Source of the DNA: Pseudomonas flavescens
GTDB lineage: Bacteria; Pseudomonadota; Gammaproteobacteria; Pseudomonadales; Pseudomonadaceae
Reading direction: 5' to 3'
DNA length: 64,000 nucleotides
Assembly: GCF_013408425.1 (NCBI RefSeq)
Contig: NZ_JACBYV010000001.1
Location: 5,766,001-5,830,000 of the forward strand
Shown here piece by piece: positions 1 through 64,000 of the stretch. The first letter of the stretch is position 1; each line of letters starts with the position of its first letter. The notes below the pieces were generated by a model. The model searched no databases. It was not told where the DNA came from and saw only the letters and a list, made by a program, of their open reading frames with translations. The translations under genes were made by a program, and so were the position numbers.

Positions 1-509
1 ACGACGAAGACGCGCAGTCGATTCTGGTCAGCCCGGATGCGGCGTTCCTCGACAAGGTTGCCGAGAGCATCGCCCGCCTGCTGCCGAGCCTGGAGCGGGA
101 GGCGATTGCGCGAACTTCAATCGAAGGTCGCGGCGCGCTGATCCTGGTCGCGGACATGGGCCAGGCCATCGAGGTGGCCAACCGCATCGCGCCAGAACAC
201 CTGGAACTCTCGGTCGAGAACCCGGAGCAGTATCTGCCAGAGATTCGCCATGCTGGCGCCATCTTCATGGGCCGTTACACCGCCGAAGCACTGGGCGATT
301 ACTGTGCGGGGCCGAACCACGTATTGCCTACATCGGGCACTGCGCGTTTCTCGTCGCCGCTGGGGGTCTACGACTTCCAGAAGCGTTCGTCGATCATCCA
401 CTGTTCGGCCGAAGGTGCGTCCGAGCTCGGCAAGGTGGCCTCGGTGCTGGCCCGTGGCGAGTCGCTGACCGCCCATGCCCGCAGTGCCGAGTACCGCATC
501 AAGAACTGA
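1..509 (+). CDS. hisD: Histidinol dehydrogenase, 3' part
   Basis: Final two enzymatic steps of histidine synthesis: NAD- and zinc-dependent oxidation of histidinol to histidine. The gene is cut by the window edge; the reading frame begins at base 3 and about 168 C-terminal residues are present. The PEHLEL segment, [13 protein letters not shown] (catalytic His and a zinc-ligand Asp) and LTAHA (zinc-ligand His) are all visible, so this end is intact. hisC follows 36 bp downstream on the same strand, as expected for a histidine operon. Confidence 0.97.
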
Positions 510-545
510 CCCAACGACCCAACCGAATTCGAGGAGAGCGGGCAG

Positions 546-1598
546 ATGAGCAAATTCTGGAGCCCCTTCGTCAAAGACCTGGTGCCATACGTACCGGGTG
601 AGCAGCCCAAGCTGAGCAAGCTGGTCAAGCTCAACACCAATGAAAACCCCTACGGCCCGTCGCCCAGGGCCATCGCCGCCATGGGCGAGGCGCTCAACGA
701 CGACCTGCGTCTGTACCCCGACCCCAATGGTGATCGCCTGAAGCAGGCAGTCGCCCAGTTCTACGGCGTAAAGGCCGCTCAGGTATTCGTCGGCAACGGT
801 TCTGACGAAGTGCTGGCCCATGCCTTCCACGGCCTGTTCCAGCACGGCAAACCGTTGCTGTTCCCCGATATCAGCTACAGCTTCTACCCGGTCTACTGCG
901 GCCTGTATGGCATTCAGGCCGAACCGTTGGCGCTGGACGAGCAGTTCCAGATCCGCGTCGAGGATTATGCGCGGCCCAACGGCGGCATCATTTTCCCCAA
1001 CCCCAACGCCCCCACTGGCTGCCTGCTGGCCCTGGAAGCCATCGAGCGGTTGCTGCAGGCCAACCCGGATACCGTGGTGCTGGTGGATGAAGCCTATATC
1101 GACTTCGGCGGCGTCTCGGCCATCGGCCTGGTCGACAAGTACCCGAACCTGCTGGTCACCCAGACCCTGTCCAAGTCACGTTCCCTGGCGGGCCTGCGGG
1201 TTGGCCTGGCGGTCGGGCACGTGGACCTGATCGAGGCGCTGGAACGGATCAAGAACAGCTTCAACTCCTACCCGCTGGACCGTATTGCCATCGCCGGTGC
1301 TGCGGCTGCGTTCGAGGACCGCGCCTACTTCGAGCAGACTTGTGCCGCGGTGATCGACAGCCGCGAAAAGGTCACCGCTGGTTTGCAGGCACTGGGGTTC
1401 GAGGTGCTGCCTTCGGCTGCCAACTTCATCTTCGCCCGTCATCCGCAACGTGATGCTGCCGGTATCGCGGCTGCACTGCGTGAGCAGGGCGTGATCGTGC
1501 GCCACTTCAAGCAGGCGCGCATCGCCCAGTTCCTGCGTATCAGCATCGGTTCGCCGGAGCAGAACCAGGCGCTGCTGGAGGCCCTGGCGGCGCTCTGA
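546..1598 (+). CDS. hisC: Histidinol-phosphate aminotransferase
   Basis: PLP-dependent transfer of an amino group from glutamate to imidazole-acetol phosphate in histidine synthesis, cytoplasmic. At 350 aa it has normal family length. The PLP lysine is Lys210 in [14 protein letters not shown], with the upstream NPNAPTG and DEAYIDF motifs of fold-type I aminotransferases. A GAGGAG ribosome site lies about 10 nt before the ATG. It directly follows hisD and is followed by a strong intrinsic terminator, so it probably ends the operon. Pseudomonas often carries a second hisC elsewhere; which copy dominates cannot be seen here. Confidence 0.97.
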
Positions 1599-1615
1599 GG
1601 TTTGCGGGCAGCATG

Positions 1616-1645
1616 AAAAAGCCAGGGCAGATGCCCTGGCTTTTT
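1616..1645 (+). terminator. Intrinsic terminator after hisC
   Basis: The stem AAAAAGCCAGGGCA / TGCCCTGGCTTTTT pairs almost perfectly and is followed by T-rich sequence, 17 nt after the hisC stop. The flanking A and T runs mean it could also work on the other strand. Confidence 0.9.
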
Positions 1646-1710
1646 CGTTTTAGTGTCGGCGCCGGCTTGGTCTCGAACGGCAGTACGCACCACCGGTGTT
1701 GCCATCGCCA

Positions 1711-1770
1711 TTCGCCGCGAGGTCGCGGCTCCTGCAGCTGCGTAGGAGCGTCGCCCACGGCGCGAATCGG
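1711..1770. repeat. REP-like imperfect palindrome
   Basis: Two imperfect inverted arms, TTCGCCGCG...GCGGCTCCTGC and GTAGGAGCGTCGCCC...GGCGCGAA, match the general form of Pseudomonas REP elements (GTAGGAGCG...CCGCGA type). It sits between the hisC terminator and the end of the convergent DUF4198 gene, a typical REP location. No function is assigned. Confidence 0.55.
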
Positions 1771-1819
1771 GCGATGGAACCTCAGGCTCGATGCCGCTGA
1801 CCGGCTCGAGCGTCGACCA

Positions 1820-2545
1820 TCAGTGATGATGCCCCTGGCCGATGAACGTCAGCGAGGTGAAGTAGCCACGGCTGTCGATATCGGCGTCACCTTTCACCGG
1901 CTGGCTGGCCTCGGCGGCGATGATGTTCAGGCCTTCGTTGCGAATCACCACATGCGCTTCGCCCTTGGCATTGGTGGTGGCGCTGACCTGATCCGGTGCA
2001 CTGCGATAGTCGCCGATCAGCTTGATGTCGGCAGCTGGCTTGCCGTCGACCAGCACACGGACCGGCAGTGGCTTGCCGACACCGACTTCGATGGGGTCGG
2101 CCAACGGCACGATCACCATGCGCAGGTCTTTGAGGTCAGGCAGGCGGGCACCTTCCTGATAGATGGCCAAGCTGTATTTGTAGGTATGCAGTGCTTCCAC
2201 GGCGTTCGGGACGTGGCTGCGGCCCTGGTTGATCCATTTGCCATCCGCGGTCTTCGACCAGGCACCATTATCCAGCGCCACGGCCAGCGACGCTGGTGCG
2301 CTCAGCGGCTTCAGGCGGGCGTGGTCGGCGAGGCGCTCGATGGTCACCGGAATGCTCTTGCCGGCGCCATTGAAGGCCCAGGCGCGGCTGACCTTGTCGG
2401 CCTTGAACGCGTCGTCTTCGGCACCGTGGCCGTAGACCACTTCGATATTGCCGCGACGTTGCTCCGTCCACAGGCCGTGGGCGCCGGCTTGGCCGGCGAC
2501 GACCAGAAGTGCCAGTAGAGCGGCGGTTTTGCTTGAGATGCGCAT
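1820..2545 (-). CDS. DUF4198 periplasmic protein, putative metal handling
   Basis: The 241-aa product starts with a Sec signal peptide (MRISSKTAALLALLVVAGQAGA). Cleavage after AGA would leave a mature N-terminus HGLW, and the C-terminus ends GQGHHH. The body fits DUF4198, a family often found beside metal (nickel/cobalt) importers and TonB receptors. The exposed N-terminal His and terminal His triplet suggest metal binding; this is inference. It follows the TonB receptor by only 15 bp on the same strand, so the two are probably co-transcribed under the Zur-like site upstream. A role handing a metal from receptor to periplasm is plausible but unproven. Confidence 0.8.
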   Translation of the reverse strand: MRISSKTAALLALLVVAGQAGAHGLWTEQRRGNIEVVYGHGAEDDAFKADKVSRAWAFNGAGKSIPVTIERLADHARLKPLSAPASLAVALDNGAWSKTADGKWINQGRSHVPNAVEALHTYKYSLAIYQEGARLPDLKDLRMVIVPLADPIEVGVGKPLPVRVLVDGKPAADIKLIGDYRSAPDQVSATTNAKGEAHVVIRNEGLNIIAAEASQPVKGDADIDSRGYFTSLTFIGQGHHH

Positions 2546-2560
2546 GATGCGTCCTTTCGA

Positions 2561-4657
2561 TCAGAGGTTGAGAGTCAGGCTGACGCTGACATTGCGAGGT
2601 TCGCCCGGAACTACCCAGGCGCTGTTGAACGAGCGCTCGTAGTATTTGCGGTCCAGCAGGTTGTTGAGGTTCAGGCCCACGGTGACTTCTTCGCTGGCCT
2701 TGTAGTGGGCCAGCAGATCGACCGTGCTGTAAGAGGGCAGGGTGAAGTTGCTACCCGCCTGGCCGGAGCGCTCGCCGACGTAGTTGAGGGCTGCGCCGAT
2801 GTCGGAGCCGCGCAGGGCTCCATTCTGGAACTCGTACACACTCATCAGGCTGGCGCTGTTGCGAGCGATGCCGAGCAGGTCGCTACCTTTCGGCAAGGCC
2901 GCGTCGCCTTTGGTTACCTCCGCATCGATGTAGGCGTAGGCACCGATGACCCGTACGGCATCGCTCAACTGGCCGCTGAACTGCATGTCGAGACCCTGGC
3001 TGCGTGCTTCGCCGGCGGCAACGCTTTCGCCCAGAGCATCGGTGGTGATGACGTTTTCCTTGTCGATCTGGAACAGCGCGATGGTCGCGCCGAGGCGTCC
3101 GTCGAGCAGGTCGAGTTTCACCCCGGTCTCGTAGCCCAGGCCCTTTTCCGGTTTGTAGACCTGGCCCTGTGTGCCAATGCTGTTGGGTTTGAACGAGGTC
3201 GAGGCATTGGCGAATACGCCGACCTGCGGAGTCAGTTGATAAAGCAGGCCGAGGCGCGGTGTAGCGACGTCCTTTTCCTGGCTGTTGCTGACGCGCGTCG
3301 CACGGTTCAGTGAGGTCTGTTCAACATGCTCCAGGCGTACTCCGACCAGACCACGCAGGCGCTCGGTAAAGGCGATCTGATCCTGAAGGTTCAGGGCGTA
3401 GCTTTCGGTGCGCTCGTGGAAGTCGTTGGCACGGGTCAGCGCTGGCTTGGCCTGGCCGTACACCGGGTTGTAGATATCCAGGCCGTAGCTCAGCAGGGTC
3501 GCGCTCTGTGGATACTTCTGACTGTTGCGGTAGTTCTCGTACTCCAGGCCAATCAGCGTCTGGTGCTGCCAGCCGGCGAACTCGAAATCACCATGCAGTT
3601 CGGCCTGGGTGATGTTGTCGTTCCACTCGAAGTCACGCTGGCGATAGAAGCGGCTGATAGTGGTGCCCACCAGTGCCTGAGGTTCCGAGCTGTTTCCCTG
3701 CAGTGTGCCCTGGGTGTAGTGGTTGGCCAGGCGCAGCTTCCAGGTGTCGTTGAGGTAGTGCTCGAGGGCCAGATCCAGGGTCTGGTTGTCATTGCGAATT
3801 TCGCCATCGTTGGGCTCACCGACGTAGGTCGAGCGTTTGACCGAGCCCAACTGACCGTTCACGGCCGGGATGCCGCGGTCGAACACGGATTCGGTGCGCG
3901 AAAACTCGGCATCCAGCATCAGCCGGGTGTCCGGGGAGATCTGCCAGCTCAGTGACGGGCTGATGATGCGTCGCTCGCTGGTGACGTGATCGCGGAAGCT
4001 GCCGTTGTCCTCGATGGCCATGTTGACCCGGGAAAGCAGGCTGCCGTCTTCGGTAAGCGGAGTGTTGACGTCCAGGCTGCTGCGGTAGCGGTCCCAGCTG
4101 CCGGCACTCAGCGAGAGGGTGGTGAATGCTTCTTCTTGCGGACGTTTGGTGACGATGTTGACCAGGCCGCCAGGGTCGCCGCGGCCATAGAGACTGGCAG
4201 CGGGGCCCTTGAGAACCTCGATTCGTTCGATGTTGGAGGTGTCCGGCGAGCTGTAGCTGCCGCGGTTGATCGCAAAGCCGTTCTTGTATAGCTCGCCTGT
4301 GGTGAAGCCCCGTACGCTGTAGTTGAGGAAGGTCAGCCCGCCGAAGTTGTTCTGCCGCGAAACGCCCCCGGCGAAGTCCAGCGCGCGGTCGATACGCGTG
4401 GTATTGAGATCCTTGAGCACCTGAGCCGGTACCACCTGAATGCTCTGTGGGGTATCGCGGATGTCGGTGTCGGTGCGGGTAGCCGTTGCCGATCGTGTGG
4501 CGCGGTAGCCCTGTACCGGGCCGTCGGCGGACTCCTGGCGATGTTCGGCGTTGATCACGCTCTCATCCAATAGCAGCGTGTCGGCGTTTTCGGCGTACGT
4601 GGGGATGCTCAGCAGGCTGAACGGTAGGCTGGTTAGCAGGGCGAGGGAGCGACGCAA
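2561..4657 (-). CDS. TonB-dependent outer-membrane receptor (siderophore-receptor type)
   Basis: The 698-aa precursor has a signal peptide ending near PTYAEN, a plug domain (roughly residues 60-170, with DTPQSIQVVP and the IERIEVLKGPAASLYG segment) and a long beta-barrel to the C-terminus (ends VSLTLNL). It belongs to the FhuA/FpvA-like siderophore-receptor family. No STN signalling domain is present, so it should not itself control an ECF sigma factor. The best start is TTG at 4657, with AAGGA about 8 nt upstream. Its downstream partner encodes DUF4198 and its upstream palindrome resembles Zur rather than Fur sites, so the substrate may be a metallophore-zinc/nickel complex rather than ferric siderophore. 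Confidence 0.93.
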   Translation of the reverse strand: MRRSLALLTSLPFSLLSIPTYAENADTLLLDESVINAEHRQESADGPVQGYRATRSATATRTDTDIRDTPQSIQVVPAQVLKDLNTTRIDRALDFAGGVSRQNNFGGLTFLNYSVRGFTTGELYKNGFAINRGSYSSPDTSNIERIEVLKGPAASLYGRGDPGGLVNIVTKRPQEEAFTTLSLSAGSWDRYRSSLDVNTPLTEDGSLLSRVNMAIEDNGSFRDHVTSERRIISPSLSWQISPDTRLMLDAEFSRTESVFDRGIPAVNGQLGSVKRSTYVGEPNDGEIRNDNQTLDLALEHYLNDTWKLRLANHYTQGTLQGNSSEPQALVGTTISRFYRQRDFEWNDNITQAELHGDFEFAGWQHQTLIGLEYENYRNSQKYPQSATLLSYGLDIYNPVYGQAKPALTRANDFHERTESYALNLQDQIAFTERLRGLVGVRLEHVEQTSLNRATRVSNSQEKDVATPRLGLLYQLTPQVGVFANASTSFKPNSIGTQGQVYKPEKGLGYETGVKLDLLDGRLGATIALFQIDKENVITTDALGESVAAGEARSQGLDMQFSGQLSDAVRVIGAYAYIDAEVTKGDAALPKGSDLLGIARNSASLMSVYEFQNGALRGSDIGAALNYVGERSGQAGSNFTLPSYSTVDLLAHYKASEEVTVGLNLNNLLDRKYYERSFNSAWVVPGEPRNVSVSLTLNL

Positions 4658-4679
4658 GATGCAGGTCCTTGGCAGGTTA

Positions 4680-4702
4680 AAAACGTAATAACATTACATT
4701 TT
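4680..4702. promoter_or_regulatory. Zur-like palindrome upstream of the TonB receptor
   Basis: The core GTAATAACATTAC (4685-4697) is a 5-3-5 inverted repeat (GTAAT/ATTAC) flanked by AAAAC and ATTTT. Compared by eye with the gammaproteobacterial Zur consensus as I recall it (core GTTATAATATAAC), 10 of 13 core positions agree, and the A-rich left and ATTT right flanks also fit. Fit to the Fur box is poorer. It lies 22 nt upstream of the start codon, where bound repressor would block transcription or elongation. Confidence 0.5.
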
Positions 4703-4896
4703 AATGCTGTCAGGTTGCAACTACAGGTTGCGATATCGCTAGCTGTGTCTTATTCGGGGAGTTGCGCTGTACCGGTCTTCAGGCCGAAGCCAAGCGGTAG
4801 ATGTGGCAGGTCAGGGAGGGCTGGGCGAGCGGCCTTTCACGTTCAGCGTTCCTGGCCGACCGCCGCTCGGTCACGCGATACCTATCGCTGCAACGT

Positions 4897-6045
4897 TTAG
4901 TTGCTGTTGGTCGCGACGGGAGGGCGCACGCCGATTTCAGCGCTCAGTTCCATCATCTTGCCGTTACGCATGACTTCGATGCGAATCGTCTCGCCCGGTT
5001 TGGCGCGCGCGACCTGGTTCATCGAGCGGCGGGCATCGCCGGCGGGTTCGCCATCGATCTTGAGAATCAGGTCATTGGGCTGCAAACCGGCCTTCTGCGC
5101 CGGGCCGTTGCGGTAGATGCCCGCGACGATGATGCCCTGACGGCCTTCGAGGCCGAAGGATTCGGCCAGCTCCGGGGTCAGCGGCTGCACCTCCAGGCCC
5201 AGCCAGCCGCGAATCACCTGGCCATGCTCGATGATCGCCTGCATCACTTCCATCGCCAGCTTCACCGGGATGGCGAAGCCGATGCCCTGGGATCCGCCGG
5301 ACTTGGAGAAGATCGCCGTATTGATGCCGACCAGATTGCCATAGGCGTCGACCAGCGCACCGCCCGAATTGCCGGGGTTGATCGCCGCGTCGGTCTGAAT
5401 GAAGTCTTCGTAGGTATTGAGGCCCAGCTGATTGCGCCCCGTGGCGCTGATGATGCCCATGGTCACGGTCTGACCAACGCCGAACGGGTTGCCAATGGCC
5501 AGGGTGACATCACCGATGCGGATATTATCGGAGCGCCCCAGAGTCATCGCCGGCAGGTCCTTGAGGTCTATCTTCAACACCGCCAGGTCGGTTTCCGGGT
5601 CGCTGCCAATCACGCGGGCCAGGGTTTCACGGCCATCCTTGAGCGCTACCACGATCTGATCCGCGTTGGCGGTCACGTGGTTGTTGGTCAGCAGATAACC
5701 CTCGGGGCTCATGATCACCGCGGAGCCAAGGCTGGACTCCATGCGCCGCTGGCCAGGCAGGCTGTCACCGAAGAACTTGCGAAACTGCGGGTCTTCGATC
5801 AGCGGGTGGGTCGGTTTGCTCACGTACTTGGTGGTGTACAGGTTGGCCACCGCTGGCGATGCGGTGTTCACTGCACTGGCGTAGGAGGCTGGGCCCTCCT
5901 GGGTGCGTGCATAGGCGGGCGCCTGGCGGAACTGCACATCATGCATCGGCAGGCCCACCAGTTGCGGGTACTGCTGCATGATCAGCAACGACACCAGAAT
6001 GCCGACCAGTAGTGGCCAGCCGAAGAAACGCAGGGCCTTGAACAT
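4897..6045 (-). CDS. algW: DegS-type envelope-stress serine protease AlgW
   Basis: Inner-membrane-anchored periplasmic protease that starts degradation of anti-sigma factor MucA, releasing AlgU (sigma-22) for alginate and envelope-stress genes. The 382-aa product has one N-terminal membrane segment (residues 8-24), a trypsin-like domain with the triad His123 (NNHVT), Asp153 (ETDLAVLKI) and Ser227 (GNSGGAL), and a single C-terminal PDZ domain (about 265-370). One PDZ, an uncleaved anchor and the hisC neighbourhood separate it from two-PDZ MucD/DegP. It is divergent from the Nif3-like gene. Confidence 0.95.
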   Translation of the reverse strand: MFKALRFFGWPLLVGILVSLLIMQQYPQLVGLPMHDVQFRQAPAYARTQEGPASYASAVNTASPAVANLYTTKYVSKPTHPLIEDPQFRKFFGDSLPGQRRMESSLGSAVIMSPEGYLLTNNHVTANADQIVVALKDGRETLARVIGSDPETDLAVLKIDLKDLPAMTLGRSDNIRIGDVTLAIGNPFGVGQTVTMGIISATGRNQLGLNTYEDFIQTDAAINPGNSGGALVDAYGNLVGINTAIFSKSGGSQGIGFAIPVKLAMEVMQAIIEHGQVIRGWLGLEVQPLTPELAESFGLEGRQGIIVAGIYRNGPAQKAGLQPNDLILKIDGEPAGDARRSMNQVARAKPGETIRIEVMRNGKMMELSAEIGVRPPVATNSN

Positions 6046-6153
6046 CTATCCAATCCTGAGGGTTGCGAGGCCCTGATCGGGCCCTTAAGGTGCGCCATTA
6101 TAGAGAACCGCGCCAAGAAAGCAGCGGTTCGCAACAGCTCGTGAGGAAACTGT

Positions 6154-6912
6154 ATGGCCATTGCTCTGACGACCCTGGTGGAAGACGCCGAACGCTATCT
6201 CGGCGCTTCACGCATCAGCGATTATTGCCCCAACGGCCTGCAGGTCGAAGGGCGGCCACAGGTGCAGCGCATCGTCAGCGGCGTGACCGCCAGCCTGGCG
6301 CTGATCGAAGCTGCCGTCGAGGCCCGTGCGGACGTGCTGCTGGTGCACCACGGCTACTTCTGGAAGGGCGAGAACCCCTGCATCACCGGGATGAAGCAGC
6401 GCCGTCTGAAAACACTGCTGGCCAATGACATCAGCCTGCTGGCCTATCACCTGCCGCTGGATGTACATGCCGAGGTGGGCAACAACGTGCAGCTCGCCCG
6501 GCAGTTGGAGATTACCGTCGAGGGCCCGCTGGAACCGGACAACCCACGTACCGTCGGCCTGGTCGGTTCGCTGGCACAGCCCATGAGTGCCCGGGACTTT
6601 GCCCGCCGCGTGCATGACGTGCTGGGGCGAGAGCCATTGCTGGTGGAGGGCGAGGGAATGGTCAGCCGCATTGGCTGGTGTACGGGGGGCGGGCAGGGTT
6701 ACATCGATCAGGCCATCGCCGCGGGCGTCGACCTCTATCTGACCGGAGAAGCCTCCGAGCAGACCTATCACAGCGCCCGGGAAAACGCTGTCAGCTTCAT
6801 CGCTGCCGGGCATCACGCGACCGAGCGTTACGGCGTTCAGGCGTTGGGTGACTACCTGAGCCGGCGCTTCGCCATCGAGCACCTGTTCATCGATTGTCCG
6901 AATCCGATCTGA
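6154..6912 (+). CDS. Nif3-like dinuclear metal-centre protein (YbgI/DUF34)
   Basis: A 252-aa member of the Nif3/YbgI family, ring-forming proteins with two metals per subunit; the bacterial role is not settled (metal insertion and GTP cyclohydrolase-like roles have been proposed for relatives). Metal-binding segments are visible: VHHGYFWKG, LPLDVH and AAGHHATE. GAGGA lies just before the ATG. It sits next to algW, a common Pseudomonas arrangement, and ends at a strong hairpin shared with the convergent autotransporter gene. Confidence 0.9.
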   Translation: MAIALTTLVEDAERYLGASRISDYCPNGLQVEGRPQVQRIVSGVTASLALIEAAVEARADVLLVHHGYFWKGENPCITGMKQRRLKTLLANDISLLAYHLPLDVHAEVGNNVQLARQLEITVEGPLEPDNPRTVGLVGSLAQPMSARDFARRVHDVLGREPLLVEGEGMVSRIGWCTGGGQGYIDQAIAAGVDLYLTGEASEQTYHSARENAVSFIAAGHHATERYGVQALGDYLSRRFAIEHLFIDCPNPI

Positions 6913-6920
6913 GCCCTGAA

Positions 6921-6951
6921 CGGTAACCGGGCACTAGGCGCCCGGTTACCG
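6921..6951. terminator. Perfect 12-bp hairpin between convergent genes
   Basis: CGGTAACCGGGC and GCCCGGTTACCG are exact inverted copies separated by seven bases, 8 nt after the Nif3-like stop. There is no long T-tract on either strand, so it may act as a bidirectional terminator or a transcript-stabilising hairpin. Confidence 0.65.
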
Positions 6952-6966
6952 TAGTGGGGGTGAGAC

Positions 6967-9801
6967 TCAGAAGTCGTAACGAACCTTGGCACGCAAGGTG
7001 TCGGCATCGAAGCCCGAACGGCCGACGTGCTCATAGCCCGCACCGAGGCTCAGCGCCCCGACGCGGTAGTTGAGCCCCAGGGTCGCTTCGTAGCTGTCAC
7101 GCGCCGGCTTGGCGCCGTTGCTCACGAACGACGAGCCGCCAAGCAGGTAGGACGAGGTACTGCTGACCTGATCGGCTGCGAAGTCGTGATAGGCCATCAG
7201 CTTCAGTTCCGGTTCCAGCGTGCCCTGGCCAACGGAGAACTGGCTGGCCAGACGCGCACCCGCGCCCAGTTCGATCACCTCGTTGCGCTGGCTGGAGACG
7301 TCCAGTGCCGCGGCCGAGCCTTTTTCACGGTAGCTGTCGATGTCCAGTCGGCTGTAGCGTGCTGCCACGCGAGGCTCCAGGGTCAGCGGACCGGCACTCA
7401 GGCCGTACCCGGCTTCCAGGTTGAGGCCGAGCGACTTGCTGTCGAAGTCACCTTTGGCACGGGTACCGGCAATGTTGCGCTTGCTGGTGTTGTCGTGGAA
7501 GCCGTAGCTGATGCTGGAGTCGACGAAGAACTGGCCATGCTCGAAGCCCGAGTAGAGGCTCAGCACCTGGCTGTCGATGTCGGACTTGTTGCCGTTGCGG
7601 CCTGTCACGCTGGTGTCCAGGTTGCTGTAGGCGACGCCCAGCGTCCATTGCTCGTTCAGCTTGCCATCCACACCGAGGCTGAGCCCGCGGCTATCGGCAT
7701 CGTAACCGGCGATGCCGTCACGGCGACCCTGACGCAGGTCCGTGTCATGACCCTGGGCCCAGAATCCGCCCTGGCTGAGCGGGGAGCCCGAGGATTCGCC
7801 GCGCAGTGCCGAGGTACGGGAGCCCACGGCGCCCGAGACCAGATTGTGCGTGGCGCGGGTGGCGGCCTGGAGGGCACCATCGGCTTGCGGTGCGAGCTGC
7901 TCGCTCAGTGTCGCGAGCTGAGCGTCGTCGGCGTTGGCGAATGCCTGGAATACAGGATCGTCGTTATCCAGCTGCCCCATGACACTTGCATAGAAGGGCT
8001 GGAAAGCGCGGCTGGCATTCGGGCTGCTGCCAGCATGCTCGATGAGCTCACCGGCTTGCTGGCCTGATACGGTGCTGACTGTTGCCAGAACTTCGGTGTC
8101 CGTGACTCTGGATGCGTTGATCGTCAGTAGGGGGGAGCTGCTGACAACCTGCGGACCTGCGCCGTCATACTCGAGTATTCCGGCTTCGATTAGTTTGTAC
8201 TCCTTGCCAGAAGCCCGAAACGCTTCAGATGTCGGGCGCAGAGCGATGCTGCTCGTAGGAGCAAAGTAGGCGTCGTCGCGCACCGTGACAATGGCACGGT
8301 TGGGATCAGTCGCTTCGCTGAGGTTCAGCTGCAGCACGGTGCCCCTGTTCATCTCCATATAGCCATCCAGGGTGACGTGAGGTTGAGTCAGCGTCAGGTG
8401 GCCGGCCGTGCCGAGAGGACTATCCTCGGCGTTATATACATCCACGCCGCCGAATCTGAGTGCATCTATATGGGTACCCTCGAAGACCGCTGTACCCGTC
8501 ACATCTATGTACGACACGCCCGAGATGTTTCCTTTGATCGTTCCACCCGCCAGTCGTAGACGAGATGGTGCTGTACCCTCCGAATAGATCGCATACTGGC
8601 CGCCCTCGATCAGGCCACCGTTCTGCTGGATCACAGGAATGTTGAATTGTGCACTGCTGGGATAGTTGAGATAGATGCCAACACGCTCGCCACTGACAGT
8701 GCCGCTGTTGACGATATCGCCACCGATGCGACCACCATCGACATAGATACCTACAGAGTCGGCGCCCTTCGCTGAAATCGTACCGCTGTTATCGAGAGCG
8801 CCACCAATCTGCCCGTGAGAGATCTCGATGCCACGTGCAGTTGCGCCATCCTCGGCCACTGCGGTCACGTCGATGGTGCCGCTGTTGAGCAGGTCTCCAC
8901 CGATGCGCGCCTTGTTGTCATCACCGTCATAGGCGCGAAGGTCGATACCGGTCGCTTCATAGCCGCTAACGGTAACGCTGCCGCTGTTGTTCAAGGTGCC
9001 GTGGACGATGCTGCTGCCAATGGTGATGCCGCCCGCTTCACTGAGATTGGAAGTATCGCCGATGCCGGTAATACCTATCGCTCGGAGGGTTCCAGCGTTG
9101 GTCAGTTCAGCCAATTCGCTTTGAAAATTGACCAAAATAGCGTTGGCTTCATCACCGGTTGTCTCGATCACGCCGCTGGCAGTGTTTTCCAGCTTGGCGC
9201 CGGACAAGTCGCTATTGCTCAGTGCGATGCCTCTGGCAAGGTCCGTGCTGGATACCTCGATCCGACCGCTGTTGCTCAAGCTGTTGCCCAGGCTCGTTTC
9301 ATACAGGGCCAGCCCAGCGGGCATCGCGTTGTCCAGCCCTTGGCTCAAGGGGTGGAGGAACTGGCTATTGCGGATGTTGATAACCCCTTCGTTGCTGATC
9401 CCGCCGCTGATTCGTACATGACTGGCGTTGATACCGACGGCAGCGAAACCGTCGGTAATCAGGCTGCCTCTATTGACCAGGGCACCGTCGATTGTCACGT
9501 CATCATTCGGGCCTCGGCCCAGGGTGACCGGCCGCGCATATTGGGCCTGGTCATTCTCGGCGCCAGTGGCAATGATCGTGGCATCGAGCGTCAGGTCGCC
9601 CTGCACATGGGTACCTGGCTGCAGCGTGATTGCACTGGCTGGAGTGGTCAGTTCACCGCTGATGGTCAGGCCGTCTGCAATGACCTCGTTACCCCAGCTC
9701 TTGGGGCCGTCGTCGATCTGGTAGGTTTCTGCCTGGACCGAAAGGCTGGCGGTGGTGATGGCAATAGCGAGAAGGGAATAGGACAAAGGGCTAGATTGCA
9801 T
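6967..9801 (-). CDS. Type V autotransporter, large repetitive passenger
   Basis: Outer-membrane autotransporter of 944 aa. I chose ATG 9801 because it begins a good signal peptide (MQSSPLSYSLLAIAITTASLSVQA) and has AAGGAG just upstream; the frame is open 58 codons further but without these. The passenger (about residues 25-640) is a beta-helix-like series of short units such as SGGISNEGVINI, each built around N-S-G/T-I turns. The C-terminal 268 residues form the autotransporter barrel, from GGFWAQGHDTD to the terminal aromatic motif KVRYDF. No protease or lipase catalytic motif is evident, so an adhesin or surface role is more likely. It sits between core genes and may be an insertion relative to related genomes. 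Confidence 0.9.
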   Translation of the reverse strand: MQSSPLSYSLLAIAITTASLSVQAETYQIDDGPKSWGNEVIADGLTISGELTTPASAITLQPGTHVQGDLTLDATIIATGAENDQAQYARPVTLGRGPNDDVTIDGALVNRGSLITDGFAAVGINASHVRISGGISNEGVINIRNSQFLHPLSQGLDNAMPAGLALYETSLGNSLSNSGRIEVSSTDLARGIALSNSDLSGAKLENTASGVIETTGDEANAILVNFQSELAELTNAGTLRAIGITGIGDTSNLSEAGGITIGSSIVHGTLNNSGSVTVSGYEATGIDLRAYDGDDNKARIGGDLLNSGTIDVTAVAEDGATARGIEISHGQIGGALDNSGTISAKGADSVGIYVDGGRIGGDIVNSGTVSGERVGIYLNYPSSAQFNIPVIQQNGGLIEGGQYAIYSEGTAPSRLRLAGGTIKGNISGVSYIDVTGTAVFEGTHIDALRFGGVDVYNAEDSPLGTAGHLTLTQPHVTLDGYMEMNRGTVLQLNLSEATDPNRAIVTVRDDAYFAPTSSIALRPTSEAFRASGKEYKLIEAGILEYDGAGPQVVSSSPLLTINASRVTDTEVLATVSTVSGQQAGELIEHAGSSPNASRAFQPFYASVMGQLDNDDPVFQAFANADDAQLATLSEQLAPQADGALQAATRATHNLVSGAVGSRTSALRGESSGSPLSQGGFWAQGHDTDLRQGRRDGIAGYDADSRGLSLGVDGKLNEQWTLGVAYSNLDTSVTGRNGNKSDIDSQVLSLYSGFEHGQFFVDSSISYGFHDNTSKRNIAGTRAKGDFDSKSLGLNLEAGYGLSAGPLTLEPRVAARYSRLDIDSYREKGSAAALDVSSQRNEVIELGAGARLASQFSVGQGTLEPELKLMAYHDFAADQVSSTSSYLLGGSSFVSNGAKPARDSYEATLGLNYRVGALSLGAGYEHVGRSGFDADTLRAKVRYDF

Positions 9802-10181
9802 GTGGCTCTCCTTGAGCGCGGCAGCTGGAATCCAATGGCGCGGCGAGCTGGGAGCTCGCTCCCCGGTAGGCGAGGTTGCGTTGTGGCGTAGGTTGGTTTG
9901 CAGCCACGTGAGTGTCAAGGCTTTGACGTGCGGAGTGCTTTGCGCTTCGCAAAACCGGAAGAATCCACTTCTCATTTTGAGGCAGGCGGGGTGTGACCCG
10001 AGCCTGACGTTTCGAACGATTGTTCGTATTGCCGGCAGCGATGGGCAGCCTGTTTCAGTGGAATAAAGCTAGATCGTTTCGATCTAAGTGCCTCCCTGAA
10101 TAGAATGAGGCGCTGTGCTAGAGTGCGCGCTCGTCCAAGGCCCGCCGGCCTGAATAAAATACCGTGATCCCGTGAGTAGCC
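9802..10181. promoter_or_regulatory. Divergent intergenic region upstream of cysD
   Basis: About 380 bp without a convincing gene. It holds two small palindromes: CGAAC-GATT-GTTCG at 10013-10026 and AGATCG-TTT-CGATCT at 10071-10085. Both lie upstream of cysD, where CysB or another regulator would be expected to act; neither matches a motif I can name. The overlapping open frame at 9800-10066 is antisense to the autotransporter start and is not credible. Confidence 0.4.
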
Positions 10182-11099
10182 ATGCTCGACAAACTGACGC
10201 ACTTGAAACAGCTCGAGGCGGAAAGCATCCACATCATTCGTGAAGTGGCCGCCGAATTCGACAACCCGGTGATGCTCTATTCCATCGGCAAGGATTCCGC
10301 CGTGATGCTGCATCTCGCGCGCAAGGCCTTCTTCCCCGGGAAGCTGCCTTTCCCGGTGATGCACGTGGATACGCGCTGGAAATTCCAGGAGATGTACCGT
10401 TTCCGCGACAAGATGGTCGAGGAAATGGGCCTGGATCTGATCACTCACGTCAACCCTGACGGCATCGCTCAGAACATCAATCCGTTCACCCACGGCAGTG
10501 CCAAGCACACCGATATCATGAAGACCGAGGGCCTCAAGCAGGCGCTGGACAAGCATGGTTTCGATGCGGCTTTCGGCGGTGCCCGCCGTGACGAGGAAAA
10601 GTCCCGGGCCAAGGAACGTGTCTATTCGTTCCGCGACAGCAAGCACCGCTGGGACCCTAAGAACCAGCGCCCGGAGCTGTGGAACGTCTATAACGGCAAG
10701 GTCAAGAAGGGCGAGTCGATCCGCGTGTTCCCGCTCTCCAACTGGACCGAGCTGGATATCTGGCAATATATCTACCTCGAGCAGATCCCGATCGTGCCGT
10801 TGTACTTCGCCGCCGAGCGCGATGTCATCGAGAAGAGCGGTACGCTGATCATGATCGACGACGAGCGCATCCTCGAGCACCTCAGCGATGACGAGAAAGC
10901 GCGCATCGAGAAGCGCAAAGTGCGTTTCCGTACCCTTGGCTGCTACCCGCTGACCGGCGCCGTGGAGTCCGAGGCGACCAGCCTCACCGACATCATCCAG
11001 GAAATGCTCCTGACCCGAACTTCCGAGCGCCAGGGCCGCGTGATCGATCACGACGGTGCCGGTTCCATGGAAGAGAAAAAACGTCAGGGGTACTTTTGA
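10182..11099 (+). CDS. cysD: Sulfate adenylyltransferase small subunit
   Basis: ATP sulfurylase subunit that adenylates sulfate to APS in assimilatory sulfate reduction; works with the GTPase CysN. At 305 aa it has normal length. The PP-loop SIGKDS is at residues 34-39, followed by [27 protein letters not shown] and the C-terminal [12 protein letters not shown] and GRVIDHDG segments of CysD. The stop is 1 bp before the cysNC start, indicating translational coupling. Confidence 0.98.
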
Positions 11100-11100
11100 T

Positions 11101-12996
11101 ATGTCGCACCAATCCGAACTGATCAGCGAAGACATCCACGCCTACCTGGCGCAGCACGAGCGCAAGGAACTGTTGCGTTTCCTGACCTGCGGCAATGTCG
11201 ACGACGGCAAGAGCACGCTGATCGGCCGCCTGCTGCACGACTCCAAGATGATCTACGAAGACCATCTGGACGCCATCACCAAAGACTCGAAAAAAGTCGG
11301 CACCACCGGTGAAGACATCGACCTGGCGCTGCTGGTCGACGGCCTGCAGGCCGAGCGCGAGCAGGGCATCACCATCGATGTCGCGTACCGCTATTTCAGC
11401 ACCACCAAGCGCAAGTTCATCATCGCTGATACCCCCGGCCATGAGCAGTACACGCGCAACATGGCAACCGGCGCCTCCAACTGCGACCTGGCGATCATCC
11501 TGATCGACGCCCGTTACGGCGTGCAGACCCAGACCAAGCGCCATAGCTTCATCGCCTCGCTGCTGGGCATCAAGCACATCGTCGTCGCCATCAACAAGAT
11601 GGACCTGAAGGGCTTCGATGAAGGCGTGTTCGAGCAGATCAAGGCCGATTACCTGTCCTTCGCCGACAAGATCAACCTCAAGCCCACGTCGCTGTTCTTC
11701 GTGCCCATGTCGGCGCTCAAGGGCGACAACGTGGTCAACAAGTCCGAGCGCTCGCCGTGGTACAGCGGCCAGTCGCTGATGGAAATTCTCGAGACCGTGG
11801 AAGTGGCGGGTGACCGCAATTTCGATGATCTGCGTTTCCCGGTGCAGTACGTCAACCGCCCGAACCTGAACTTCCGCGGCTTCGCCGGCACCCTGGCCAG
11901 TGGCATCGTGCGCAAGGGTGACGAAGTCATCGCCCTGCCATCGGGCAAGGGCAGCAAGGTCAAGTCCATCGTCACCTACGAAGGCGAGCTGGAGCAGGCC
12001 GGTCCAGGCCAGGCGATCACCCTGACTCTGGAAGACGAGATCGACGTATCGCGCGGCGACATGCTGGTGCATGCCGACAACCGTCCCCAGGTGGTCGACA
12101 GCTTCGATGCCATGCTGGTGTGGATGGCCGAAGAGCCGATGCTGCCGGGCAAGAAGTACGACATCAAACGTGCCACCAGCTACGTGCCGGGCTCCATCGC
12201 CAGCATTGCCCACCGGGTCGATGTGAACACCCTGGAGGAGGGCGCTGCGAGCAGCCTGCAGCTCAACGAAATCGGCAAGGTGAAGATCGCCCTCGATGCG
12301 CCGATCGCCCTGGATGGTTATGCCCACAACCGCACCACCGGTGCCTTCATCATCATCGATCGGCTGACCAATGGCACCGTCGGTGCCGGGATGATCATCA
12401 GCGATGCGCGCGTTTCCGGTTCCGGCCACCACAGCGAATCCGGCCATGTCTCCACCGAGGAGCGTGCATCGCGGTTCGGCCAGCAACCGGCCACCGTATT
12501 GTTCAGCGGCCTGTCTGGCGCGGGCAAGAGCACGCTGGCCTACGCGGTAGAGCGCAAGCTGTTCGACATGGGCCGCGCGGTGTACGTGCTCGACGGCCAG
12601 AACCTGCGCCACGACCTGAACAAGGGTTTGCCGCAGGATCGTGCCGGGCGTACCGAGAATTGGCGTCGTGCCGCCCACGTGGCGCGTCAGTTCAACGAAG
12701 CCGGTCTGCTTACCCTGGCCGCTTTCGTGGCGCCTGATGCCGAGGGGCGCGAGCAGGCCAAGGCGTTGATCGGTGCCGAGCGCTTGATCACCGTCTACGT
12801 GCAGGCTTCACCGCAGGTGTGTGCCGAGCGCGATCCGCAAGGTCTGTATGCGGCGGGCGGCGATAACATCCCGGGTGATTCCTTCCCCTACGATGTGCCA
12901 CTGAACGCGGATCTGGTGCTCGACACCCAGAGTCTGTCGGTAGACGAGGGCGTCAAGCAGGTGCTGGCCATCCTGCGTAGCCGTGGCGCTATCTGA
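11101..12996 (+). CDS. cysNC: Bifunctional sulfate adenylyltransferase subunit 1 / APS kinase
   Basis: Fusion of CysN (EF-Tu-like GTPase driving APS synthesis) and CysC (APS kinase making PAPS), 631 aa. The GTPase motifs are GNVDDGKST (residues 31-39), DTPGHEQY and NKMD; the APS kinase P-loop GLSGAGKST starts at residue 470, followed by [10 protein letters not shown] and the ENWRR segment. The start at 11101 immediately after the cysD stop is preferred over an in-frame upstream ATG that lies inside cysD. It ends before a strong terminator shared with osmE. Confidence 0.97.
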
Positions 12997-13017
12997 CAAA
13001 GGCAGCTGCAAGTGCCA

Positions 13018-13082
13018 AGCTTCAAGCCGCAAGTAAATGAAGTACGGTTTAACCGTCCTTGCTTTGCTTAATGCTTGAAGCT
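13018..13082. repeat. Inverted repeat AGCTTCAAGC / GCTTGAAGCT
   Basis: Two exact 10-bp arms 45 bp apart lie after cysNC. Tracts rich in GCTTGAAGCTTGAAG are common dispersed intergenic sequence in Pseudomonas, so this is likely a repeat remnant rather than an operator. Confidence 0.5.
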
Positions 13083-13084
13083 AA

Positions 13085-13119
13085 AAAAATGCCCGCTCTC
13101 CTTGGAGGCGGGCATTTTT
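13085..13119. terminator. Bidirectional terminator between cysNC and osmE
   Basis: AAAAATGCCCGC and GCGGGCATTTTT are exact inverted copies with an 11-base loop, giving a U-tract on both strands. It serves the convergent cysNC and osmE transcripts. Confidence 0.9.
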
Positions 13120-13136
13120 CATTGCGGGCGGCTGGA

Positions 13137-13490
13137 TCAGATGCCGTTACCGCGGGCGCGTTCGCGCTCGTTGGTTTCCATCTGCTCGCAGGTCAGGAAG
13201 CCTTTGCTGTCGACGCGATCGGCGGAGTTGAAGGCAACGTAGTAGGGCTGCTCTTTGCCGTCACGGTTGAGCACGTAGTTGTTGCAGGTGCCCGGAAGAA
13301 GCGTGCGGGTCATTTCCGAGGAGGGTGGGCCGCCCAGTTCCAGAACGGTCGACTTGCTCATGTCCTTCTCGACCTGCTTGACCAGCGGCTCGTTGCGGTA
13401 GGTGATGTGGTCGACCGGATTTTCCGGCTTGCCGGCACAACCGGTAAGGACGGCCAGAACGCATGCGGCACCCAGACTTTGCTTGAACAT
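13137..13490 (-). CDS. osmE: OsmE family osmotically inducible lipoprotein
   Basis: Small envelope lipoprotein of 117 aa. The signal peptide ends in the lipobox LTGC, giving an acylated Cys at residue 18. The remainder is a SmpA/OmlA-like (BamE-fold) domain with the YRNEPLVKQVEKDM and PGTCNNYVLNRDG segments typical of OsmE. In relatives the gene is induced by high osmolarity and in stationary phase; no promoter element could be assigned here. Function beyond envelope association is unknown. Confidence 0.88.
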   Translation of the reverse strand: MFKQSLGAACVLAVLTGCAGKPENPVDHITYRNEPLVKQVEKDMSKSTVLELGGPPSSEMTRTLLPGTCNNYVLNRDGKEQPYYVAFNSADRVDSKGFLTCEQMETNERERARGNGI

Positions 13491-13636
13491 GGTGTATTTC
13501 CCTTGTGATGAACCTGACCATTTTTTCGAGCCTGGCGGGTGTGGATAAGTTCGTCCTAAATCACCCGGGGTTCGCTTTGGTCATGCCCGCATGGCATTCA
13601 CGGGCCACAGCGGGCGTTCATTCAGGGCTGCGGCGC

Positions 13637-13771
13637 TCAGCGCTCGGTTGCCGGCTGTTGCAGGCTGCTGTCCACGGCTTCGCCCAGAATGGGCGCCGGG
13701 CCGCGGCTTGGCAGGGCAAGCGCATTGGCGCTCAAAAGGCTCAGGGTCAGGACGATGGTCAGGGCTTTCAT
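13637..13771 (-). CDS. Small exported peptide, 44 aa, unknown
   Basis: The predicted product is 44 aa: a clear signal peptide (MKALTIVLTLSLLSANALA) followed by a mature peptide of only about 25 residues (LPSRGPAPIL...LQQPATER). AGAGG lies a suitable distance upstream of the ATG, and the frame is open further upstream without a better start. It sits alone between osmE and the lipase gene. No family is recognised. Signal sequence plus ribosome site argue for a real gene, but the small size leaves doubt. Confidence 0.55.
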   Translation of the reverse strand: MKALTIVLTLSLLSANALALPSRGPAPILGEAVDSSLQQPATER

Positions 13772-13943
13772 GGTGTACCTCTTTCTCTCTGCATACGGTG
13801 TTTCACGGAACCATGCTAAGGGCGAGGCAGTCAGGGATGAAGTCGACTGTCTCGATAGTGGCCATCGACAATCATGATGTGCTTTCCCTGGCGTTCCCCC
13901 GATGCTGTCTTTCGCCGGGTGGCGCCCCTCCATGGAGACTGAA

Positions 13944-14834
13944 ATGGGTCATCGTGCAGTTCCCCGGTATCCACTGGTGCTGGTTCCAGGCTTTCTGGGT
14001 TTCGTCAGCCTGTTTGGTTTCGAATACTGGTATGGCATCGTCACAGCCCTGCGCAACCAGGGTGTGGACGTCTATCCGGCGCGTTTGTCGGCGGTACATG
14101 CCACCGAGCTTCGTGGCGAACAGTTACTGCTGCAGATCGCCGAGGCGCGGCGCCGCAGTGGTGCGGAAAAGGTGCATTTGATCGGCCACAGCCATGGTGC
14201 TCTGGTGTGTCGCTACGCCGCTGCGCACCGGCCGGAATGGGTGGCGTCGGTGACTTCTCTGGCTGGCCCGCATCAGGGGTCCGAGCTGGCCGACCACATC
14301 GAGCGCAAAGCTGCACCGGGCAGCCTGCGCGGCACGCTGCTGCAGCTGGGCGTGCATGTGCTGGCACGGCTGGTGACACTGTTCGATAGCGGTGCTCGCG
14401 GCGCGAGCATGCCGATCAATGCCACCGCCGCCCATCGTTCGCTGACCACCGAGGGGGTCGGCATCTTCAACCACCAGTATCCGCAGGGCCTGCCATCGGT
14501 CTGGGGCGAAGAGGGGCCGGAGGAGGTCAATGGCGTGCGCTATTACTCCTGGTCCGGCACCTTGCAGCCGGGGATTACCGATCAGGGTGGCAACCGCCGC
14601 GACCTGTCGAACTGGTTCTGCCGCCGTTTCGCGCGAACCTTCGTACGTGAGGCCGGGCAGTGCGACGGCATGGTCGGTCGTGTCAGCTCCCATCTGGGCA
14701 AGGTGATTCGCGACGACTACCCGCTGGATCATCTGGATATCGTCAATCAGCACTTCGGCCGTGCCGGCGAGGGCGTCAACCCGGTCAGCCTGTACATCGA
14801 GCACCTGCGCAGGCTGCACGACGCCGGGCTGTAG
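13944..14834 (+). CDS. Triacylglycerol lipase/esterase, LipA-like, no signal peptide
   Basis: Alpha/beta hydrolase of 296 aa closely resembling Pseudomonas family I lipases: oxyanion region LVPGFLGF, GFEYWYGI, nucleophile motif GHSHG with Ser83, Ca-site region CDGMVG, and the catalytic-His block DHLDIVNQHFG near the C-terminus. Unlike secreted LipA it starts almost directly at the first beta strand, with no Sec signal, and the usual GRCSSHLG cysteine is replaced (GRVSSHLG). No lipase foldase (Lif) gene is adjacent. A cytoplasmic or unconventional location is inferred. ATG 13944 is chosen for its upstream GGAGA; earlier ATGs lack a ribosome site. Confidence 0.85.
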   Translation: MGHRAVPRYPLVLVPGFLGFVSLFGFEYWYGIVTALRNQGVDVYPARLSAVHATELRGEQLLLQIAEARRRSGAEKVHLIGHSHGALVCRYAAAHRPEWVASVTSLAGPHQGSELADHIERKAAPGSLRGTLLQLGVHVLARLVTLFDSGARGASMPINATAAHRSLTTEGVGIFNHQYPQGLPSVWGEEGPEEVNGVRYYSWSGTLQPGITDQGGNRRDLSNWFCRRFARTFVREAGQCDGMVGRVSSHLGKVIRDDYPLDHLDIVNQHFGRAGEGVNPVSLYIEHLRRLHDAGL

Positions 14835-14901
14835 CTCTGCCGGCGCCGATGCCCAGGCATCTCTCAGGGCCGTGACGCGAGAACCTGGCCTGGCCCCAGG
14901 C

Positions 14902-15435
14902 TTACTGCTCGGCCTGCGCCGCCTTCAGGGTCTCATGGGCCGGTGCCGCGTAGATGCCCACTTCCACCGCCAGCTCCAGCACCCGTGGCAGATCGCTGGT
15001 GTACACCAGTACGGCTTGCAACTCATCGTCCAGCGGTTCGCTGAAGTCGACCAGCACGTAGCCCTGGGTTTCCTTGGACAGACTGCTCAGTTGCACCTGA
15101 ATGCGGTTCAGGGCCTTCAGTGGCTCGACCTTGTGCAATTGCTTGGCGGTGAGGACGAAGCTCACTTCCGGGCCGAACGATTCGGTGATCTGGCGAAACA
15201 GCTCATCGTAGCTGTCGGCCTGGAACAGCACGGTGTCGGGCAGGTTGCCCACCACCATCCATTCACCCAGCGGGATGGGAAAGCTGTCGTCGTAGTTGAT
15301 GTCCGGGTTGGCCGCCAGAAATGCCTGTGGGTCAGCGTAGGCCTGGGCAGCCTCGTCCGCGATACGGGTGATTTCGTCCTGCGGCAGGCAGCCCGAGCTG
15401 ATTTTGCCGATGAGTTCTTCGAGCTGGGCGCGCAT
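14902..15435 (-). CDS. Conserved hypothetical protein, 177 aa
   Basis: Soluble acidic protein with no signal peptide or membrane segment; no family recognised. Visible features are an N-terminal helical stretch (MRAQLEELIGKISSG), a central GEWMVVGNLPDTVLFQADSYDELF segment and a LVDFSEPLDDELQAVLVYTSDLPRV region suggesting alternating strands. Codon use matches its neighbours. It is 51 bp upstream of gluQ's 3' end on the same strand, so it may be the last gene of a dksA-gluQ transcript. Confidence 0.75.
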   Translation of the reverse strand: MRAQLEELIGKISSGCLPQDEITRIADEAAQAYADPQAFLAANPDINYDDSFPIPLGEWMVVGNLPDTVLFQADSYDELFRQITESFGPEVSFVLTAKQLHKVEPLKALNRIQVQLSSLSKETQGYVLVDFSEPLDDELQAVLVYTSDLPRVLELAVEVGIYAAPAHETLKAAQAEQ

Positions 15436-15486
15436 GGCAGATTCCTGATCCTGGGTTGTGGGCGCAAGGCTGCCCTTTACCGGCGA

Positions 15487-16374
15487 TCAGCGCAACTGAC
15501 TTTCCGCCAGGTTACGTGTCCGCGGGATGCGGGTTGCATCCCAGTGGCGTGCGCTCCACAGCAACAGCTCGTCGGCGCTGGCGTCCGCGAGCTCGCTCGG
15601 CGCCTGCTGGCCCAGCGCGCGCAGGGCGCGAATCAGCAACGGGGTGGCCTGATCTTCAGGCAGGGGCGGTGAGCGATAGGATTTGCCGAGCTTGTGGCCA
15701 TCGGGCTGGATGATCAGCGGTACGTGCAGGTAGCGCGGCTGAGAGAGCCCGAGCAATTCCTGCAGATAGAGTTGCCTTGGCGTCGAGTCGAGCAGGTCGG
15801 CACCGCGTACCACGTTGTTGACGCCTTGCCAGGCATCGTCCAGCACCACGGCGAGCTGGTAGGCGTACAAGCCATCACGACGACAGATGACGAAGTCGCC
15901 AACCTCCTGGCCCAGGTGCTGGCTGTATTCGCCCTGTACCCGGTCGATGAAGCGATAGACCAGCTGTGGCACGCGCAGGCGGATAGCGGCGTCATGGCGG
16001 CCATGGCCGGCATTGCCGCAGTAGCCCGGATAGACGCCGCCGCTGCCTTCCAGTTTCTTGCGTGAGCAGGTGCAAGCGTAGGCCAGGCCCTGATCGAACA
16101 GGCGCTGCAGCAGCGCTTCGTACTCGGCATGGCGCTCGCTCTGGCGAACCAGTTCGCCGTCCCAGTGCAAGCCGTAGCGTTCGAGGGTCTGCAGAATCGC
16201 GCTCTGTGCGCCGGGGACTTCCCGGGGCGGGTCGAGGTCTTCCATGCGCAGCAGCCAGCGGCCGCCGACGGAGCGGGCATCGAGGTAGGAGGCGAGGGCA
16301 GCGACCAGCGAGCCGAAGTGCAGATAGCCACTGGGCGTAGGGGCGAAGCGACCGATATAGGGGGTGTTTTGCAT
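15487..16374 (-). CDS. gluQ: Glutamyl-Q tRNA(Asp) synthetase
   Basis: Truncated glutamyl-tRNA synthetase paralogue that attaches glutamate to queuosine at position 34 of tRNA-Asp. The 295-aa length lacks the anticodon-binding domain of GltX. Motifs: HIGH-like PTPSGYLHFGSL near the N-terminus, a zinc-binding CTCSRKK...YCG cluster, and KLGKS in place of KMSKS. ATG 16374 gives the expected MQNTPYIGRFAPTPSG start; the upstream extension overlaps the dksA terminator. The dksA-gluQ pairing is widespread in proteobacteria. Confidence 0.95.
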   Translation of the reverse strand: MQNTPYIGRFAPTPSGYLHFGSLVAALASYLDARSVGGRWLLRMEDLDPPREVPGAQSAILQTLERYGLHWDGELVRQSERHAEYEALLQRLFDQGLAYACTCSRKKLEGSGGVYPGYCGNAGHGRHDAAIRLRVPQLVYRFIDRVQGEYSQHLGQEVGDFVICRRDGLYAYQLAVVLDDAWQGVNNVVRGADLLDSTPRQLYLQELLGLSQPRYLHVPLIIQPDGHKLGKSYRSPPLPEDQATPLLIRALRALGQQAPSELADASADELLLWSARHWDATRIPRTRNLAESQLR

Positions 16375-16401
16375 GGCGGGGTGTTTGGCAGGGCGAAACG
16401 A

Positions 16402-16425
16402 AACGGGGCGCCTGAGCGCCCCGTT
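16402..16425 (-). terminator. Terminator between dksA and gluQ
   Basis: AACGGGGCGC / GCGCCCCGTT is a perfect 10-bp stem with a 4-base loop; on the minus strand it is followed by TTCGTTTCG. It probably attenuates dksA readthrough into gluQ. Confidence 0.8.
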
Positions 16426-16436
16426 GTTCGATCGAC

Positions 16437-16880
16437 TCAGGAGCCGACCTGTTTTTCCTTGATTTCCGCCAGGGTCTTGCAATCGATGCAAAGGGTGGCG
16501 GTTGGGCGGGCTTCCAGACGGCGGATGCCGATCTCGACGCCACAGGAATCGCACCAGCCGTAATCTTCGTCCTCGATCAGTTGCAGCGTTTCGTCGATCT
16601 TCTTGATCAGCTTGCGCTCACGGTCGCGGGCACGCAGTTCCAGGCTGAACTCTTCTTCCTGGCTGGCACGGTCTGCCGGATCCGGGAAGTTGGCTGCTTC
16701 GTCCTGCATGTGGTGCACGGTACGATCGACTTCCTGCATCAGCTCCAGCTTCCATTTGTTCAGGATGCCGGTGAAGTGGGCGCGCATCGCCTCGCTCATG
16801 TACTCCTCGCCCTTGGTTTCCTTGTAGGGTTCGAAGCCACGAATCAATTGGCCGTTTGTTGCTTTTGCTTTGATGGGCAT
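16437..16880 (-). CDS. dksA: RNA polymerase-binding transcription factor DksA
   Basis: Binds the RNA polymerase secondary channel and works with ppGpp to set rRNA, amino-acid and virulence gene expression. The 147-aa product has a coiled-coil with acidic tip (DPADRASQEEE) and a four-cysteine zinc finger (Cys110, Cys113, Cys131, Cys134). It is therefore the canonical zinc form, not the Cys-poor zinc-independent DksA2 found elsewhere in Pseudomonas genomes. Confidence 0.97.
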   Translation of the reverse strand: MPIKAKATNGQLIRGFEPYKETKGEEYMSEAMRAHFTGILNKWKLELMQEVDRTVHHMQDEAANFPDPADRASQEEEFSLELRARDRERKLIKKIDETLQLIEDEDYGWCDSCGVEIGIRRLEARPTATLCIDCKTLAEIKEKQVGS

Positions 16881-17200
16881 GGATGACCGCCTCTCACTCT
16901 CTCTAATCCACCGCGCAGGGAATGTGTCCGTTGCCGTTTACAATAACGGCCCTGCGACTGCAAGCCGGCGAACTTACCAGATCGACTCAAGCCGCGCCAC
17001 TCCCGGATGTCGTGGTTATGCGTCTTGGTCCGATAGAGCGTTGCCAGCGGCTTTGCCAGGGCGCTACGGGCTTTGTCTATCTGCCGAACGGATGGCTGCA
17101 ATCGCAATGTAAACACGTGTTTCAGTGGTGCGTTGGCACGGTATGACCGGGCGGCCCTGATAGAATTCCACCTTTAATAGGTTTCCCAAGGCATTTCCCC
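16881..17200. promoter_or_regulatory. Divergent dksA / aminotransferase intergenic region
   Basis: About 320 bp upstream of both genes. TGATAGAATTCC near 17159 could hold the -10 for the plus-strand gene. Open frames here lack a ribosome site and recognisable protein character. Nothing else is evident. Confidence 0.35.
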
Positions 17201-18382
17201 ATGGCCCAGCTCTACAGCGCCCGCAGTCGCGCGATCGAACCGTTCCACGTAATGGCACTGCTGGCGCGGGCCAATCAATTGCAGGCCGAGGGCCATGATG
17301 TCATTCATCTGGAAATCGGCGAGCCGGACTTCACCACCGCCGCGCCCATCGTCGCGGCCGGGCAGGCTGCACTGGCGGCAGGCCATACCCGCTATACCGC
17401 CGCTCGCGGCTTGCCCGCCCTGCGTGAGGCAATCGCCGCTTTCTATGCGCAACGCTACCGGCTGAGCATAGACCCACAGCGCATCCTCATCACCCCGGGC
17501 GGCTCCGGTGCGCTGTTACTGGCGGCCAGCCTGCTGGTCGATCCCGGCAAGCATTGGCTGTTGGCCGACCCGGGCTATCCCTGCAATCGGCATTTTTTGC
17601 GTCTGGTGGAAGGCGCTGCGCAGTTGGTACCGGTCGGGCCCCAGGAGCGCTATCAGCTGACCGCTCGGGCGGTTGCCGATTGCTGGAACGCCGACAGTGT
17701 CGGCGCCTTGCTCGCCTCGCCTGCCAACCCCACCGGCACCTTGCTGAGCGCTGCAGAGCTGGCGTCGCTTTCCCAGGCGCTCAAGGCCCGTGGTGGTCAC
17801 ATGGTGGTGGACGAGATCTATCACGGCCTGACCTATGGCGTGGATGCCAGCAGCGTACTGGAGGTGGATGACGACGCCTTCGTGCTCAACAGCTTCTCCA
17901 AGTATTTCGGCATGACCGGCTGGCGACTGGGCTGGCTGGTGGCGCCCGAAGAAGCAGTGGGGGATCTGGAAAAACTGGCGCAGAACCTCTACATCAGCGC
18001 GCCGAGCATGGCCCAGCATGCCGCGCTGGCCTGTTTCGAGCCGCAGACCCTGGCGATTCTCGAAGAGCGCCGTGCCGCCTTTGCCGAGCGCCGTGACTTC
18101 CTGCTGCCAGCGCTGCGCGACCTGGGCTTCGGCATCTCCGTGGAGCCGCAGGGCGCCTTTTATCTGTATGCCGATATCAGCGCCTTCGGTGGCGATGCCT
18201 ATGGGTTCTGCCAACACTTTCTGGAAACCGAGCATGTCGCGTTCACCCCGGGCCTGGACTTCGGTCGTCATCAGGCAGGGCATCACGTGCGCTTCGCCTA
18301 CACGCAGAGCCTGCCGCGCCTGGAGCAAGCGGTCGAACGCATTGCCCGCGGCCTGAAGACGTGGAGCGCCAATGCGATTTGA
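17201..18382 (+). CDS. PLP-dependent class I/II aminotransferase
   Basis: Cytoplasmic fold-type I aminotransferase of 393 aa. Visible are the N-terminal HLEIGEPDF motif, [15 protein letters not shown] and the PLP lysine Lys234 in [16 protein letters not shown]. The substrate is not fixed by sequence; relatives are called aspartate/tyrosine or alanine-type aminotransferases. sfsA overlaps its 3' end by 11 bp, implying coupling. Confidence 0.9.
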
Positions 18383-19082
18383 TCCGCCGCTCGAAGAAGG
18401 TCGCCTGCTGCGTCGCTACAAGCGTTTTCTCGCCGACATCGAAACCGCCAGCGGCGAACTGCTGACCATCCACTGTCCGAACACCGGCTCGATGCTCAAC
18501 TGCATGAGCGAGGGCTGCCGGGTCTGGTTCAGCCGCTCCAGTGACCCCAAGCGCAAGCTACCGGGCACCTGGGAGATCGGTGAAACGCCCCATGGTCGGC
18601 TGGCCTGTATCAACACCGGGCGTGCCAATGGGCTGGTCGAGGAGGCGCTGCGCGCCGGGGTTATTTCCGAGCTGGCGGGCTTCACCGCGCTGCGCCGTGA
18701 GGTGCCTTATGGCGTGGAGCGCAGTCGGGTGGACTTCTGCCTCGAATACGCCAGCGGTGTGGCTTTCGTCGAGGTGAAGAGCGTGACCCTGGGCTTCGCC
18801 GACAGTGCCGTGGCGGCCTTCCCGGATGCGCGTACCGAGCGCGGCACCAAGCACCTGCGTGAGCTGGCCGCCCTGGCGCGCAGTGGCGTGCGCGCGGTGC
18901 AACTGTATGGCGTGAACCTGTCGGGTATCGAGGCGGTGCGACCTGCCGGGGAAATCGACCCGGCCTACGCGGCGGCCCTGACCGAGGCGGTGCAAGCCGG
19001 TGTCGAGGTGCTGGCCTACGGTGTGGATATCTCGCCGCAGGGCATCGAGGTGGTACGGCGCCTGGATGTAGTGCTGGCGTGA
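18372..19082 (+). CDS. sfsA: SfsA family protein (sugar fermentation stimulation)
   Basis: The 236-aa product matches SfsA: N-terminal [21 protein letters not shown] and HCPNTGSML, central [11 protein letters not shown], and the nuclease-like VEVKSVTL and [14 protein letters not shown] motifs. The PD-(D/E)xK-like core suggests nucleic-acid binding or nuclease activity; E. coli SfsA was linked to maltose gene expression, but the molecular role is unclear. The ATG lies inside the end of the aminotransferase gene. Confidence 0.92.
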
Positions 19083-19169
19083 GAGTGCTCCCTCCAGGCG
19101 ACGACGCTGCGTTCGCGTCAACATGCCTCCGTGGCCGGGCCTCGAGCGAAGCGATACCCGGGTTCTGAC

Positions 19170-19487
19170 CTACAGATCGACCCAGATCCCGTCCGTATCC
19201 TCTTTGCTGTTGATCACGTGCAGAGCATCGCCCTCGCAGGGCCCGGCCACGCACTCGCCGGACTCGATCAGGAACAGCGCACCATGCCGGGCGCATTGAA
19301 TCAGGCTTGCGCTGGGGTCGAGGAACTGGTCCGCCTGCCACTCGAGCGGCACGCCGCGATGCGGGCAACGGTTGCGGTACACGAACACCTCGCCGCCCTT
19401 GCGTACGGCGAACAGCTGCGTACCTGTAACGGAAAAGCCCCGGCTTTGAGCTTCCGGAAGCTCGTGCGGGGCGCATAGACGAATCAT
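19170..19487 (-). CDS. Small Rieske [2Fe-2S] protein
   Basis: A stand-alone 105-aa Rieske ferredoxin-like protein. Cluster ligands are in CPHRG (Cys41, His43) and CARHG (Cys65, His68). No signal peptide or membrane segment. Partner oxygenase or reductase genes are not adjacent: its neighbours are sfsA and the haem receptor phuR. The partner is unknown. Confidence 0.9.
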   Translation of the reverse strand: MIRLCAPHELPEAQSRGFSVTGTQLFAVRKGGEVFVYRNRCPHRGVPLEWQADQFLDPSASLIQCARHGALFLIESGECVAGPCEGDALHVINSKEDTDGIWVDL

Positions 19488-19581
19488 CGAAGTCTCCAGG
19501 CCTGAGCGGGGATTATCCCGGATCGGCCTGGCGATGGAAGGGGGCGCGCGTCCTTGCGCGAATGGGCTCAGGTTGCGCTGT

Positions 19582-21786
19582 TCATATTTCCCAGATCAGG
19601 TTGAAGGCTGCGTGGCGTCCCGGTTGGGAATAGCGCCCGAGGCTCGAGCTGTTCTCGGTAAGGCTGCGTACGTCGCCCCATTGCCAGTATTGCTTGTCCG
19701 TCAGGTTGAACAGGCCCGCGTTGACCGATACGCCGGAACCGATATTCCAGTAAGCGCTGAGATCGAGGGTGCCGTAGCCCGAGGGCTCGAACTGGTTGGC
19801 GATCTGCGTTTGGTCGACACGCTTCTTGGCGGCCGCCACCGTCCAGGTCAGCTCACCGCCGAACTGGCCGCTCGGCGCATCGTAGCCAAGGCCGAGCACC
19901 GCCTTGAGCGGGTCGACGCTATTGATCGGTTGCCCGGTTGCCTCGTCCTTGCCGCGTGCATAGGCGATGGCGCTACGCAGATGGCTGCCGGCAGGCATGC
20001 CGAAGCTCTCGAGCAATAGCTCACCGCGGGCCTCCGCACCACGGATCGTGACGCGATCAAGGTTCTGATACTGGAAAGTCATGCGTCCGGCGCCGGTCGG
20101 GTCGCTGGCCAACGTCATCTGCTCGATGAAATCATCGTAACGGTTGTAGAACAGTGCCACACCGAAGGCGCCGCTATCGTACTGACCGCGCAGGCCGATC
20201 TCGTAACTGTCGCTGGTCTCCGGTTTCAGGCCGGGGTTGGCGATGGTCTGGTAGTTGCGGGCGAAGTTGATGAACTCGCCAAAGATGTCCACGGGATTCG
20301 GCGCTCGGAATCCTGCCGCGTACTGACCGTAAACGCTGTGGGCATCGTCGATCTGATAGGTGATGCCGAGTTTCGGCGAGATGGCCTCGTCCCGATAGTC
20401 CGATGGGTTGCGGTTCACCGGTTGGCTGTTCAGATAGTGCTGAGTGACCTTCGGTTTCATCTCGTAGTGGTCGTAGCGCAGGCCAGGCAGCAACGTCCAG
20501 CGGCCTATCTCGATATTGTCCTGAACGAAGAACGCATATTCGGTCGAGGTCGGATCCGGGAAGTCGCTGAGCGGGAAAGTCTCGTCGCCAGGAATCGCCG
20601 GAACCGGCAGGCCGCTGCTGGCGAACACTTCACGGCCTTTGCGCAGGTCACTGCTCTCGAGGCGCTTGAAGTCGAAGCCATAAATGAGTCGATGGTTGGC
20701 CGGGCCGGTCTCGAAGGCCTTGTCGAACTTGGTGTTGAAGGCCCAGAGATCTTCCTGATAAGTCGAGTCTCGGCTGCGCTCACGCAAGCTGCCGCCGCTG
20801 AAACGCTGCTGGTAAGTGCGCTGACGGATCTGGCTTTCCTGATAGCTCAGTTGCCATTCGACATGATCACTGAGCGCAGTATCCAGAGCGAAGCTGTGCA
20901 GCAGGCTGATCCGGTCGCGATCGGTGTTGTCGGTTGCATCGGAGGTGCGCACGGTGGCCGCGGTGCTGTATTCGCTGAGCACCCTGGTGTCGGCATCGTC
21001 CTCGTAACGCTCGTAAGTCAGTTGCAGGCGGTCGTCGTTGAGGTAATTCCAGCCGATCTTGGCGAGCAGGTTGTTGGCCGTGTAGTCCTGATGGTTGGCC
21101 TCTTCACGGCTGGCACCTATCCCGCTTCGGCCTCCGTAGGTGTCGAGGGCCTGGCCGTCACGCCTGCCCAGGTGCAGCAGACCATCGAGTGAGCCCTGGC
21201 GGGCGGCCAGCGTCGCACTGCGCGACCAGCTGTCGTCTGCCCCGTCGTAGCCGGTCTTGAGGCGGGCATAGGTGTCGTCGCCGGCTTCGAGGTAATCGGC
21301 GGCATCCTTGGTCAGGAAGCTGACCGCACCGCCAATGGCATCGCTGCCGTACAGCGAACTGGCCGGGCCGCGGATGATCTCCACACGCTTGAGGGTATCC
21401 GGGTCGACATAATTGCGCCGTGCGTCGAGGAATGGCCCGAAGGTGAAGGCGTCCGGCATGGGCACCCCGTCCACTTGAGTGAGGATGCGGTTGCCGCCGA
21501 TGCCCCGGATAGTGAAGCCTGACAGTCCGAAGCGACTGCCCGTGCCGCTGACCGAAACACCCGGTTCGTAGCGGGTCAGGTCCTTGATGTTCTTCACCGT
21601 CTTGCGGTCGATATCCTGTTCGGTAATCACCGACACGGTGTTGGGAACGCTGTTGGTGCTCTGTTCCGTGCGGGTCGCACTGATCGTGGTCTGGTCCAGT
21701 TGCAGGGTCTGTGCGCTGACCAGTGACGGTCCGAGCAACAACAGGGCCAGGCATGAGCGAAGCGGGAAAGGCGGGGTGGGCGACAT
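19582..21786 (-). CDS. phuR: TonB-dependent haem/haemoglobin receptor
   Basis: Outer-membrane haem importer. From ATG 21786 (GAGGAG upstream, then signal peptide MSPTPPFPLRSCLALLLLGPSLVSAQ) the product is 734 aa; the longer open frame is unlikely. The plug contains ISATRTEQSTNSVPNTVSV and VEIIRGPASSLYGSDAIGG. In the barrel the haem-receptor signature FRAPNP...NPGL is present with a Tyr (RNYQT) but no His between the two halves, consistent with the His/Tyr haem coordination described for PhuR and unlike HasR. It is divergent from phuSTUVW with a Fur-like site between. Confidence 0.93.
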   Translation of the reverse strand: MSPTPPFPLRSCLALLLLGPSLVSAQTLQLDQTTISATRTEQSTNSVPNTVSVITEQDIDRKTVKNIKDLTRYEPGVSVSGTGSRFGLSGFTIRGIGGNRILTQVDGVPMPDAFTFGPFLDARRNYVDPDTLKRVEIIRGPASSLYGSDAIGGAVSFLTKDAADYLEAGDDTYARLKTGYDGADDSWSRSATLAARQGSLDGLLHLGRRDGQALDTYGGRSGIGASREEANHQDYTANNLLAKIGWNYLNDDRLQLTYERYEDDADTRVLSEYSTAATVRTSDATDNTDRDRISLLHSFALDTALSDHVEWQLSYQESQIRQRTYQQRFSGGSLRERSRDSTYQEDLWAFNTKFDKAFETGPANHRLIYGFDFKRLESSDLRKGREVFASSGLPVPAIPGDETFPLSDFPDPTSTEYAFFVQDNIEIGRWTLLPGLRYDHYEMKPKVTQHYLNSQPVNRNPSDYRDEAISPKLGITYQIDDAHSVYGQYAAGFRAPNPVDIFGEFINFARNYQTIANPGLKPETSDSYEIGLRGQYDSGAFGVALFYNRYDDFIEQMTLASDPTGAGRMTFQYQNLDRVTIRGAEARGELLLESFGMPAGSHLRSAIAYARGKDEATGQPINSVDPLKAVLGLGYDAPSGQFGGELTWTVAAAKKRVDQTQIANQFEPSGYGTLDLSAYWNIGSGVSVNAGLFNLTDKQYWQWGDVRSLTENSSSLGRYSQPGRHAAFNLIWEI

Positions 21787-21840
21787 GCGGTTCTCCTCGA
21801 TCATGTCGAACAGCGGATAGGCAGGGATGACATATTTAAT

Positions 21841-21859
21841 GCTAGTGATTATCGTTTGT
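21841..21859. promoter_or_regulatory. Fur-like box in the phuR/phuS intergenic region
   Basis: The minus-strand sequence contains GATAATC followed by ACTAGC; about 13 of 19 bases agree by eye with the GATAATGATAATCATTATC consensus. It lies 55 bp upstream of phuR and 130 bp upstream of phuS, placed to control both directions. Iron control of phu genes is well established in P. aeruginosa. Confidence 0.6.
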
Positions 21860-21988
21860 AAACGAGACTTCATGACAATTAAGATGATTTAATATTTGCG
21901 CCGTTTCGCTCTCGGAACGGGGCGTTTACCCTTTTCCAGTCTGCGGTTTCCCTCGCCTGGTCAGCGGGGCTTGCAAGGAGTTGAAGTG

Positions 21989-23050
21989 ATGAGCGATCTA
22001 TCCGGTGCCGGCAAAGGCCTGTACGCCTCCTGGCAGGCGCTGCGTGTTGAACAGCCGCACCTGCGTGCCCGTGATGCGGCAGCGCAGCTGGGTGTCAGCG
22101 AAGCCGAGCTGACGGCCAGCCGACTGGGCGTGGATGCAGTGCGCCTGCGCCCCGAGTGGGCAACGCTGCTGCCTGCGCTGGGCGAGCTCGGCCAGGTCAT
22201 GGCGCTGACCCGCAACGAGTCCTGCGTGCACGAGCGCAAGGGCGTCTATCGCGACGTGACGGTGACCGGCAATGGCCAGATGGGCCTGGTGGTATCCGCG
22301 GATATCGACCTGCGCCTGTTTCTCGGTGGCTGGGCCAGCGTGTTCGCCGTCGAGGAGCAAAGCCCGCGCGGAGCGATGCGCAGCGTTCAGGTGTTCGATC
22401 ATCAGGGCATGGCGGTGCACAAGGTGTACCTCACCGAGTACAGCCAGCTGGCGGCCTGGGAGCCCCTGGTCGAGCGATTCCGTGCTGCGCAGCAACTGCC
22501 TGAACTCGAACTGAGGGCTCTGCCGGAGCCCGCGGCGCCGCGGGCGGACGAGCAGATCGATGTCGAGGCCCTGCGTGTCGGCTGGGCGACGCTCAAGGAC
22601 ACCCACCATTTCTTCGCCTTGCTGAAGACCCACGCTGCGACCCGCACCCAGGCCCTGCGCCTGGCAGGCGGCGAGTGGGCCGAGAGGTTGGCGCCCGATG
22701 CCCTGGCGGGCGTGTTCGAGCGCGCTGCGGCTGCCGAGGTGCCGATCATGGTGTTCGTCGGCAACCGGCATTGCATCCAGATCCATACCGGCCCGGTGAG
22801 CAACCTGCGCTGGATGGATACCTGGTTCAACGTGCTGGACCCGCAGTTCAACCTGCACCTCAAGGCCAACGACGTCCACCAACTGTGGCGCGTGCGCAAG
22901 CCGAGCAGCGACGGTGTGATCACCAGCTGGGAAGCCTTCGATGCCAATGGCGAGCTGATCCTGCAGCTGTTCGGTGCGCGCAAGCCGGGTGTGCCGGAAC
23001 GCGAGGACTGGCGCCGCCTGGCGGAGGAAACCCCGGCCCTGCAACCCTGA
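21989..23050 (+). CDS. phuS: Cytoplasmic haem-trafficking protein
   Basis: HemS/PhuS family protein of 353 aa that carries imported haem to haem oxygenase. Two tandem structural repeats are apparent (MALTRNESCVHERKGVYRDV and VPIMVFVGNRHCIQIHTGPV). Haem-ligand candidates are the histidines in VFDHQGMAVHKVYLTEY. Start ATG 21989 follows AAGGAG; the longer frame has no ribosome site. First gene of the phuSTUVW unit. Confidence 0.94.
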   Translation: MSDLSGAGKGLYASWQALRVEQPHLRARDAAAQLGVSEAELTASRLGVDAVRLRPEWATLLPALGELGQVMALTRNESCVHERKGVYRDVTVTGNGQMGLVVSADIDLRLFLGGWASVFAVEEQSPRGAMRSVQVFDHQGMAVHKVYLTEYSQLAAWEPLVERFRAAQQLPELELRALPEPAAPRADEQIDVEALRVGWATLKDTHHFFALLKTHAATRTQALRLAGGEWAERLAPDALAGVFERAAAAEVPIMVFVGNRHCIQIHTGPVSNLRWMDTWFNVLDPQFNLHLKANDVHQLWRVRKPSSDGVITSWEAFDANGELILQLFGARKPGVPEREDWRRLAEETPALQP

Positions 23051-23151
23051 AAGCAAAGGCAGCCGCCCTGTCTGCGGCTACACTGCCAGCCCTGGCCACC
23101 GACGTTTTGCAGTGGCTGGGATACGAATCGTGTTTTTCTGGAGCCTGATCC

Positions 23152-24039
23152 ATGACCCGCCCTATCGCCGTATTCGCCCTGTTCGCCAGCCTGCTGTCGC
23201 CGCTGGTGGCGAGTGCCGACAACCTGCCTCAGCGCTGGGTCAGCGCGGGGGGCTCGCTCAGCGAGTGGGTCGTCGAGTTGGGGGGTGAAGGCAAGCTGGT
23301 GGGGGTCGACACCACCAGCCTGCACCCGGCCTCCCTGAAGGCATTGCCGAGTGTCGGCTATCAGCGCCAGCTGGCTGCCGAGGGCATCCTCGCGCTGCGT
23401 CCCGAGGTGCTGCTCGGCACCGAGGAGATGGGCCCGCCGCCGGTGCTGGCGCAGTTGGCAGCAGCCGGAGTGAAGGTGGAAACCCTGTCGGCTGAAGCCG
23501 ACCTGCAGGCACTGCATGGCAACCTGCAACGTATCGGCTCACTGCTCGGCGACGAAGCGCACGCCGAAAGCGTTTTCAACGCCTACCAGGCGCGCTTGAG
23601 CGAACAGGCCGACTGGGTCGCCAAGGCCCAGGCCGACGGCAAGACGCCCAGCGTATTGCTGCTGCTCGGGCATGCAGGCAGCAGCCCCATGGCGGGCGGG
23701 CAGGACACGGCTGCGGCCTGGATGATCGAGCACGCTGGCGGCAAGAACCTGACCAACCACGATGGCTACAAGGCGCTGTCCACCGAGGCGTTGCTGGCAC
23801 TGGACCCCGAGGTGGTGATCTTCGCCGATCGCCGCCTGAGCGGTGACGAGGCCAAGCAGGCACTGCTCAAGCAGAACCCGGCGCTGGCTTCGACCAAGGC
23901 GGGGAAAGAAGGGCGCCTGGTGGCCATCGATCCTACCTTGCTGGTCGGCGGCCTCGGCCCACGCATTCCCGCCGGTCTCGCCGAGCTCTCGGCGGCCTTC
24001 TACCCTGGCCGTACGCCGCTTACCCCCGCGACCCCATGA
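23152..24039 (+). CDS. phuT: Periplasmic haem-binding protein
   Basis: Substrate-binding protein of the haem ABC importer, 295 aa, with a signal peptide ending near VASADN and a class III fold with long bridging helix. The Tyr in SVGYQRQLAAEG corresponds to the axial haem ligand of PhuT/ShuT. It overlaps phuU by 4 bp (ATGA). Confidence 0.94.
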   Translation: MTRPIAVFALFASLLSPLVASADNLPQRWVSAGGSLSEWVVELGGEGKLVGVDTTSLHPASLKALPSVGYQRQLAAEGILALRPEVLLGTEEMGPPPVLAQLAAAGVKVETLSAEADLQALHGNLQRIGSLLGDEAHAESVFNAYQARLSEQADWVAKAQADGKTPSVLLLLGHAGSSPMAGGQDTAAAWMIEHAGGKNLTNHDGYKALSTEALLALDPEVVIFADRRLSGDEAKQALLKQNPALASTKAGKEGRLVAIDPTLLVGGLGPRIPAGLAELSAAFYPGRTPLTPATP

Positions 24040-25073
24040 GACCGGTGATCAGCCCGCGCTCACTGTTTATCGCACTGGGCCTGCTGCTCGCGCTCGCGCT
24101 GTGGCTGTCCTTGGCACTCGGGCCCGTCAGTCTTCCGCTGGGTGACACCCTGCGTGCCGCGCTGCGCCTGAGCGGGTTACCACTGGAAGGTGACGGTCTG
24201 CAGCAGGCCGAGCTGATTCTTGGCCAGATCCGTATGCCGCGTACGCTGCTGGGCCTTGCGGTCGGCGCCGTGCTGGCGCTGTGTGGTGTGGCGATGCAGG
24301 GGTTGTTTCGCAACCCGTTGGCCGACCCCGGTCTGATCGGCGTCTCCAGCGGTGCGGCGCTCGGTGCGGCTGTCGCTATCGTCGGTGGCGCGGCACTGGG
24401 CGGCATTCCCGAGCTGTTCGCGCCCTATCTGTTGTCGCTGTGCGCCTTTCTGGGCGGGCTGGTGGTTACCGCACTGGTCTACCGTCTGGGGCGGCGCAAC
24501 GGCCAGACCAGCGTGACCACCATGCTGCTCGCCGGGATCGCCCTCAATGCGCTGGCATTCGCCTGCATCGGCCTGTTCACCTACCTGGCCGACGATGCCA
24601 CCTTGCGCACCCTGACCTTCTGGAACCTCGGCAGCCTCAATGGCGCCAGCTACGCGCGCCTCTGGCCCCTGTTGCTGGTGACCCTCGCCGTGGCGCTGTG
24701 GCTGCCGCGTCGGGCCCAGGCGCTGAATGCCTTGCTACTCGGTGAGTCGGAGGCCCGCCATCTGGGCGTTGCGGTCGAACGGCTGAAGCGCGAGCTGGTG
24801 TTCTGCACCGCGTTGGGAGTCGGCGCGGCAGTGGCGGCGGCCGGAATGATCGGTTTCATCGGCCTGGTGGTGCCACACCTGGTGCGCCTGCTGGTCGGCC
24901 CGGACCATCGCGTTCTGCTGCCCGCTTCGGCGCTGGCCGGTGCCAGTCTGTTGTTGCTGGCCGATCTGTTCGCGCGGCTGATCCTGTCGCCTGCCGAACT
25001 GCCCATCGGCATCGTTACCGCATTGATCGGCGCCCCGTTCTTTCTTTATCTGCTGCTCCGGGGGCGCACCTGA
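24036..25073 (+). CDS. phuU: Haem ABC transporter permease
   Basis: FecCD-family inner-membrane permease of 345 aa with about ten hydrophobic segments. The coupling-helix region for the ATPase is around [11 protein letters not shown], and conserved [20 protein letters not shown] is present. Start and stop overlap the flanking phuT and phuV genes, so the operon is translationally coupled. Confidence 0.95.
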
Positions 25074-25840
25074 TGCTCAGTGCACGCAAGCTGTCGATCA
25101 AGCGCGGCGACAAACAGGTGCTGGCCGATATCGATCTGCAGTTGCAGCCCGGAGAGGTGCTGGGCGTGCTCGGTCCGAACGGTGCTGGCAAGAGCACCTT
25201 GCTCGGTGCCCTGTGTGGCGAGCTGGCGGCGGCAACGGGCGAAGTGTCGCTCGGCGATCGTCCATTGAGCGCCTGGCAGGGTGGGGAACGGGCACGACGC
25301 CTGGCGGTGCTGCCGCAGAGTTCGTCACTGAGCTTCGGTTTTGCGGTCCGTGATGTGGTGATCATGGGACGCATGCCCCATGACACTGGTCGTGACCGTG
25401 ATGCGCAGATCGTCCGCGAGGCGCTGCAGGCAGCCGATGCCGAGCACCTTGCCGAGCGCAGCTATCTGCAATTGTCAGGTGGCGAGCGTCAGCGCGTGCA
25501 CCTGGCTAGGGTTCTGGCCCAGCTGTGGCCTGGTGGTGCCGAGCAGACGCTGTTGCTCGACGAACCCACGTCCATGCTCGACCCTCTGCATCAGCACACC
25601 ACGCTGCAGGCCGTGCGCCGTTTTGCCGAACAGGGCGCTGCGGTGCTGGTCATCCTCCATGACCTGAATCTGGCGGCGCGCTACTGCGACCGTCTGCTGC
25701 TGCTCAACGAAGGGCGAACCCACGCCATCGGCCTGCCCGCCGAGGTGCTGCGCGCCGAGCCGTTGCAGGCGGTGTTCGGTCTCGAGGTGCTGGTGCAGCA
25801 GCATCCCGAGCGGGGGCATCCGCTCATCGTTGCCCGCTGA
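25073..25840 (+). CDS. phuV: Haem ABC transporter ATP-binding protein
   Basis: ATPase of the haem importer (HmuV family), 255 aa. Walker [11 protein letters not shown]-loop in [13 protein letters not shown], signature LSGGERQR, Walker B LLLDEPT and H-loop ILHDLNLA are intact. Its ATG overlaps the phuU stop by one base. Confidence 0.95.
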
Positions 25841-25851
25841 AGGAAATTTTC

Positions 25852-26736
25852 ATGCGTAGTCTTCTGTTGCTTGCCCTGTTGGTGCTCGCCGCCTGTCAAA
25901 GCCAGCCTGTTCTGGCACCGCTGCCTGCGTGGCAAAGCCCGCAGGGACACGGGCATGCCGAACTGGGGCAGATCGTCGATCTGCACAGTGGCGAGCGGCT
26001 GACGCCCGAGCAACTGGTGGCGCGGCTGGCCACGGCGCCCCGCGTACTGGTCGGCGAGCAGCACGACAACCCGGATCATCATGCCCTTCAGCTGTGGTTG
26101 CTGCATGCGCTGGAGCAGCGCCGCGAGCAAGGCAGTTTGCTGCTGGAAATGCTCGCTTCGGGCCAGCAGCACCTGGCCGATGAGGTCGCGCAGCAACTGA
26201 GAGAAGGCAGGCAGATCGATGATTTGCCCAAGGCGCTGGAGTGGAGTAACGGCTGGCCCTGGGCGTTGTATGGGCCGATCGTTCGTCATGGGTTGGCACA
26301 GCGCTACGGCTTGAGAGCTGCCAATCTAGACCGCGCCGAGATCATGGCCATCTACCGTGAGCAGCCTGTTCTGCAGGGCCAGGCCTCGACTGCCGCAGCG
26401 GTGCGTGAGCCGCTGCTGGAGCAGATTCGCGAATCCCACTGCGACAAGCTGCCGGTGAGTCAATTGCCGGCGATGCTGGCGGTGCAGCAACAACGTGACC
26501 GCCGCATGGCCGAACGGTTGCTGGCCGCGCCGCAGCCGGCGATGCTGTTCGCAGGCGCTTTTCATGTGCGGCGTGACTTGGGTGTGCCGCTGCACCTCGG
26601 TGACCTGGGCGCACCCGCTAGCGCCCAGGTGCTGATCCTGTCCGAGGTGGGCAAGTCGGTAACGGCGCAACAAGCGGACTACGTGTGGTACACCGCAGCG
26701 CTACCCGCCGAGGATCATTGCGCACGATTTCAGTAG
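25852..26736 (+). CDS. phuW: ChaN-family haem-binding lipoprotein
   Basis: Lipoprotein of 294 aa: lipobox LAAC (acylated Cys at residue 15), then a ChaN domain beginning VLVGEQHDNPDHH and ending FAGAFHVRRDLGVP. ChaN of Campylobacter binds paired haems, so a haem-storage or delivery role is inferred. It starts 11 bp after phuV and closes the operon. Confidence 0.88.
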   Translation: MRSLLLLALLVLAACQSQPVLAPLPAWQSPQGHGHAELGQIVDLHSGERLTPEQLVARLATAPRVLVGEQHDNPDHHALQLWLLHALEQRREQGSLLLEMLASGQQHLADEVAQQLREGRQIDDLPKALEWSNGWPWALYGPIVRHGLAQRYGLRAANLDRAEIMAIYREQPVLQGQASTAAAVREPLLEQIRESHCDKLPVSQLPAMLAVQQQRDRRMAERLLAAPQPAMLFAGAFHVRRDLGVPLHLGDLGAPASAQVLILSEVGKSVTAQQADYVWYTAALPAEDHCARFQ

Positions 26737-26831
26737 CGCAAAATCCTCGTAGGGTGGATTAGGTGCTTGTTGCAGGGCGCAAGCGGCGCGTGGGGATCGT
26801 TGCGTCGTAGCCCACCATGGGCGTTACGGCG

Positions 26832-26850
26832 GATATCGCTTGGTGGGTTA
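26832..26850. repeat. Dispersed GATATCGCYTGGTGGGTTA repeat, copy 1
   Basis: Nineteen bases recur with one mismatch, inverted, at 63365-63383. The surrounding GTAGGGTGGATTAGG and GTAGCCCACCATGG sequences belong to a common Pseudomonas intergenic repeat type. It lies between the convergent phuW and oxidoreductase genes. Confidence 0.55.
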
Positions 26851-26934
26851 CGCGACGCGCCGAGATAGCGGTACTTGATACGGCTATACCTGGCGTCGCT
26901 AACCTGCGCGGCCCGACCTACCCTAAGGGCGTCG

Positions 26935-27951
26935 TCAGAAACCTTCCAGCACGATCTTGCCCTTCGCCTTGCCGCTTTCCAGCAGGGCATGGGCGCGGCG
27001 CAGGTTGTCGGCGTTGATGGTGCCGTAGTGTTCGCCCAGCGTGGTTTTCAGGGTGCCGGCGTCGACCAGATCGGCAACGCGGTCGAGCAGGCGGTGCTGT
27101 TCGATCATGTCGGCGGTTTCGAACAGCGAGCGGGTGAACATCAGTTCCCAGTGCAGGGAAATGCTCTTGCGCTTGAGTTTCATCACGTCCAGCGGCTGGA
27201 GCGGATCGTCGATCAGTGCCAGACGGCCTTGGGGCGCCAACGCTTCGACCAGTGCATCGTAGTGCTGGTCGGTCTGGGTCAGGCTGGCTACGTGTGTGAC
27301 CTGAGGAATGCCGATACGCGCCAGTTCCTCGTTCAGTGGTTTGCTGTGGTCGATCACATGGTGAGCGCCCAGCTCCTGTACCCAGGCCTGGGTCTCCGGG
27401 CGCGAGGCGGTGCCGATCACGGTCAGCCCGGTGAGCTGCCGCGCCAGTTGCACCAGTATCGACCCGACGCCACCCGCAGCGCCGATGATCAGCAGGCTCT
27501 GGCCTTGGTCGACACTACCGCTGGTGACCTGCAAGCGGTCGAACAGCAGCTCCCAGGCGGTGATCGCCGTGAGCGGCATGGCGGCGGCTTCGGCGAAGGG
27601 CAGGCTGCGTGGTTTACGCCCGACGATACGTTCGTCGACCAGATGCAATTCGCTGTTGGCACCAGCGCGATTGATGGCGCCTGCGTAGGAAACCTCATCG
27701 CCGACCCTGAACAGCGTGACGTCGCTACCGACCGCCTTGACCACGCCGGCGGCATCCCAGCCCAGTACCTTGGCCTGGCCTTGCTCGGGGGCCACGTTAC
27801 GACGGATCTTGGTGTCCACCGGGTTCACCGAGATGGCTTTGACCTCGACGAGCAAATCCCGTGGGCCGGGGGTCGGCGCATCCAGTTGCACGTCCTGCAG
27901 GGCTTGCGGGTTATCGATGGGCAACGACTGGTGATAGGCGACGGCTTTCAT
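26935..27951 (-). CDS. Zinc-independent MDR oxidoreductase (quinone-reductase-like)
   Basis: Medium-chain dehydrogenase/reductase of 338 aa in the quinone oxidoreductase/zinc-type ADH-like subfamily. The N-terminal GroES-like domain has the ISVNPVDTKIRR motif, and the nucleotide site is IIGAAGGVGSI. The structural-zinc cysteine cluster is absent. The substrate is unknown. A LysR gene is divergent 109 bp away and probably controls it. Confidence 0.88.
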   Translation of the reverse strand: MKAVAYHQSLPIDNPQALQDVQLDAPTPGPRDLLVEVKAISVNPVDTKIRRNVAPEQGQAKVLGWDAAGVVKAVGSDVTLFRVGDEVSYAGAINRAGANSELHLVDERIVGRKPRSLPFAEAAAMPLTAITAWELLFDRLQVTSGSVDQGQSLLIIGAAGGVGSILVQLARQLTGLTVIGTASRPETQAWVQELGAHHVIDHSKPLNEELARIGIPQVTHVASLTQTDQHYDALVEALAPQGRLALIDDPLQPLDVMKLKRKSISLHWELMFTRSLFETADMIEQHRLLDRVADLVDAGTLKTTLGEHYGTINADNLRRAHALLESGKAKGKIVLEGF

Positions 27952-28060
27952 GGAGGAGTCCTGTAGGGGCGTGAGATGAGCGCAGCTTGCGCCATTCCAT
28001 TGCTAGGAAAAACCAGATGAAGGTAGAGTCTCTTTCAATATTTTTTTGAAGATCGACGCC

Positions 28061-28987
28061 ATGCTGCGTTTTGACGACCTGCAACTGTTCGTGCGCATCG
28101 CCAGGGAAGGTAGCCTGTCTGCCGCAGCCCGCCAGCTCGCTATCTCGCCTGCGGTGGCCAGCGCAGGCCTCAAGCGCCTGGAGCAGCAGTTGCAGGCGCG
28201 TCTGTTCGTGCGCTCGACCCGTAGCCTGCGGCTGACGGCCGAGGGGGAAGGTTTTCTCGAGCATGCCCGGCAGGCGTTGCAGAGCCTGGAGGCCGGACGC
28301 CAGCAGCTGGCCGGGAGCAAATCCGCCATCAGCGGGCCGCTGCAGCTCTCGGTGCCGTCCGATTTCGGCCGCAATACCCTGCTGCCTTGGCTCGAGACCT
28401 TCATGCAGACGCACCCGCAGGTGCAGTTGCGGCTGCTGCTCGGCGACCGGGTTACCGATCTGTTCCGCGAGCCCGTGGATATCGCCCTGCGTTACGGTGA
28501 ACCGGAAGACTCGAGACTGGTGGCCTTGCCCGTGGCGCCAGGCAATCGCCGGGTGTTGTGCGCCGCGCCAGCCTACCTGCAGCGCCACGGCGAGCCGCGG
28601 CAGATCGGTGACCTGCGCGAGCATAACTGCCTGATCTACATGCTCGGCGGTCGCGCCTACGAGCGTTGGCGTTTTCATGAGGGTGACGCCGAGCACAGCC
28701 TGCAGGTCGCCGGCGACCGGCTCAGCGATGACGCCGATGTGGTGCGCCGCTGGGCCGTGGCCGGGGCGGGCGTGGTGTACAAGTCCTGGCTGGACGTGGC
28801 AGGCGACGTGCACGCCGGGCGCCTCACGGTCTTGCTGCCGGATCTGCAGGGGGAGCCGACGCCCCTCAATCTGATCTGCACCCACCGCGAGCAACTGAGC
28901 AAGCCGGTGCACCTGTTGCGCGATTTCGTCCAGGCGCGCTGCGCCGAACTGCTGGCGCAGGCTCCGTGGGGAGCTAGGGTCTGTTGA
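28061..28987 (+). CDS. LysR-family transcriptional regulator
   Basis: A 308-aa regulator with N-terminal winged HTH (GSLSAAARQLAISPAVASAGLKRLE, residues about 18-42) and a C-terminal effector-binding domain. ATG 28061 is preferred over an upstream in-frame TTG. It is divergent from the MDR oxidoreductase, the classic LysR-target layout. The stop codon TGA is supplied by the left terminal repeat of a MITE-like element, so its last residues (RVC) may be altered from the ancestral end. Confidence 0.9.
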   Translation: MLRFDDLQLFVRIAREGSLSAAARQLAISPAVASAGLKRLEQQLQARLFVRSTRSLRLTAEGEGFLEHARQALQSLEAGRQQLAGSKSAISGPLQLSVPSDFGRNTLLPWLETFMQTHPQVQLRLLLGDRVTDLFREPVDIALRYGEPEDSRLVALPVAPGNRRVLCAAPAYLQRHGEPRQIGDLREHNCLIYMLGGRAYERWRFHEGDAEHSLQVAGDRLSDDADVVRRWAVAGAGVVYKSWLDVAGDVHAGRLTVLLPDLQGEPTPLNLICTHREQLSKPVHLLRDFVQARCAELLAQAPWGARVC

Positions 28988-29164
28988 CGCTTCAGCGCAA
29001 GCCGCGTTGCTGCGAGAAATCTCGCAAGGCCGGGCAGCGATCCGCAAGGCGGAGGACGCAGGGAATGGTGTTCCTTTTTCAAGTTCTCCAACGGCGTATG
29101 GCGAGATTTCCCGCGCAACCCGTAGGGCCGGGCCGACGCGGTCGTGCTGAAGCGTCAACAGACC
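28978..29164. mobile_element. 187-bp MITE-like element with perfect 19-bp terminal inverted repeats
   Basis: GGTCTGTTGACGCTTCAGC at 28978-28996 and its exact inverted copy at 29146-29164 bound 187 bp with no credible gene. Internal arms are also related (left GAGAAATCTCGC, right GGCGAGATTTCCCGC), suggesting a larger decayed hairpin. No obvious target duplication is seen. No second copy was spotted in this window. Confidence 0.65.
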
Positions 29165-29223
29165 TTATACTGCGGCAATCCACCGCAGCACCTGACACGC
29201 TACAGGCCCTAAAATCGTCGCCC

Positions 29224-29613
29224 ATGAACCTGTCCCGCTCTGATCGCTCGTTGCTTGCCTGGGTGCTGTATTTCAGCGTCCTGTTCAGCGCGTTCGCCTG
29301 TGCCATCGGCCACGGGCAGATGACCGGTCTGCAGCTCAGCGGCATGGACGGCGGTTACTGCGCCCTGGATGCCAGTGGCAGTGCTGGCATGGACATGGGC
29401 GGCGTCGATTCCGGCATGCCCATGCCCTCGACGGGCTCCGGTTGCCCGCTGTGCTCCACCTTCGTCGCCCTGGCGCTGGCTGCCTTCTTCGGCCTGCTGG
29501 GCTTGTTGCCACGCCAGCGCCCGACCAACCCTCGCCCCACTGCCGAACCCGGCGGGGCCGTGCGTTATCTCTGGCCATCGGCCAATCCTCGCGCTTCTCC
29601 GCTCACCGCCTGA
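29224..29613 (+). CDS. DUF2946 family protein, putative copper-associated
   Basis: A 129-aa membrane/exported protein: N-terminal hydrophobic segment (AWVLYFSVLFSAFACAIG), a Met/Asp/Gly-rich stretch (GSAGMDMGGVDSGMPMP), a CPLC motif, then a second hydrophobic segment. DUF2946 proteins cluster with copper receptors and PCuAC chaperones in Pseudomonas; Met-rich and Cys motifs suit Cu(I) binding. First gene of a three-gene module. Confidence 0.8.
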   Translation: MNLSRSDRSLLAWVLYFSVLFSAFACAIGHGQMTGLQLSGMDGGYCALDASGSAGMDMGGVDSGMPMPSTGSGCPLCSTFVALALAAFFGLLGLLPRQRPTNPRPTAEPGGAVRYLWPSANPRASPLTA

Positions 29614-29688
29614 CTTCGTTTAGTTGTCTTTGCCTGCCGCGCGCTTTGCGTCGTGGGCAATTCGCTTACGCACAAGATCGGGCTTCCC

Positions 29689-31053
29689 ATGAGAAACGCG
29701 ACACCCTCGTTCTACAACCTGGCCTGGCGCTGGCATTTCTATGCCGGCCTGTTCGTCATTCCCTTCATGATCATGTTGTCGGTGACCGGCATCATCTACC
29801 TGTTCAAGCCGCAGCTCGATCAGTTGATGTACGCCGATCTGCTGCAGGTGCAGGCCAGCGGCCCGTCGCTGACAGCCGATGAAATGTTTGCTCGGGTGCA
29901 GGCGGTCTACCCCCAGGGCAGCGTCAGCCAATACCTGCCGCCGGTGGATGTCGACCGTAGCGCGCAGTTCGTCGTCGGGGTTGGCGAGCGCACTCGCAAC
30001 GTTTTCGTCGACCCTTACAGTGGCGCCATCCTCGGCACTCAGGATGCCCACGACAATCTGCAGGCGCTGGCCCGTGCGGTGCACGCCGACCTGCTGATCG
30101 GTACGCCGGGAGATCGTTTGATCGAACTGGCGGCGGGCTGGGGCGTGGTGCTGGTGGTTTCCGGCCTGTATCTCTGGTGGCCGCGGGGGAGCAACAAGGC
30201 CGGTGTGCTGTGGCCACGGTTGTCGGCCCGTGGTCGCCTGTTCTGGCGCGACCTGCATGCCGTCACCGGTTTCTGGGGCGCCTTGTTGCTGCTGTTCATG
30301 CTGCTCACCGGGATGACCTGGACAGGCTTCTGGGGCAAGCAGTTCGCCGGTGCCTGGAACCACTTCCCGGCGGCCATGTGGGACGAGGTACCGACCTCGG
30401 ACCGGCAGGCCGGTGAGCTCAACCAGAGTCATAAACAGACCGTGCCCTGGGCGCTGGAAAATACCCCGATGCCGGAGTCCGATCCCCATGCGGCGCACAA
30501 TGGCGGTGCCATGCCGGCCTCCACGGCCAACCCGAGCGTCAGCTTGCAGCAGGTGGTCGATATCGCCAGCGAGCGTGGTGTTCATCCGGGTTACAGCATC
30601 ACCTTTCCGGCCACCCCCACCGGCGTTTACACCATCGCGCTATTCGCTGACGACCCACGCCACGACGCCACGCTGCATATCGACCAGTACAGTGCCGTCG
30701 TCCTGGCCGATGTACGCTGGCGCGATTACGGCCTGGCGGCCCGCACCGTGGAGAGCGGGGTGATGCTGCACATGGGCAAGCTCTATGGTCTGCCGCATCA
30801 GTTGTTCATGTTCGTCGTCTGCCTGCTGATTCTGCTCAGTTCGGTCAGCGGGTTGATCATGTGGTGGCGTCGGCGCCCCAGCGGCAGCCTTGGCGTGCCG
30901 CCGTTGCGCCATGACCTGCCGCGCTGGAAGGTCGGCGTGGCGATCATGATCGTGCTCGGTGCGCTGTTTCCGCTGGTCGGTGTCTCGCTGCTGCTGATCT
31001 GGGCGCTGGACTTTCTGCTGCTGTCACGCCTTTCGGCACGTCGGTTGGCCTGA
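29689..31053 (+). CDS. PepSY-associated inner-membrane protein
   Basis: PepSY-TM family protein of 454 aa with four strong membrane segments (near residues 15-40, 140-165, 195-220 and the C-terminal pair) and periplasmic PepSY domains between. Relatives act in siderophore- or metal-linked reduction at the inner membrane, though direct evidence is limited. ATG 29689 starts MRNATPSFYNLAWRWHFYAGL; an in-frame GTG upstream is less likely. Flanked by DUF2946 and a PCuAC chaperone. Confidence 0.85.
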   Translation: MRNATPSFYNLAWRWHFYAGLFVIPFMIMLSVTGIIYLFKPQLDQLMYADLLQVQASGPSLTADEMFARVQAVYPQGSVSQYLPPVDVDRSAQFVVGVGERTRNVFVDPYSGAILGTQDAHDNLQALARAVHADLLIGTPGDRLIELAAGWGVVLVVSGLYLWWPRGSNKAGVLWPRLSARGRLFWRDLHAVTGFWGALLLLFMLLTGMTWTGFWGKQFAGAWNHFPAAMWDEVPTSDRQAGELNQSHKQTVPWALENTPMPESDPHAAHNGGAMPASTANPSVSLQQVVDIASERGVHPGYSITFPATPTGVYTIALFADDPRHDATLHIDQYSAVVLADVRWRDYGLAARTVESGVMLHMGKLYGLPHQLFMFVVCLLILLSSVSGLIMWWRRRPSGSLGVPPLRHDLPRWKVGVAIMIVLGALFPLVGVSLLLIWALDFLLLSRLSARRLA

Positions 31054-31112
31054 TTTCAAGAGCGTGCCTGCGGGTACGTTCATTCATTCAAATCGCTTCA
31101 TGGAGAGTTGCC

Positions 31113-31592
31113 ATGTCACTGAAGAAAATCGTTCTAGCCGCCGCTTTGCTGGGCACCAGCCTGCTGGCCAACGCTCACCAGTACGATGCCGGCGAGTTGC
31201 ATATCGATCATCCCTGGTCGCGGGAAATGCCGCCGGTGGCGCCGACCGCCGCCGCCTATTTCGTGGTGCACAACAAGGGCGCTCAGGATGATCGTCTGCT
31301 GTCGGTCGAGACGCCGGTAGCCGGCAAGGCGGAGATTCACGAGCATGCCCACGTGGGCGGCATGATGAAGATGCAGCAGGTTCAGAGCGTGGTGATTCCC
31401 GCCGGTGGCGAAGTCAAATTCGCGCCCATTGGGTATCACGTGATGCTGTTCAACCTGAAGCAGCAGGCGAAGAGCGGGGAGCGTTTTCCGCTGACCCTGA
31501 CCTTCGAGAAGGCAGGCCAGGTGCAGGTCGAGGTGGCGGTACAGAAGGATGAGCCGGCCGCCGAAAGCGGGCATGACCATAAGGGGCATTGA
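31113..31592 (+). CDS. Periplasmic copper chaperone PCu(A)C
   Basis: The 159-aa precursor has a signal peptide (MSLKKIVLAAALLGTSLLANA) and one PCuAC domain. The copper motif is visible as EIHEHAHVGGMMKM with a downstream GYHVMLFNL, supplying the His/Met ligands. The tail AESGHDHKGH adds extra His. The family delivers Cu(I) to cytochrome oxidase CuA/CuB sites or stores periplasmic copper. A good ribosome site (GGAGAG) precedes the ATG. Confidence 0.92.
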   Translation: MSLKKIVLAAALLGTSLLANAHQYDAGELHIDHPWSREMPPVAPTAAAYFVVHNKGAQDDRLLSVETPVAGKAEIHEHAHVGGMMKMQQVQSVVIPAGGEVKFAPIGYHVMLFNLKQQAKSGERFPLTLTFEKAGQVQVEVAVQKDEPAAESGHDHKGH

Positions 31593-31987
31593 TCACACCT
31601 GCCGTGCGTGGCAACTTGCCTAACGGTTCTCGCTACGCCGTACTGAGGTGCTTTTTTCCACAAGGCTCACAGGCAACATCAATTGCCCCTTCAGGAGGCC
31701 GAGTGGAATCGTTGTGTAGAGGGTTGAGCGGCATGGATGCCGCGAGAGCCGCGATGGGCCAGGGATGGCCCTTCGCGGCGTGCCCTCGGAGCAACGATGT
31801 AGCGAGGGAACCCCGGCGAAGCCGGGGCCGGATGTCGGGGCTAGACCTTTTGGTTTCTTTTGGGGCAATGCCAAAAGAAACCCGCTCGTCAGAGCGGAAC
31901 TGAAGGCAAAAGCAACACGGTAATCCTGACTATCCACAGTGGACGGATAAAAGCGTCGTCCACCCTACACGGCGGCTGAGCGACGTT
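31593..31987. repeat. Dispersed Pseudomonas intergenic repeat region
   Basis: No credible gene. It contains a hairpin CCCCGGC-GAA-GCCGGGG (31811-31827) and a longer palindrome GGTTTCTTTTGG / CCAAAAGAAACC (31852-31882). The tract containing GATGCCGCGAGAGCC and the CCAAAAGAAACC palindrome resembles a multicopy intergenic sequence common in Pseudomonas genomes (recognised from memory). Confidence 0.55.
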
Positions 31988-33028
<1,041 letters not shown>

Positions 33029-33090
33029 TTATTTACAGGATGTTGCAGTCGGAGCAGGATCGATCTGCCCCTCTCTGAAAGGAATCGCCC

Positions 33091-34194
33091 ATGTTCAATG
33101 CCATCAAGCAGGAATACTGGCTGCTGCTGGCCGTACTCGCCGCGCTCATCGCGCTGCCGTTGGAGCACGCGCTGTTGGGGCATGGCCAGGGTGTTGCCCT
33201 GATCGCTGCGATCGCGCTGATCGGTGCCATCGTCTGCGCGTCTCTGCGCGTCGCTCACCACGCCGAGCAACTGGCGGAACGGGTCGGCGATCCGTACGGC
33301 ACCATGATCCTCACCCTCTCGGCGGTACTGGTCGAGGTGGTGATTCTGGCGATCATGATGAGCAATGAGGCGTCGCCGACGCTGGTGCGCGACACCATCT
33401 ATTCGGCAGTGATGCTCGACATCAACGGCATCCTCGGTCTGGCTGCGCTGATGGGAGGCATCAAGCACGGCGAGCAGCCGTACAACGACGACTCGGCACG
33501 TAGCTACAGCGTGATGATCCTCACCGCCATGGGCATTTCCATGGTCGTGCCCGAGTTCATTCCCGAGTCGGACTGGAAGGCGTACTCGGTGTTCACCATC
33601 GGCGCCATGCTGGTGCTCTACGCCGTGTTCCTGCGCATGCAGGTAGGCCCGCACAGTTACTTCTTCAGCTACAGCTACCCGGAGAAGAAGAATCGCGGCG
33701 GCGGCGGCGGCGACGGCCACGGGGCCGGCGAGTCGCAGGTCAACGTCGCCTGGTCGGTGGGCGTGCTGGTGTTTGGCGTCGTGGTGATCGGCGTGCTTGC
33801 CGAGGTGATGTCCCAGGCCCTGGACGTGGGCCTCGAAGGTACCGGCGCACCACCGGTGTTGACCGCCATCGTGGTGGCGGGGATTTCCGCAGCGCCGGAA
33901 ATTCTCACCGCATTGCGGGCAGCGCTGGCCAACCGCATGCAGTCGGTGGTCAACATCGCCCTCGGTGCGTCGCTGTCGACGGTGATTCTCACCGTGCCCG
34001 TGATGGAAGCGATGGCGCTGTACAGTGGCCAGCCGTTCCAGATGGCCATGACCCCCGTGCAGACGGTGATGGTGTTCATCACCCTGATCGTCTGCGCCAT
34101 CAACCTCAACGACGGTGAAACCAACGCCATCGAGGGCATGACCCACTTCGTGCTGTTCGCCACGTTCATCATGTTGGCGATGTTGGGGCTTTAG
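33091..34194 (+). CDS. chaA: Ca2+/H+ (cation/proton) antiporter ChaA-like
   Basis: Inner-membrane exchanger of 367 aa with about eleven hydrophobic segments. The two alpha-repeat signatures of the CaCA superfamily are visible: GTMILTLSAVLVEVVI and GISAAPEILTALRAA. A glycine-rich, hydrophilic loop (NRGGGGGDGHGAGE) separates the halves. Likely exports Ca2+, Na+ or K+ against protons; ion choice is inferred. AAGGA precedes the ATG. Confidence 0.9.
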   Translation: MFNAIKQEYWLLLAVLAALIALPLEHALLGHGQGVALIAAIALIGAIVCASLRVAHHAEQLAERVGDPYGTMILTLSAVLVEVVILAIMMSNEASPTLVRDTIYSAVMLDINGILGLAALMGGIKHGEQPYNDDSARSYSVMILTAMGISMVVPEFIPESDWKAYSVFTIGAMLVLYAVFLRMQVGPHSYFFSYSYPEKKNRGGGGGDGHGAGESQVNVAWSVGVLVFGVVVIGVLAEVMSQALDVGLEGTGAPPVLTAIVVAGISAAPEILTALRAALANRMQSVVNIALGASLSTVILTVPVMEAMALYSGQPFQMAMTPVQTVMVFITLIVCAINLNDGETNAIEGMTHFVLFATFIMLAMLGL

Positions 34195-34255
34195 GTTGGT
34201 GTCTTTGTCGCGGTATTGATGGATCGCGCCCCTGAAGCCAGCCTCGTATCCCGCG

Positions 34256-34300
34256 GGAGCGGGCCATGCGCGCGATAGATTCGCGGGCATGGCCCGCTCC
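34256..34300. repeat. REP element
   Basis: GGAGCGGGCCATG and CATGGCCCGCTCC are exact 13-bp inverted arms with a loop containing CGCGATAGATTCGCG, matching the classic Pseudomonas GTAGGAGCGGGC...GCCCGCGAA REP form. Located between convergent chaA and the SDR gene. Confidence 0.85.
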
Positions 34301-34348
34301 TACGGTCGAAATACAAGGATGGGCGCCAGCCCCATCAAGTCATGGTCA

Positions 34349-35035
34349 TTACCAATCGATCTTCTGACCCTGATAGTCGACGAAGTGGTGGCCGCCCTGG
34401 CCGGCAAAGCGTTCTACCTGCTCGATCAGACCGCGGCAGCTGTCGACCACTTCAACCATGGCGCCATCGCCGCCCATGTCGGTCTTCACCCAGCCCGGGT
34501 GCAGTGACAGCACCGTCGGGCGCGGTTCCGGCAATTCGCAGACGAAGCTGTTGGTCAGCGAGTTCAGCGCCGCCTTGCTGGCCTTGTACAGCGCCAGGTT
34601 ATTGCCCTCCGGATTGGCCACGCTGCCCAGCCCCGAGCTCATGAACGCCAGCACCCCGGTCTGTGGTCGCAGCTGACCCACCAGCTTCTCGGCCAGGCGA
34701 ATCGGCGCCACCACGTTGGTCAGGAACAGCTGGCCCAGTTCTTCAGCCGTCGCGGCCGCAGCGCACTGGTGGCTCGGGCCGAGAATCCCGGCGTTGACGA
34801 ACAGCAGATCGAACACCTGCCCGCTCAGCCGCTGCGTCAGCAGCCGCAGCGCGGCCGCGTCGTCGATATCCAGTGACTCGATCTGCACGCCTTGCAGTGC
34901 CTGCAGATCGATGGCCCGGGCGGGATCACGCACCGTGGCGGTGACCTGCCAGCCGTCGGCGTGCAACTGGCGCACCAGGCCCAGGCCGATGCCGCGGGAG
35001 GCACCGATGATCAAGGCAGTCCTGTTAGAGGGCAT
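34349..35035 (-). CDS. Short-chain dehydrogenase/reductase
   Basis: Classical SDR of 228 aa: cofactor site GASRGIG near residues 11-17, NAG motif (VNAGILG), catalytic Ser in MSSGLGS and YKASK (Tyr/Lys). Substrate unknown. No obvious partner: the flanking chaA is convergent and the CitMHS gene divergent. Confidence 0.9.
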   Translation of the reverse strand: MPSNRTALIIGASRGIGLGLVRQLHADGWQVTATVRDPARAIDLQALQGVQIESLDIDDAAALRLLTQRLSGQVFDLLFVNAGILGPSHQCAAAATAEELGQLFLTNVVAPIRLAEKLVGQLRPQTGVLAFMSSGLGSVANPEGNNLALYKASKAALNSLTNSFVCELPEPRPTVLSLHPGWVKTDMGGDGAMVEVVDSCRGLIEQVERFAGQGGHHFVDYQGQKIDW

Positions 35036-35234
35036 GAGGAAACTCCACGGGTTGGCAAGGGCGTCCAGCTTAGCAAGTACAGTGAAGTGTTACCTCTGGT
35101 TGCTACATATTCACTGACAAATCATGGGCTTAGATAAGCCGATCATAAAGGTTCGCGAAAGGTTGGCTTTCTAGAGTCCGCGCCTCGTGTCCGTGCCCGC
35201 ACCGACTCACACAAGAAAAAGAGGAGAAATCGGT

Positions 35235-36548
35235 TTGTTGACCCTGATTGGCCTGTTGACCATCTTCAGTCTGGTTGCACTGCTGCTGAGTGGGCGTATG
35301 TCGCCCGTACTGCCATTGATCGTGGTGCCGCTGCTGGGGGCTTTCTGTGCCGGCTTCGGGCCGACGGAAATCTCGGTGTTCTTCACCGACGGCGTAGGTC
35401 GAGTGATCACCATCGCCACCATGTTCATCTTCGCCATCACTTTTTTCGGCGTGATGCAGGACACGGGGCTGTTCCGGCCCATCATCGGTTTCATGGTCAA
35501 ACTGACTCGCGGCAATGTGATCGCCGTTGCCGTCGCTACCGCCATCATTGGCATGCTCGCGCACCTCGATGGTGCCGGGGCGACCACCTTCCTGCTGACC
35601 ATTCCTGCGCTGCTGCCGCTGTACAAGCAGTTGCGCATGAGTCCGTATCTGATGCTGATGCTGCTGGCCATCGGCGCCGGTATCCTCAATATGGTGCCCT
35701 GGGCGGGCCCGCTGGGGCGTGCGGCAGCGGTCACCGGTATCGAGGTCACCGAACTGTGGCGGCCGCTGATCGCCGTCCAGGGCGTCGGGGTGGTGCTGCT
35801 GGTGGTGATGGCGGCCTTGCTGGGCTGGCGCGAGCAGCGCCGTATCGCCAGCACTGGCGGCACCCTTATCGAGGATGGCGAAAATGATCACACCGGCAAC
35901 CCCGGCGAGATCAGCGCAGAAGAGCTTGCCCTCGAGCGACCGGGGCGCATGTGGATCAATGCCGGTCTGTTCCTGTGCGTGCTGGTGTCATTGTTCACCG
36001 GCATCCTGCCAGCAGGCTACGTGTTCATGATCGGCCTGAGCCTGGCGCTGCTGATCAACTACCCGAACGGCAAGCTGCAGATGCAGCGCATCGCCGCGCA
36101 TTCCCCGGCGGCGTTGAGCATGGGCATGATCATTCTGGCAGCAGGCTCGATGCTCGGCATTCTGGCTGGCACCGGAATGCTGTCTTCGATCGCCCAGGAT
36201 CTGGTCAAGGTGCTGCCCGAGCCCATGGTCGGGCAACTGCACCTGATTCTGGGGTTCTTCGGCTTGCCCATGGAGTTCCTGCTCAGCACCGACGCCTATT
36301 ACTTCGGCCTGCTGCCCGTGGTACTGGAAGTGGTCGACAGCCATGGCGTGGAAGCCGCCAGCGTGGTCTACGCGCTGATGATCGGCAACATCATCGGCAC
36401 CTTCATCAGCCCGTTCTCGCCGGCCTTGTGGCTGGCACTGGGCCTGGCTCGCCTGGAGATGGGCCAGCACATCCGCTATTCCTTCTGGTGGATGTGGATC
36501 TTCTCGCTGTTGTTGCTTGGCGTTGCATGGGTGCTGGGATTGTTCTGA
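35235..36548 (+). CDS. CitMHS-family citrate/divalent-metal symporter
   Basis: Inner-membrane carrier of about 437 aa with some 12 hydrophobic segments. It fits the CitM/CitH family, which imports citrate complexed with Mg2+ or Ca2+; conserved stretches include AHLDGAGATTFLLTIPALLPLY and STDAYYFGLLPVV. I prefer the TTG start at 35235 because GAGGAG lies 8 nt upstream; a GTG at 35187 has no ribosome site and adds a charged 16-residue extension. No citrate-sensing two-component genes are adjacent. Confidence 0.87.
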   Translation: MLTLIGLLTIFSLVALLLSGRMSPVLPLIVVPLLGAFCAGFGPTEISVFFTDGVGRVITIATMFIFAITFFGVMQDTGLFRPIIGFMVKLTRGNVIAVAVATAIIGMLAHLDGAGATTFLLTIPALLPLYKQLRMSPYLMLMLLAIGAGILNMVPWAGPLGRAAAVTGIEVTELWRPLIAVQGVGVVLLVVMAALLGWREQRRIASTGGTLIEDGENDHTGNPGEISAEELALERPGRMWINAGLFLCVLVSLFTGILPAGYVFMIGLSLALLINYPNGKLQMQRIAAHSPAALSMGMIILAAGSMLGILAGTGMLSSIAQDLVKVLPEPMVGQLHLILGFFGLPMEFLLSTDAYYFGLLPVVLEVVDSHGVEAASVVYALMIGNIIGTFISPFSPALWLALGLARLEMGQHIRYSFWWMWIFSLLLLGVAWVLGLF

Positions 36549-36591
36549 GGGAATGTGGCGCCGCCTGTGCGGCGCCATCCCATCCAGCCGG

Positions 36592-37233
36592 TCAGCGGCC
36601 GAGACGCTGCAGTTCGTCCGACTCGACCACTCGCAATCCTTCACCTTCTTCGAGAGCCAGGCGCCACAACGCGCGGGCGAGGGCGGTCACTTCGATGGCG
36701 CGGTGCTTGCCTGGCAGCCAGCGCATGAAGGGCGCCGCCAGGCGTTCACCGAGGCGGAACTCGTTGCGTGGGCCAAGCAGCAGGGAGGGGCGGGCCAGGG
36801 TCAGTTGCGGCCAGCCCTGGGCCTTCAACGCTTCTTCGGTTTCGCCCTTGATGCGGTTGTAGAACACCGACGAGCGCGGGTCCGCGCCAATCGCGCTGAC
36901 CACCACTAAGTGCCGCGCGCCCAGTTCCAGGGCGCGCTTGCCGAAAGCCACAACCAGGTCGTGATCGACCGCCCGGAAGGCATCCTGCGAACCCGCCTGT
37001 TTGATGGTGCTGCCCAGGCAGCAGAACGCCGTGTGCACGGTGCCATCCAGCGTGGGCAGCAGCTCGAGCAGTTCCCCGACCGGGTTTTCCAGGTGGGGAT
37101 GTTCGGCCAGCGGCCTGCGACTCGGGGCCAGCACACGCTCTACGGTCGGTTCGTTGAGCAAACGGTCGAGCAGGTGTTCGCCGGTCATGCCGGAGGCGCC
37201 TGCCAGAAGAATGTGCTGGGGGGTCAGATACAT
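36592..37233 (-). CDS. NAD(P)-binding atypical SDR (HTATIP2/NmrA-like)
   Basis: A 213-aa Rossmann-fold protein with the nucleotide motif [14 protein letters not shown] at the N-terminus and the [24 protein letters not shown] segment typical of HTATIP2/oxidoreductase-like proteins. The classical YxxxK is replaced by YNRIK. Substrate unknown; no operon partner evident. Confidence 0.85.
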
Positions 37234-37265
37234 GGTCGATCCTCGACTGCTGTTCGATACGTAGT

Positions 37266-38972
37266 TTAGAGGGCGGCGGCGGATTTATCGTTCAAGGCCG
37301 CTTCGCTTTGCTGTCGACGCAGGGCATTCCAGTGCTCCAGTACGGCAGGCGGCGCCCATATCTGCGGCTCGGACGGCTCGAAACCGTCGGCTTGCTCGCG
37401 TTTGGCGACGGCAGCGCTGGCCAGCTCGAAGGCGCGTTGCAGGTCGTCTGTCTCCTGCAGGGCTTCGGCGAACAGCGCGCGGCCGAAATAGGTGAAGTCG
37501 GCTTCTTCCGAGCAGCCGAACGACACCCGGTCAGCCCGTGCAGCGGTCATCAGCAGGGTCTTGTCGTCCTTCAGGGCGGGGATGAAGCCCCCGGAGTAGC
37601 AGGCGGAAATCACCACCACCTTGTGGCGGTCGGCCAGCGGTTGCAGCAGTGTCGCCAGCTCGTCGGCGGGCAGGTCGGCCAGTTGCAGGCGTGGCTGATC
37701 CAGGTTCAGTTCATGGCCCCGCGAGCCGTGGCTGGTCAGGTAGATGAACACCAGGTCTTCCGGACCGCTGCGTTCGGCGATGGCGCGTACCGCGCGGCGC
37801 AGGTTTTCCCGGGTTGCCAGCGGGCGGTCTGCCAGGTGATCGCGGTGGTTGGCCAGGGTGATGCGGCCATAGGCGGAAAAGCGCCCTGCGAGCAGGTCGG
37901 CGACGTAGTCGGCCTCGCGCAGGAACACGCTCTGCTTGCCGTCGCCGGCCAGGGTCAGGGCGTAGAGTTCGCTGCGTGGAGTGGACGCTGGCAGTGCGGC
38001 GATGGCCTGGTCGAGCAATTCGCCCTGTTTCAGCAGGCCGATTTCCAGCGGGTCCGGCAGGGCCTGGCCGTTTTCGTCACGCACGCGCAGGCCGCGCCGC
38101 CAAGTGCCTTGCTGGCGGCTGCCGTCGGCCAGGGTCAGGGTGCCTTCGCCATGGAAGCGGCCGTTGGCGAAGCCGCCGTCGAAGCGGCTGCCATCAGGCT
38201 GCTGAAGGTGACCTTCGCCCTGATAACGCCACTCCTTGAACTGCCCCTGGTAGCGCTCGCCATCGGCGCCGTTGTACTCGCCCTTGCCGTTGAGCGCGCC
38301 CTCAGCGAAGGTGCCACTCCAGACATTGCCCGCTGCGCTCTGGTAGCGGCCATTGCCGTGGAACAGGCTGTTGCGCAGTTCGCCGTCGTAGCTGTCGCCG
38401 TCGCTGCCCTGGTAGTTGCCGTCGCCCTTGAGTTCTCCACCCACGAAGTGGCCAGAGAGCTGATTGCCGAGTTCGTCCTGATGCACGCCCTGGCCGTCGG
38501 GCAGGCCTTTTACGAACTGGCCCTGAAATCGGCTGCCGTCGGCTTGTTCGAGCGTACCCAGACCGTGAAAGCGGCCATCGCGGAACTGCCCACGGTAAGT
38601 CTGTCCGGCTTCCTCCAGCGTGCCTTCGCCACTGAAGCGACCCTTGGCGAAGCCGCCGCTATAGCGGCTGCCGTCTGCGCGCTTCAGCGTGCCCTGGCCC
38701 TCGAAGGTGCCTGCGGCGAATTCGCCGACATAATGCTCGCCACTGGCGCCGTGCCATTCACCGCTACCGTGGCGCAGGCCGTCGAGGAAGTATCCGGTGA
38801 ACCAGCTGCCGTCGGGGTAATCCAGACGGCCCTTGCCTTGTAGCAGGCCGTCGACCACATTGCCGTGATAGCGCGAACCGTCCGGCAGCGTCGCATCGGG
38901 GGGTAGAAGGGGCGTGCTCTGGCTGCAGGCGGCGAGGGAGAGAACCAGAGCCAGGGGCGCGAGGCGAAACAT
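37266..38972 (-). CDS. Lipoprotein with MORN repeats and C13 (legumain/caspase-fold) peptidase
   Basis: A 568-aa envelope lipoprotein: lipobox LAAC at residues 13-16, then about 11 tandem MORN repeats (roughly residues 25-290, units like YxGxFxxGxxxGxGTLxxADGS), then a clan-CD peptidase domain. The catalytic dyad is visible as His415 in [12 protein letters not shown] and Cys458 in [11 protein letters not shown], matching C13 family order and spacing. MORN repeats usually bind lipids or form scaffolds, so a membrane-tethered protease is inferred. The substrate is unknown. It is divergent from a CidA/LrgA-LrgB pair, 195 bp away. Codon use is like its neighbours. Confidence 0.88.
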
Positions 38973-39098
38973 GCGGGGACGTCCAGGTCAGATGAGCGAT
39001 GCGGCCAGTATGCCGCAAAGCGTCCGCCCACGCCCAGGCAGCCAGGGCGCCCCTGCCGATGAGTCACGGCCACTGTTAAGCCGCCGCCGTTACCTGCC

Positions 39099-39104
39099 TA
39101 TAAT
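39099..39104 (+). promoter_or_regulatory. Candidate -10 element (TATAAT) upstream of the CidA/LrgA gene
   Basis: An exact TATAAT 64 nt before the ATG, with no strong -35 at 17-18 bp (GTTAAG is the closest). It lies between the divergent MORN-peptidase and holin-like genes. Confidence 0.4.
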
Positions 39105-39167
39105 GGCCGCCTTGTAGGGTGGTGCGTCCCGCTTGGGGCACCTGCCCAGCGTCTGAGGGGAGTCTTC

Positions 39168-39530
39168 ATGCTGCTTCGTGGCCTGTTCTGGCTGGTGCTG
39201 TGCCAACTGCTCGGCACGGCGATCAATGCGCTGTTCCTGCCCATGCTGCCAGGGCCGATTCTCGGCATGCTGCTGCTGGTGGTGTTTCTGCTTTGTCGTG
39301 GTCAGGTCGACGAGCCGATCCAGCAGGCCGCCAGCAGCCTGCTCAAGTACCTGCCGCTGTTGCTGGTGCCGCCTGCCGTCGGGGTGATGGCCTACGCGGA
39401 GGCGATCGTCGCCGACTTCTGGGCGGTGATCGGTGCGCTGGTGCTTTCCTTGATCCTGTCCCTGGTGTTCGCCGGCTGGATGATGCAGAAACTGATCGAG
39501 CGCCAGACGCGCCGCCGGGGGGAGGGATGA
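39168..39530 (+). CDS. CidA/LrgA-family holin-like protein
   Basis: A 120-aa integral membrane protein with four hydrophobic segments and the conserved GPILGMLLLVVFL stretch. CidA/LrgA proteins are holin-like and are tied to murein hydrolase control, cell lysis and, in some species, pyruvate or related metabolite transport. Its stop overlaps the LrgB-family gene by 4 bp (ATGA), so the pair is coupled. Cid versus Lrg type cannot be decided from sequence. Confidence 0.9.
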   Translation: MLLRGLFWLVLCQLLGTAINALFLPMLPGPILGMLLLVVFLLCRGQVDEPIQQAASSLLKYLPLLLVPPAVGVMAYAEAIVADFWAVIGALVLSLILSLVFAGWMMQKLIERQTRRRGEG

Positions 39531-40243
39531 CGCTCGACTGGCACGGCGCCTGGATGGCCGTCACCCACCACCCGCTGTTCGGCGCCGGCATCACCCTCGG
39601 CGCCTATCAACTGGCTATCGCTGCTTACGAGAAGACCCGCTGGGTATTCCTGCAGCCGGTACTGGTATCGACCCTGCTGGTCATCGCCATTCTGCTGCTC
39701 TGTGGGCTGACCTTCAGCGAGTACAAGAGCGGTGCCGAGGCGCTGACCATTTTCCTGGGCCCTGCCACCGTCGCGCTGGCCGTGCCGCTGTACCTCAACC
39801 TGCGACGTATCCGTCAGGTATTCTGGCCCACCGTGCTGACCCTGCTGATCGCCGGGGTGGTCGCTACCGTCCTCGGTGTCGCGCTGGCCTGGATGCTGGG
39901 TGCCGAGCACAACATGCTGATGAGCATGGCGCCCAAGTCGGTGACCTCGCCAATCGCCATGCTGGTGGCCAGCCAGATCGGCGGCTTGGCAGCGCTGGCC
40001 GCGGTGTTCGTGATGATCACCGGCGTGCTGGGGGCGATCATCGGGCCGTCGCTGCTGCGCTGGTGTGGCGTCCATCACCACGCCGCCGTGGGCATGGCCC
40101 TGGGCATGACCGCCCATGCGGTCGGCACCTCGCGAGCCATGCAGGAAAGCGAGGAATGTGGCGCCTTCGCGGCTCTGGCCATGAGCCTGATGGGCGTGTT
40201 CACGGCCATCCTGCTGCCATTGGCTATCGTCTTCCTGAATTGA
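39527..40243 (+). CDS. LrgB/CidB-family membrane protein
   Basis: Partner of the CidA/LrgA protein, 238 aa, with about six membrane segments and the conserved PKSVTSPIAM and AVGTSRAMQE motifs. GGAGGG precedes the ATG inside the upstream gene. Together the two are proposed to control envelope lysis or small-molecule transport. Confidence 0.9.
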   Translation: MTLDWHGAWMAVTHHPLFGAGITLGAYQLAIAAYEKTRWVFLQPVLVSTLLVIAILLLCGLTFSEYKSGAEALTIFLGPATVALAVPLYLNLRRIRQVFWPTVLTLLIAGVVATVLGVALAWMLGAEHNMLMSMAPKSVTSPIAMLVASQIGGLAALAAVFVMITGVLGAIIGPSLLRWCGVHHHAAVGMALGMTAHAVGTSRAMQESEECGAFAALAMSLMGVFTAILLPLAIVFLN

Positions 40244-40251
40244 GAACCGCA

Positions 40252-40845
40252 ATGACCCTACCCCTGTTTCCACTGCATACCGTTCTGTTTCCCGGCTGCG
40301 TGCTGGATCTGCAGATATTCGAAGCACGCTATCTGGACATGATCAGCCGCTGCATGAAGCAGGGCGAAGGCTTCGGCGTGGTGTGCATCGTCGAGGGGGC
40401 CGAGGTGGGCGACGCTGCCGAGCGCATCGCGCAGGTGGGCTGCGAAGCGATCATCAGTGATTTCCAGCAGCGCCCCAATGGCCTGCTGGGCATTCGCGTG
40501 CAGGGCGGCCGACGGTTTCGCGTCAATCAGGCTCAGGTGCTGCCGGACAAACTGACGCTGGCTCGGATCGAGTGGCTCGAAGAGCAGCCCCAGCGCCCGC
40601 TGGACGAGGAACACGCCGACCTGCTGGCACTGCTGGGCGCCCTGGCCGAGCACCCGATGGTCGCCAGCCTGGACATGGGCGGCAGCGCCGACAGCCAGGC
40701 CGAACTGGCCGACAAGCTCGGCTATCTACTGCCGTTCAGTGCTGAGCAGAAAATCGCCTTGCTGGCCGAGCCAGACGCCACTCGGCGGCTGGACATGCTG
40801 CAGGAACTGGTCGAGCAACTGCAGGGCGACGGTCCGGCTCAATAA
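40252..40845 (+). CDS. LON substrate-binding-domain protein
   Basis: Cytoplasmic 197-aa protein formed only of the Lon N-terminal (LON-SB) domain: LPLFPLHTVLFPGCVLDLQIFEARYLDM at the start, then CEAIISDFQQRPNGLLGIRVQG. There is no AAA+ or protease domain. Its role is unknown; it may bind unfolded protein or act as adaptor. It starts 8 bp after the LrgB-family stop and its 3' end overlaps the convergent DedA-PAP2 gene by 7 bp. Confidence 0.88.
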   Translation: MTLPLFPLHTVLFPGCVLDLQIFEARYLDMISRCMKQGEGFGVVCIVEGAEVGDAAERIAQVGCEAIISDFQQRPNGLLGIRVQGGRRFRVNQAQVLPDKLTLARIEWLEEQPQRPLDEEHADLLALLGALAEHPMVASLDMGGSADSQAELADKLGYLLPFSAEQKIALLAEPDATRRLDMLQELVEQLQGDGPAQ

Positions 40846-42155
40846 CGGTAGATCTCCACACCTTCCGACATTCGCCACAGCGCCATGCTGGTGAGCAGCA
40901 GGGCGCAGCTTGGCACGATCATCCACCAGACCTTGGCTGGCAGCGGAGGCAGCGAGGCGAAACGCTGCATCAGCGCCAGGCTCATTGCGCACAGGCTGCT
41001 GGCCAGCAGGGCGCCAGCGATGATGTCGCTCGGCCAGTGAACGCCCAGATAGACCCGCGACAGGGCGATGCTGAGTGCCGGCAGGCAGGCGAGCAGTATC
41101 CAGGTCAGGCGCAGGCGCGCAGGTTGCCCACGGCCAGCGAGCACGGCGGTGGCCAGGAAGAATGCGAAGGCCGCCGAACTGTGTCCGCTGGGGAAACTGT
41201 AGGTGTGCAGGGGCTCGAGCAGGATTTCAGGGCGCGCGCGCTCGAACAGCCCCTTGAGGGTGCCATTGGCCAGGGCGGTGCTGAGCATGGCGCCGCCTGC
41301 GAACAGCAGAGCCTGCCATTTGCGGGCAAGCAGCAGCAACACGCAGAGCAGGGCGGCGACCGCCAGCTGCACGTCGAAGTCGCCGAAGTGAGTGATCGCC
41401 ACCGCTACGTAGTCGAAGCGCGGGTTGCGCTCTTCCTGGATCAGCGTCATCAGGCCCTGATCCAGCTGGATCAGATGCGGCCAGCCGATGAACAGGGCGA
41501 TCAGCAGAATGGTGCCAAGGCCCGCCGCGATCAGGCTGGCCTGTCGCTGTTCGCGCAGGCTGCTCTGGATGGTCAGTACCAGCAGCAGTGCCAGGCCTGC
41601 GGCGACCACCGCGGCCTGGGGCCAGAAGCCCTCGGGCAGCGGCAGGCGCAAGGCGGCGCCGGCGGCCCAGCCCGGCACCAGGTAGGCGACTGCCCAGCCT
41701 GCGGCGGCGAGCATGCTGACGGCGATGAAGCGGCCGATCGGCATGCTCAGCATGCCAGCGACCATCGGCAGCATCGGCCGCAGCGGGCCTATGTAGCGGC
41801 CGAGCAACAGGCTGGCGACACCATAGCGTTCGAAGTAGGTTTCCGCGCCGCTGAGCCACTGCGGATGGCTGCGCAGGCCCGGCAGGCGCCGGATGTCCTG
41901 GTGGAAGTAACGACCCAGGGCATAGGAAATGGCGTCGCCAAGCAGGCCGCCGAAGTACGCCAGCGCCAGGGTTTCCCACAGACTCAGGGCGCCATTGCCG
42001 GCCATCACGCCGACGGCGAACAGCAGTACGGTGCCGGGAACGATGATGCCGGCGATGGCCAGGCATTCGATGCAGGCGATCAGGAAGATCGCCAGGCCCA
42101 GCCATTGCGGGTTGGCCGCAAGCCAGGTAGTCAGACTATCGAGCCACTCGCCCAT
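40839..42155 (-). CDS. DedA-PAP2 fusion membrane phosphatase
   Basis: A 438-aa inner-membrane protein that joins an N-terminal DedA/VTT domain (residues about 1-190, with LGRYFHQDIRRLPG and RYIGPLRPMLPMVAG) to a C-terminal PAP2 lipid phosphatase. PAP2 motifs are KGLFERARP, YSFPSGHSSAA and SRVYLGVHWPSD. DedA proteins flip undecaprenyl phosphate or phospholipids and PAP2 enzymes dephosphorylate undecaprenyl pyrophosphate, so a combined lipid-carrier recycling role is a reasonable inference. Confidence 0.9.
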   Translation of the reverse strand: MGEWLDSLTTWLAANPQWLGLAIFLIACIECLAIAGIIVPGTVLLFAVGVMAGNGALSLWETLALAYFGGLLGDAISYALGRYFHQDIRRLPGLRSHPQWLSGAETYFERYGVASLLLGRYIGPLRPMLPMVAGMLSMPIGRFIAVSMLAAAGWAVAYLVPGWAAGAALRLPLPEGFWPQAAVVAAGLALLLVLTIQSSLREQRQASLIAAGLGTILLIALFIGWPHLIQLDQGLMTLIQEERNPRFDYVAVAITHFGDFDVQLAVAALLCVLLLLARKWQALLFAGGAMLSTALANGTLKGLFERARPEILLEPLHTYSFPSGHSSAAFAFFLATAVLAGRGQPARLRLTWILLACLPALSIALSRVYLGVHWPSDIIAGALLASSLCAMSLALMQRFASLPPLPAKVWWMIVPSCALLLTSMALWRMSEGVEIYRY

Positions 42156-42380
42156 GTATGGACACCTTATAAATGAGAAATCGCAGCCTTCGACCCATCC
42201 ATCCGAAAAGCGGTTCCTTCGCCATGTACGTCATGGATGGCCGGGCTGGCGCGGGCGATCATAGCAACAAGGCCCGGCAGAGAGGCAGATGCGCGTATGT
42301 CGCAATCGGCTTCGGCTCGCCGCTTGCAGCTGGAAACAACCATCTGCCAGGCGCCGCTGTGCGCGGAGCGGCATGACCGC

Positions 42381-42386
42381 TATAAT
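42381..42386 (+). promoter_or_regulatory. Candidate -10 element (TATAAT) upstream of proA
   Basis: Exact TATAAT 35 nt before the proA ATG, in an intergenic region divergent from the DedA-PAP2 gene. No clear -35 is seen. Confidence 0.45.
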
Positions 42387-42421
42387 CAGCAACTTTTTCC
42401 AACTGCCAGACCTGAGTTGCC

Positions 42422-43687
42422 ATGACCGAGTCCGTGCTTGACTACATGACCCGCCTGGGCCGTGCCGCCCGCCAGGCTTCGCGCGTGCTCGCGCGGGCCA
42501 GCACCGCACAGAAGAACCAGGCCCTGCAGGCCGCCGCCGCCGCACTCGACGCCTCGCGCGCCGAGCTGGTTGCGGCCAATGAACGGGATCTCGCCGCTGG
42601 CCGTGCCAACGGCCTGGAGCCGGCCATGCTCGATCGTCTGGCGCTGACCCCCAAGGTCATCGACAGCATGATCGAAGGCCTGCGTCAGGTTGCCACGCTG
42701 CCCGATCCCATTGGCGAGATCCAGGGCATGCGTTATCTGCCGTCCGGCATTCAGGTCGGCAAGATGCGCGTGCCGCTGGGCGTGATCGGCATCATCTACG
42801 AGTCGCGGCCCAATGTGACCATCGATGCGGCCAGCCTGTGTCTGAAGTCCGGCAACGCCACCATTCTGCGGGGCGGCTCCGAGGCCATTCATTCCAATCA
42901 GGCCATCGCCCGCTGTATCCAGGCTGGCCTGGCAGAAGCCAGCTTGCCGGCCAGTGCGGTACAGGTCGTGGAAACCACCGACCGCGCCGCCGTGGGCGCG
43001 CTGATCACCTTGCCGGAATTCGTCGATGTGATCGTGCCGCGTGGCGGCAAGGGGCTGATCGAGCGCGTCAGCCGCGAAGCCAAGGTGCCGGTGATCAAGC
43101 ATCTGGATGGTGTCTGCCACGTTTATGTCGATATCGCCGCTGACCTCGACAAGGCCATCCGCGTCTGCGACAACTCGAAGACTCAGCGCTATTCGCCGTG
43201 CAACACCATGGAAACCCTGCTGGTGCATGCCGATATCGCTGCACGCGTGCTGCCGCCGCTGGCGGCCATCTATCGTGACAAGGGCGTCGAGCTGCGTGGC
43301 GACGCGCAGACCCGCTCGCTGCTGGGCAACGACGTACTGGAAGCCAGCGAAGACGACTGGTATGCCGAGTACAACGCACCGATCCTGGCGATCCGCGTGG
43401 TCGATTCGCTGGAAGCGGCCATCGAACACATCAATACCTACGGCTCGCAGCACACCGACGCGATCATCACCGAAAACTTCAGTGATGCCCGGCGTTTCCT
43501 TACCGAGGTGGACTCCAGTTCGGTGATGGTCAACGCCTCGACGCGTTTCGCCGATGGTTTCGAGTACGGCCTGGGCGCGGAGATCGGCATTTCCACCGAC
43601 AAACTGCACGCCCGTGGTCCGGTTGGTCTTTTAGGGCTGACCAGCGAGAAGTACGTGGTATTCGGCGACGGTCACGTGCGCACCTGA
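42422..43687 (+). CDS. proA: Gamma-glutamyl phosphate reductase
   Basis: NADPH-dependent reduction of glutamyl-5-phosphate to the semialdehyde in proline synthesis, 421 aa. Recognisable blocks are [20 protein letters not shown], the catalytic-Cys region [11 protein letters not shown] and the [23 protein letters not shown] terminus. Its last base is the first base of nadD, the beginning of a tight core-gene cluster. Confidence 0.97.
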
Positions 43688-44331
43688 TGGCCAACCGCAA
43701 ACGCATCGGGCTGTTGGGCGGTACCTTCGATCCGGTGCATATCGGCCATCTGCGCGGCGCGCTGGAGGTGGTCGAGTTCATGGGGCTGGATGAGTTGCGG
43801 TTGATCCCCAGTGCGCGGCCGCCGCACCGGGAAACCCCGCAGGTCGGGGCGCAGGACCGCCTGGCGATGGTCGAGCAGGCCGTGGCGGGATTGCCATCGT
43901 TGCGGGTGGACGATCGCGAGCTGCAGCGTGACAAGCCGTCCTACAGCATCGACACCCTGGAGTCGCTGCGTGCCGAGCTGGCAGCGGACGACCAGTTGTT
44001 TCTGATTCTGGGCTGGGATGCCTTTTGCGGCTTGCCAGCCTGGCACCGTTGGGACGAGTTGCTGCGCCACTGCCATATTCTGGTGTTGCAGCGCCCGGAT
44101 GCCGACAGCGAGGCAAGCGAACCGCTGCGTGACCTGCTGGCAGCGCGTAATATCGCCGACCCGCTGGCGCTGCACGGGCCGGCGGGGCAGATTTCTTTCA
44201 TCTGGCAGACACCGCTGGCGGTGTCTGCCACGCAAATCCGTTCGCTACTGGCGAATGGCCGGTCGGTGCGCTTTCTGGTGCCCGATGCGGTGCTGGCTTA
44301 TATCAATGCCCATGGACTGTACCGTGGGTAA
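43687..44331 (+). CDS. nadD: Nicotinate-nucleotide adenylyltransferase
   Basis: Adenylates nicotinate mononucleotide in NAD synthesis, 214 aa. The nucleotidyltransferase signature [12 protein letters not shown] is at the N-terminus and the [14 protein letters not shown] motif ([10 protein letters not shown]) near the C-terminus. The ATG overlaps the proA stop. Confidence 0.96.
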
Positions 44332-44358
44332 ATCGAACACGAGGCAAACGAGTTAGTT

Positions 44359-44733
44359 ATGACGAAGCAAACCATGCACAGTGAAGACCTGGTCAAAGTG
44401 GCCATCGCAGCACTGGAAGAGATCAAGGCGCAGGACATCACCACCATCGATGTGCGCGAGAAGACCAGCATCACCGATTACATGGTGATCGCCAGCGGTA
44501 CCTCGAGCCGTCACGTCAAGTCGCTGGTCGACAACGTGCTGGAAAAGACCAAGGAACAGGGCGTGCGGCCGATCGGCAGCGAAGGCCTGGACAGCGGCGA
44601 ATGGGCACTGCTCGACCTGGGCGATATCGTCGTTCACGTGATGCTGCCGACCGCTCGCCAGTTCTACGACCTCGAGCGTCTGTGGCAGGGTGCCGAGCAG
44701 AGCCGCGCGCAGCAAGGCGTCGAGCGCGGGTAA
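44359..44733 (+). CDS. rsfS: Ribosomal silencing factor RsfS
   Basis: A 124-aa protein that binds ribosomal protein L14 and prevents subunit joining in starvation. Conserved segments are [33 protein letters not shown] and [17 protein letters not shown]. Position between nadD and rlmH is conserved across Gammaproteobacteria. Confidence 0.96.
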
Positions 44734-44745
44734 GGTAAGCCGGTC

Positions 44746-45213
44746 GTGCGTATCAAACTGATCGCTGTCGGCTCGCGCATGCCGCGCTGGGTCGAAGATG
44801 GCTGGCAGGAGTATGCCAAGCGCATGCCGTCCGAGCTGTCCCTGGAGCTGGTGGAAATTCCCCTGACCACGCGTGGCAAGAATGCCGACGTGGCGCGGAT
44901 GATCCGCCAGGAAGGTGAAGCCATGCTGGCCAAGGTGCAGCCCGGGGAACGCATCGTCACCCTGGAAGTCGAAGGGCGACCCTGGAGTACCGAACAGTTG
45001 GCGGTCGAACTGGACAAGTGGCGTCTCGATTCACGCACCGTCAACCTCATGGTCGGTGGCCCGGAAGGGCTGGCGCCGGAAGTCCAGGCGCGCAGCGAGC
45101 AGCGCTGGTCGCTGTCGCCCCTGACCTTGCCCCACCCGCTGGTACGGATACTGGTCGGCGAACAGATCTATCGTGCCTGGACGGTGTTGTCCGGTCACCC
45201 TTATCACAAGTAG
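44746..45213 (+). CDS. rlmH: 23S rRNA pseudouridine-1915 N3-methyltransferase
   Basis: SPOUT-class methyltransferase of 155 aa acting on assembled 70S ribosomes. The C-terminal trefoil-knot region [15 protein letters not shown] and [20 protein letters not shown] is intact. Start codon is GTG ([13 protein letters not shown]). Confidence 0.96.
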
Positions 45214-45225
45214 TCAGCAGTCCCG

Positions 45226-47130
45226 ATGCCCCAGCCGATTCGCCTAAAAGACCACGAGAAGGACGCGCGCCTCATTCGCAAGCGCGCGCTGGTCGGTGGC
45301 GCGGTGTTTCTGGCGCTGACGCTGGTGCTGATCGCCCGCATGTATTACCTGCAGGTGATCCAGTACGAGTATCACTCCACGCTGGCCGAGAACAACCGTA
45401 TCCACGTGCAGCCGATTCCGCCCAACCGGGGGCTGATCTACGACCGCAACGGGGTGATCATCGCCGATAACCGGCCCAGCTTCAGCCTCAGCCTGACCCG
45501 CGAACGGGCGGGTGACTGGGAGCAGGTGCTGGACGTGATCGTCGAGGTGTTGCAGCTCACCCCCGACGATCGCGAGCTGTTCGAACGGCGCGTGCGTCAG
45601 GGCCGTCGGCCGTTCGAGCCGGTGCCCGTGCTGTTCGAGCTCAGCGAGGAGCAGATCGCCCGGCTGGCGGTCAATCAGTTCCGCCTGCCCGGTGTCGAGG
45701 TGGTGGCGCAACTGGTGCGGCACTATCCGCAGCGCGAGCATTTCGCCCATTCGGTCGGTTACGTGGGGCGTATCAACGAGCGTGAGCTCAAGGAGCTCGA
45801 CCCGGTCGAGTACAGCGGCACTCACCATATCGGCAAGACCGGCATCGAGCGTTTCTACGAGGACCAGTTGCACGGCAAGGTCGGCTACGAAGAAGTCGAG
45901 ACCAACGCCCGCGGCCGCGTGCTGCGCGTGCTCAACCGCACCGACCCATTGCCTGGCAAGGATGTGATGCTGACCCTCGACGTGCACTTGCAGGAAGTCG
46001 CCGAGCAGGCGCTTGGCGGTCGACGCGGCGCGGTGGTGGCGATCCAGCCGTCCACCGGCGAGGTGCTGGCGATGGTCAGTCAGCCGAGTTTCGACCCCAA
46101 CCCCTTCGTCACCGGGATCAGCTTCAAGGCTTATGCAGAGCTGCGCGACTCCATCGATCGGCCGCTCTATAACCGTGTGCTGCGTGGTCTGTACCCGCCG
46201 GGGTCGACCATCAAGCCGATGGTGGCGGTCGCCGGCCTGGATGCCGGGGTCATTACCCCGACCTCACGGGTGTTCGACCCGGGCTTCTATCAGTTGGCCA
46301 ACCACAGCCACAAGTACCGCAACTGGAACCGTACCGGCGATGGCTGGGTGGATCTCAACCTGGCGATCATGCGGTCCAACGACACCTACTTCTACGACCT
46401 TGCCCACAAGATGGGCATCGATCGCCTGCACGACTACATGACCCGCTTCGGGATTGGTCAGCGGGTGTCTCTGGACATGTTCGAGGAGACCGCCGGCCTG
46501 ATGCCCTCGCGGGACTGGAAGCGAGCGCGTTATCGTCAGCCCTGGTATCCGGGTGAGACGCTGATCCTCGGCATCGGCCAGGGGTACATGCAGGCCACCC
46601 CGTTGCAGTTGGCCCAGGCCACCGCGCTGGTGGCGACCAAGGGCAAGTGGATTCGCCCGCACCTGGCGAGGACCATCGACGGCAGTCTGCCCCATGATCC
46701 GGATCCGATTCCTGATATCGTGCTGCGCGATCCCAAGTACTGGGATTACGCGCGTCTCGGCATGGAGGCGGTGATGCACGGTGCACGGGGTACGGCGCGC
46801 AAGGTCGGCGATGCCGCGGCCTACCGGATCGCCGGCAAGAGTGGCACGGCGCAGGTCGTGGCCATCAAGCAGGGCGAGAAGTACGACCGCAGCAAGGTGC
46901 AGGAACGCCATCGTGACCACGCCCTGTTCGTCGGTTTCGCGCCGGCGGACAATCCGCAGATCGTCGTCGCGGTGATGGTCGAGAACGGTGAGTCCGGCTC
47001 CGGCGTCGGCGCGCCCGTGGTCAAGCAGGTGATGGATGCCTGGCTGCTGGACGAAACCGGTAAGCTCAAGGCCGAATACGCCCCGCCCGGTGCCACGGCA
47101 CCGCTCAACGTAGAGGTGAAGCATCCATGA
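45226..47130 (+). CDS. mrdA: Penicillin-binding protein 2, elongation transpeptidase
   Basis: Class B PBP of the rod complex, 634 aa (called pbpA in P. aeruginosa). One N-terminal membrane segment (ALVGGAVFLALTLVLIARMYYL), a dimerisation/pedestal domain, then the transpeptidase with catalytic Ser in PPGSTIKPM, SND and KSGTAQ motifs. rodA overlaps its 3' end by 4 bp. Confidence 0.96.
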   Translation: MPQPIRLKDHEKDARLIRKRALVGGAVFLALTLVLIARMYYLQVIQYEYHSTLAENNRIHVQPIPPNRGLIYDRNGVIIADNRPSFSLSLTRERAGDWEQVLDVIVEVLQLTPDDRELFERRVRQGRRPFEPVPVLFELSEEQIARLAVNQFRLPGVEVVAQLVRHYPQREHFAHSVGYVGRINERELKELDPVEYSGTHHIGKTGIERFYEDQLHGKVGYEEVETNARGRVLRVLNRTDPLPGKDVMLTLDVHLQEVAEQALGGRRGAVVAIQPSTGEVLAMVSQPSFDPNPFVTGISFKAYAELRDSIDRPLYNRVLRGLYPPGSTIKPMVAVAGLDAGVITPTSRVFDPGFYQLANHSHKYRNWNRTGDGWVDLNLAIMRSNDTYFYDLAHKMGIDRLHDYMTRFGIGQRVSLDMFEETAGLMPSRDWKRARYRQPWYPGETLILGIGQGYMQATPLQLAQATALVATKGKWIRPHLARTIDGSLPHDPDPIPDIVLRDPKYWDYARLGMEAVMHGARGTARKVGDAAAYRIAGKSGTAQVVAIKQGEKYDRSKVQERHRDHALFVGFAPADNPQIVVAVMVENGESGSGVGAPVVKQVMDAWLLDETGKLKAEYAPPGATAPLNVEVKHP

Positions 47131-48278
47131 GCCTGACCGGTAGCTTCGACCGCACGCTTTCCACCGACGACGTTCTGCGTCGCCGTTCCAGCCTGCTGCA
47201 GCGTCTGCACATCGACGGCATTCTGTTGCTGCTGCTGTTGCTGCTGGCCACCGGCAGTCTGTTCATCCTCTATTCGGCCAGCGGCAAGAACCTGGATCTG
47301 CTGATGAAGCAGGCCAGTTCCTTCGGTATCGGGCTGGTGGCGATGGTAGTGATCGCCCAGTTCGAGCCACGCTTCATGGCCCGCTGGGTACCGCTGGGCT
47401 ACCTGTGCGGCGTTGGCCTGCTGGTGGTGGTCGACGTCATGGGCCACAACGCCATGGGCGCCACGCGCTGGATCAACATCCCCGGGGTCATCCGCTTCCA
47501 GCCGTCGGAATTCATGAAGATCCTGATGCCGGCGACCATGGCCTGGTACCTGTCAAAACGCACGCTGCCGCCGAACCTCAAGCACGTGGCCGTGAGCCTC
47601 GGGCTGATCGTCACCCCCTTCGTGCTGATTCTGTTGCAGCCCGACCTCGGCACCTCGCTGCTGATTCTCGCCTCCGGTGCCTTCGTGCTGTTCATCGCCG
47701 GGCTGCAGTGGCGCTGGATCGCGGGTGCCGTCGCAGCCATCGCGCCAATTGCCGTGGCCATGTGGTTCTTCGTCATGCATGACTACCAGAAGCGCCGCGT
47801 ACTGACCTTCATCAACCCGGAGAGCGATCCGCTCGGTGCCGGCTGGAACATCATCCAGTCCAAGGCCGCGATCGGCTCTGGTGGGGTGTTCGGCAAGGGC
47901 TGGCTGCTCGGCACTCAGTCGCACCTGGACTTTTTGCCGGAGAGCCATACGGACTTTATCATTGCCGTTCTGGCCGAAGAATTCGGACTGATTGGTGTCT
48001 GTCTGTTGCTGCTCTTGTACATTCTGTTGATTGCACGCGGTCTGGTGATTACCGTGCAAGCGCAGACACTGTTCGGTAAGCTGCTCGCCGGTGGTTTGAC
48101 CATGACCTTCTTCGTCTATGTCTTCATCAATATCGGCATGGTCAGTGGTTTGTTGCCGGTAGTGGGTGTGCCGCTGCCGTTCATCAGTTATGGCGGCACG
48201 TCATTGATTACGTTGTTGTCGGGTTTCGGAATTCTGATGTCCATCCACACGCACCGTAAGTGGATCGCTCAGGCTTGA
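47127..48278 (+). CDS. rodA: Rod-shape peptidoglycan glycosyltransferase RodA
   Basis: SEDS-family polymerase of 383 aa, about ten membrane segments, working with PBP2. Conserved stretches include GATRWINIPGVIRFQPSEFMKI, LLQPDLGTSLL and the C-terminal GVPLPFISYGGTS. The ATG overlaps the mrdA stop (ATGA). Confidence 0.96.
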   Translation: MSLTGSFDRTLSTDDVLRRRSSLLQRLHIDGILLLLLLLLATGSLFILYSASGKNLDLLMKQASSFGIGLVAMVVIAQFEPRFMARWVPLGYLCGVGLLVVVDVMGHNAMGATRWINIPGVIRFQPSEFMKILMPATMAWYLSKRTLPPNLKHVAVSLGLIVTPFVLILLQPDLGTSLLILASGAFVLFIAGLQWRWIAGAVAAIAPIAVAMWFFVMHDYQKRRVLTFINPESDPLGAGWNIIQSKAAIGSGGVFGKGWLLGTQSHLDFLPESHTDFIIAVLAEEFGLIGVCLLLLLYILLIARGLVITVQAQTLFGKLLAGGLTMTFFVYVFINIGMVSGLLPVVGVPLPFISYGGTSLITLLSGFGILMSIHTHRKWIAQA

Positions 48279-48286
48279 TTGGGGTT

Positions 48287-49309
48287 ATGAATTCAATGCA
48301 GATTTTGCGTGGCTGGGCCGCACGACATGCACAGTGGCTGGCGGTTGCCGGCCTGTTCGGGGCTCCACAGGCGATGGCTGCCAACGAGTACGCGAATTCG
48401 CCGCAAGTCGGCGAATTCATCACCGAGATGACCCGTGACTACGGCTTCGCCAGCGAGCAACTGAGCACGCTGTTCACCGGTGTGGAACGCAAGCAGGCGA
48501 TTCTCGACGCCATTTCGCGTCCGGCCGAGCGGGTCAAACCGTGGAAGGAATACCGCCCGATCTTCATTACCGACGCACGCATCAGCAAAGGTGTGGCGTT
48601 CTGGAACGAGCACGCTGAAGCCCTGTCGCGTGCCGAGAAAGAATACGGCGTGCCTGCCGAGATCATCGTCGCCATCATCGGCGTGGAAACCTCCTACGGT
48701 GGCAATACGGGCAATTACCGGGTGATCGACGCGCTGTCGACCCTGGCGTTCGACTACCCGCCACGCGCACCGTTCTTTCGCAAGGAACTGCGCGAGTTCC
48801 TCATGCTGACCCGTGAAGAGCAGGTCGACCCGGCCAGCCTGAAAGGCTCCTACGCGGGCGCCATGGGCCTGCCGCAGTTCATGCCGAGCAGCTTCCGCGC
48901 CTATGCGGTGGATTTCGACGGTGACGGGCATATCAATATCTGGAGCAACCCGACCGATGCCATCGGCAGCGTTGCCAGCTACTTCAAGCGTCACAACTGG
49001 CAGCCGGGCCAACCGGTGGCTAGTCTTGCCACGGTCAAGGGCGATCAGGCCGAGCAGGGCCTGAGTGCCGGCCTCGATCCGGAAAAGAACGTAGGCGAGC
49101 TGCGCGCGCTGGGCTGGTCGAGCAATGACGTATTGGCCGATGATCTGCCGGTAACCGCGTTCCGCCTCGAAGGCGCCGAGGGTGCCGAGTACTGGATCGG
49201 CCAGCCGAACTTCTATGTCATCACCCGCTACAACCGCAGTGTGATGTACGCCATGGCGGTCAATCAGTTGTCCGAGTTGCTGGTTCAGGCCCGAGGTGCC
49301 AATCAATGA
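48287..49309 (+). CDS. sltB1: Soluble lytic transglycosylase B (MltB/SltB1 family)
   Basis: Periplasmic peptidoglycan lytic transglycosylase of 340 aa. The catalytic Glu is in GVETSYGGNTGNYR, with GAMGLPQFMPSS downstream. The signal peptide ends APQAMAAN without a lipobox Cys, so it is the soluble form, unlike E. coli MltB. Start is either ATG 48287 or ATG 48296; both follow a GGGG tract. The stop overlaps rlpA by 4 bp. Confidence 0.92.
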   Translation: MNSMQILRGWAARHAQWLAVAGLFGAPQAMAANEYANSPQVGEFITEMTRDYGFASEQLSTLFTGVERKQAILDAISRPAERVKPWKEYRPIFITDARISKGVAFWNEHAEALSRAEKEYGVPAEIIVAIIGVETSYGGNTGNYRVIDALSTLAFDYPPRAPFFRKELREFLMLTREEQVDPASLKGSYAGAMGLPQFMPSSFRAYAVDFDGDGHINIWSNPTDAIGSVASYFKRHNWQPGQPVASLATVKGDQAEQGLSAGLDPEKNVGELRALGWSSNDVLADDLPVTAFRLEGAEGAEYWIGQPNFYVITRYNRSVMYAMAVNQLSELLVQARGANQ

Positions 49310-50322
49310 CGGGTTTGCCGTTCAAGCTGGCTGCGTGCGGCATCCTTGCGCTGATGCTGGCCAGTTGCTCTTCCAGTCGCGCGCCGACAGGCACGTCGCC
49401 AGTGCAGGCTTCAAGTGGGGGAATGTCCGGTCCAAGTGATTTCAACCGCCCGCACAAAGACGGCGCGCCCTGGTGGGACGTTGACGTCTCGAAGATTCAG
49501 GACGCCATCCCGATGCCGCATTACGGCCCGGTGAAAGCCAGCCCTTACGTGGTGTTCGGCAAGCAGTACTACCCGATCTCCGATGCCCGTCGCTACAAGG
49601 CGACGGGCCCGGCTTCCTGGTACGGCACCAAGTTCCACGGTCAGGCCACCGCCAACGGCGAGGCCTACGACCTGTACGGCATGACCGCCGCGCACAAGAC
49701 CCTGCCACTGCCCAGCTACGTGCGAGTGACCAATCTGGAGAACGGCAAGTCCGTGATCCTGCGGGTCAACGACCGCGGCCCGTTCTATTCCGACCGCATC
49801 ATCGACCTGTCTTTCGCTGCGGCCAAGAAGCTCGGTTATGCGGAAAAGGGCACCGCCCAGGTGCATGTCGAAGGCATCGACCCGGCGGAATGGTGGGCTC
49901 AGCAAGGCCGCCCGGTGCCGATGGTGCTGGCGCAGCCGCAGATGGCCAAGGTCCAGCCCGCACAGGTTGCCCAGTTGCAGGCCGCCAGCGCACCGGTCGA
50001 ACAGTATTCGCCGCCACCGCAGCAGCATGCCGCCGTCACCGTGCCGGTGCAGATCGACTCAAAAAAAAACGCTTCAGCCGCAGCGTCTGGCCTGTATCTC
50101 CAAGTGGGAGCCTTCGCCAATCCCGACGCTGCGGAGCTCCTGAAGGCCAAGTTGAGCGAGTCGGTGAGTGCCCCGGTATTCATCAACTCAGTGGTGCGCA
50201 ACCAGCAGATACTGCACCGCGTGCGACTGGGCCCGATCAACAGCCAGGGCGAGGCTGACCGAGTGCGAGACAGCATTCGCGTCGCCAACCTCGGGCAAGC
50301 GACTCTGGTCAAGGCGGACTGA
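49306..50322 (+). CDS. rlpA: Septal-ring lytic transglycosylase RlpA with SPOR domain
   Basis: Outer-membrane lipoprotein of 338 aa: lipobox LASC, a double-psi beta-barrel (residues about 100-190; PASWYGTKFHGQATANGE, VNDRGPFYSDRIIDLS), a Gln/Pro/Ala-rich linker and a C-terminal SPOR domain (about 257-335) that binds stem-peptide-free septal glycan. RlpA cleaves such denuded strands during daughter-cell separation. A run of nine A at 50061-50069 (codons for SKKN) lies in the linker just before the SPOR domain and is a possible slippage site. Confidence 0.95.
   Translation: MTGLPFKLAACGILALMLASCSSSRAPTGTSPVQASSGGMSGPSDFNRPHKDGAPWWDVDVSKIQDAIPMPHYGPVKASPYVVFGKQYYPISDARRYKATGPASWYGTKFHGQATANGEAYDLYGMTAAHKTLPLPSYVRVTNLENGKSVILRVNDRGPFYSDRIIDLSFAAAKKLGYAEKGTAQVHVEGIDPAEWWAQQGRPVPMVLAQPQMAKVQPAQVAQLQAASAPVEQYSPPPQQHAAVTVPVQIDSKKNASAAASGLYLQVGAFANPDAAELLKAKLSESVSAPVFINSVVRNQQILHRVRLGPINSQGEADRVRDSIRVANLGQATLVKAD
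50061..50069 (+). other. A9 homopolymer in rlpA linker
   Basis: Nine consecutive A in a GC-rich gene. One added A leads to a stop at 50258, one lost A to a stop at 50143; both remove the native SPOR domain while leaving the catalytic barrel. Confidence 0.6.
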
Positions 50323-50458
50323 GGGGCGTAGCCCTTCGACACTGGCAACTAATTGGCCAGCCGCCTGACTAAGCAGTGAATCGCCGCCACCGTGCGGCGA
50401 TGACAGTTCATATTTGCCCGCAAGGGCCTGTTCGACCATCAGCGATTTAGAGAGACGG

Positions 50459-51634
50459 ATGAAAATCACCAGCTTCGCGCAACACATCTTCCTGTCACTT
50501 ACGTTGCTCGGCGCCTCCAGCGCTTGGGCCAACCAGGCGCCGCTGCCGGCTCCGCCGCAGCTGGCAGCCAAGTCCTACGTGCTGATGGATGGTGCCAGTG
50601 GCAACATCCTGGTCGAGAACAACGGTGACGAGCGCCTGCCGCCAGCCAGCCTGACCAAGCTGATGACCGCCTACATCGCCACCCTGGAAATCCGCAACGG
50701 CAAGATCGGCGAGCAGGACATGGTCACCATCAGTGAGCATGCCTGGCGTACCGGTGGTGCCGCTTCCGGTGGTTCCACCATGTTCCTGCCGGTGAACAGT
50801 CAGGCCACGGTCGACGACCTGCTGCATGGCATCATCATTCAGTCCGGCAACGACGCCAGCATCGCCATCGCCGAGCACATCGCCGGTAGTGAAGACGCCT
50901 TCGCGGACATGATGAATGCCACCGCCGAACGCCTGGGCATGAAGAACAGCCACTTCATGAACGCCACCGGCCTGCCGCACCCGGAGCACTACTCCAGTGC
51001 CCATGACATGGCCATCCTGGCGCGCGCCATCATCAATGAAGATGCCGAGCACTATGCGATCTACTCGCAGAAAGAGTTTCTCTGGAACAACATCAAGCAG
51101 CCCAATCGCAACCTGCTACTGTGGCGCGACCGTACCGTCGATGGCCTGAAGACCGGCCACACCAACGAAGCTGGCTTCTGCCTGGTAGCTTCGGCCGTGC
51201 GCGATGGTGCGCGGATGATCACATCGGTATTCGGTACCGACAGCGAACGTGCTCGTGCCGCTGAAACCCAGAAGCTGCTGACCTATGGTTTCCGCTTCTT
51301 CGAAACCCGCACCTTCTATCAGAAGGGCACCGAGCTGGCCCAGGCCCAGGTCTGGAAAGGCCAGACCTCTCAGGTCAAGGCTGGTCTGGCTCAGGATCTG
51401 ACCCTGACCCTGCCCAAGGGCCAGCTTGAGAAGCTGCAGGCCAGCATGACCCTCAACCCGCAGATCACCGCTCCGATCGCTCAGGGCGACGTGATCGGCA
51501 AGGTCGAGGTGAAGATGGGTGACCAAGTGGTGCACAGCGCCGATCTGGTGGCGTTGGAAGCCGTCGAGGAAGGTGGCTTCTTCCGCAGCCTGTGGGATAG
51601 CATTCGACTGTTCTTCTACGGGTTGTTTAACTGA
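50459..51634 (+). CDS. dacC: D-alanyl-D-alanine carboxypeptidase (PBP5/6)
   Basis: Trims the terminal D-Ala of peptidoglycan stem peptides. The 391-aa precursor has a signal peptide ending SSAWA, the active-site SLTK, SGN and KTG triads, and a C-terminal amphipathic anchor ([19 protein letters not shown]). ATG 50459 gives [11 protein letters not shown]; the upstream frame is not credible. A terminator follows. Confidence 0.96.
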
Positions 51635-51657
51635 CGGCTCGCCCCCATGTTGCGATG

Positions 51658-51686
51658 AACGCCCTCGATCCGAGGGCGTTTCATTT
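51658..51686 (+). terminator. Terminator after dacC
   Basis: CGCCCTCG-ATC-CGAGGGCG is a perfect 8-bp stem followed by TTTCATTTT. It stands before the ybeD-like gene, so that gene and lipB depend on readthrough or a local promoter. Confidence 0.85.
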
Positions 51687-51702
51687 TGGATCAGTGAACA
51701 TC

Positions 51703-51981
51703 ATGACCGATACCGACGTACAAGCTCCGAAAATCGAATTCCCCTGCCCGAACTACCCGATCAAGGTGATCGGCGAGGCCGGTGACGGCTTCACCGACAT
51801 GGTGATCGAGGTCATCCAGCGCCATGCGCCGGATTTCGATGCTGGCACTCTGGTCACACGGGACAGCCGCAACGGCCGCTTCCTGTCCGTGCAGGTGCTG
51901 ATCACCGCTACCGGCGTCGAGCAGCTGCAGTCTATCCATGTAGACCTGCGCGCCACCGGCCGCGTGCAAATGGTGCTGTAG
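51703..51981 (+). CDS. ybeD: DUF493 / YbeD family protein
   Basis: A 92-aa cytoplasmic protein with ferredoxin-like fold ([39 protein letters not shown]). Almost always next to lipB; its role is unknown, with an ACT-like regulatory function suggested by fold. It ends on the first base of the lipB GTG start. Confidence 0.93.
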
Positions 51982-52607
51982 TGGCGGCAGCCGACCTTAT
52001 CGTGCGTCATCTCGGGGTGGTGGATTACCTGCCTACCCTGGAAGCGATGCGCACCCTGACTGCCGAGCGCGACGATGCCACGCCGGACGAGATCTGGCTG
52101 CTGCAGCATCCGCAGGTGTTTACCCAGGGGCAGGCGGGCAAGCCCGAGCATCTGCTGGCGCCTGGTGACATTCCGGTGATCCAGGTAGAGCGCGGTGGGC
52201 AGGTGACCTATCACGGGCCAGGCCAACTGGTGGCCTACCTGATGCTGGATCTGCGTCGTCTGGACCTGGGCGTGCGTGAGTTGGTCAGTGCCATGGAGCA
52301 GGCGCTGGTCGACGTTTTGGCGAGCTACGGCGTCGAGGCGGCGCCAAAGGCAGATGCGCCGGGTGTCTACGTCAATGGCGACAAGATCGCTTCGCTGGGG
52401 CTGCGTGTGCGCCGTGGCTGCTCATTTCACGGCCTGGCGCTCAACGTCGATATGGACATGCGCCCGTTCCAGCGCATCAACCCGTGCGGCTATGCAGGCT
52501 TGAAGATGACGCAACTGAGGGATCAGTTGGGCACGCCGCCGACTTTCGGCGAGGTCGCCGAGCGTCTCGAGCAGGCTCTTCGTCAGCGCCTGGGGTATGG
52601 GGGTTAA
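51981..52607 (+). CDS. lipB: Octanoyltransferase LipB
   Basis: Transfers octanoyl groups from ACP to lipoyl domains, 208 aa. Motifs: [45 protein letters not shown], and the catalytic Lys/Cys pair in GDKIAS and NPCGYAG. GTG start overlapping the ybeD stop. Confidence 0.96.
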
Positions 52608-52711
52608 CAGGCGGCTTTTGCTCTAGCGCAGCTGTCGTGGATCGATTTGCCTGGGTATCGCTGCGCTCAACGCCAGGCCATGGACGATTGAGCGTGGCGA
52701 TAGCCGGGTGA

Positions 52712-53764
52712 TCAGTTGACGTTCAGCGCCGGAATCAGGCTGGTGTCGACCTGTTGGCCAGGCACCGGTACTGGTGCTGCCAGGCCCAGGTTGTTCTTCT
52801 CGAACACCTTGTCCGCCCGATAGCTGGAACGCACCAGAGGGCCTGCCGCCACTTCCATGAAGCCCATCTGCAGGCCGATCTCGCGGAAGCGGTTGAATTC
52901 GTCCGGGCTGACCCAGCGTTTTACGGGCAGGTGATTGCGGGTGGGTTGCAGGTACTGGCCAAGGGTGAGGATATCCACACCCACGGCGCGCATGTCCTGC
53001 ATCGCCTCGAACACTTCGTCGTCGGTCTCGCCCAGGCCGAGCATCAGGCTGGTTTTGGTGAGCACGTCCGGACGATGGCGCTTGGCGTGGGCCAGCACGT
53101 CGAGGGTCTTGCGGTAACCGGCGCGGGGGTCGCGTACTTCACGGGTCAGTCGATTGACCGTCTCGACGTTCTGGGCGAACACTTCGAGGCCGGAGTCCAC
53201 CACGCGCTCGATGGAGGGCAGGTCGCCGTCGAAATCGGGGGTCAGCGCTTCCACCACCACTTGCGGTGTGTTGGCCTTGATCGCCTGTACGCAGGCGGCG
53301 TAGTGCGCGGCACCACCATCTGGCAGGTCATCGCGATCCACCGAGGTCAGCACGATATAACGCAATGCCATCAGCTCCACCGACTTGGCGGTATTCTGTG
53401 GCTCTTCCTTGTCCAGCCAGCCATTCGGGTTACCGGTGTCCACCGCACAGAAGCGGCAGGCGCGGGTGCAGACCGAGCCCATCAGCATGATCGTCGCCGT
53501 ACCGTTGGACCAGCACTCACCCATGTTCGGGCAGTGGGATTCCTGGCAGACGGTGCTCAGGCGGTGCTCGCCGACGTTGCGCTTGACCGCTTCGAAACGG
53601 CTGCCGCCCGGCGCCTTGACCCGCAACCAGCTCGGCTTGGGCTCATAGACCTTGGCTTCAGTCGAGGCGCGGCGCTTCTGGCCGTCCTTGATCGCGGTAA
53701 TACCCTGTGCAGTACGGAATTTGTCGCCGCTGGCAACGGGTTTGGTCGGGGCAGTATCGGACAT
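52712..53764 (-). CDS. lipA: Lipoyl synthase
   Basis: Radical-SAM enzyme inserting sulfur at C6 and C8 of octanoyl groups, 350 aa. The SAM cluster motif CTRACRFC and the auxiliary cluster [12 protein letters not shown] are both present. It is convergent with lipB. ATG 53764 begins [13 protein letters not shown]; the frame extends upstream without better signals. Confidence 0.97.
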
Positions 53765-53891
53765 CGAAAATCTCGGCTCCGGTAGGGGCTGCGGTGGCGG
53801 ATGGGCAGCTTTTGGCTGCCGCAAAGTGTATCACACACCGCTGCGGCGAGCGCCTGACCGTCCGCTCCGTTACCGGCCCCGGCCCCCTCGA

Positions 53892-54287
53892 TCAGGATGT
53901 TGGCAGCTTGGCGATGACCTTGATCTCGAACTGGAAGCCATACAGCCAAGTCACGCCCACGCAGGTGATGTTCGGATGCGGTGCCTCGCCCCAGTATTCT
54001 GGAACGACCTCCCAGATGGTCTCGAAGCGTTCTTCGGGATTGACGATGAACACCGTCACATCGACGACGTCATCGAAAGTGCAGTCGGCCGCTTCGAGAA
54101 CCGCGTTGAGGTTCTCGAAGGCCAGGCGAACCTGAGCTTTCAGATCCGGCTCGGGGGAGCCATCGGGGCGGCTGCCAACCTGGCCGGATACGAACAGCAA
54201 ACCATTGGAGCGCACGGCGGGTGAATAGCGGTTGCGTTCATAAAGGGCCTGACGGCCGGCGGGGAAAACCACGTCGCGAGTAGTCAT
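53892..54287 (-). CDS. RidA-family protein
   Basis: A 131-aa YjgF/YER057c/UK114 protein; canonical RidA hydrolyses reactive enamines/imines. The core SNGLLFVSGQVGSRPDG and DVVDVTVFIVNPEERF segments are present. The canonical C-terminal catalytic Arg motif (R-x-x-V-E) is not evident here (NITCVGVTWLYGFQFEIKVIA), so deaminase activity is doubtful and a divergent Rid subfamily is likely. AGGAG precedes ATG 54287. The LysR gene is divergent, 125 bp away. Confidence 0.85.
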   Translation of the reverse strand: MTTRDVVFPAGRQALYERNRYSPAVRSNGLLFVSGQVGSRPDGSPEPDLKAQVRLAFENLNAVLEAADCTFDDVVDVTVFIVNPEERFETIWEVVPEYWGEAPHPNITCVGVTWLYGFQFEIKVIAKLPTS

Positions 54288-54412
54288 GTCGTCTCCTGTG
54301 GGCAATCGCCCCGTTGAAGTGATGGGTTCACTCTAGGCATGCTGCTGCGCTGGATAAACCCGCCAGTTCGATCAACACTGTTTGGCAAACCCAAACAATC
54401 AGCGGTGGCAGA

Positions 54413-55354
54413 GTGGATCGATTCGACGCGATGAGGGCCTTCGCACGGGTAGTGGAGGCCGGTAGCTTCACCAAGGCGGCCGATACGCTGCACATGAGCA
54501 AGACCAGTGTCACGCAGTTGGTGCAGCAGCTCGAGGCGCGGCTGCGGGTGCGGCTGCTGAACCGTACGACGCGCAAGGTCAACGTCACTGCCGATGGCGC
54601 CGCCTATTACGAGCGGGTGGTGCGCCTGCTGGCCGATATGGACGACGCCGAAACCAGTCTCTCGGATGCCACCAGCATGCCGCGCGGGCGGCTGCGGGTG
54701 GATGTGCCCAGCCCGTTCGCGCGGATGATTCTGGTGCCGGCATTGCCGGCCTTCCATGCGCGTTATCCAGATATCCAGCTCGATCTCGGGGCGAGCGACC
54801 GTCTCGTCGATCTGCTGGGCGAGAACGTCGATTGCGTGATCCGCGGCGGCGAGATCACCGACCAGTCACTGATGGCGCGCCGCATCGGCGACCTGCAGTC
54901 GGGAGTGTATGCCGCTCCCAGTTACCTGCAGCGATATGGCACGCCCCAGCACCCGCAGCAACTCGCCGGTAGCCACCACCGTATCGTCGGTTTCAAGCGG
55001 GCGCGGGCCGGCAGGCTGTTCTCCTACCGGATGCACCGCGAGGGTGAAAGCGTCGACGTGGAAGGCCGTTACGTACTGGCGCTCGACGATGGTAACGCCT
55101 ACCTGGCTGCCGGGTTGGCGGGGCTGGGCGTACTTTGGCTGCCGAACTACATGTCGCGCGAGCATGTGCAGCGCGGCGAGCTGGTCGCCGTTTTCGAGGG
55201 CTGGCAGTTCGAGCCGATGCCGATGTACATCGCCTATCCGCCGAACCGTCACGTCAGTGCCAAGTTGCGGGTGTTCATGGATTGGGTCGTCGAACTGATG
55301 GCGCTGCATGCCCCGGTCATCGACCGAAGTGGGCGCGCTGATCCTTTGCGTTAA
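54413..55354 (+). CDS. LysR-family transcriptional regulator
   Basis: A 313-aa LysR regulator, N-terminal [29 protein letters not shown] and a substrate-binding domain of the type with [19 protein letters not shown]. Start codon GTG ([13 protein letters not shown]). Divergent from the RidA-like gene, its probable target. Confidence 0.9.
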
Positions 55355-55388
55355 ACTGCGCGCTTCGCTTTCTCGATGGCCTCGCTGC

Positions 55389-56000
55389 ATGTCCCGACCT
55401 TCTCGCCCTGCGTCCCGTCCGTATCGTGTGCCCAAGGCACCGCCTGCCGAGTCGCGCCTGATCGTGCTGAACAAGCCATTCGACGTGCTCACCCAGTTCA
55501 ATGACGATCAGGGGCGCGCCACGCTCAAGGACTTCGTCGCGGTGCCGGGTGTGTATCCGGCTGGCCGTTTGGACCGCGACAGTGAAGGGTTGCTGCTGCT
55601 CACCAACGATGGTCAGTTGCAAGCGCGGATCGCCGATCCCCGGCACAAACTGGCCAAGACCTATTGGGTGCAGGTCGAAGGCGAGCCCAGTGCCGAGCAG
55701 TTACAGCAACTGCAAGCGGGTGTGCAGCTCAACGATGGGCCGACCCTGCCAGCCGACGCCCGTCTGCTCGATGAGCCTGAGTTGTGGCCGCGCAACCCGC
55801 CGGTGCGCTTTCGCAAAAGCGTACCGACTGCCTGGCTGGAGCTGGTGATCCGAGAAGGGCGCAACCGTCAGGTACGGCGCATGACCGCTGCCGTGGGGTT
55901 ACCCACCCTGCGTCTGGTGCGCGTGCGTATCGGCCCCTGGTCGCTGGAGGGTTTGCAGCCGGGCGAATGGCGGGAAGTGCCGGCGACGCTCACGCACTAG
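55389..56000 (+). CDS. rluE: 23S rRNA pseudouridine synthase, RluE-like
   Basis: RsuA-family synthase of 203 aa; E. coli RluE modifies U2457. The catalytic Asp is in [18 protein letters not shown], with [16 protein letters not shown] downstream. It lacks the N-terminal S4 domain, as in RluE. ATG 55389 is inferred from the [18 protein letters not shown] start; the upstream frame overlaps the LysR gene. Confidence 0.92.
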
Positions 56001-56007
56001 ACCTCTG

Positions 56008-56406
56008 TCAGCCATCGTATCCGGCCCTGATGACGCTGATGCCCTTGATCAGTACCTCGCGCCAGCCCTGCAGGGTTGCCGTGTCAGCCTGTCTGTCATG
56101 CTCCATGATGGTCTTGAGCAGCGACTCCAGCCACAGATCGTAAAGCTCCGGGCGGATGTCCATGGCTGCCCGCGCATGGGTGCAGCCCAGGGCGCGCAAT
56201 TTGCTGTCGGGCATGCCGCGGGCGTGCATCACCAGGTTGAGAATGCCCTGTCGCAGGAGCAGCTTCTGCGCTGCCATGTCGGTATTGACGAATTTCTCGC
56301 GAATCGCCGGCGAACTGTCGAGGAAGTATCGGTAGAAATCGTCGAAAAAGGCGGGGCTGGCACAGCAGCGTCCGTAACTCTGCATGACGCGATCTGTAGC
56401 GTTCAT
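56008..56406 (-). CDS. Globin-like protein
   Basis: A 132-aa all-helical globin-domain protein (MNATDRVMQSYGRCC, FYRYFLDSSPAIREKF, LLLRQGILNLVMHARG). Similar single-domain globins occur near regulators and may sense or bind oxygen/NO; haem binding is not proven by sequence. GGAG is 6 nt before ATG 56406. It is convergent with rluE (7 bp apart) and follows the Lrp gene. Confidence 0.75.
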   Translation of the reverse strand: MNATDRVMQSYGRCCASPAFFDDFYRYFLDSSPAIREKFVNTDMAAQKLLLRQGILNLVMHARGMPDSKLRALGCTHARAAMDIRPELYDLWLESLLKTIMEHDRQADTATLQGWREVLIKGISVIRAGYDG

Positions 56407-56453
56407 GTGTTTCTCCATGGGGGCGAGGCAGTAAGCGGTGTGGCGGCGTGCGC

Positions 56454-56573
56454 CTAGTTCCTGAGCGTGTGGGTAGTGGTGCATTCTTGCTGGTGCGCCG
56501 ATGGGGCTTCGTCAACGTCCAGGCCGCCGATCAGCAGGGGCATCATCCGTTCTTCGAAAGCTTCCGATTCCAT
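56454..56573 (-). CDS. Possible small ORF, 39 aa
   Basis: An open frame starting MESEAFEERMMPLLIGGLDVDE with AAGG five bases upstream, in the gap between the Lrp-family and globin genes. It is acidic, with no signal or membrane segment, and may be a real small protein or a gene remnant. Confidence 0.3.
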   Translation of the reverse strand: MESEAFEERMMPLLIGGLDVDEAPSAHQQECTTTHTLRN

Positions 56574-56694
56574 CGCGGCCTTGTCGCCGTGGGCGCAGGC
56601 GAGCCGTACCGCGGGCTGTCCTAGGCACAAAAAGCGTGTGGATATTACACGCTGGCAGGCCGCGATGCGTAGTTCCCTATTGGTCGTAGGGTTT

Positions 56695-57174
56695 TTAGCT
56701 GCGCAAGTGCTGGAGCGGCAGTTGGGTACTGGACAGGATCTGCTGCAGCACGAAGCTCGAGCGCACGCTGGAAACGCCATCGATGCGCGTCAGGGTGCCG
56801 AGCAGCAGCTTCTGGTAATGATCCATGTCGGGTACCACCACCTTGAGCTGGTAATCGGCGTCCATTCCGGTGACCAGACAGCATTCCAGCACTTCAGGGC
56901 ACTTGCGGATTTCTTCCTGGAAGTGCTCGAAACGCTCGGGCGTGTGGCGGTCCATGCCGATCAGCACGTAGGCGGTCAGGCTCAGGCCAAGTTTCTTGCG
57001 ATCGAGCAGGGCGACCTGCTGCACGATGTAGCCGTCATCCTCCAACTGTTTGACCCGTCGCGAGCAGGGGGAGGGGGAGAGGCCGATACGTTCGGCCAGG
57101 TCCTGATTGGACAGGGTCGCATCGCGTTGCAGTTCGGCAAGAATGTTCAGGTCGTAGCGGTCGAGTTTGTTCAT
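56695..57174 (-). CDS. Lrp/AsnC-family transcriptional regulator
   Basis: A 159-aa Lrp-type regulator: N-terminal HTH (LDRYDLNILAELQRDATLSNQDLAERIGLSPSPCSRRVKQLE) and a C-terminal RAM/AsnC ligand domain (VTGMDADYQLKVVVPDMDHY). Its promoter side is AT-rich with short GCAA...TTGC repeats suited to Lrp-type binding and autoregulation. Ligand unknown. Confidence 0.93.
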   Translation of the reverse strand: MNKLDRYDLNILAELQRDATLSNQDLAERIGLSPSPCSRRVKQLEDDGYIVQQVALLDRKKLGLSLTAYVLIGMDRHTPERFEHFQEEIRKCPEVLECCLVTGMDADYQLKVVVPDMDHYQKLLLGTLTRIDGVSSVRSSFVLQQILSSTQLPLQHLRS

Positions 57175-57496
57175 GGTCAGGCTTATTTGTCGTTTGATTG
57201 CGCTAGATATTGATCGATTAACGCAAAATTGCGCAAGTGATGCTTATGCGAGCAATATTTGCAATTTATGGTCGTGCTGTCGGGCGTAAGCTTTATCTCA
57301 GTTTCAAGGCCCGGACGACACGTCCACCCGGCTCGCCCAATCAGGAGAGCTGGCGCCGCCGACCCCACCGGGTCGTCACGGCACCCGGGTCCGCACTGCC
57401 CAACCAGGCGGGCGAGGAAAGCGGCGACAGAATTGCCAGCACAGGACATCTACGAAAGGGGAGGCCGAGAGGTCTCCCCTTTCTTCTTCGCGTGTC
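57175..57496. other. Lrp/dld intergenic region with structured GGA-rich stretch
   Basis: About 320 bp. The first 120 bp next to the Lrp gene are AT-rich with CGCAA-AA-TTGCG (57222-57233) and similar repeats. The rest is GC-rich with several GGA trinucleotides (57313, 57344, 57416, 57444) and complementary CTCGCCC (57332-57338) and GGGCGAG segments, ending at a strong hairpin. No credible protein. A plus-strand small RNA is possible. Confidence 0.35.
57454..57483. terminator. Perfect 10-bp hairpin downstream of dld
   Basis: GAAAGGGGAG / CTCCCCTTTC with a 10-base loop, 14 bp past the dld stop. On the plus strand it is followed by TTCTTCG, on the minus strand by only CG after TTT, so it could end a plus-strand RNA as well as dld. 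Confidence 0.7.
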
Positions 57497-59209
57497 TCAA
57501 TGACCGCCGCAGCACTTCTCCCAGTGTTTCTTTTTCGATGTCTGGCCGATGCCCGGGTTGAAGGCGTTGGTCGGATCCAGCTCGCGGTAGAAATCCGCCA
57601 GCGCTGGCTTGGCGATATACAGGTGACCGACGTTGTGCTCGGCCGGGTACTCGGCACGGCGTTCATCGAGGAGCGTCCACATGGCGTGCTCCATGGCGAT
57701 CGGGTCGACGCCCTTCTTGACGATGTAATCCTGATGGAACACGTGGCAGAAGAAGTGCCCGTAGTAGAGCTTGTGGATGATCTGCCCTTGCATCGCTGCC
57801 GGCAGCGTCTCGACCCAGTCACGGTCATTGCGACGCAGGGCGATATCCAGGGCGAGGATGTCTTCGACGCTGCTGCGGTGCGCCTCGCGGTAGCGGATCG
57901 CCGCGCCAGCGATGGCGAAGCGGTGCAGGAATGCCTTGCGGCCCTCGTCGGCGTCGCATTCGAAAAAGGCACCGCTGCGGCGTTGCCCGAAGTATTCGCT
58001 CAGAAAGGCGCGGGTCTGCTCCAGGCTGTCGTTGGCAACTCGGACGAGCAGGTGATGCTCATAGCGGTCGCGGTATTGGCGCATGCGCAGTGGCAGGTGG
58101 CTGGGCAGCAGATTCATCAGCAGCTGAATCGCCCGGTCACTGATGCCTCGTAGGCCGAAGCGCTCGAAGAAGCCATCGACACGGCTCTTCAGCGCGAAGG
58201 CCGCAGGGACCTTGGCAGTGCCGAACCTGTCGATGAGCAGAAAGGTGTCCTTGCCATACTTTTCGCCGATGTCGAAGGCGGTGCGGTGGATGTACTCGCC
58301 GGCAATGGGCAGGCTTGGCAGCTGGCTGAGCAGGTGGCGGCGTATCTCTGTGAGGTCGTGCGGGTCGTTGCTGCCGATATAGAAGACGGTGCTCGGCTCC
58401 TTGGCGAAGGTATCCAGGCGCACGGCGAACAGGCACAGCTTGCCGGCCGAGCCGGAGGCCTCGAACAGTCGTGAGGGGTCGGCATTGAAGCGTGCCGGTG
58501 TATCGGCGTCGACGTCGCGTACGTAGTCGCCATAGCTGCCGTCGGAGGCCCTGCCGGTACCGTCATTGCTGACCTGAAACGGGCTGTAGTCGCCACGTTG
58601 CAGGCGGGTGAGGATTTCCTCGGGGCTGTTGCCCAGGTCGATGCCCAGGTGATTGATCAGCGCCAGCGTACCGTCTTCCATCACCTGTGCGTACAGTGCC
58701 AGTTCGGTGTAGGCCGGGCCGCGGCGGACCAGCGAGCCTCCCGAGTTGTTGCACACGCCACCCAGAACCGAAGCGCCGATGCACGAGGAGCCGATCACCG
58801 AGTGGGGCTCGCGGCCAAGCGGTGCCAGTGCCTGCTCCAGGCGATCCAATGTGGCGCCGGGCAGGCAGACCACCTGCTCGCCGTCATTGATCAGCTGCAC
58901 ACCGGTTATGCGCAGGGTGCTGATCAGTACGATCTCGCGATCGTAGTCGTTGCCATCCGGTGTCGAGCCTCCGGTCAGGCCCGTGTTGGCCGCCTGCATG
59001 ATGACGATGCGATTGGCGGCGACCGCCGCCTGCAGGACCCGCCACTGCTCCAGCAGCGTGCCCGGCCGGACCACGGCCAGCACGCTGCCGTCGCCAGTGC
59101 GATGGCCCTTGCGAAAGCGCCGGGTGCTTTGCTCGTCGGTGAGTACATGCTCGCTGCCCACCGTTTCACGCAGAGTCGCCAGCAGGGTGTCTCGGCTGAT
59201 CGATGGCAT
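57497..59209 (-). CDS. dld: Quinone-dependent D-lactate dehydrogenase (Dld)
   Basis: Membrane-associated FAD enzyme oxidising D-lactate to pyruvate with electrons to quinone, 570 aa, the length of E. coli Dld. The FAD-binding region (MQAANTGLTGGSTPDGNDYD; GSSCIGASVLGGVCNNSGGS) and the Dld membrane-binding domain (LMNLLPSHLPLRMRQYRDRYEHHLLV) are clear; the C-terminus is KHWEKCCGGH. It starts 3 bp after lldD, so it belongs to the lactate operon. Confidence 0.95.
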   Translation of the reverse strand: MPSISRDTLLATLRETVGSEHVLTDEQSTRRFRKGHRTGDGSVLAVVRPGTLLEQWRVLQAAVAANRIVIMQAANTGLTGGSTPDGNDYDREIVLISTLRITGVQLINDGEQVVCLPGATLDRLEQALAPLGREPHSVIGSSCIGASVLGGVCNNSGGSLVRRGPAYTELALYAQVMEDGTLALINHLGIDLGNSPEEILTRLQRGDYSPFQVSNDGTGRASDGSYGDYVRDVDADTPARFNADPSRLFEASGSAGKLCLFAVRLDTFAKEPSTVFYIGSNDPHDLTEIRRHLLSQLPSLPIAGEYIHRTAFDIGEKYGKDTFLLIDRFGTAKVPAAFALKSRVDGFFERFGLRGISDRAIQLLMNLLPSHLPLRMRQYRDRYEHHLLVRVANDSLEQTRAFLSEYFGQRRSGAFFECDADEGRKAFLHRFAIAGAAIRYREAHRSSVEDILALDIALRRNDRDWVETLPAAMQGQIIHKLYYGHFFCHVFHQDYIVKKGVDPIAMEHAMWTLLDERRAEYPAEHNVGHLYIAKPALADFYRELDPTNAFNPGIGQTSKKKHWEKCCGGH

Positions 59210-59212
59210 TGC

Positions 59213-60352
59213 TCAGCGCTCCCGAACCAGTGACTCGGCGCTGATCTGCGCAATCGATCTGGCACCGGTCAGCACCATGGCCACGCGCATTTCTTTCTCG
59301 ATCAGGTTCAGCAGGTTGCTCACACCCGCGCCGCCAGCGGCAGCCAATGCATAGACGAAGGCGCGGCCAAGCATCACGGTATCGGCGCCCAGGGCGATCA
59401 TGCGCACCACGTCCAGGCCGCTGCGAATGCCCGAGTCGGCGAGGATCTTCAGATCGCCCTTCACCGCGTCGGCGATGGCCGGCAAGGCGCGGGCGCTGGA
59501 CAGCACACCATCGAGCTGGCGACCGCCGTGGTTGGAGACGACGATGCCGTCGGCGCCGAACTTGACTGCATCGCGCGCATCTTCCGGGTCAAGAATGCCC
59601 TTGATCACCATCGGGCCGTCCCAGAACTCACGGATCCACTCCAGGTCCTTCCAGGAAATCGACGGGTCGAAGTTGGCACCCAGCCAGCCGATGTAATCGG
59701 CCAGGCCGGTGGGGCTGCCCCGGTAGGCGGAAATGTTGCCCAGGTCGTGGGGCTTGCCCAGCAGGCCGACGTCCAGCGCCCAGGCGGGATGAGTGAAGGC
59801 TTGCAGCATCCGGCGCACGGCCGCGTTGGCGCCGCTCATGCCCGAGTGGGCGTCGCGGTAGCGCGCACCCGGTGTCGGCATGTCGACGGTGAATACCAGG
59901 GTGGTGACGCCGGCGGCCTTGGCGCGCTCAAGGGCGTTCTTCATGAAGCCGCGGTCTTTCAATACGTACAACTGAAACCACATGGGGCGGTTGATCGCTG
60001 GTGCCACTTCCTCGATCGGGCACACCGACACGGTGGAGAGCGTGAAGGGAATGCCCTTGTCGGCTGCCGCTTTGGCTGCCTGCACTTCACCACGGCGGGC
60101 GTACATGCCGGTCAGCCCGACGGGGGCCAGGACTACCGGCATCGACAATGTCTCACCGAATAGCTGGGTTTCCAGGCTCAGCTCGGACATGTTCTTCAGC
60201 ACGCGCTGGCGCAGGGCGATGCTGGCGAGGTCCTCGACGTTGCGCCGCAGCGTGTACTCGGCATAGGCGCCGCCGTCGATGTAGTGGAACAGGAATGGCG
60301 GCAGGCGTCGCTGGGCAGCGGCGCGATAATCGGTGGAGGCAGAAATGATCAT
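59213..60352 (-). CDS. lldD: L-lactate dehydrogenase (FMN, quinone-linked)
   Basis: Alpha-hydroxy acid oxidase family enzyme of 379 aa converting L-lactate to pyruvate at the membrane. The FMN/active-site motif [10 protein letters not shown] (catalytic His) and FMN-binding [15 protein letters not shown] are present, as is [13 protein letters not shown] near the N-terminus. ATG 60352 gives [18 protein letters not shown]. Middle gene of lldP-lldD-dld. Confidence 0.96.
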
Positions 60353-60514
60353 GGGCTTGATTCCGTATCTGGGCTGACGCGTCAACCTGTTGTCAGCGCC
60401 AAGGCCCTGGCTCTGCCGAGGGCTTTGGAGTTGTTGCGCTGTGTTCGGTGGATCTATCGTTTTGCTGAGTTCCAGAGGATAGGGCAGCACGCCATGTGCT
60501 GCCCTGTGCGCGAC

Positions 60515-62200
60515 TCAGTGGACGATCATGCCGGTCAGCCAGTAGGCCTGAGCCAGTGTGATCAGGCCGACGAAGGTGGCGAAGATCAGGCTGTGCTTGA
60601 GGGTGAAGCGGAACAGATCGGACTCCTTGCCGACCATGCCGGTCGCAGCGCAAGCCACGGCGATGGACTGCGGCGAGATCATCTTGCCGGTCACGCCACC
60701 GCTGGTATTGGCAGCCACCAGCAGGGTGTCGCTGACGCCGATCTGGTGCGCCGTGGTGGCTTGCAGCGAGCCGAACAAGGCGTTGGAGGACGTGTCCGAG
60801 CCGGTCAGGAACACCCCCAGCCAGCCGAGGAAGGGCGAGAAGAACGGGAATGCCGCACCGGTGCCGGCAAGTACCAGCGCCATGGTGGTCGACATGCCCG
60901 AATAGTTGGTGACGAACGCGAACGCCAGCACCATGCCGATGGACAGGATAGGCCAGCGCAACTCGTAGAAAGTTTCTTTCAGTGTGGTAAGACCAATTCT
61001 GAAATTGATCTTCAACACCAGCATCGATAGCACCGCCGACAGGAAGATGGCCGTACCGGTAGCCGACACCGGATCGAGCTTGAACACCGCCGCGATGGGG
61101 GTTGGATTGGCAACGATCGGGGCGACCTTGATCACCAGTTGATCCAGGTACGGGATTGGCAGCATGAACACCAGGTTGTCCAGCGCGCCACCTGGGGCGA
61201 ACAGTGCCTTGAAGGGTTTCAGGGTCCACACCGTGACCATGGCGGTGAGGATCAGGAAGGGCGACCAGGCCTTGAGGATCTCGCCCAGGCTGTAGGGCGA
61301 TGGCGTGGTGCTGCGTACGCCGCCGAACCCGCCAGCCACTGCTGCACCACCGGAAACGCCAGCGATCTGGCTGGCGGCGGCCCGCTTGGGCTGCCAGACC
61401 TTGAGGAACAGGGTCAGGCACACCAGGCTGACCAGTGCCGAGGTGATGTCCGGCAGTTCAGGGCCGATGTAGTTGGAGGTGTAGTACTGGGTGATGGCGA
61501 AGCTCACGCCAGCGACCAGCGCCGCCGGCCAGGTTTCCCTGATGCCTTTCCAGCCATCCATCATCGCCACCAGCCAGAACGGCACGATGATCGACAGCAG
61601 TGGCAGTTGGCGACCGGTCATGGCGCCGATCTTGAAGGCGTCGATGCCGGTGACCTGGCCAGCGACGATGATCGGAATGCCCAGGGCGCCAAAGGCCACC
61701 GGTGCGGTATTGGCGATCAGGCACAAGCCAGCGGCGTAGAGCGGGTTGAAGCCCAGGCCGACCAGTAGGGCAGCGGTGATGGCCACCGGTGCGCCGAAGC
61801 CGGCGGCACCTTCGAGGAATGCACCGAAGGAGAACCCGATCAGCAGCACCTGCAGACGCTGGTCGTCGGTGATCGACAATACCGAGCTGCGGATGACTTC
61901 GAACTGGCCGCTCTTGACCGTCAGTTTGTACAGGAACACGGCAGCGACGATGATCCAGGCGATGGGCCAGAGGCCGTAGGCGAAGCCGTAAGCGGCAGCG
62001 GCCAGGGCCTTGTCTACCGGCATGCCGAATGCGGCGATGGCGATGATCACCGAGAGTCCCAGGGTGATGCTGCCCGCCACGTGGCCCTTCATGCGGAAGA
62101 CGGCCAGGGCGAGAAAAAAGAAAATGATCGGAACGACCGCCGCCAGCGCGGACAGGCCGAGGCTGCCGAGCGGGGTGTACAACTGTTGCCATGTTTGCAT
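60515..62200 (-). CDS. lldP: L-lactate permease
   Basis: Proton-coupled lactate importer of 561 aa with about 12-14 hydrophobic segments and LldP-family motifs such as [26 protein letters not shown] and [13 protein letters not shown]. First gene of the lactate operon. The coding sequence contains an LldR-like palindrome at 60985-60995 written with rare codons. ATG 62200 begins [15 protein letters not shown]. Confidence 0.95.
60985..60995. promoter_or_regulatory. Intragenic LldR-like operator inside lldP
   Basis: TGGTAAGACCA (plus strand) repeats the core of the promoter operator at 62297-62311. It encodes RIGLTT in lldP using AGA, ATT, GGT, CTT, ACC and ACA; AGA, CTT and ACA are rare in this GC-rich genome, implying the DNA sequence itself is retained. 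Confidence 0.6.
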
Positions 62201-62296
62201 GGTGAAGGCTCGCTGATTGTTGTTGGTATCGCCGGGTCGCAAGCTGCCATTGGTTATCGGTGACGGCAGGTGTGGCGCTGCAACCGGATCGTTATT

Positions 62297-62311
62297 ATTG
62301 GTAAGACCAAT
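62297..62311. promoter_or_regulatory. LldR-type operator upstream of lldP
   Basis: ATTGGTAAGACCAAT is an inverted repeat (ATTGGT/ACCAAT, 3-base spacer), the known PdhR/LldR operator form. It lies 97 bp upstream of lldP and 190 bp upstream of lldR, positioned for repression relieved by L-lactate. Confidence 0.85.
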
Positions 62312-62500
62312 TTACAAAAGAGGCGAGCCAGGATAATTTCTTTCCTTCGGGTGCGTCAATTTGTGTCGCTGCTACTTTGGTAGAAGGCGCGCTCCAAGCG
62401 TTGAGCTTGTGATGACGCAGGGCTCTGGTTAGGCTGCACAGGTTTCCTGGCGGGCAGCCGATCTGCCGCCGTCTTCGCGATGCAATGGAGCATTGAACGC

Positions 62501-63268
62501 ATGAATTTTGGTCCGTTGCGGCAGAGGCGTTTGTCAGACGACATCGTCGAGCGTCTCGAAGCGATGATCCTCGAGGGCACCCTGAAGGCCGGTGAGCGGC
62601 TGCCTGCAGAGCGCGTGCTCGCCGAGCAGTTCGGTGTCTCCCGCCCCTCACTGCGTGAAGCCATCCAGAAGCTCGCCACCAAAGGCTTGCTGAGTAGTCG
62701 GCAAGGTGGCGGCACCTACATTTGCGAGAACCTTGGATCGACCTTCAGTGATCCGCTCATGCACCTGCTGGAAAGCAATGCCGACGCTCAGCGCGACCTC
62801 CTCGAGTTCCGGCATACCCTGGAGGGCTCCTGCGCGTATTACGCGGCGTTGCGTGCTACCGATGTGGATCGCCAGCGGCTGAGTGGCGCGTTCGAACGTC
62901 TGCAGGATTGCTATGGGCGTGCTGGTGAAGTGACGCGTGCCGAGGAGGGGGCGGCCGACGCCAGCTTCCATCTGGCCATCGCAGAGGCCAGCCACAATGC
63001 CGTGCTGCTGCACACCATTCGGGGCCTGTTCGACCTGCTCAAGCGCAACGTGGTGACCAATATAGGCGGCATGTATGCCCTGCGCGGGGAAACCCGCGGC
63101 ATGCTCAATGCCCAGCACCGGGCGCTTTACGAAGCGATCATCGAGGGGCGGGCCGAAGAGGCGCGAGCCCTTTCGAACCAGCATATCGATTACGTTCAGG
63201 AGGTCCTGGCCGACGTGCTGCAGCAGGAAGTCCGCGAGCAGCGCGCGCAGCGGCGCCAGGGGCTCTAG
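62501..63268 (+). CDS. lldR: GntR/FCD-family lactate-responsive regulator LldR
   Basis: A 255-aa repressor with GntR HTH (LPAERVLAEQFGVSRPSLREAIQKLATKGLLSSRQGGGTYI) and an FCD ligand domain with metal-site histidines (FHLAIAEASHNAVLL, AQHRALYEAI). Divergent from lldP with the operator between. ATG 62501 has GGAG upstream; an earlier in-frame ATG 62480 would add 7 residues. Confidence 0.93.
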   Translation: MNFGPLRQRRLSDDIVERLEAMILEGTLKAGERLPAERVLAEQFGVSRPSLREAIQKLATKGLLSSRQGGGTYICENLGSTFSDPLMHLLESNADAQRDLLEFRHTLEGSCAYYAALRATDVDRQRLSGAFERLQDCYGRAGEVTRAEEGAADASFHLAIAEASHNAVLLHTIRGLFDLLKRNVVTNIGGMYALRGETRGMLNAQHRALYEAIIEGRAEEARALSNQHIDYVQEVLADVLQQEVREQRAQRRQGL

Positions 63269-63364
63269 GGCGCATCATCCCCGGGGGGCGGTAGCGTTTC
63301 GCGCTCGTGGGGTTGGTGGCGCGAGGCGTCTAAGGCAAGTCGTCACTGTTATCCGGGCGCCATC

Positions 63365-63383
63365 TAACCCACCAGGCGATATC
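63365..63383. repeat. Dispersed GATATCGCYTGGTGGGTTA repeat, copy 2 (inverted)
   Basis: Inverted copy of the repeat at 26832-26850, one mismatch, between lldR and the convergent smpB. The surrounding 228 bp hold no gene. Confidence 0.55.
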
Positions 63384-63435
63384 GGCCATGTGCCGGCAGG
63401 TGATGGGGCGTATAAAGCGGCGGATGGGTGGGGAT

Positions 63436-63465
63436 GACCCACCCGGCAAGCCGTGCGGGTGGGTC
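63436..63465. terminator. Hairpin downstream of smpB
   Basis: GACCCACCCG / CGGGTGGGTC perfect 10-bp stem with a 10-base loop, 31 bp past the smpB stop. No U-tract follows on the minus strand, so termination there may be weak. Confidence 0.5.
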
Positions 63466-63496
63466 GACAAGGCGGTACCGCAGCTCGGCGCTGCGC

Positions 63497-63979
63497 TTAC
63501 TCGTCTTTGCCCTTGCTGCGCATGGCGCGCTGCACTTCGCGGTCGGCGTCGCGTTCTTTCTCGGTGTGGCGCTTGTCGAAATCCTTCTTGCCCTTGGCCA
63601 GGGCGATTTCGCACTTCACCAAGTGCTGCTTCCAGTACAGCGACAGGGCCACGCAGGTGTAGCCTTTCTGCTGAACCGAACCGAACAGCTTTTCCAGCTC
63701 GCGCTTGTTCAGCAGCAGCTTTCGCGTACGCGTCGGGTCGGCGATAACGTGGGTGCTGGCGGTTTTCAGCGGCGTGATGTGGCAGCCCATCAGCCAGGCT
63801 TCGTCGTCCTTGAGCAGCACGTAGCTGTCGACCAACTGGGCCTTGCCGGCGCGCAGACTTTTCACTTCCCAGCCGGCCAGAGCCAGGCCGGCCTCGAAGC
63901 GGGACTCGACGAAGTAGTCGTGCATCGCCTTCTTGTTCTGGGCGATGCTGCCTTGCGGATGTTTCGTTTGTTTAGCCAT
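63497..63979 (-). CDS. smpB: SsrA-binding protein SmpB
   Basis: Partner of tmRNA in trans-translation ribosome rescue, 160 aa. Conserved [35 protein letters not shown] and the basic C-terminal tail ([29 protein letters not shown]) are intact. The ssrA gene is not in the window. Confidence 0.97.
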
Positions 63980-64000
63980 AGGCGGCGCATTATATGGAGT

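Follow-up and report, generated by a model that had tools for sequence, protein, structure and literature searches.

The lactate permease gene lldP of Pseudomonas flavescens was found to repeat, 1.2 kb into its coding sequence, the palindrome that lies in its own 5' region, and in related genes this intragenic palindrome is conserved via unusual codons beyond the need of the protein, which amounts to selection at the DNA level. Judged from the comparison of sequences, the intragenic site is very probably an operator of LldR that is under such selection. Operators inside genes are known; the new element is a probable family-wide LldR operator 1.2 kb inside the permease gene, for which paralogs and natural losses serve as controls. 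In the open-access literature that was searched, we met with no description of an LldR site lying within lldP.

The lld locus and its two palindromes

The window, by which we mean the whole stretch of 64,000 nucleotides that was analysed, contains lldP, the divergent lldR and two lactate dehydrogenase genes (Table 1). A simple sigma-70 scan of positions 60500-62520 returned TTGACG-18-TATCCT as the sole promoter-like match, 0.4 being expected. Because the lldP start was inferred near 62323, the core of the primary operator O1 would be placed at about +15 to +25. The product of lldR was scored higher by the NCBIfam model of PdhR than by that of LldR, both scores being below the cut-off.

Table 1. 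Genes and predicted sites of the lld locus (positions in the window)
Feature	Position	Strand	Description
dld	57497..59209	-	D-lactate dehydrogenase; next after lldD
lldD	59213..60352	-	FMN-dependent L-lactate dehydrogenase; 3' of lldP
lldP	60515..62200	-	L-lactate permease; Pfam Lactate_perm, TIGR00795
Intragenic site, LldR-box-like candidate operator AGAATTGGTCTTACCACACTG	60980..61000, core 60985-60995	-	lldP codons 401-407
Primary operator O1 TAAATTGGTCTTACCAATAAT	62294..62314, core 62299-62309	-	palindrome in the 5' region of lldP
Predicted lldP promoter TTGACG-18-TATCCT	62330..62359	-	sigma-70 scan
lldR	62513..63268	+	FadR-type GntR regulator with GntR and FCD domains; divergent from lldP

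The core TGGTAAGACCA is present in both O1 and the intragenic site, about 1.3 kb apart, just as the initial annotation of this DNA had located them. That annotation gave the repeat as 11 bases, and its extent had to be revised, as 14 bases are common to both sites (AATTGGTCTTACCA on the lldP strand; 60985-60998 and 62299-62312 on the + strand). Codons 401-407 of lldP in the window read AGA ATT GGT CTT ACC ACA CTG, with the core in codons 402-406.

The general pattern TGGTN3ACCA occurs four times in the window, where 0.49 are expected, and 69 times in the 5.95-Mb genome, in which the same pattern reversed has 177 matches; with 69 genomic cores, the core by itself is therefore weak evidence. Exact TGGTAAGACCA, searched on both strands, has four copies in the genome, namely the two lld sites and two copies that arise from P-loop (GKTT) codons of unrelated genes. 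Counting of the core motif was accordingly rejected as sole evidence. The extended pattern AANTGGTN3ACCA has six matches in the genome, and AATTGGTCTTACCA is found at the two lld sites only.

Genes compared and scoring

The main comparison covered 81 lldP genes, i.e. that of the window and the best 80 of 582 confirmed relatives, chosen by protein similarity. Six peptide patterns, one of them adjoining the site, were used for the 80-locus sample, and these loci are mutually related. Further loci were added, mostly chosen as non-members of the listed pattern matches or as distant, and in one added batch 8 of the 20 loci were chosen for deviating codons. The count of 123 intact cores among 158 lldR-linked genes describes an uneven sample and is no frequency; that residues 402 and 406 are always motif-compatible in the 123 is true by selection, and the fair figure is that of the 81. 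Left out were 22 duplicate lldP sequences, L083 (46% identity) and L216 (a broken lldP with no column 403). Codon bias was scored as bits of departure from the usage of lldP itself, given the residue, and substitutions and state changes were counted on a tree of 160 lldP-type genes.

Conservation of the palindrome through codon choice

O1 was found at all 81 loci (77/77 in a smaller first tally), and TGGTN3ACCA is intact at the intragenic position in 77 of them, the others being L065, L068, L079 and L080. The family form of the intragenic palindrome is AAnTGGTCTKACCAnTT. Residue 402 is Thr in only 72% of the 81 genes and other residues in the rest, yet 77 genes have T as the third base of its codon. 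At codon 403, GGT is found in 79 of the 81, as compared with 18% of lldP Gly codons at large; of 47 conserved Gly columns, GGT predominates in three, the two besides 403 being mixed. Codon 404 is CTG in 41 genes and CTT in 39, and ACC at 405 is a common Thr codon anyway. ACA, found in the window at codon 406, is unusual there (third base T in 66/81). The copy in the window has three mismatches in 14 positions to the E. coli LldR box AAnTGGTCnGACCAnTT, and because its right flank is degraded (ACA CTG for the usual ACT TTR) it is possibly a weak copy in this species.

Ranked by bias among 533 scored codons, codons 402, 407, 403 and 406 took the first four places in that order, and codon 404 was twelfth. 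The seven-codon window 401-407 reached 1.82 bits, while the median over 401 scorable lldP windows was 0.32. The best window of lldR scored 0.92 bits (81 loci) and that of lldD 0.83 bits (27 loci, in which lldP codons 401-407 scored 1.54). No other stretch scored in lldP, lldR or lldD has as strong a codon bias as codons 401-407. Since codons 390-399 scored 0.23 bits and codons 409-419 scored 0.11 bits, the bias is confined to the palindrome. According to the initial annotation, the site is preserved by the rare codons AGA, CTT and ACA; it was right that unusual codons are kept, but the ones that matter are ATT402, as a codon ending in T, and GGT403, not AGA401, CTT404 or ACA406.

A weaker codon-biased stretch was noticed at 62149-62182 (about codons 7-17 of lldP), where CTC, and not CTG, is the prevailing codon for Leu at positions 7, 11 and 14; the next non-overlapping lldP window by score (codons 11-17, 1.12 bits) falls here, and this bias is possibly a signal near the gene start.

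On the tree, the third bases of codons 402, 403 and 405 changed 3, 2 and 0 times, where the median of 298 four- or sixfold degenerate codons is 12; of these 298 codons, 35, 25 and 8, respectively, are as low or lower. The third bases of codons 404, 406 and 407 changed 16, 15 and 27 times, and the five-codon window 402-406 as a whole showed 36 changes (median 58), which leaves it outside the 12 lowest windows. The raw substitution counts are thus not extreme, and the exceptional feature is the retention of unusual codons.

The same 123 intact-core, lldR-linked genes, taken as the uneven sample they are, have at residue 402 Thr in 73, Ile in 31, Asn in 14, Ser in 3 and Asp in 2; residue 404 is Leu, Ile or Met, and the only spacers are CTG (73), CTT (42), ATT (7) and ATG (1). 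An intact core is lacking in 35 lldR-linked genes, 14 of which retain the peptide GLTT; these 14 have ACC at codon 402 in nine cases and, at codon 403, GGC or GGG in six and GGT in eight. Because GLTT is kept with other codons in these site-less genes, the codons that make the palindrome are not needed by the protein. Residue 405 is Thr in 16 of the 35 site-less genes and otherwise Ser, Ala, Gly, Cys, Ile, Lys, Gln or Val, and Gly403 is retained in 25. A further step would be that residues of the transporter are imposed by an old, family-wide operator, so that Pseudomonas LldP keeps its G-[LIM]-T-[TSNI] largely for LldR binding and not for transport; the frequent retention of Thr405 and Gly403 in site-less genes lowers the odds of this, and we regard it as a tentative idea, somewhat on the doubtful side of an even chance.

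It was also considered that the stretch might act in the mRNA, as a hairpin or as a rare-codon translational pause, and not as DNA. A palindrome can pair with itself, rare codons could pause ribosomes, and the copy in the window does fold at -7.1 kcal/mol with the outer TTTCAG/CTGAAA repeat. However, of three relatives folded, one gave a weak hairpin (-2.1 kcal/mol) and two preferred other pairs; the rarity of the codons is not conserved, CTG being as common as CTT at codon 404; and the family form matches the LldR box, while the paralogs described below are without it. We consider a role in the mRNA very improbable, and the hairpin was rejected as weak in the relatives folded, the value for the window being due to the outer repeat. 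This outer inverted repeat, TTTCAG...CTGAAA, surrounds the box at 60977-61004 and is absent from the three relatives folded.

Association of the intragenic site with a linked lldR

An lldR homologue lies beside 158 of the 160 scored lldP-type genes, and the exceptions, L120 and L197, are paralogs without the site. Fifteen genomes gave two strong matches in the family search, and each of these pairs consists of an lldR-linked lldP and a paralog beside no lldR, the paralogs being 78-82% identical to the LldP of the window. The intragenic site is present in the lldP of all 15 genomes and in none of the 15 paralogs, and codon 403 is GGT in 15/15 and 2/15, respectively; 14 of the 15 paired genomes belong to one genus, and one of the 15 lldP genes is broken (L245). 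As residues differ in the paralogs too, what the pairing shows is an association, not an effect of codon choice by itself. The one paralog neighbourhood examined, that of L120, adjoins glcF, and this paralog is therefore GlcA-like. The 46% paralog in the genome of the window is likewise without the site. The site thus goes with a linked lldR. Two broken lldP genes, L216 and L245 (matches ending at residue 365 and at residues 464-466, respectively), were seen still to carry the intragenic box.

The initial annotation had suggested selection for the DNA site. This is borne out by the association with a linked lldR and by the absence from lldR-less paralogs, and the comparison of synonymous positions with their neighbours across many Pseudomonas genes also favours it; the observation is stronger than had been claimed.

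The association bears as well on which protein binds the site. Boxes of the FadR subfamily are alike (PMC4494728), so another FadR-type regulator with a TGGTN3ACCA box, e.g. a PdhR- or GlcC-like one, might be the ligand, and the preference of the linked lldR product for the PdhR model would agree with this. The core and its orientation are nevertheless the same as those of O1 beside lldR, and the site is found in lldR-linked copies and is absent from the 15 unlinked paralogs tested; binding by another such regulator is in our view highly unlikely.

Resemblance to LldR boxes

Scored by a position weight matrix built from the 81 primary operators, the intragenic site ranked second within its locus at 79 of the 81 loci; the exceptions were L065 and L068, which no longer have the site. 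The intragenic sites scored 12.0 bits on average, lost sites included, and the best background score was -8.8 in 321,986 positions. The LldR box of E. coli, AAnTGGTCnGACCAnTT, is paired in all the LldR-binding regions of a genomic SELEX study (PMC10272880). Compared with this box, 43 of the 123 intact intragenic sites are exact and 53 have one mismatch (96 within one), whereas O1 of the same 123 genes gives no exact match and 29 with one mismatch. In the 81 loci together (536,762 bases), there are 76 matches to AAnTGGTCnGACCAnTT within one mismatch, of which 62 are the intragenic site and 14 lie in the 260 bases before lldP.

Gain, loss and second boxes in the 5' region

The state of the site changes 15 times on the tree of 160 tips, and it is therefore dispensable. 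It is absent from the most distant members used (L213-L215, L217 and L218), and an early origin in the Pseudomonas-type lldP, followed by repeated loss, is probable. The presumed losses include 11 of the 14 genes whose O1 lies at -202 to -218. Some genes have a second TGGTN3ACCA box in the 5' region, upstream of O1 by 111-180 bp and near the lldR start. It was found in the site-less L065, L068, L169 and L178 as well as in the site-bearing L059, L062, L074, L075 and L139, and it may serve lldR autoregulation. Compensation by the second 5' box was not significant, as 4 of the 35 genes lacking the site and 5 of the 123 with the site have such a box (p 0.11). The O1 dyad is longer in site-less genes (mean run 4.5 versus 3.4, p 0.013, kinship being ignored), and there is only a hint that loss of the site is compensated by a second 5' box or by a longer O1 dyad. 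A class-level search of 274 genomes (E <= 1e-120) returned one relative outside the family, the enteric-type L219 (69%), with the gene order lldP-lldR-lldD and two 5' boxes 98 bp apart, none being inside lldP.

Possible roles of the intragenic site

Since E. coli targets have two boxes and the second box of the Pseudomonas family is usually in lldP, we favour an auxiliary operator, and on balance it appears probable that the intragenic site strengthens LldR repression via O1, by looping or by the local LldR concentration. LldR would bind the intragenic box when lactate is absent, and the dimer bound there would contact LldR on O1, about 1.3 kb off at the promoter, through a loop of the intervening DNA; alternatively, the intragenic box may raise the LldR concentration locally. 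By either route, the promoter would be kept under tight repression until LldR is released by lactate. What speaks against looping is a synthetic E. coli test with lacUV5, in which no synergy was obtained between distal and proximal LldR sites (PMC7804116).

The main rival is a roadblock, in which LldR on the intragenic site would stop polymerase that has escaped from O1, so that no full-length lldP or dehydrogenase mRNA is made at low lactate. The site is about 470 bp short of the lldP stop and precedes the dehydrogenase genes, a position for which a roadblock accounts equally well, whichever genes these are, and the distance from O1 to the site varies across genes (1244-1423 bp), as a roadblock would allow. 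On the other hand, L219 and some Pseudomonas loci have their second box in the 5' region, where it is unable to block elongation inside lldP. We take a roadblock to be unlikely, although the comparative data cannot separate it from an auxiliary operator.

lldD is downstream in 61 of the 123 site-bearing genes and not in 61, one being not assessable. The gene following lldP was seen to vary, as in L012, L040 and L072, with O1 and the intragenic box unchanged; in three examples without lldD it encodes a CCG-domain protein (two) or an FAD/Fe-S oxidase (one). Besides looping and a control of elongation, the initial annotation had proposed an internal promoter for lldD-dld, controlled by the site. 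Such a promoter might well lie under an intragenic operator, but the simple sigma-70 scan returned nothing promoter-like around the site in the window, codon bias drops on both sides of the palindrome, and the site is kept equally where lldD is not downstream. A recognisable or conserved -35/-10 pair near the site was found neither by the window scan nor from codon bias, and this proposal was dropped as highly improbable.

Comparison with known operators and significance

The lac operon has an auxiliary operator of its own, lac O2, which is located inside lacZ, the first gene of the operon, about 400 bp from lac O1. Its repressor, LacI, also binds the promoter operator and forms a stable tetramer. 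The arrangement here is alike in that the box of the promoter operator is repeated in the coding sequence of the first operon gene, and the intragenic copy would in this respect be of the lac O2 type. It differs in the spacing to O1, which is 1.24-1.42 kb here as compared with about 400 bp in lac, and in that LldR tetramers are only proposed, in contrast to the stable tetramer of LacI.

The E. coli lldPRD operon, with its operators O1 and O2, resembles the present locus in having two LldR boxes per target with the same palindrome AAnTGGTCnGACCAnTT (PMC10272880), and LldR dimers on O1 and O2 are described as forming a tetramer (PMC5412874). Both boxes of lldPRD are in the promoter region and lldR is inside the operon, whereas here lldR is divergent and one box is found 1.2 kb into the lldP gene. 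In Neisseria, GdhR binds a FadR-type inverted repeat just 3' of the start site of the lactate permease gene lctP (PMC6957213), and an operator just past the start site is what was inferred for O1 here. That system differs in that it has a single site, with no second one in the probe of its authors, and a different regulator that is not lactate-responsive.

The Pseudomonas papers PMC4659176, PMC8827060 and PMC11389411 treat LldR control as a matter of the promoter region, from which reporters were built. If part of the switch sits 1.2 kb inside lldP, such promoter-region reporters miss it. Because a regulatory site and a protein are encoded in one stretch of bases, and natural losses and paralogs can be used for control, selection on the two codes becomes separable at this locus. 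In most species of the Pseudomonas family that were examined, lldP carries a mid-gene second copy of the probable site of the repressor, and this suggests that part of the switch of the operon is written inside a gene under its control.
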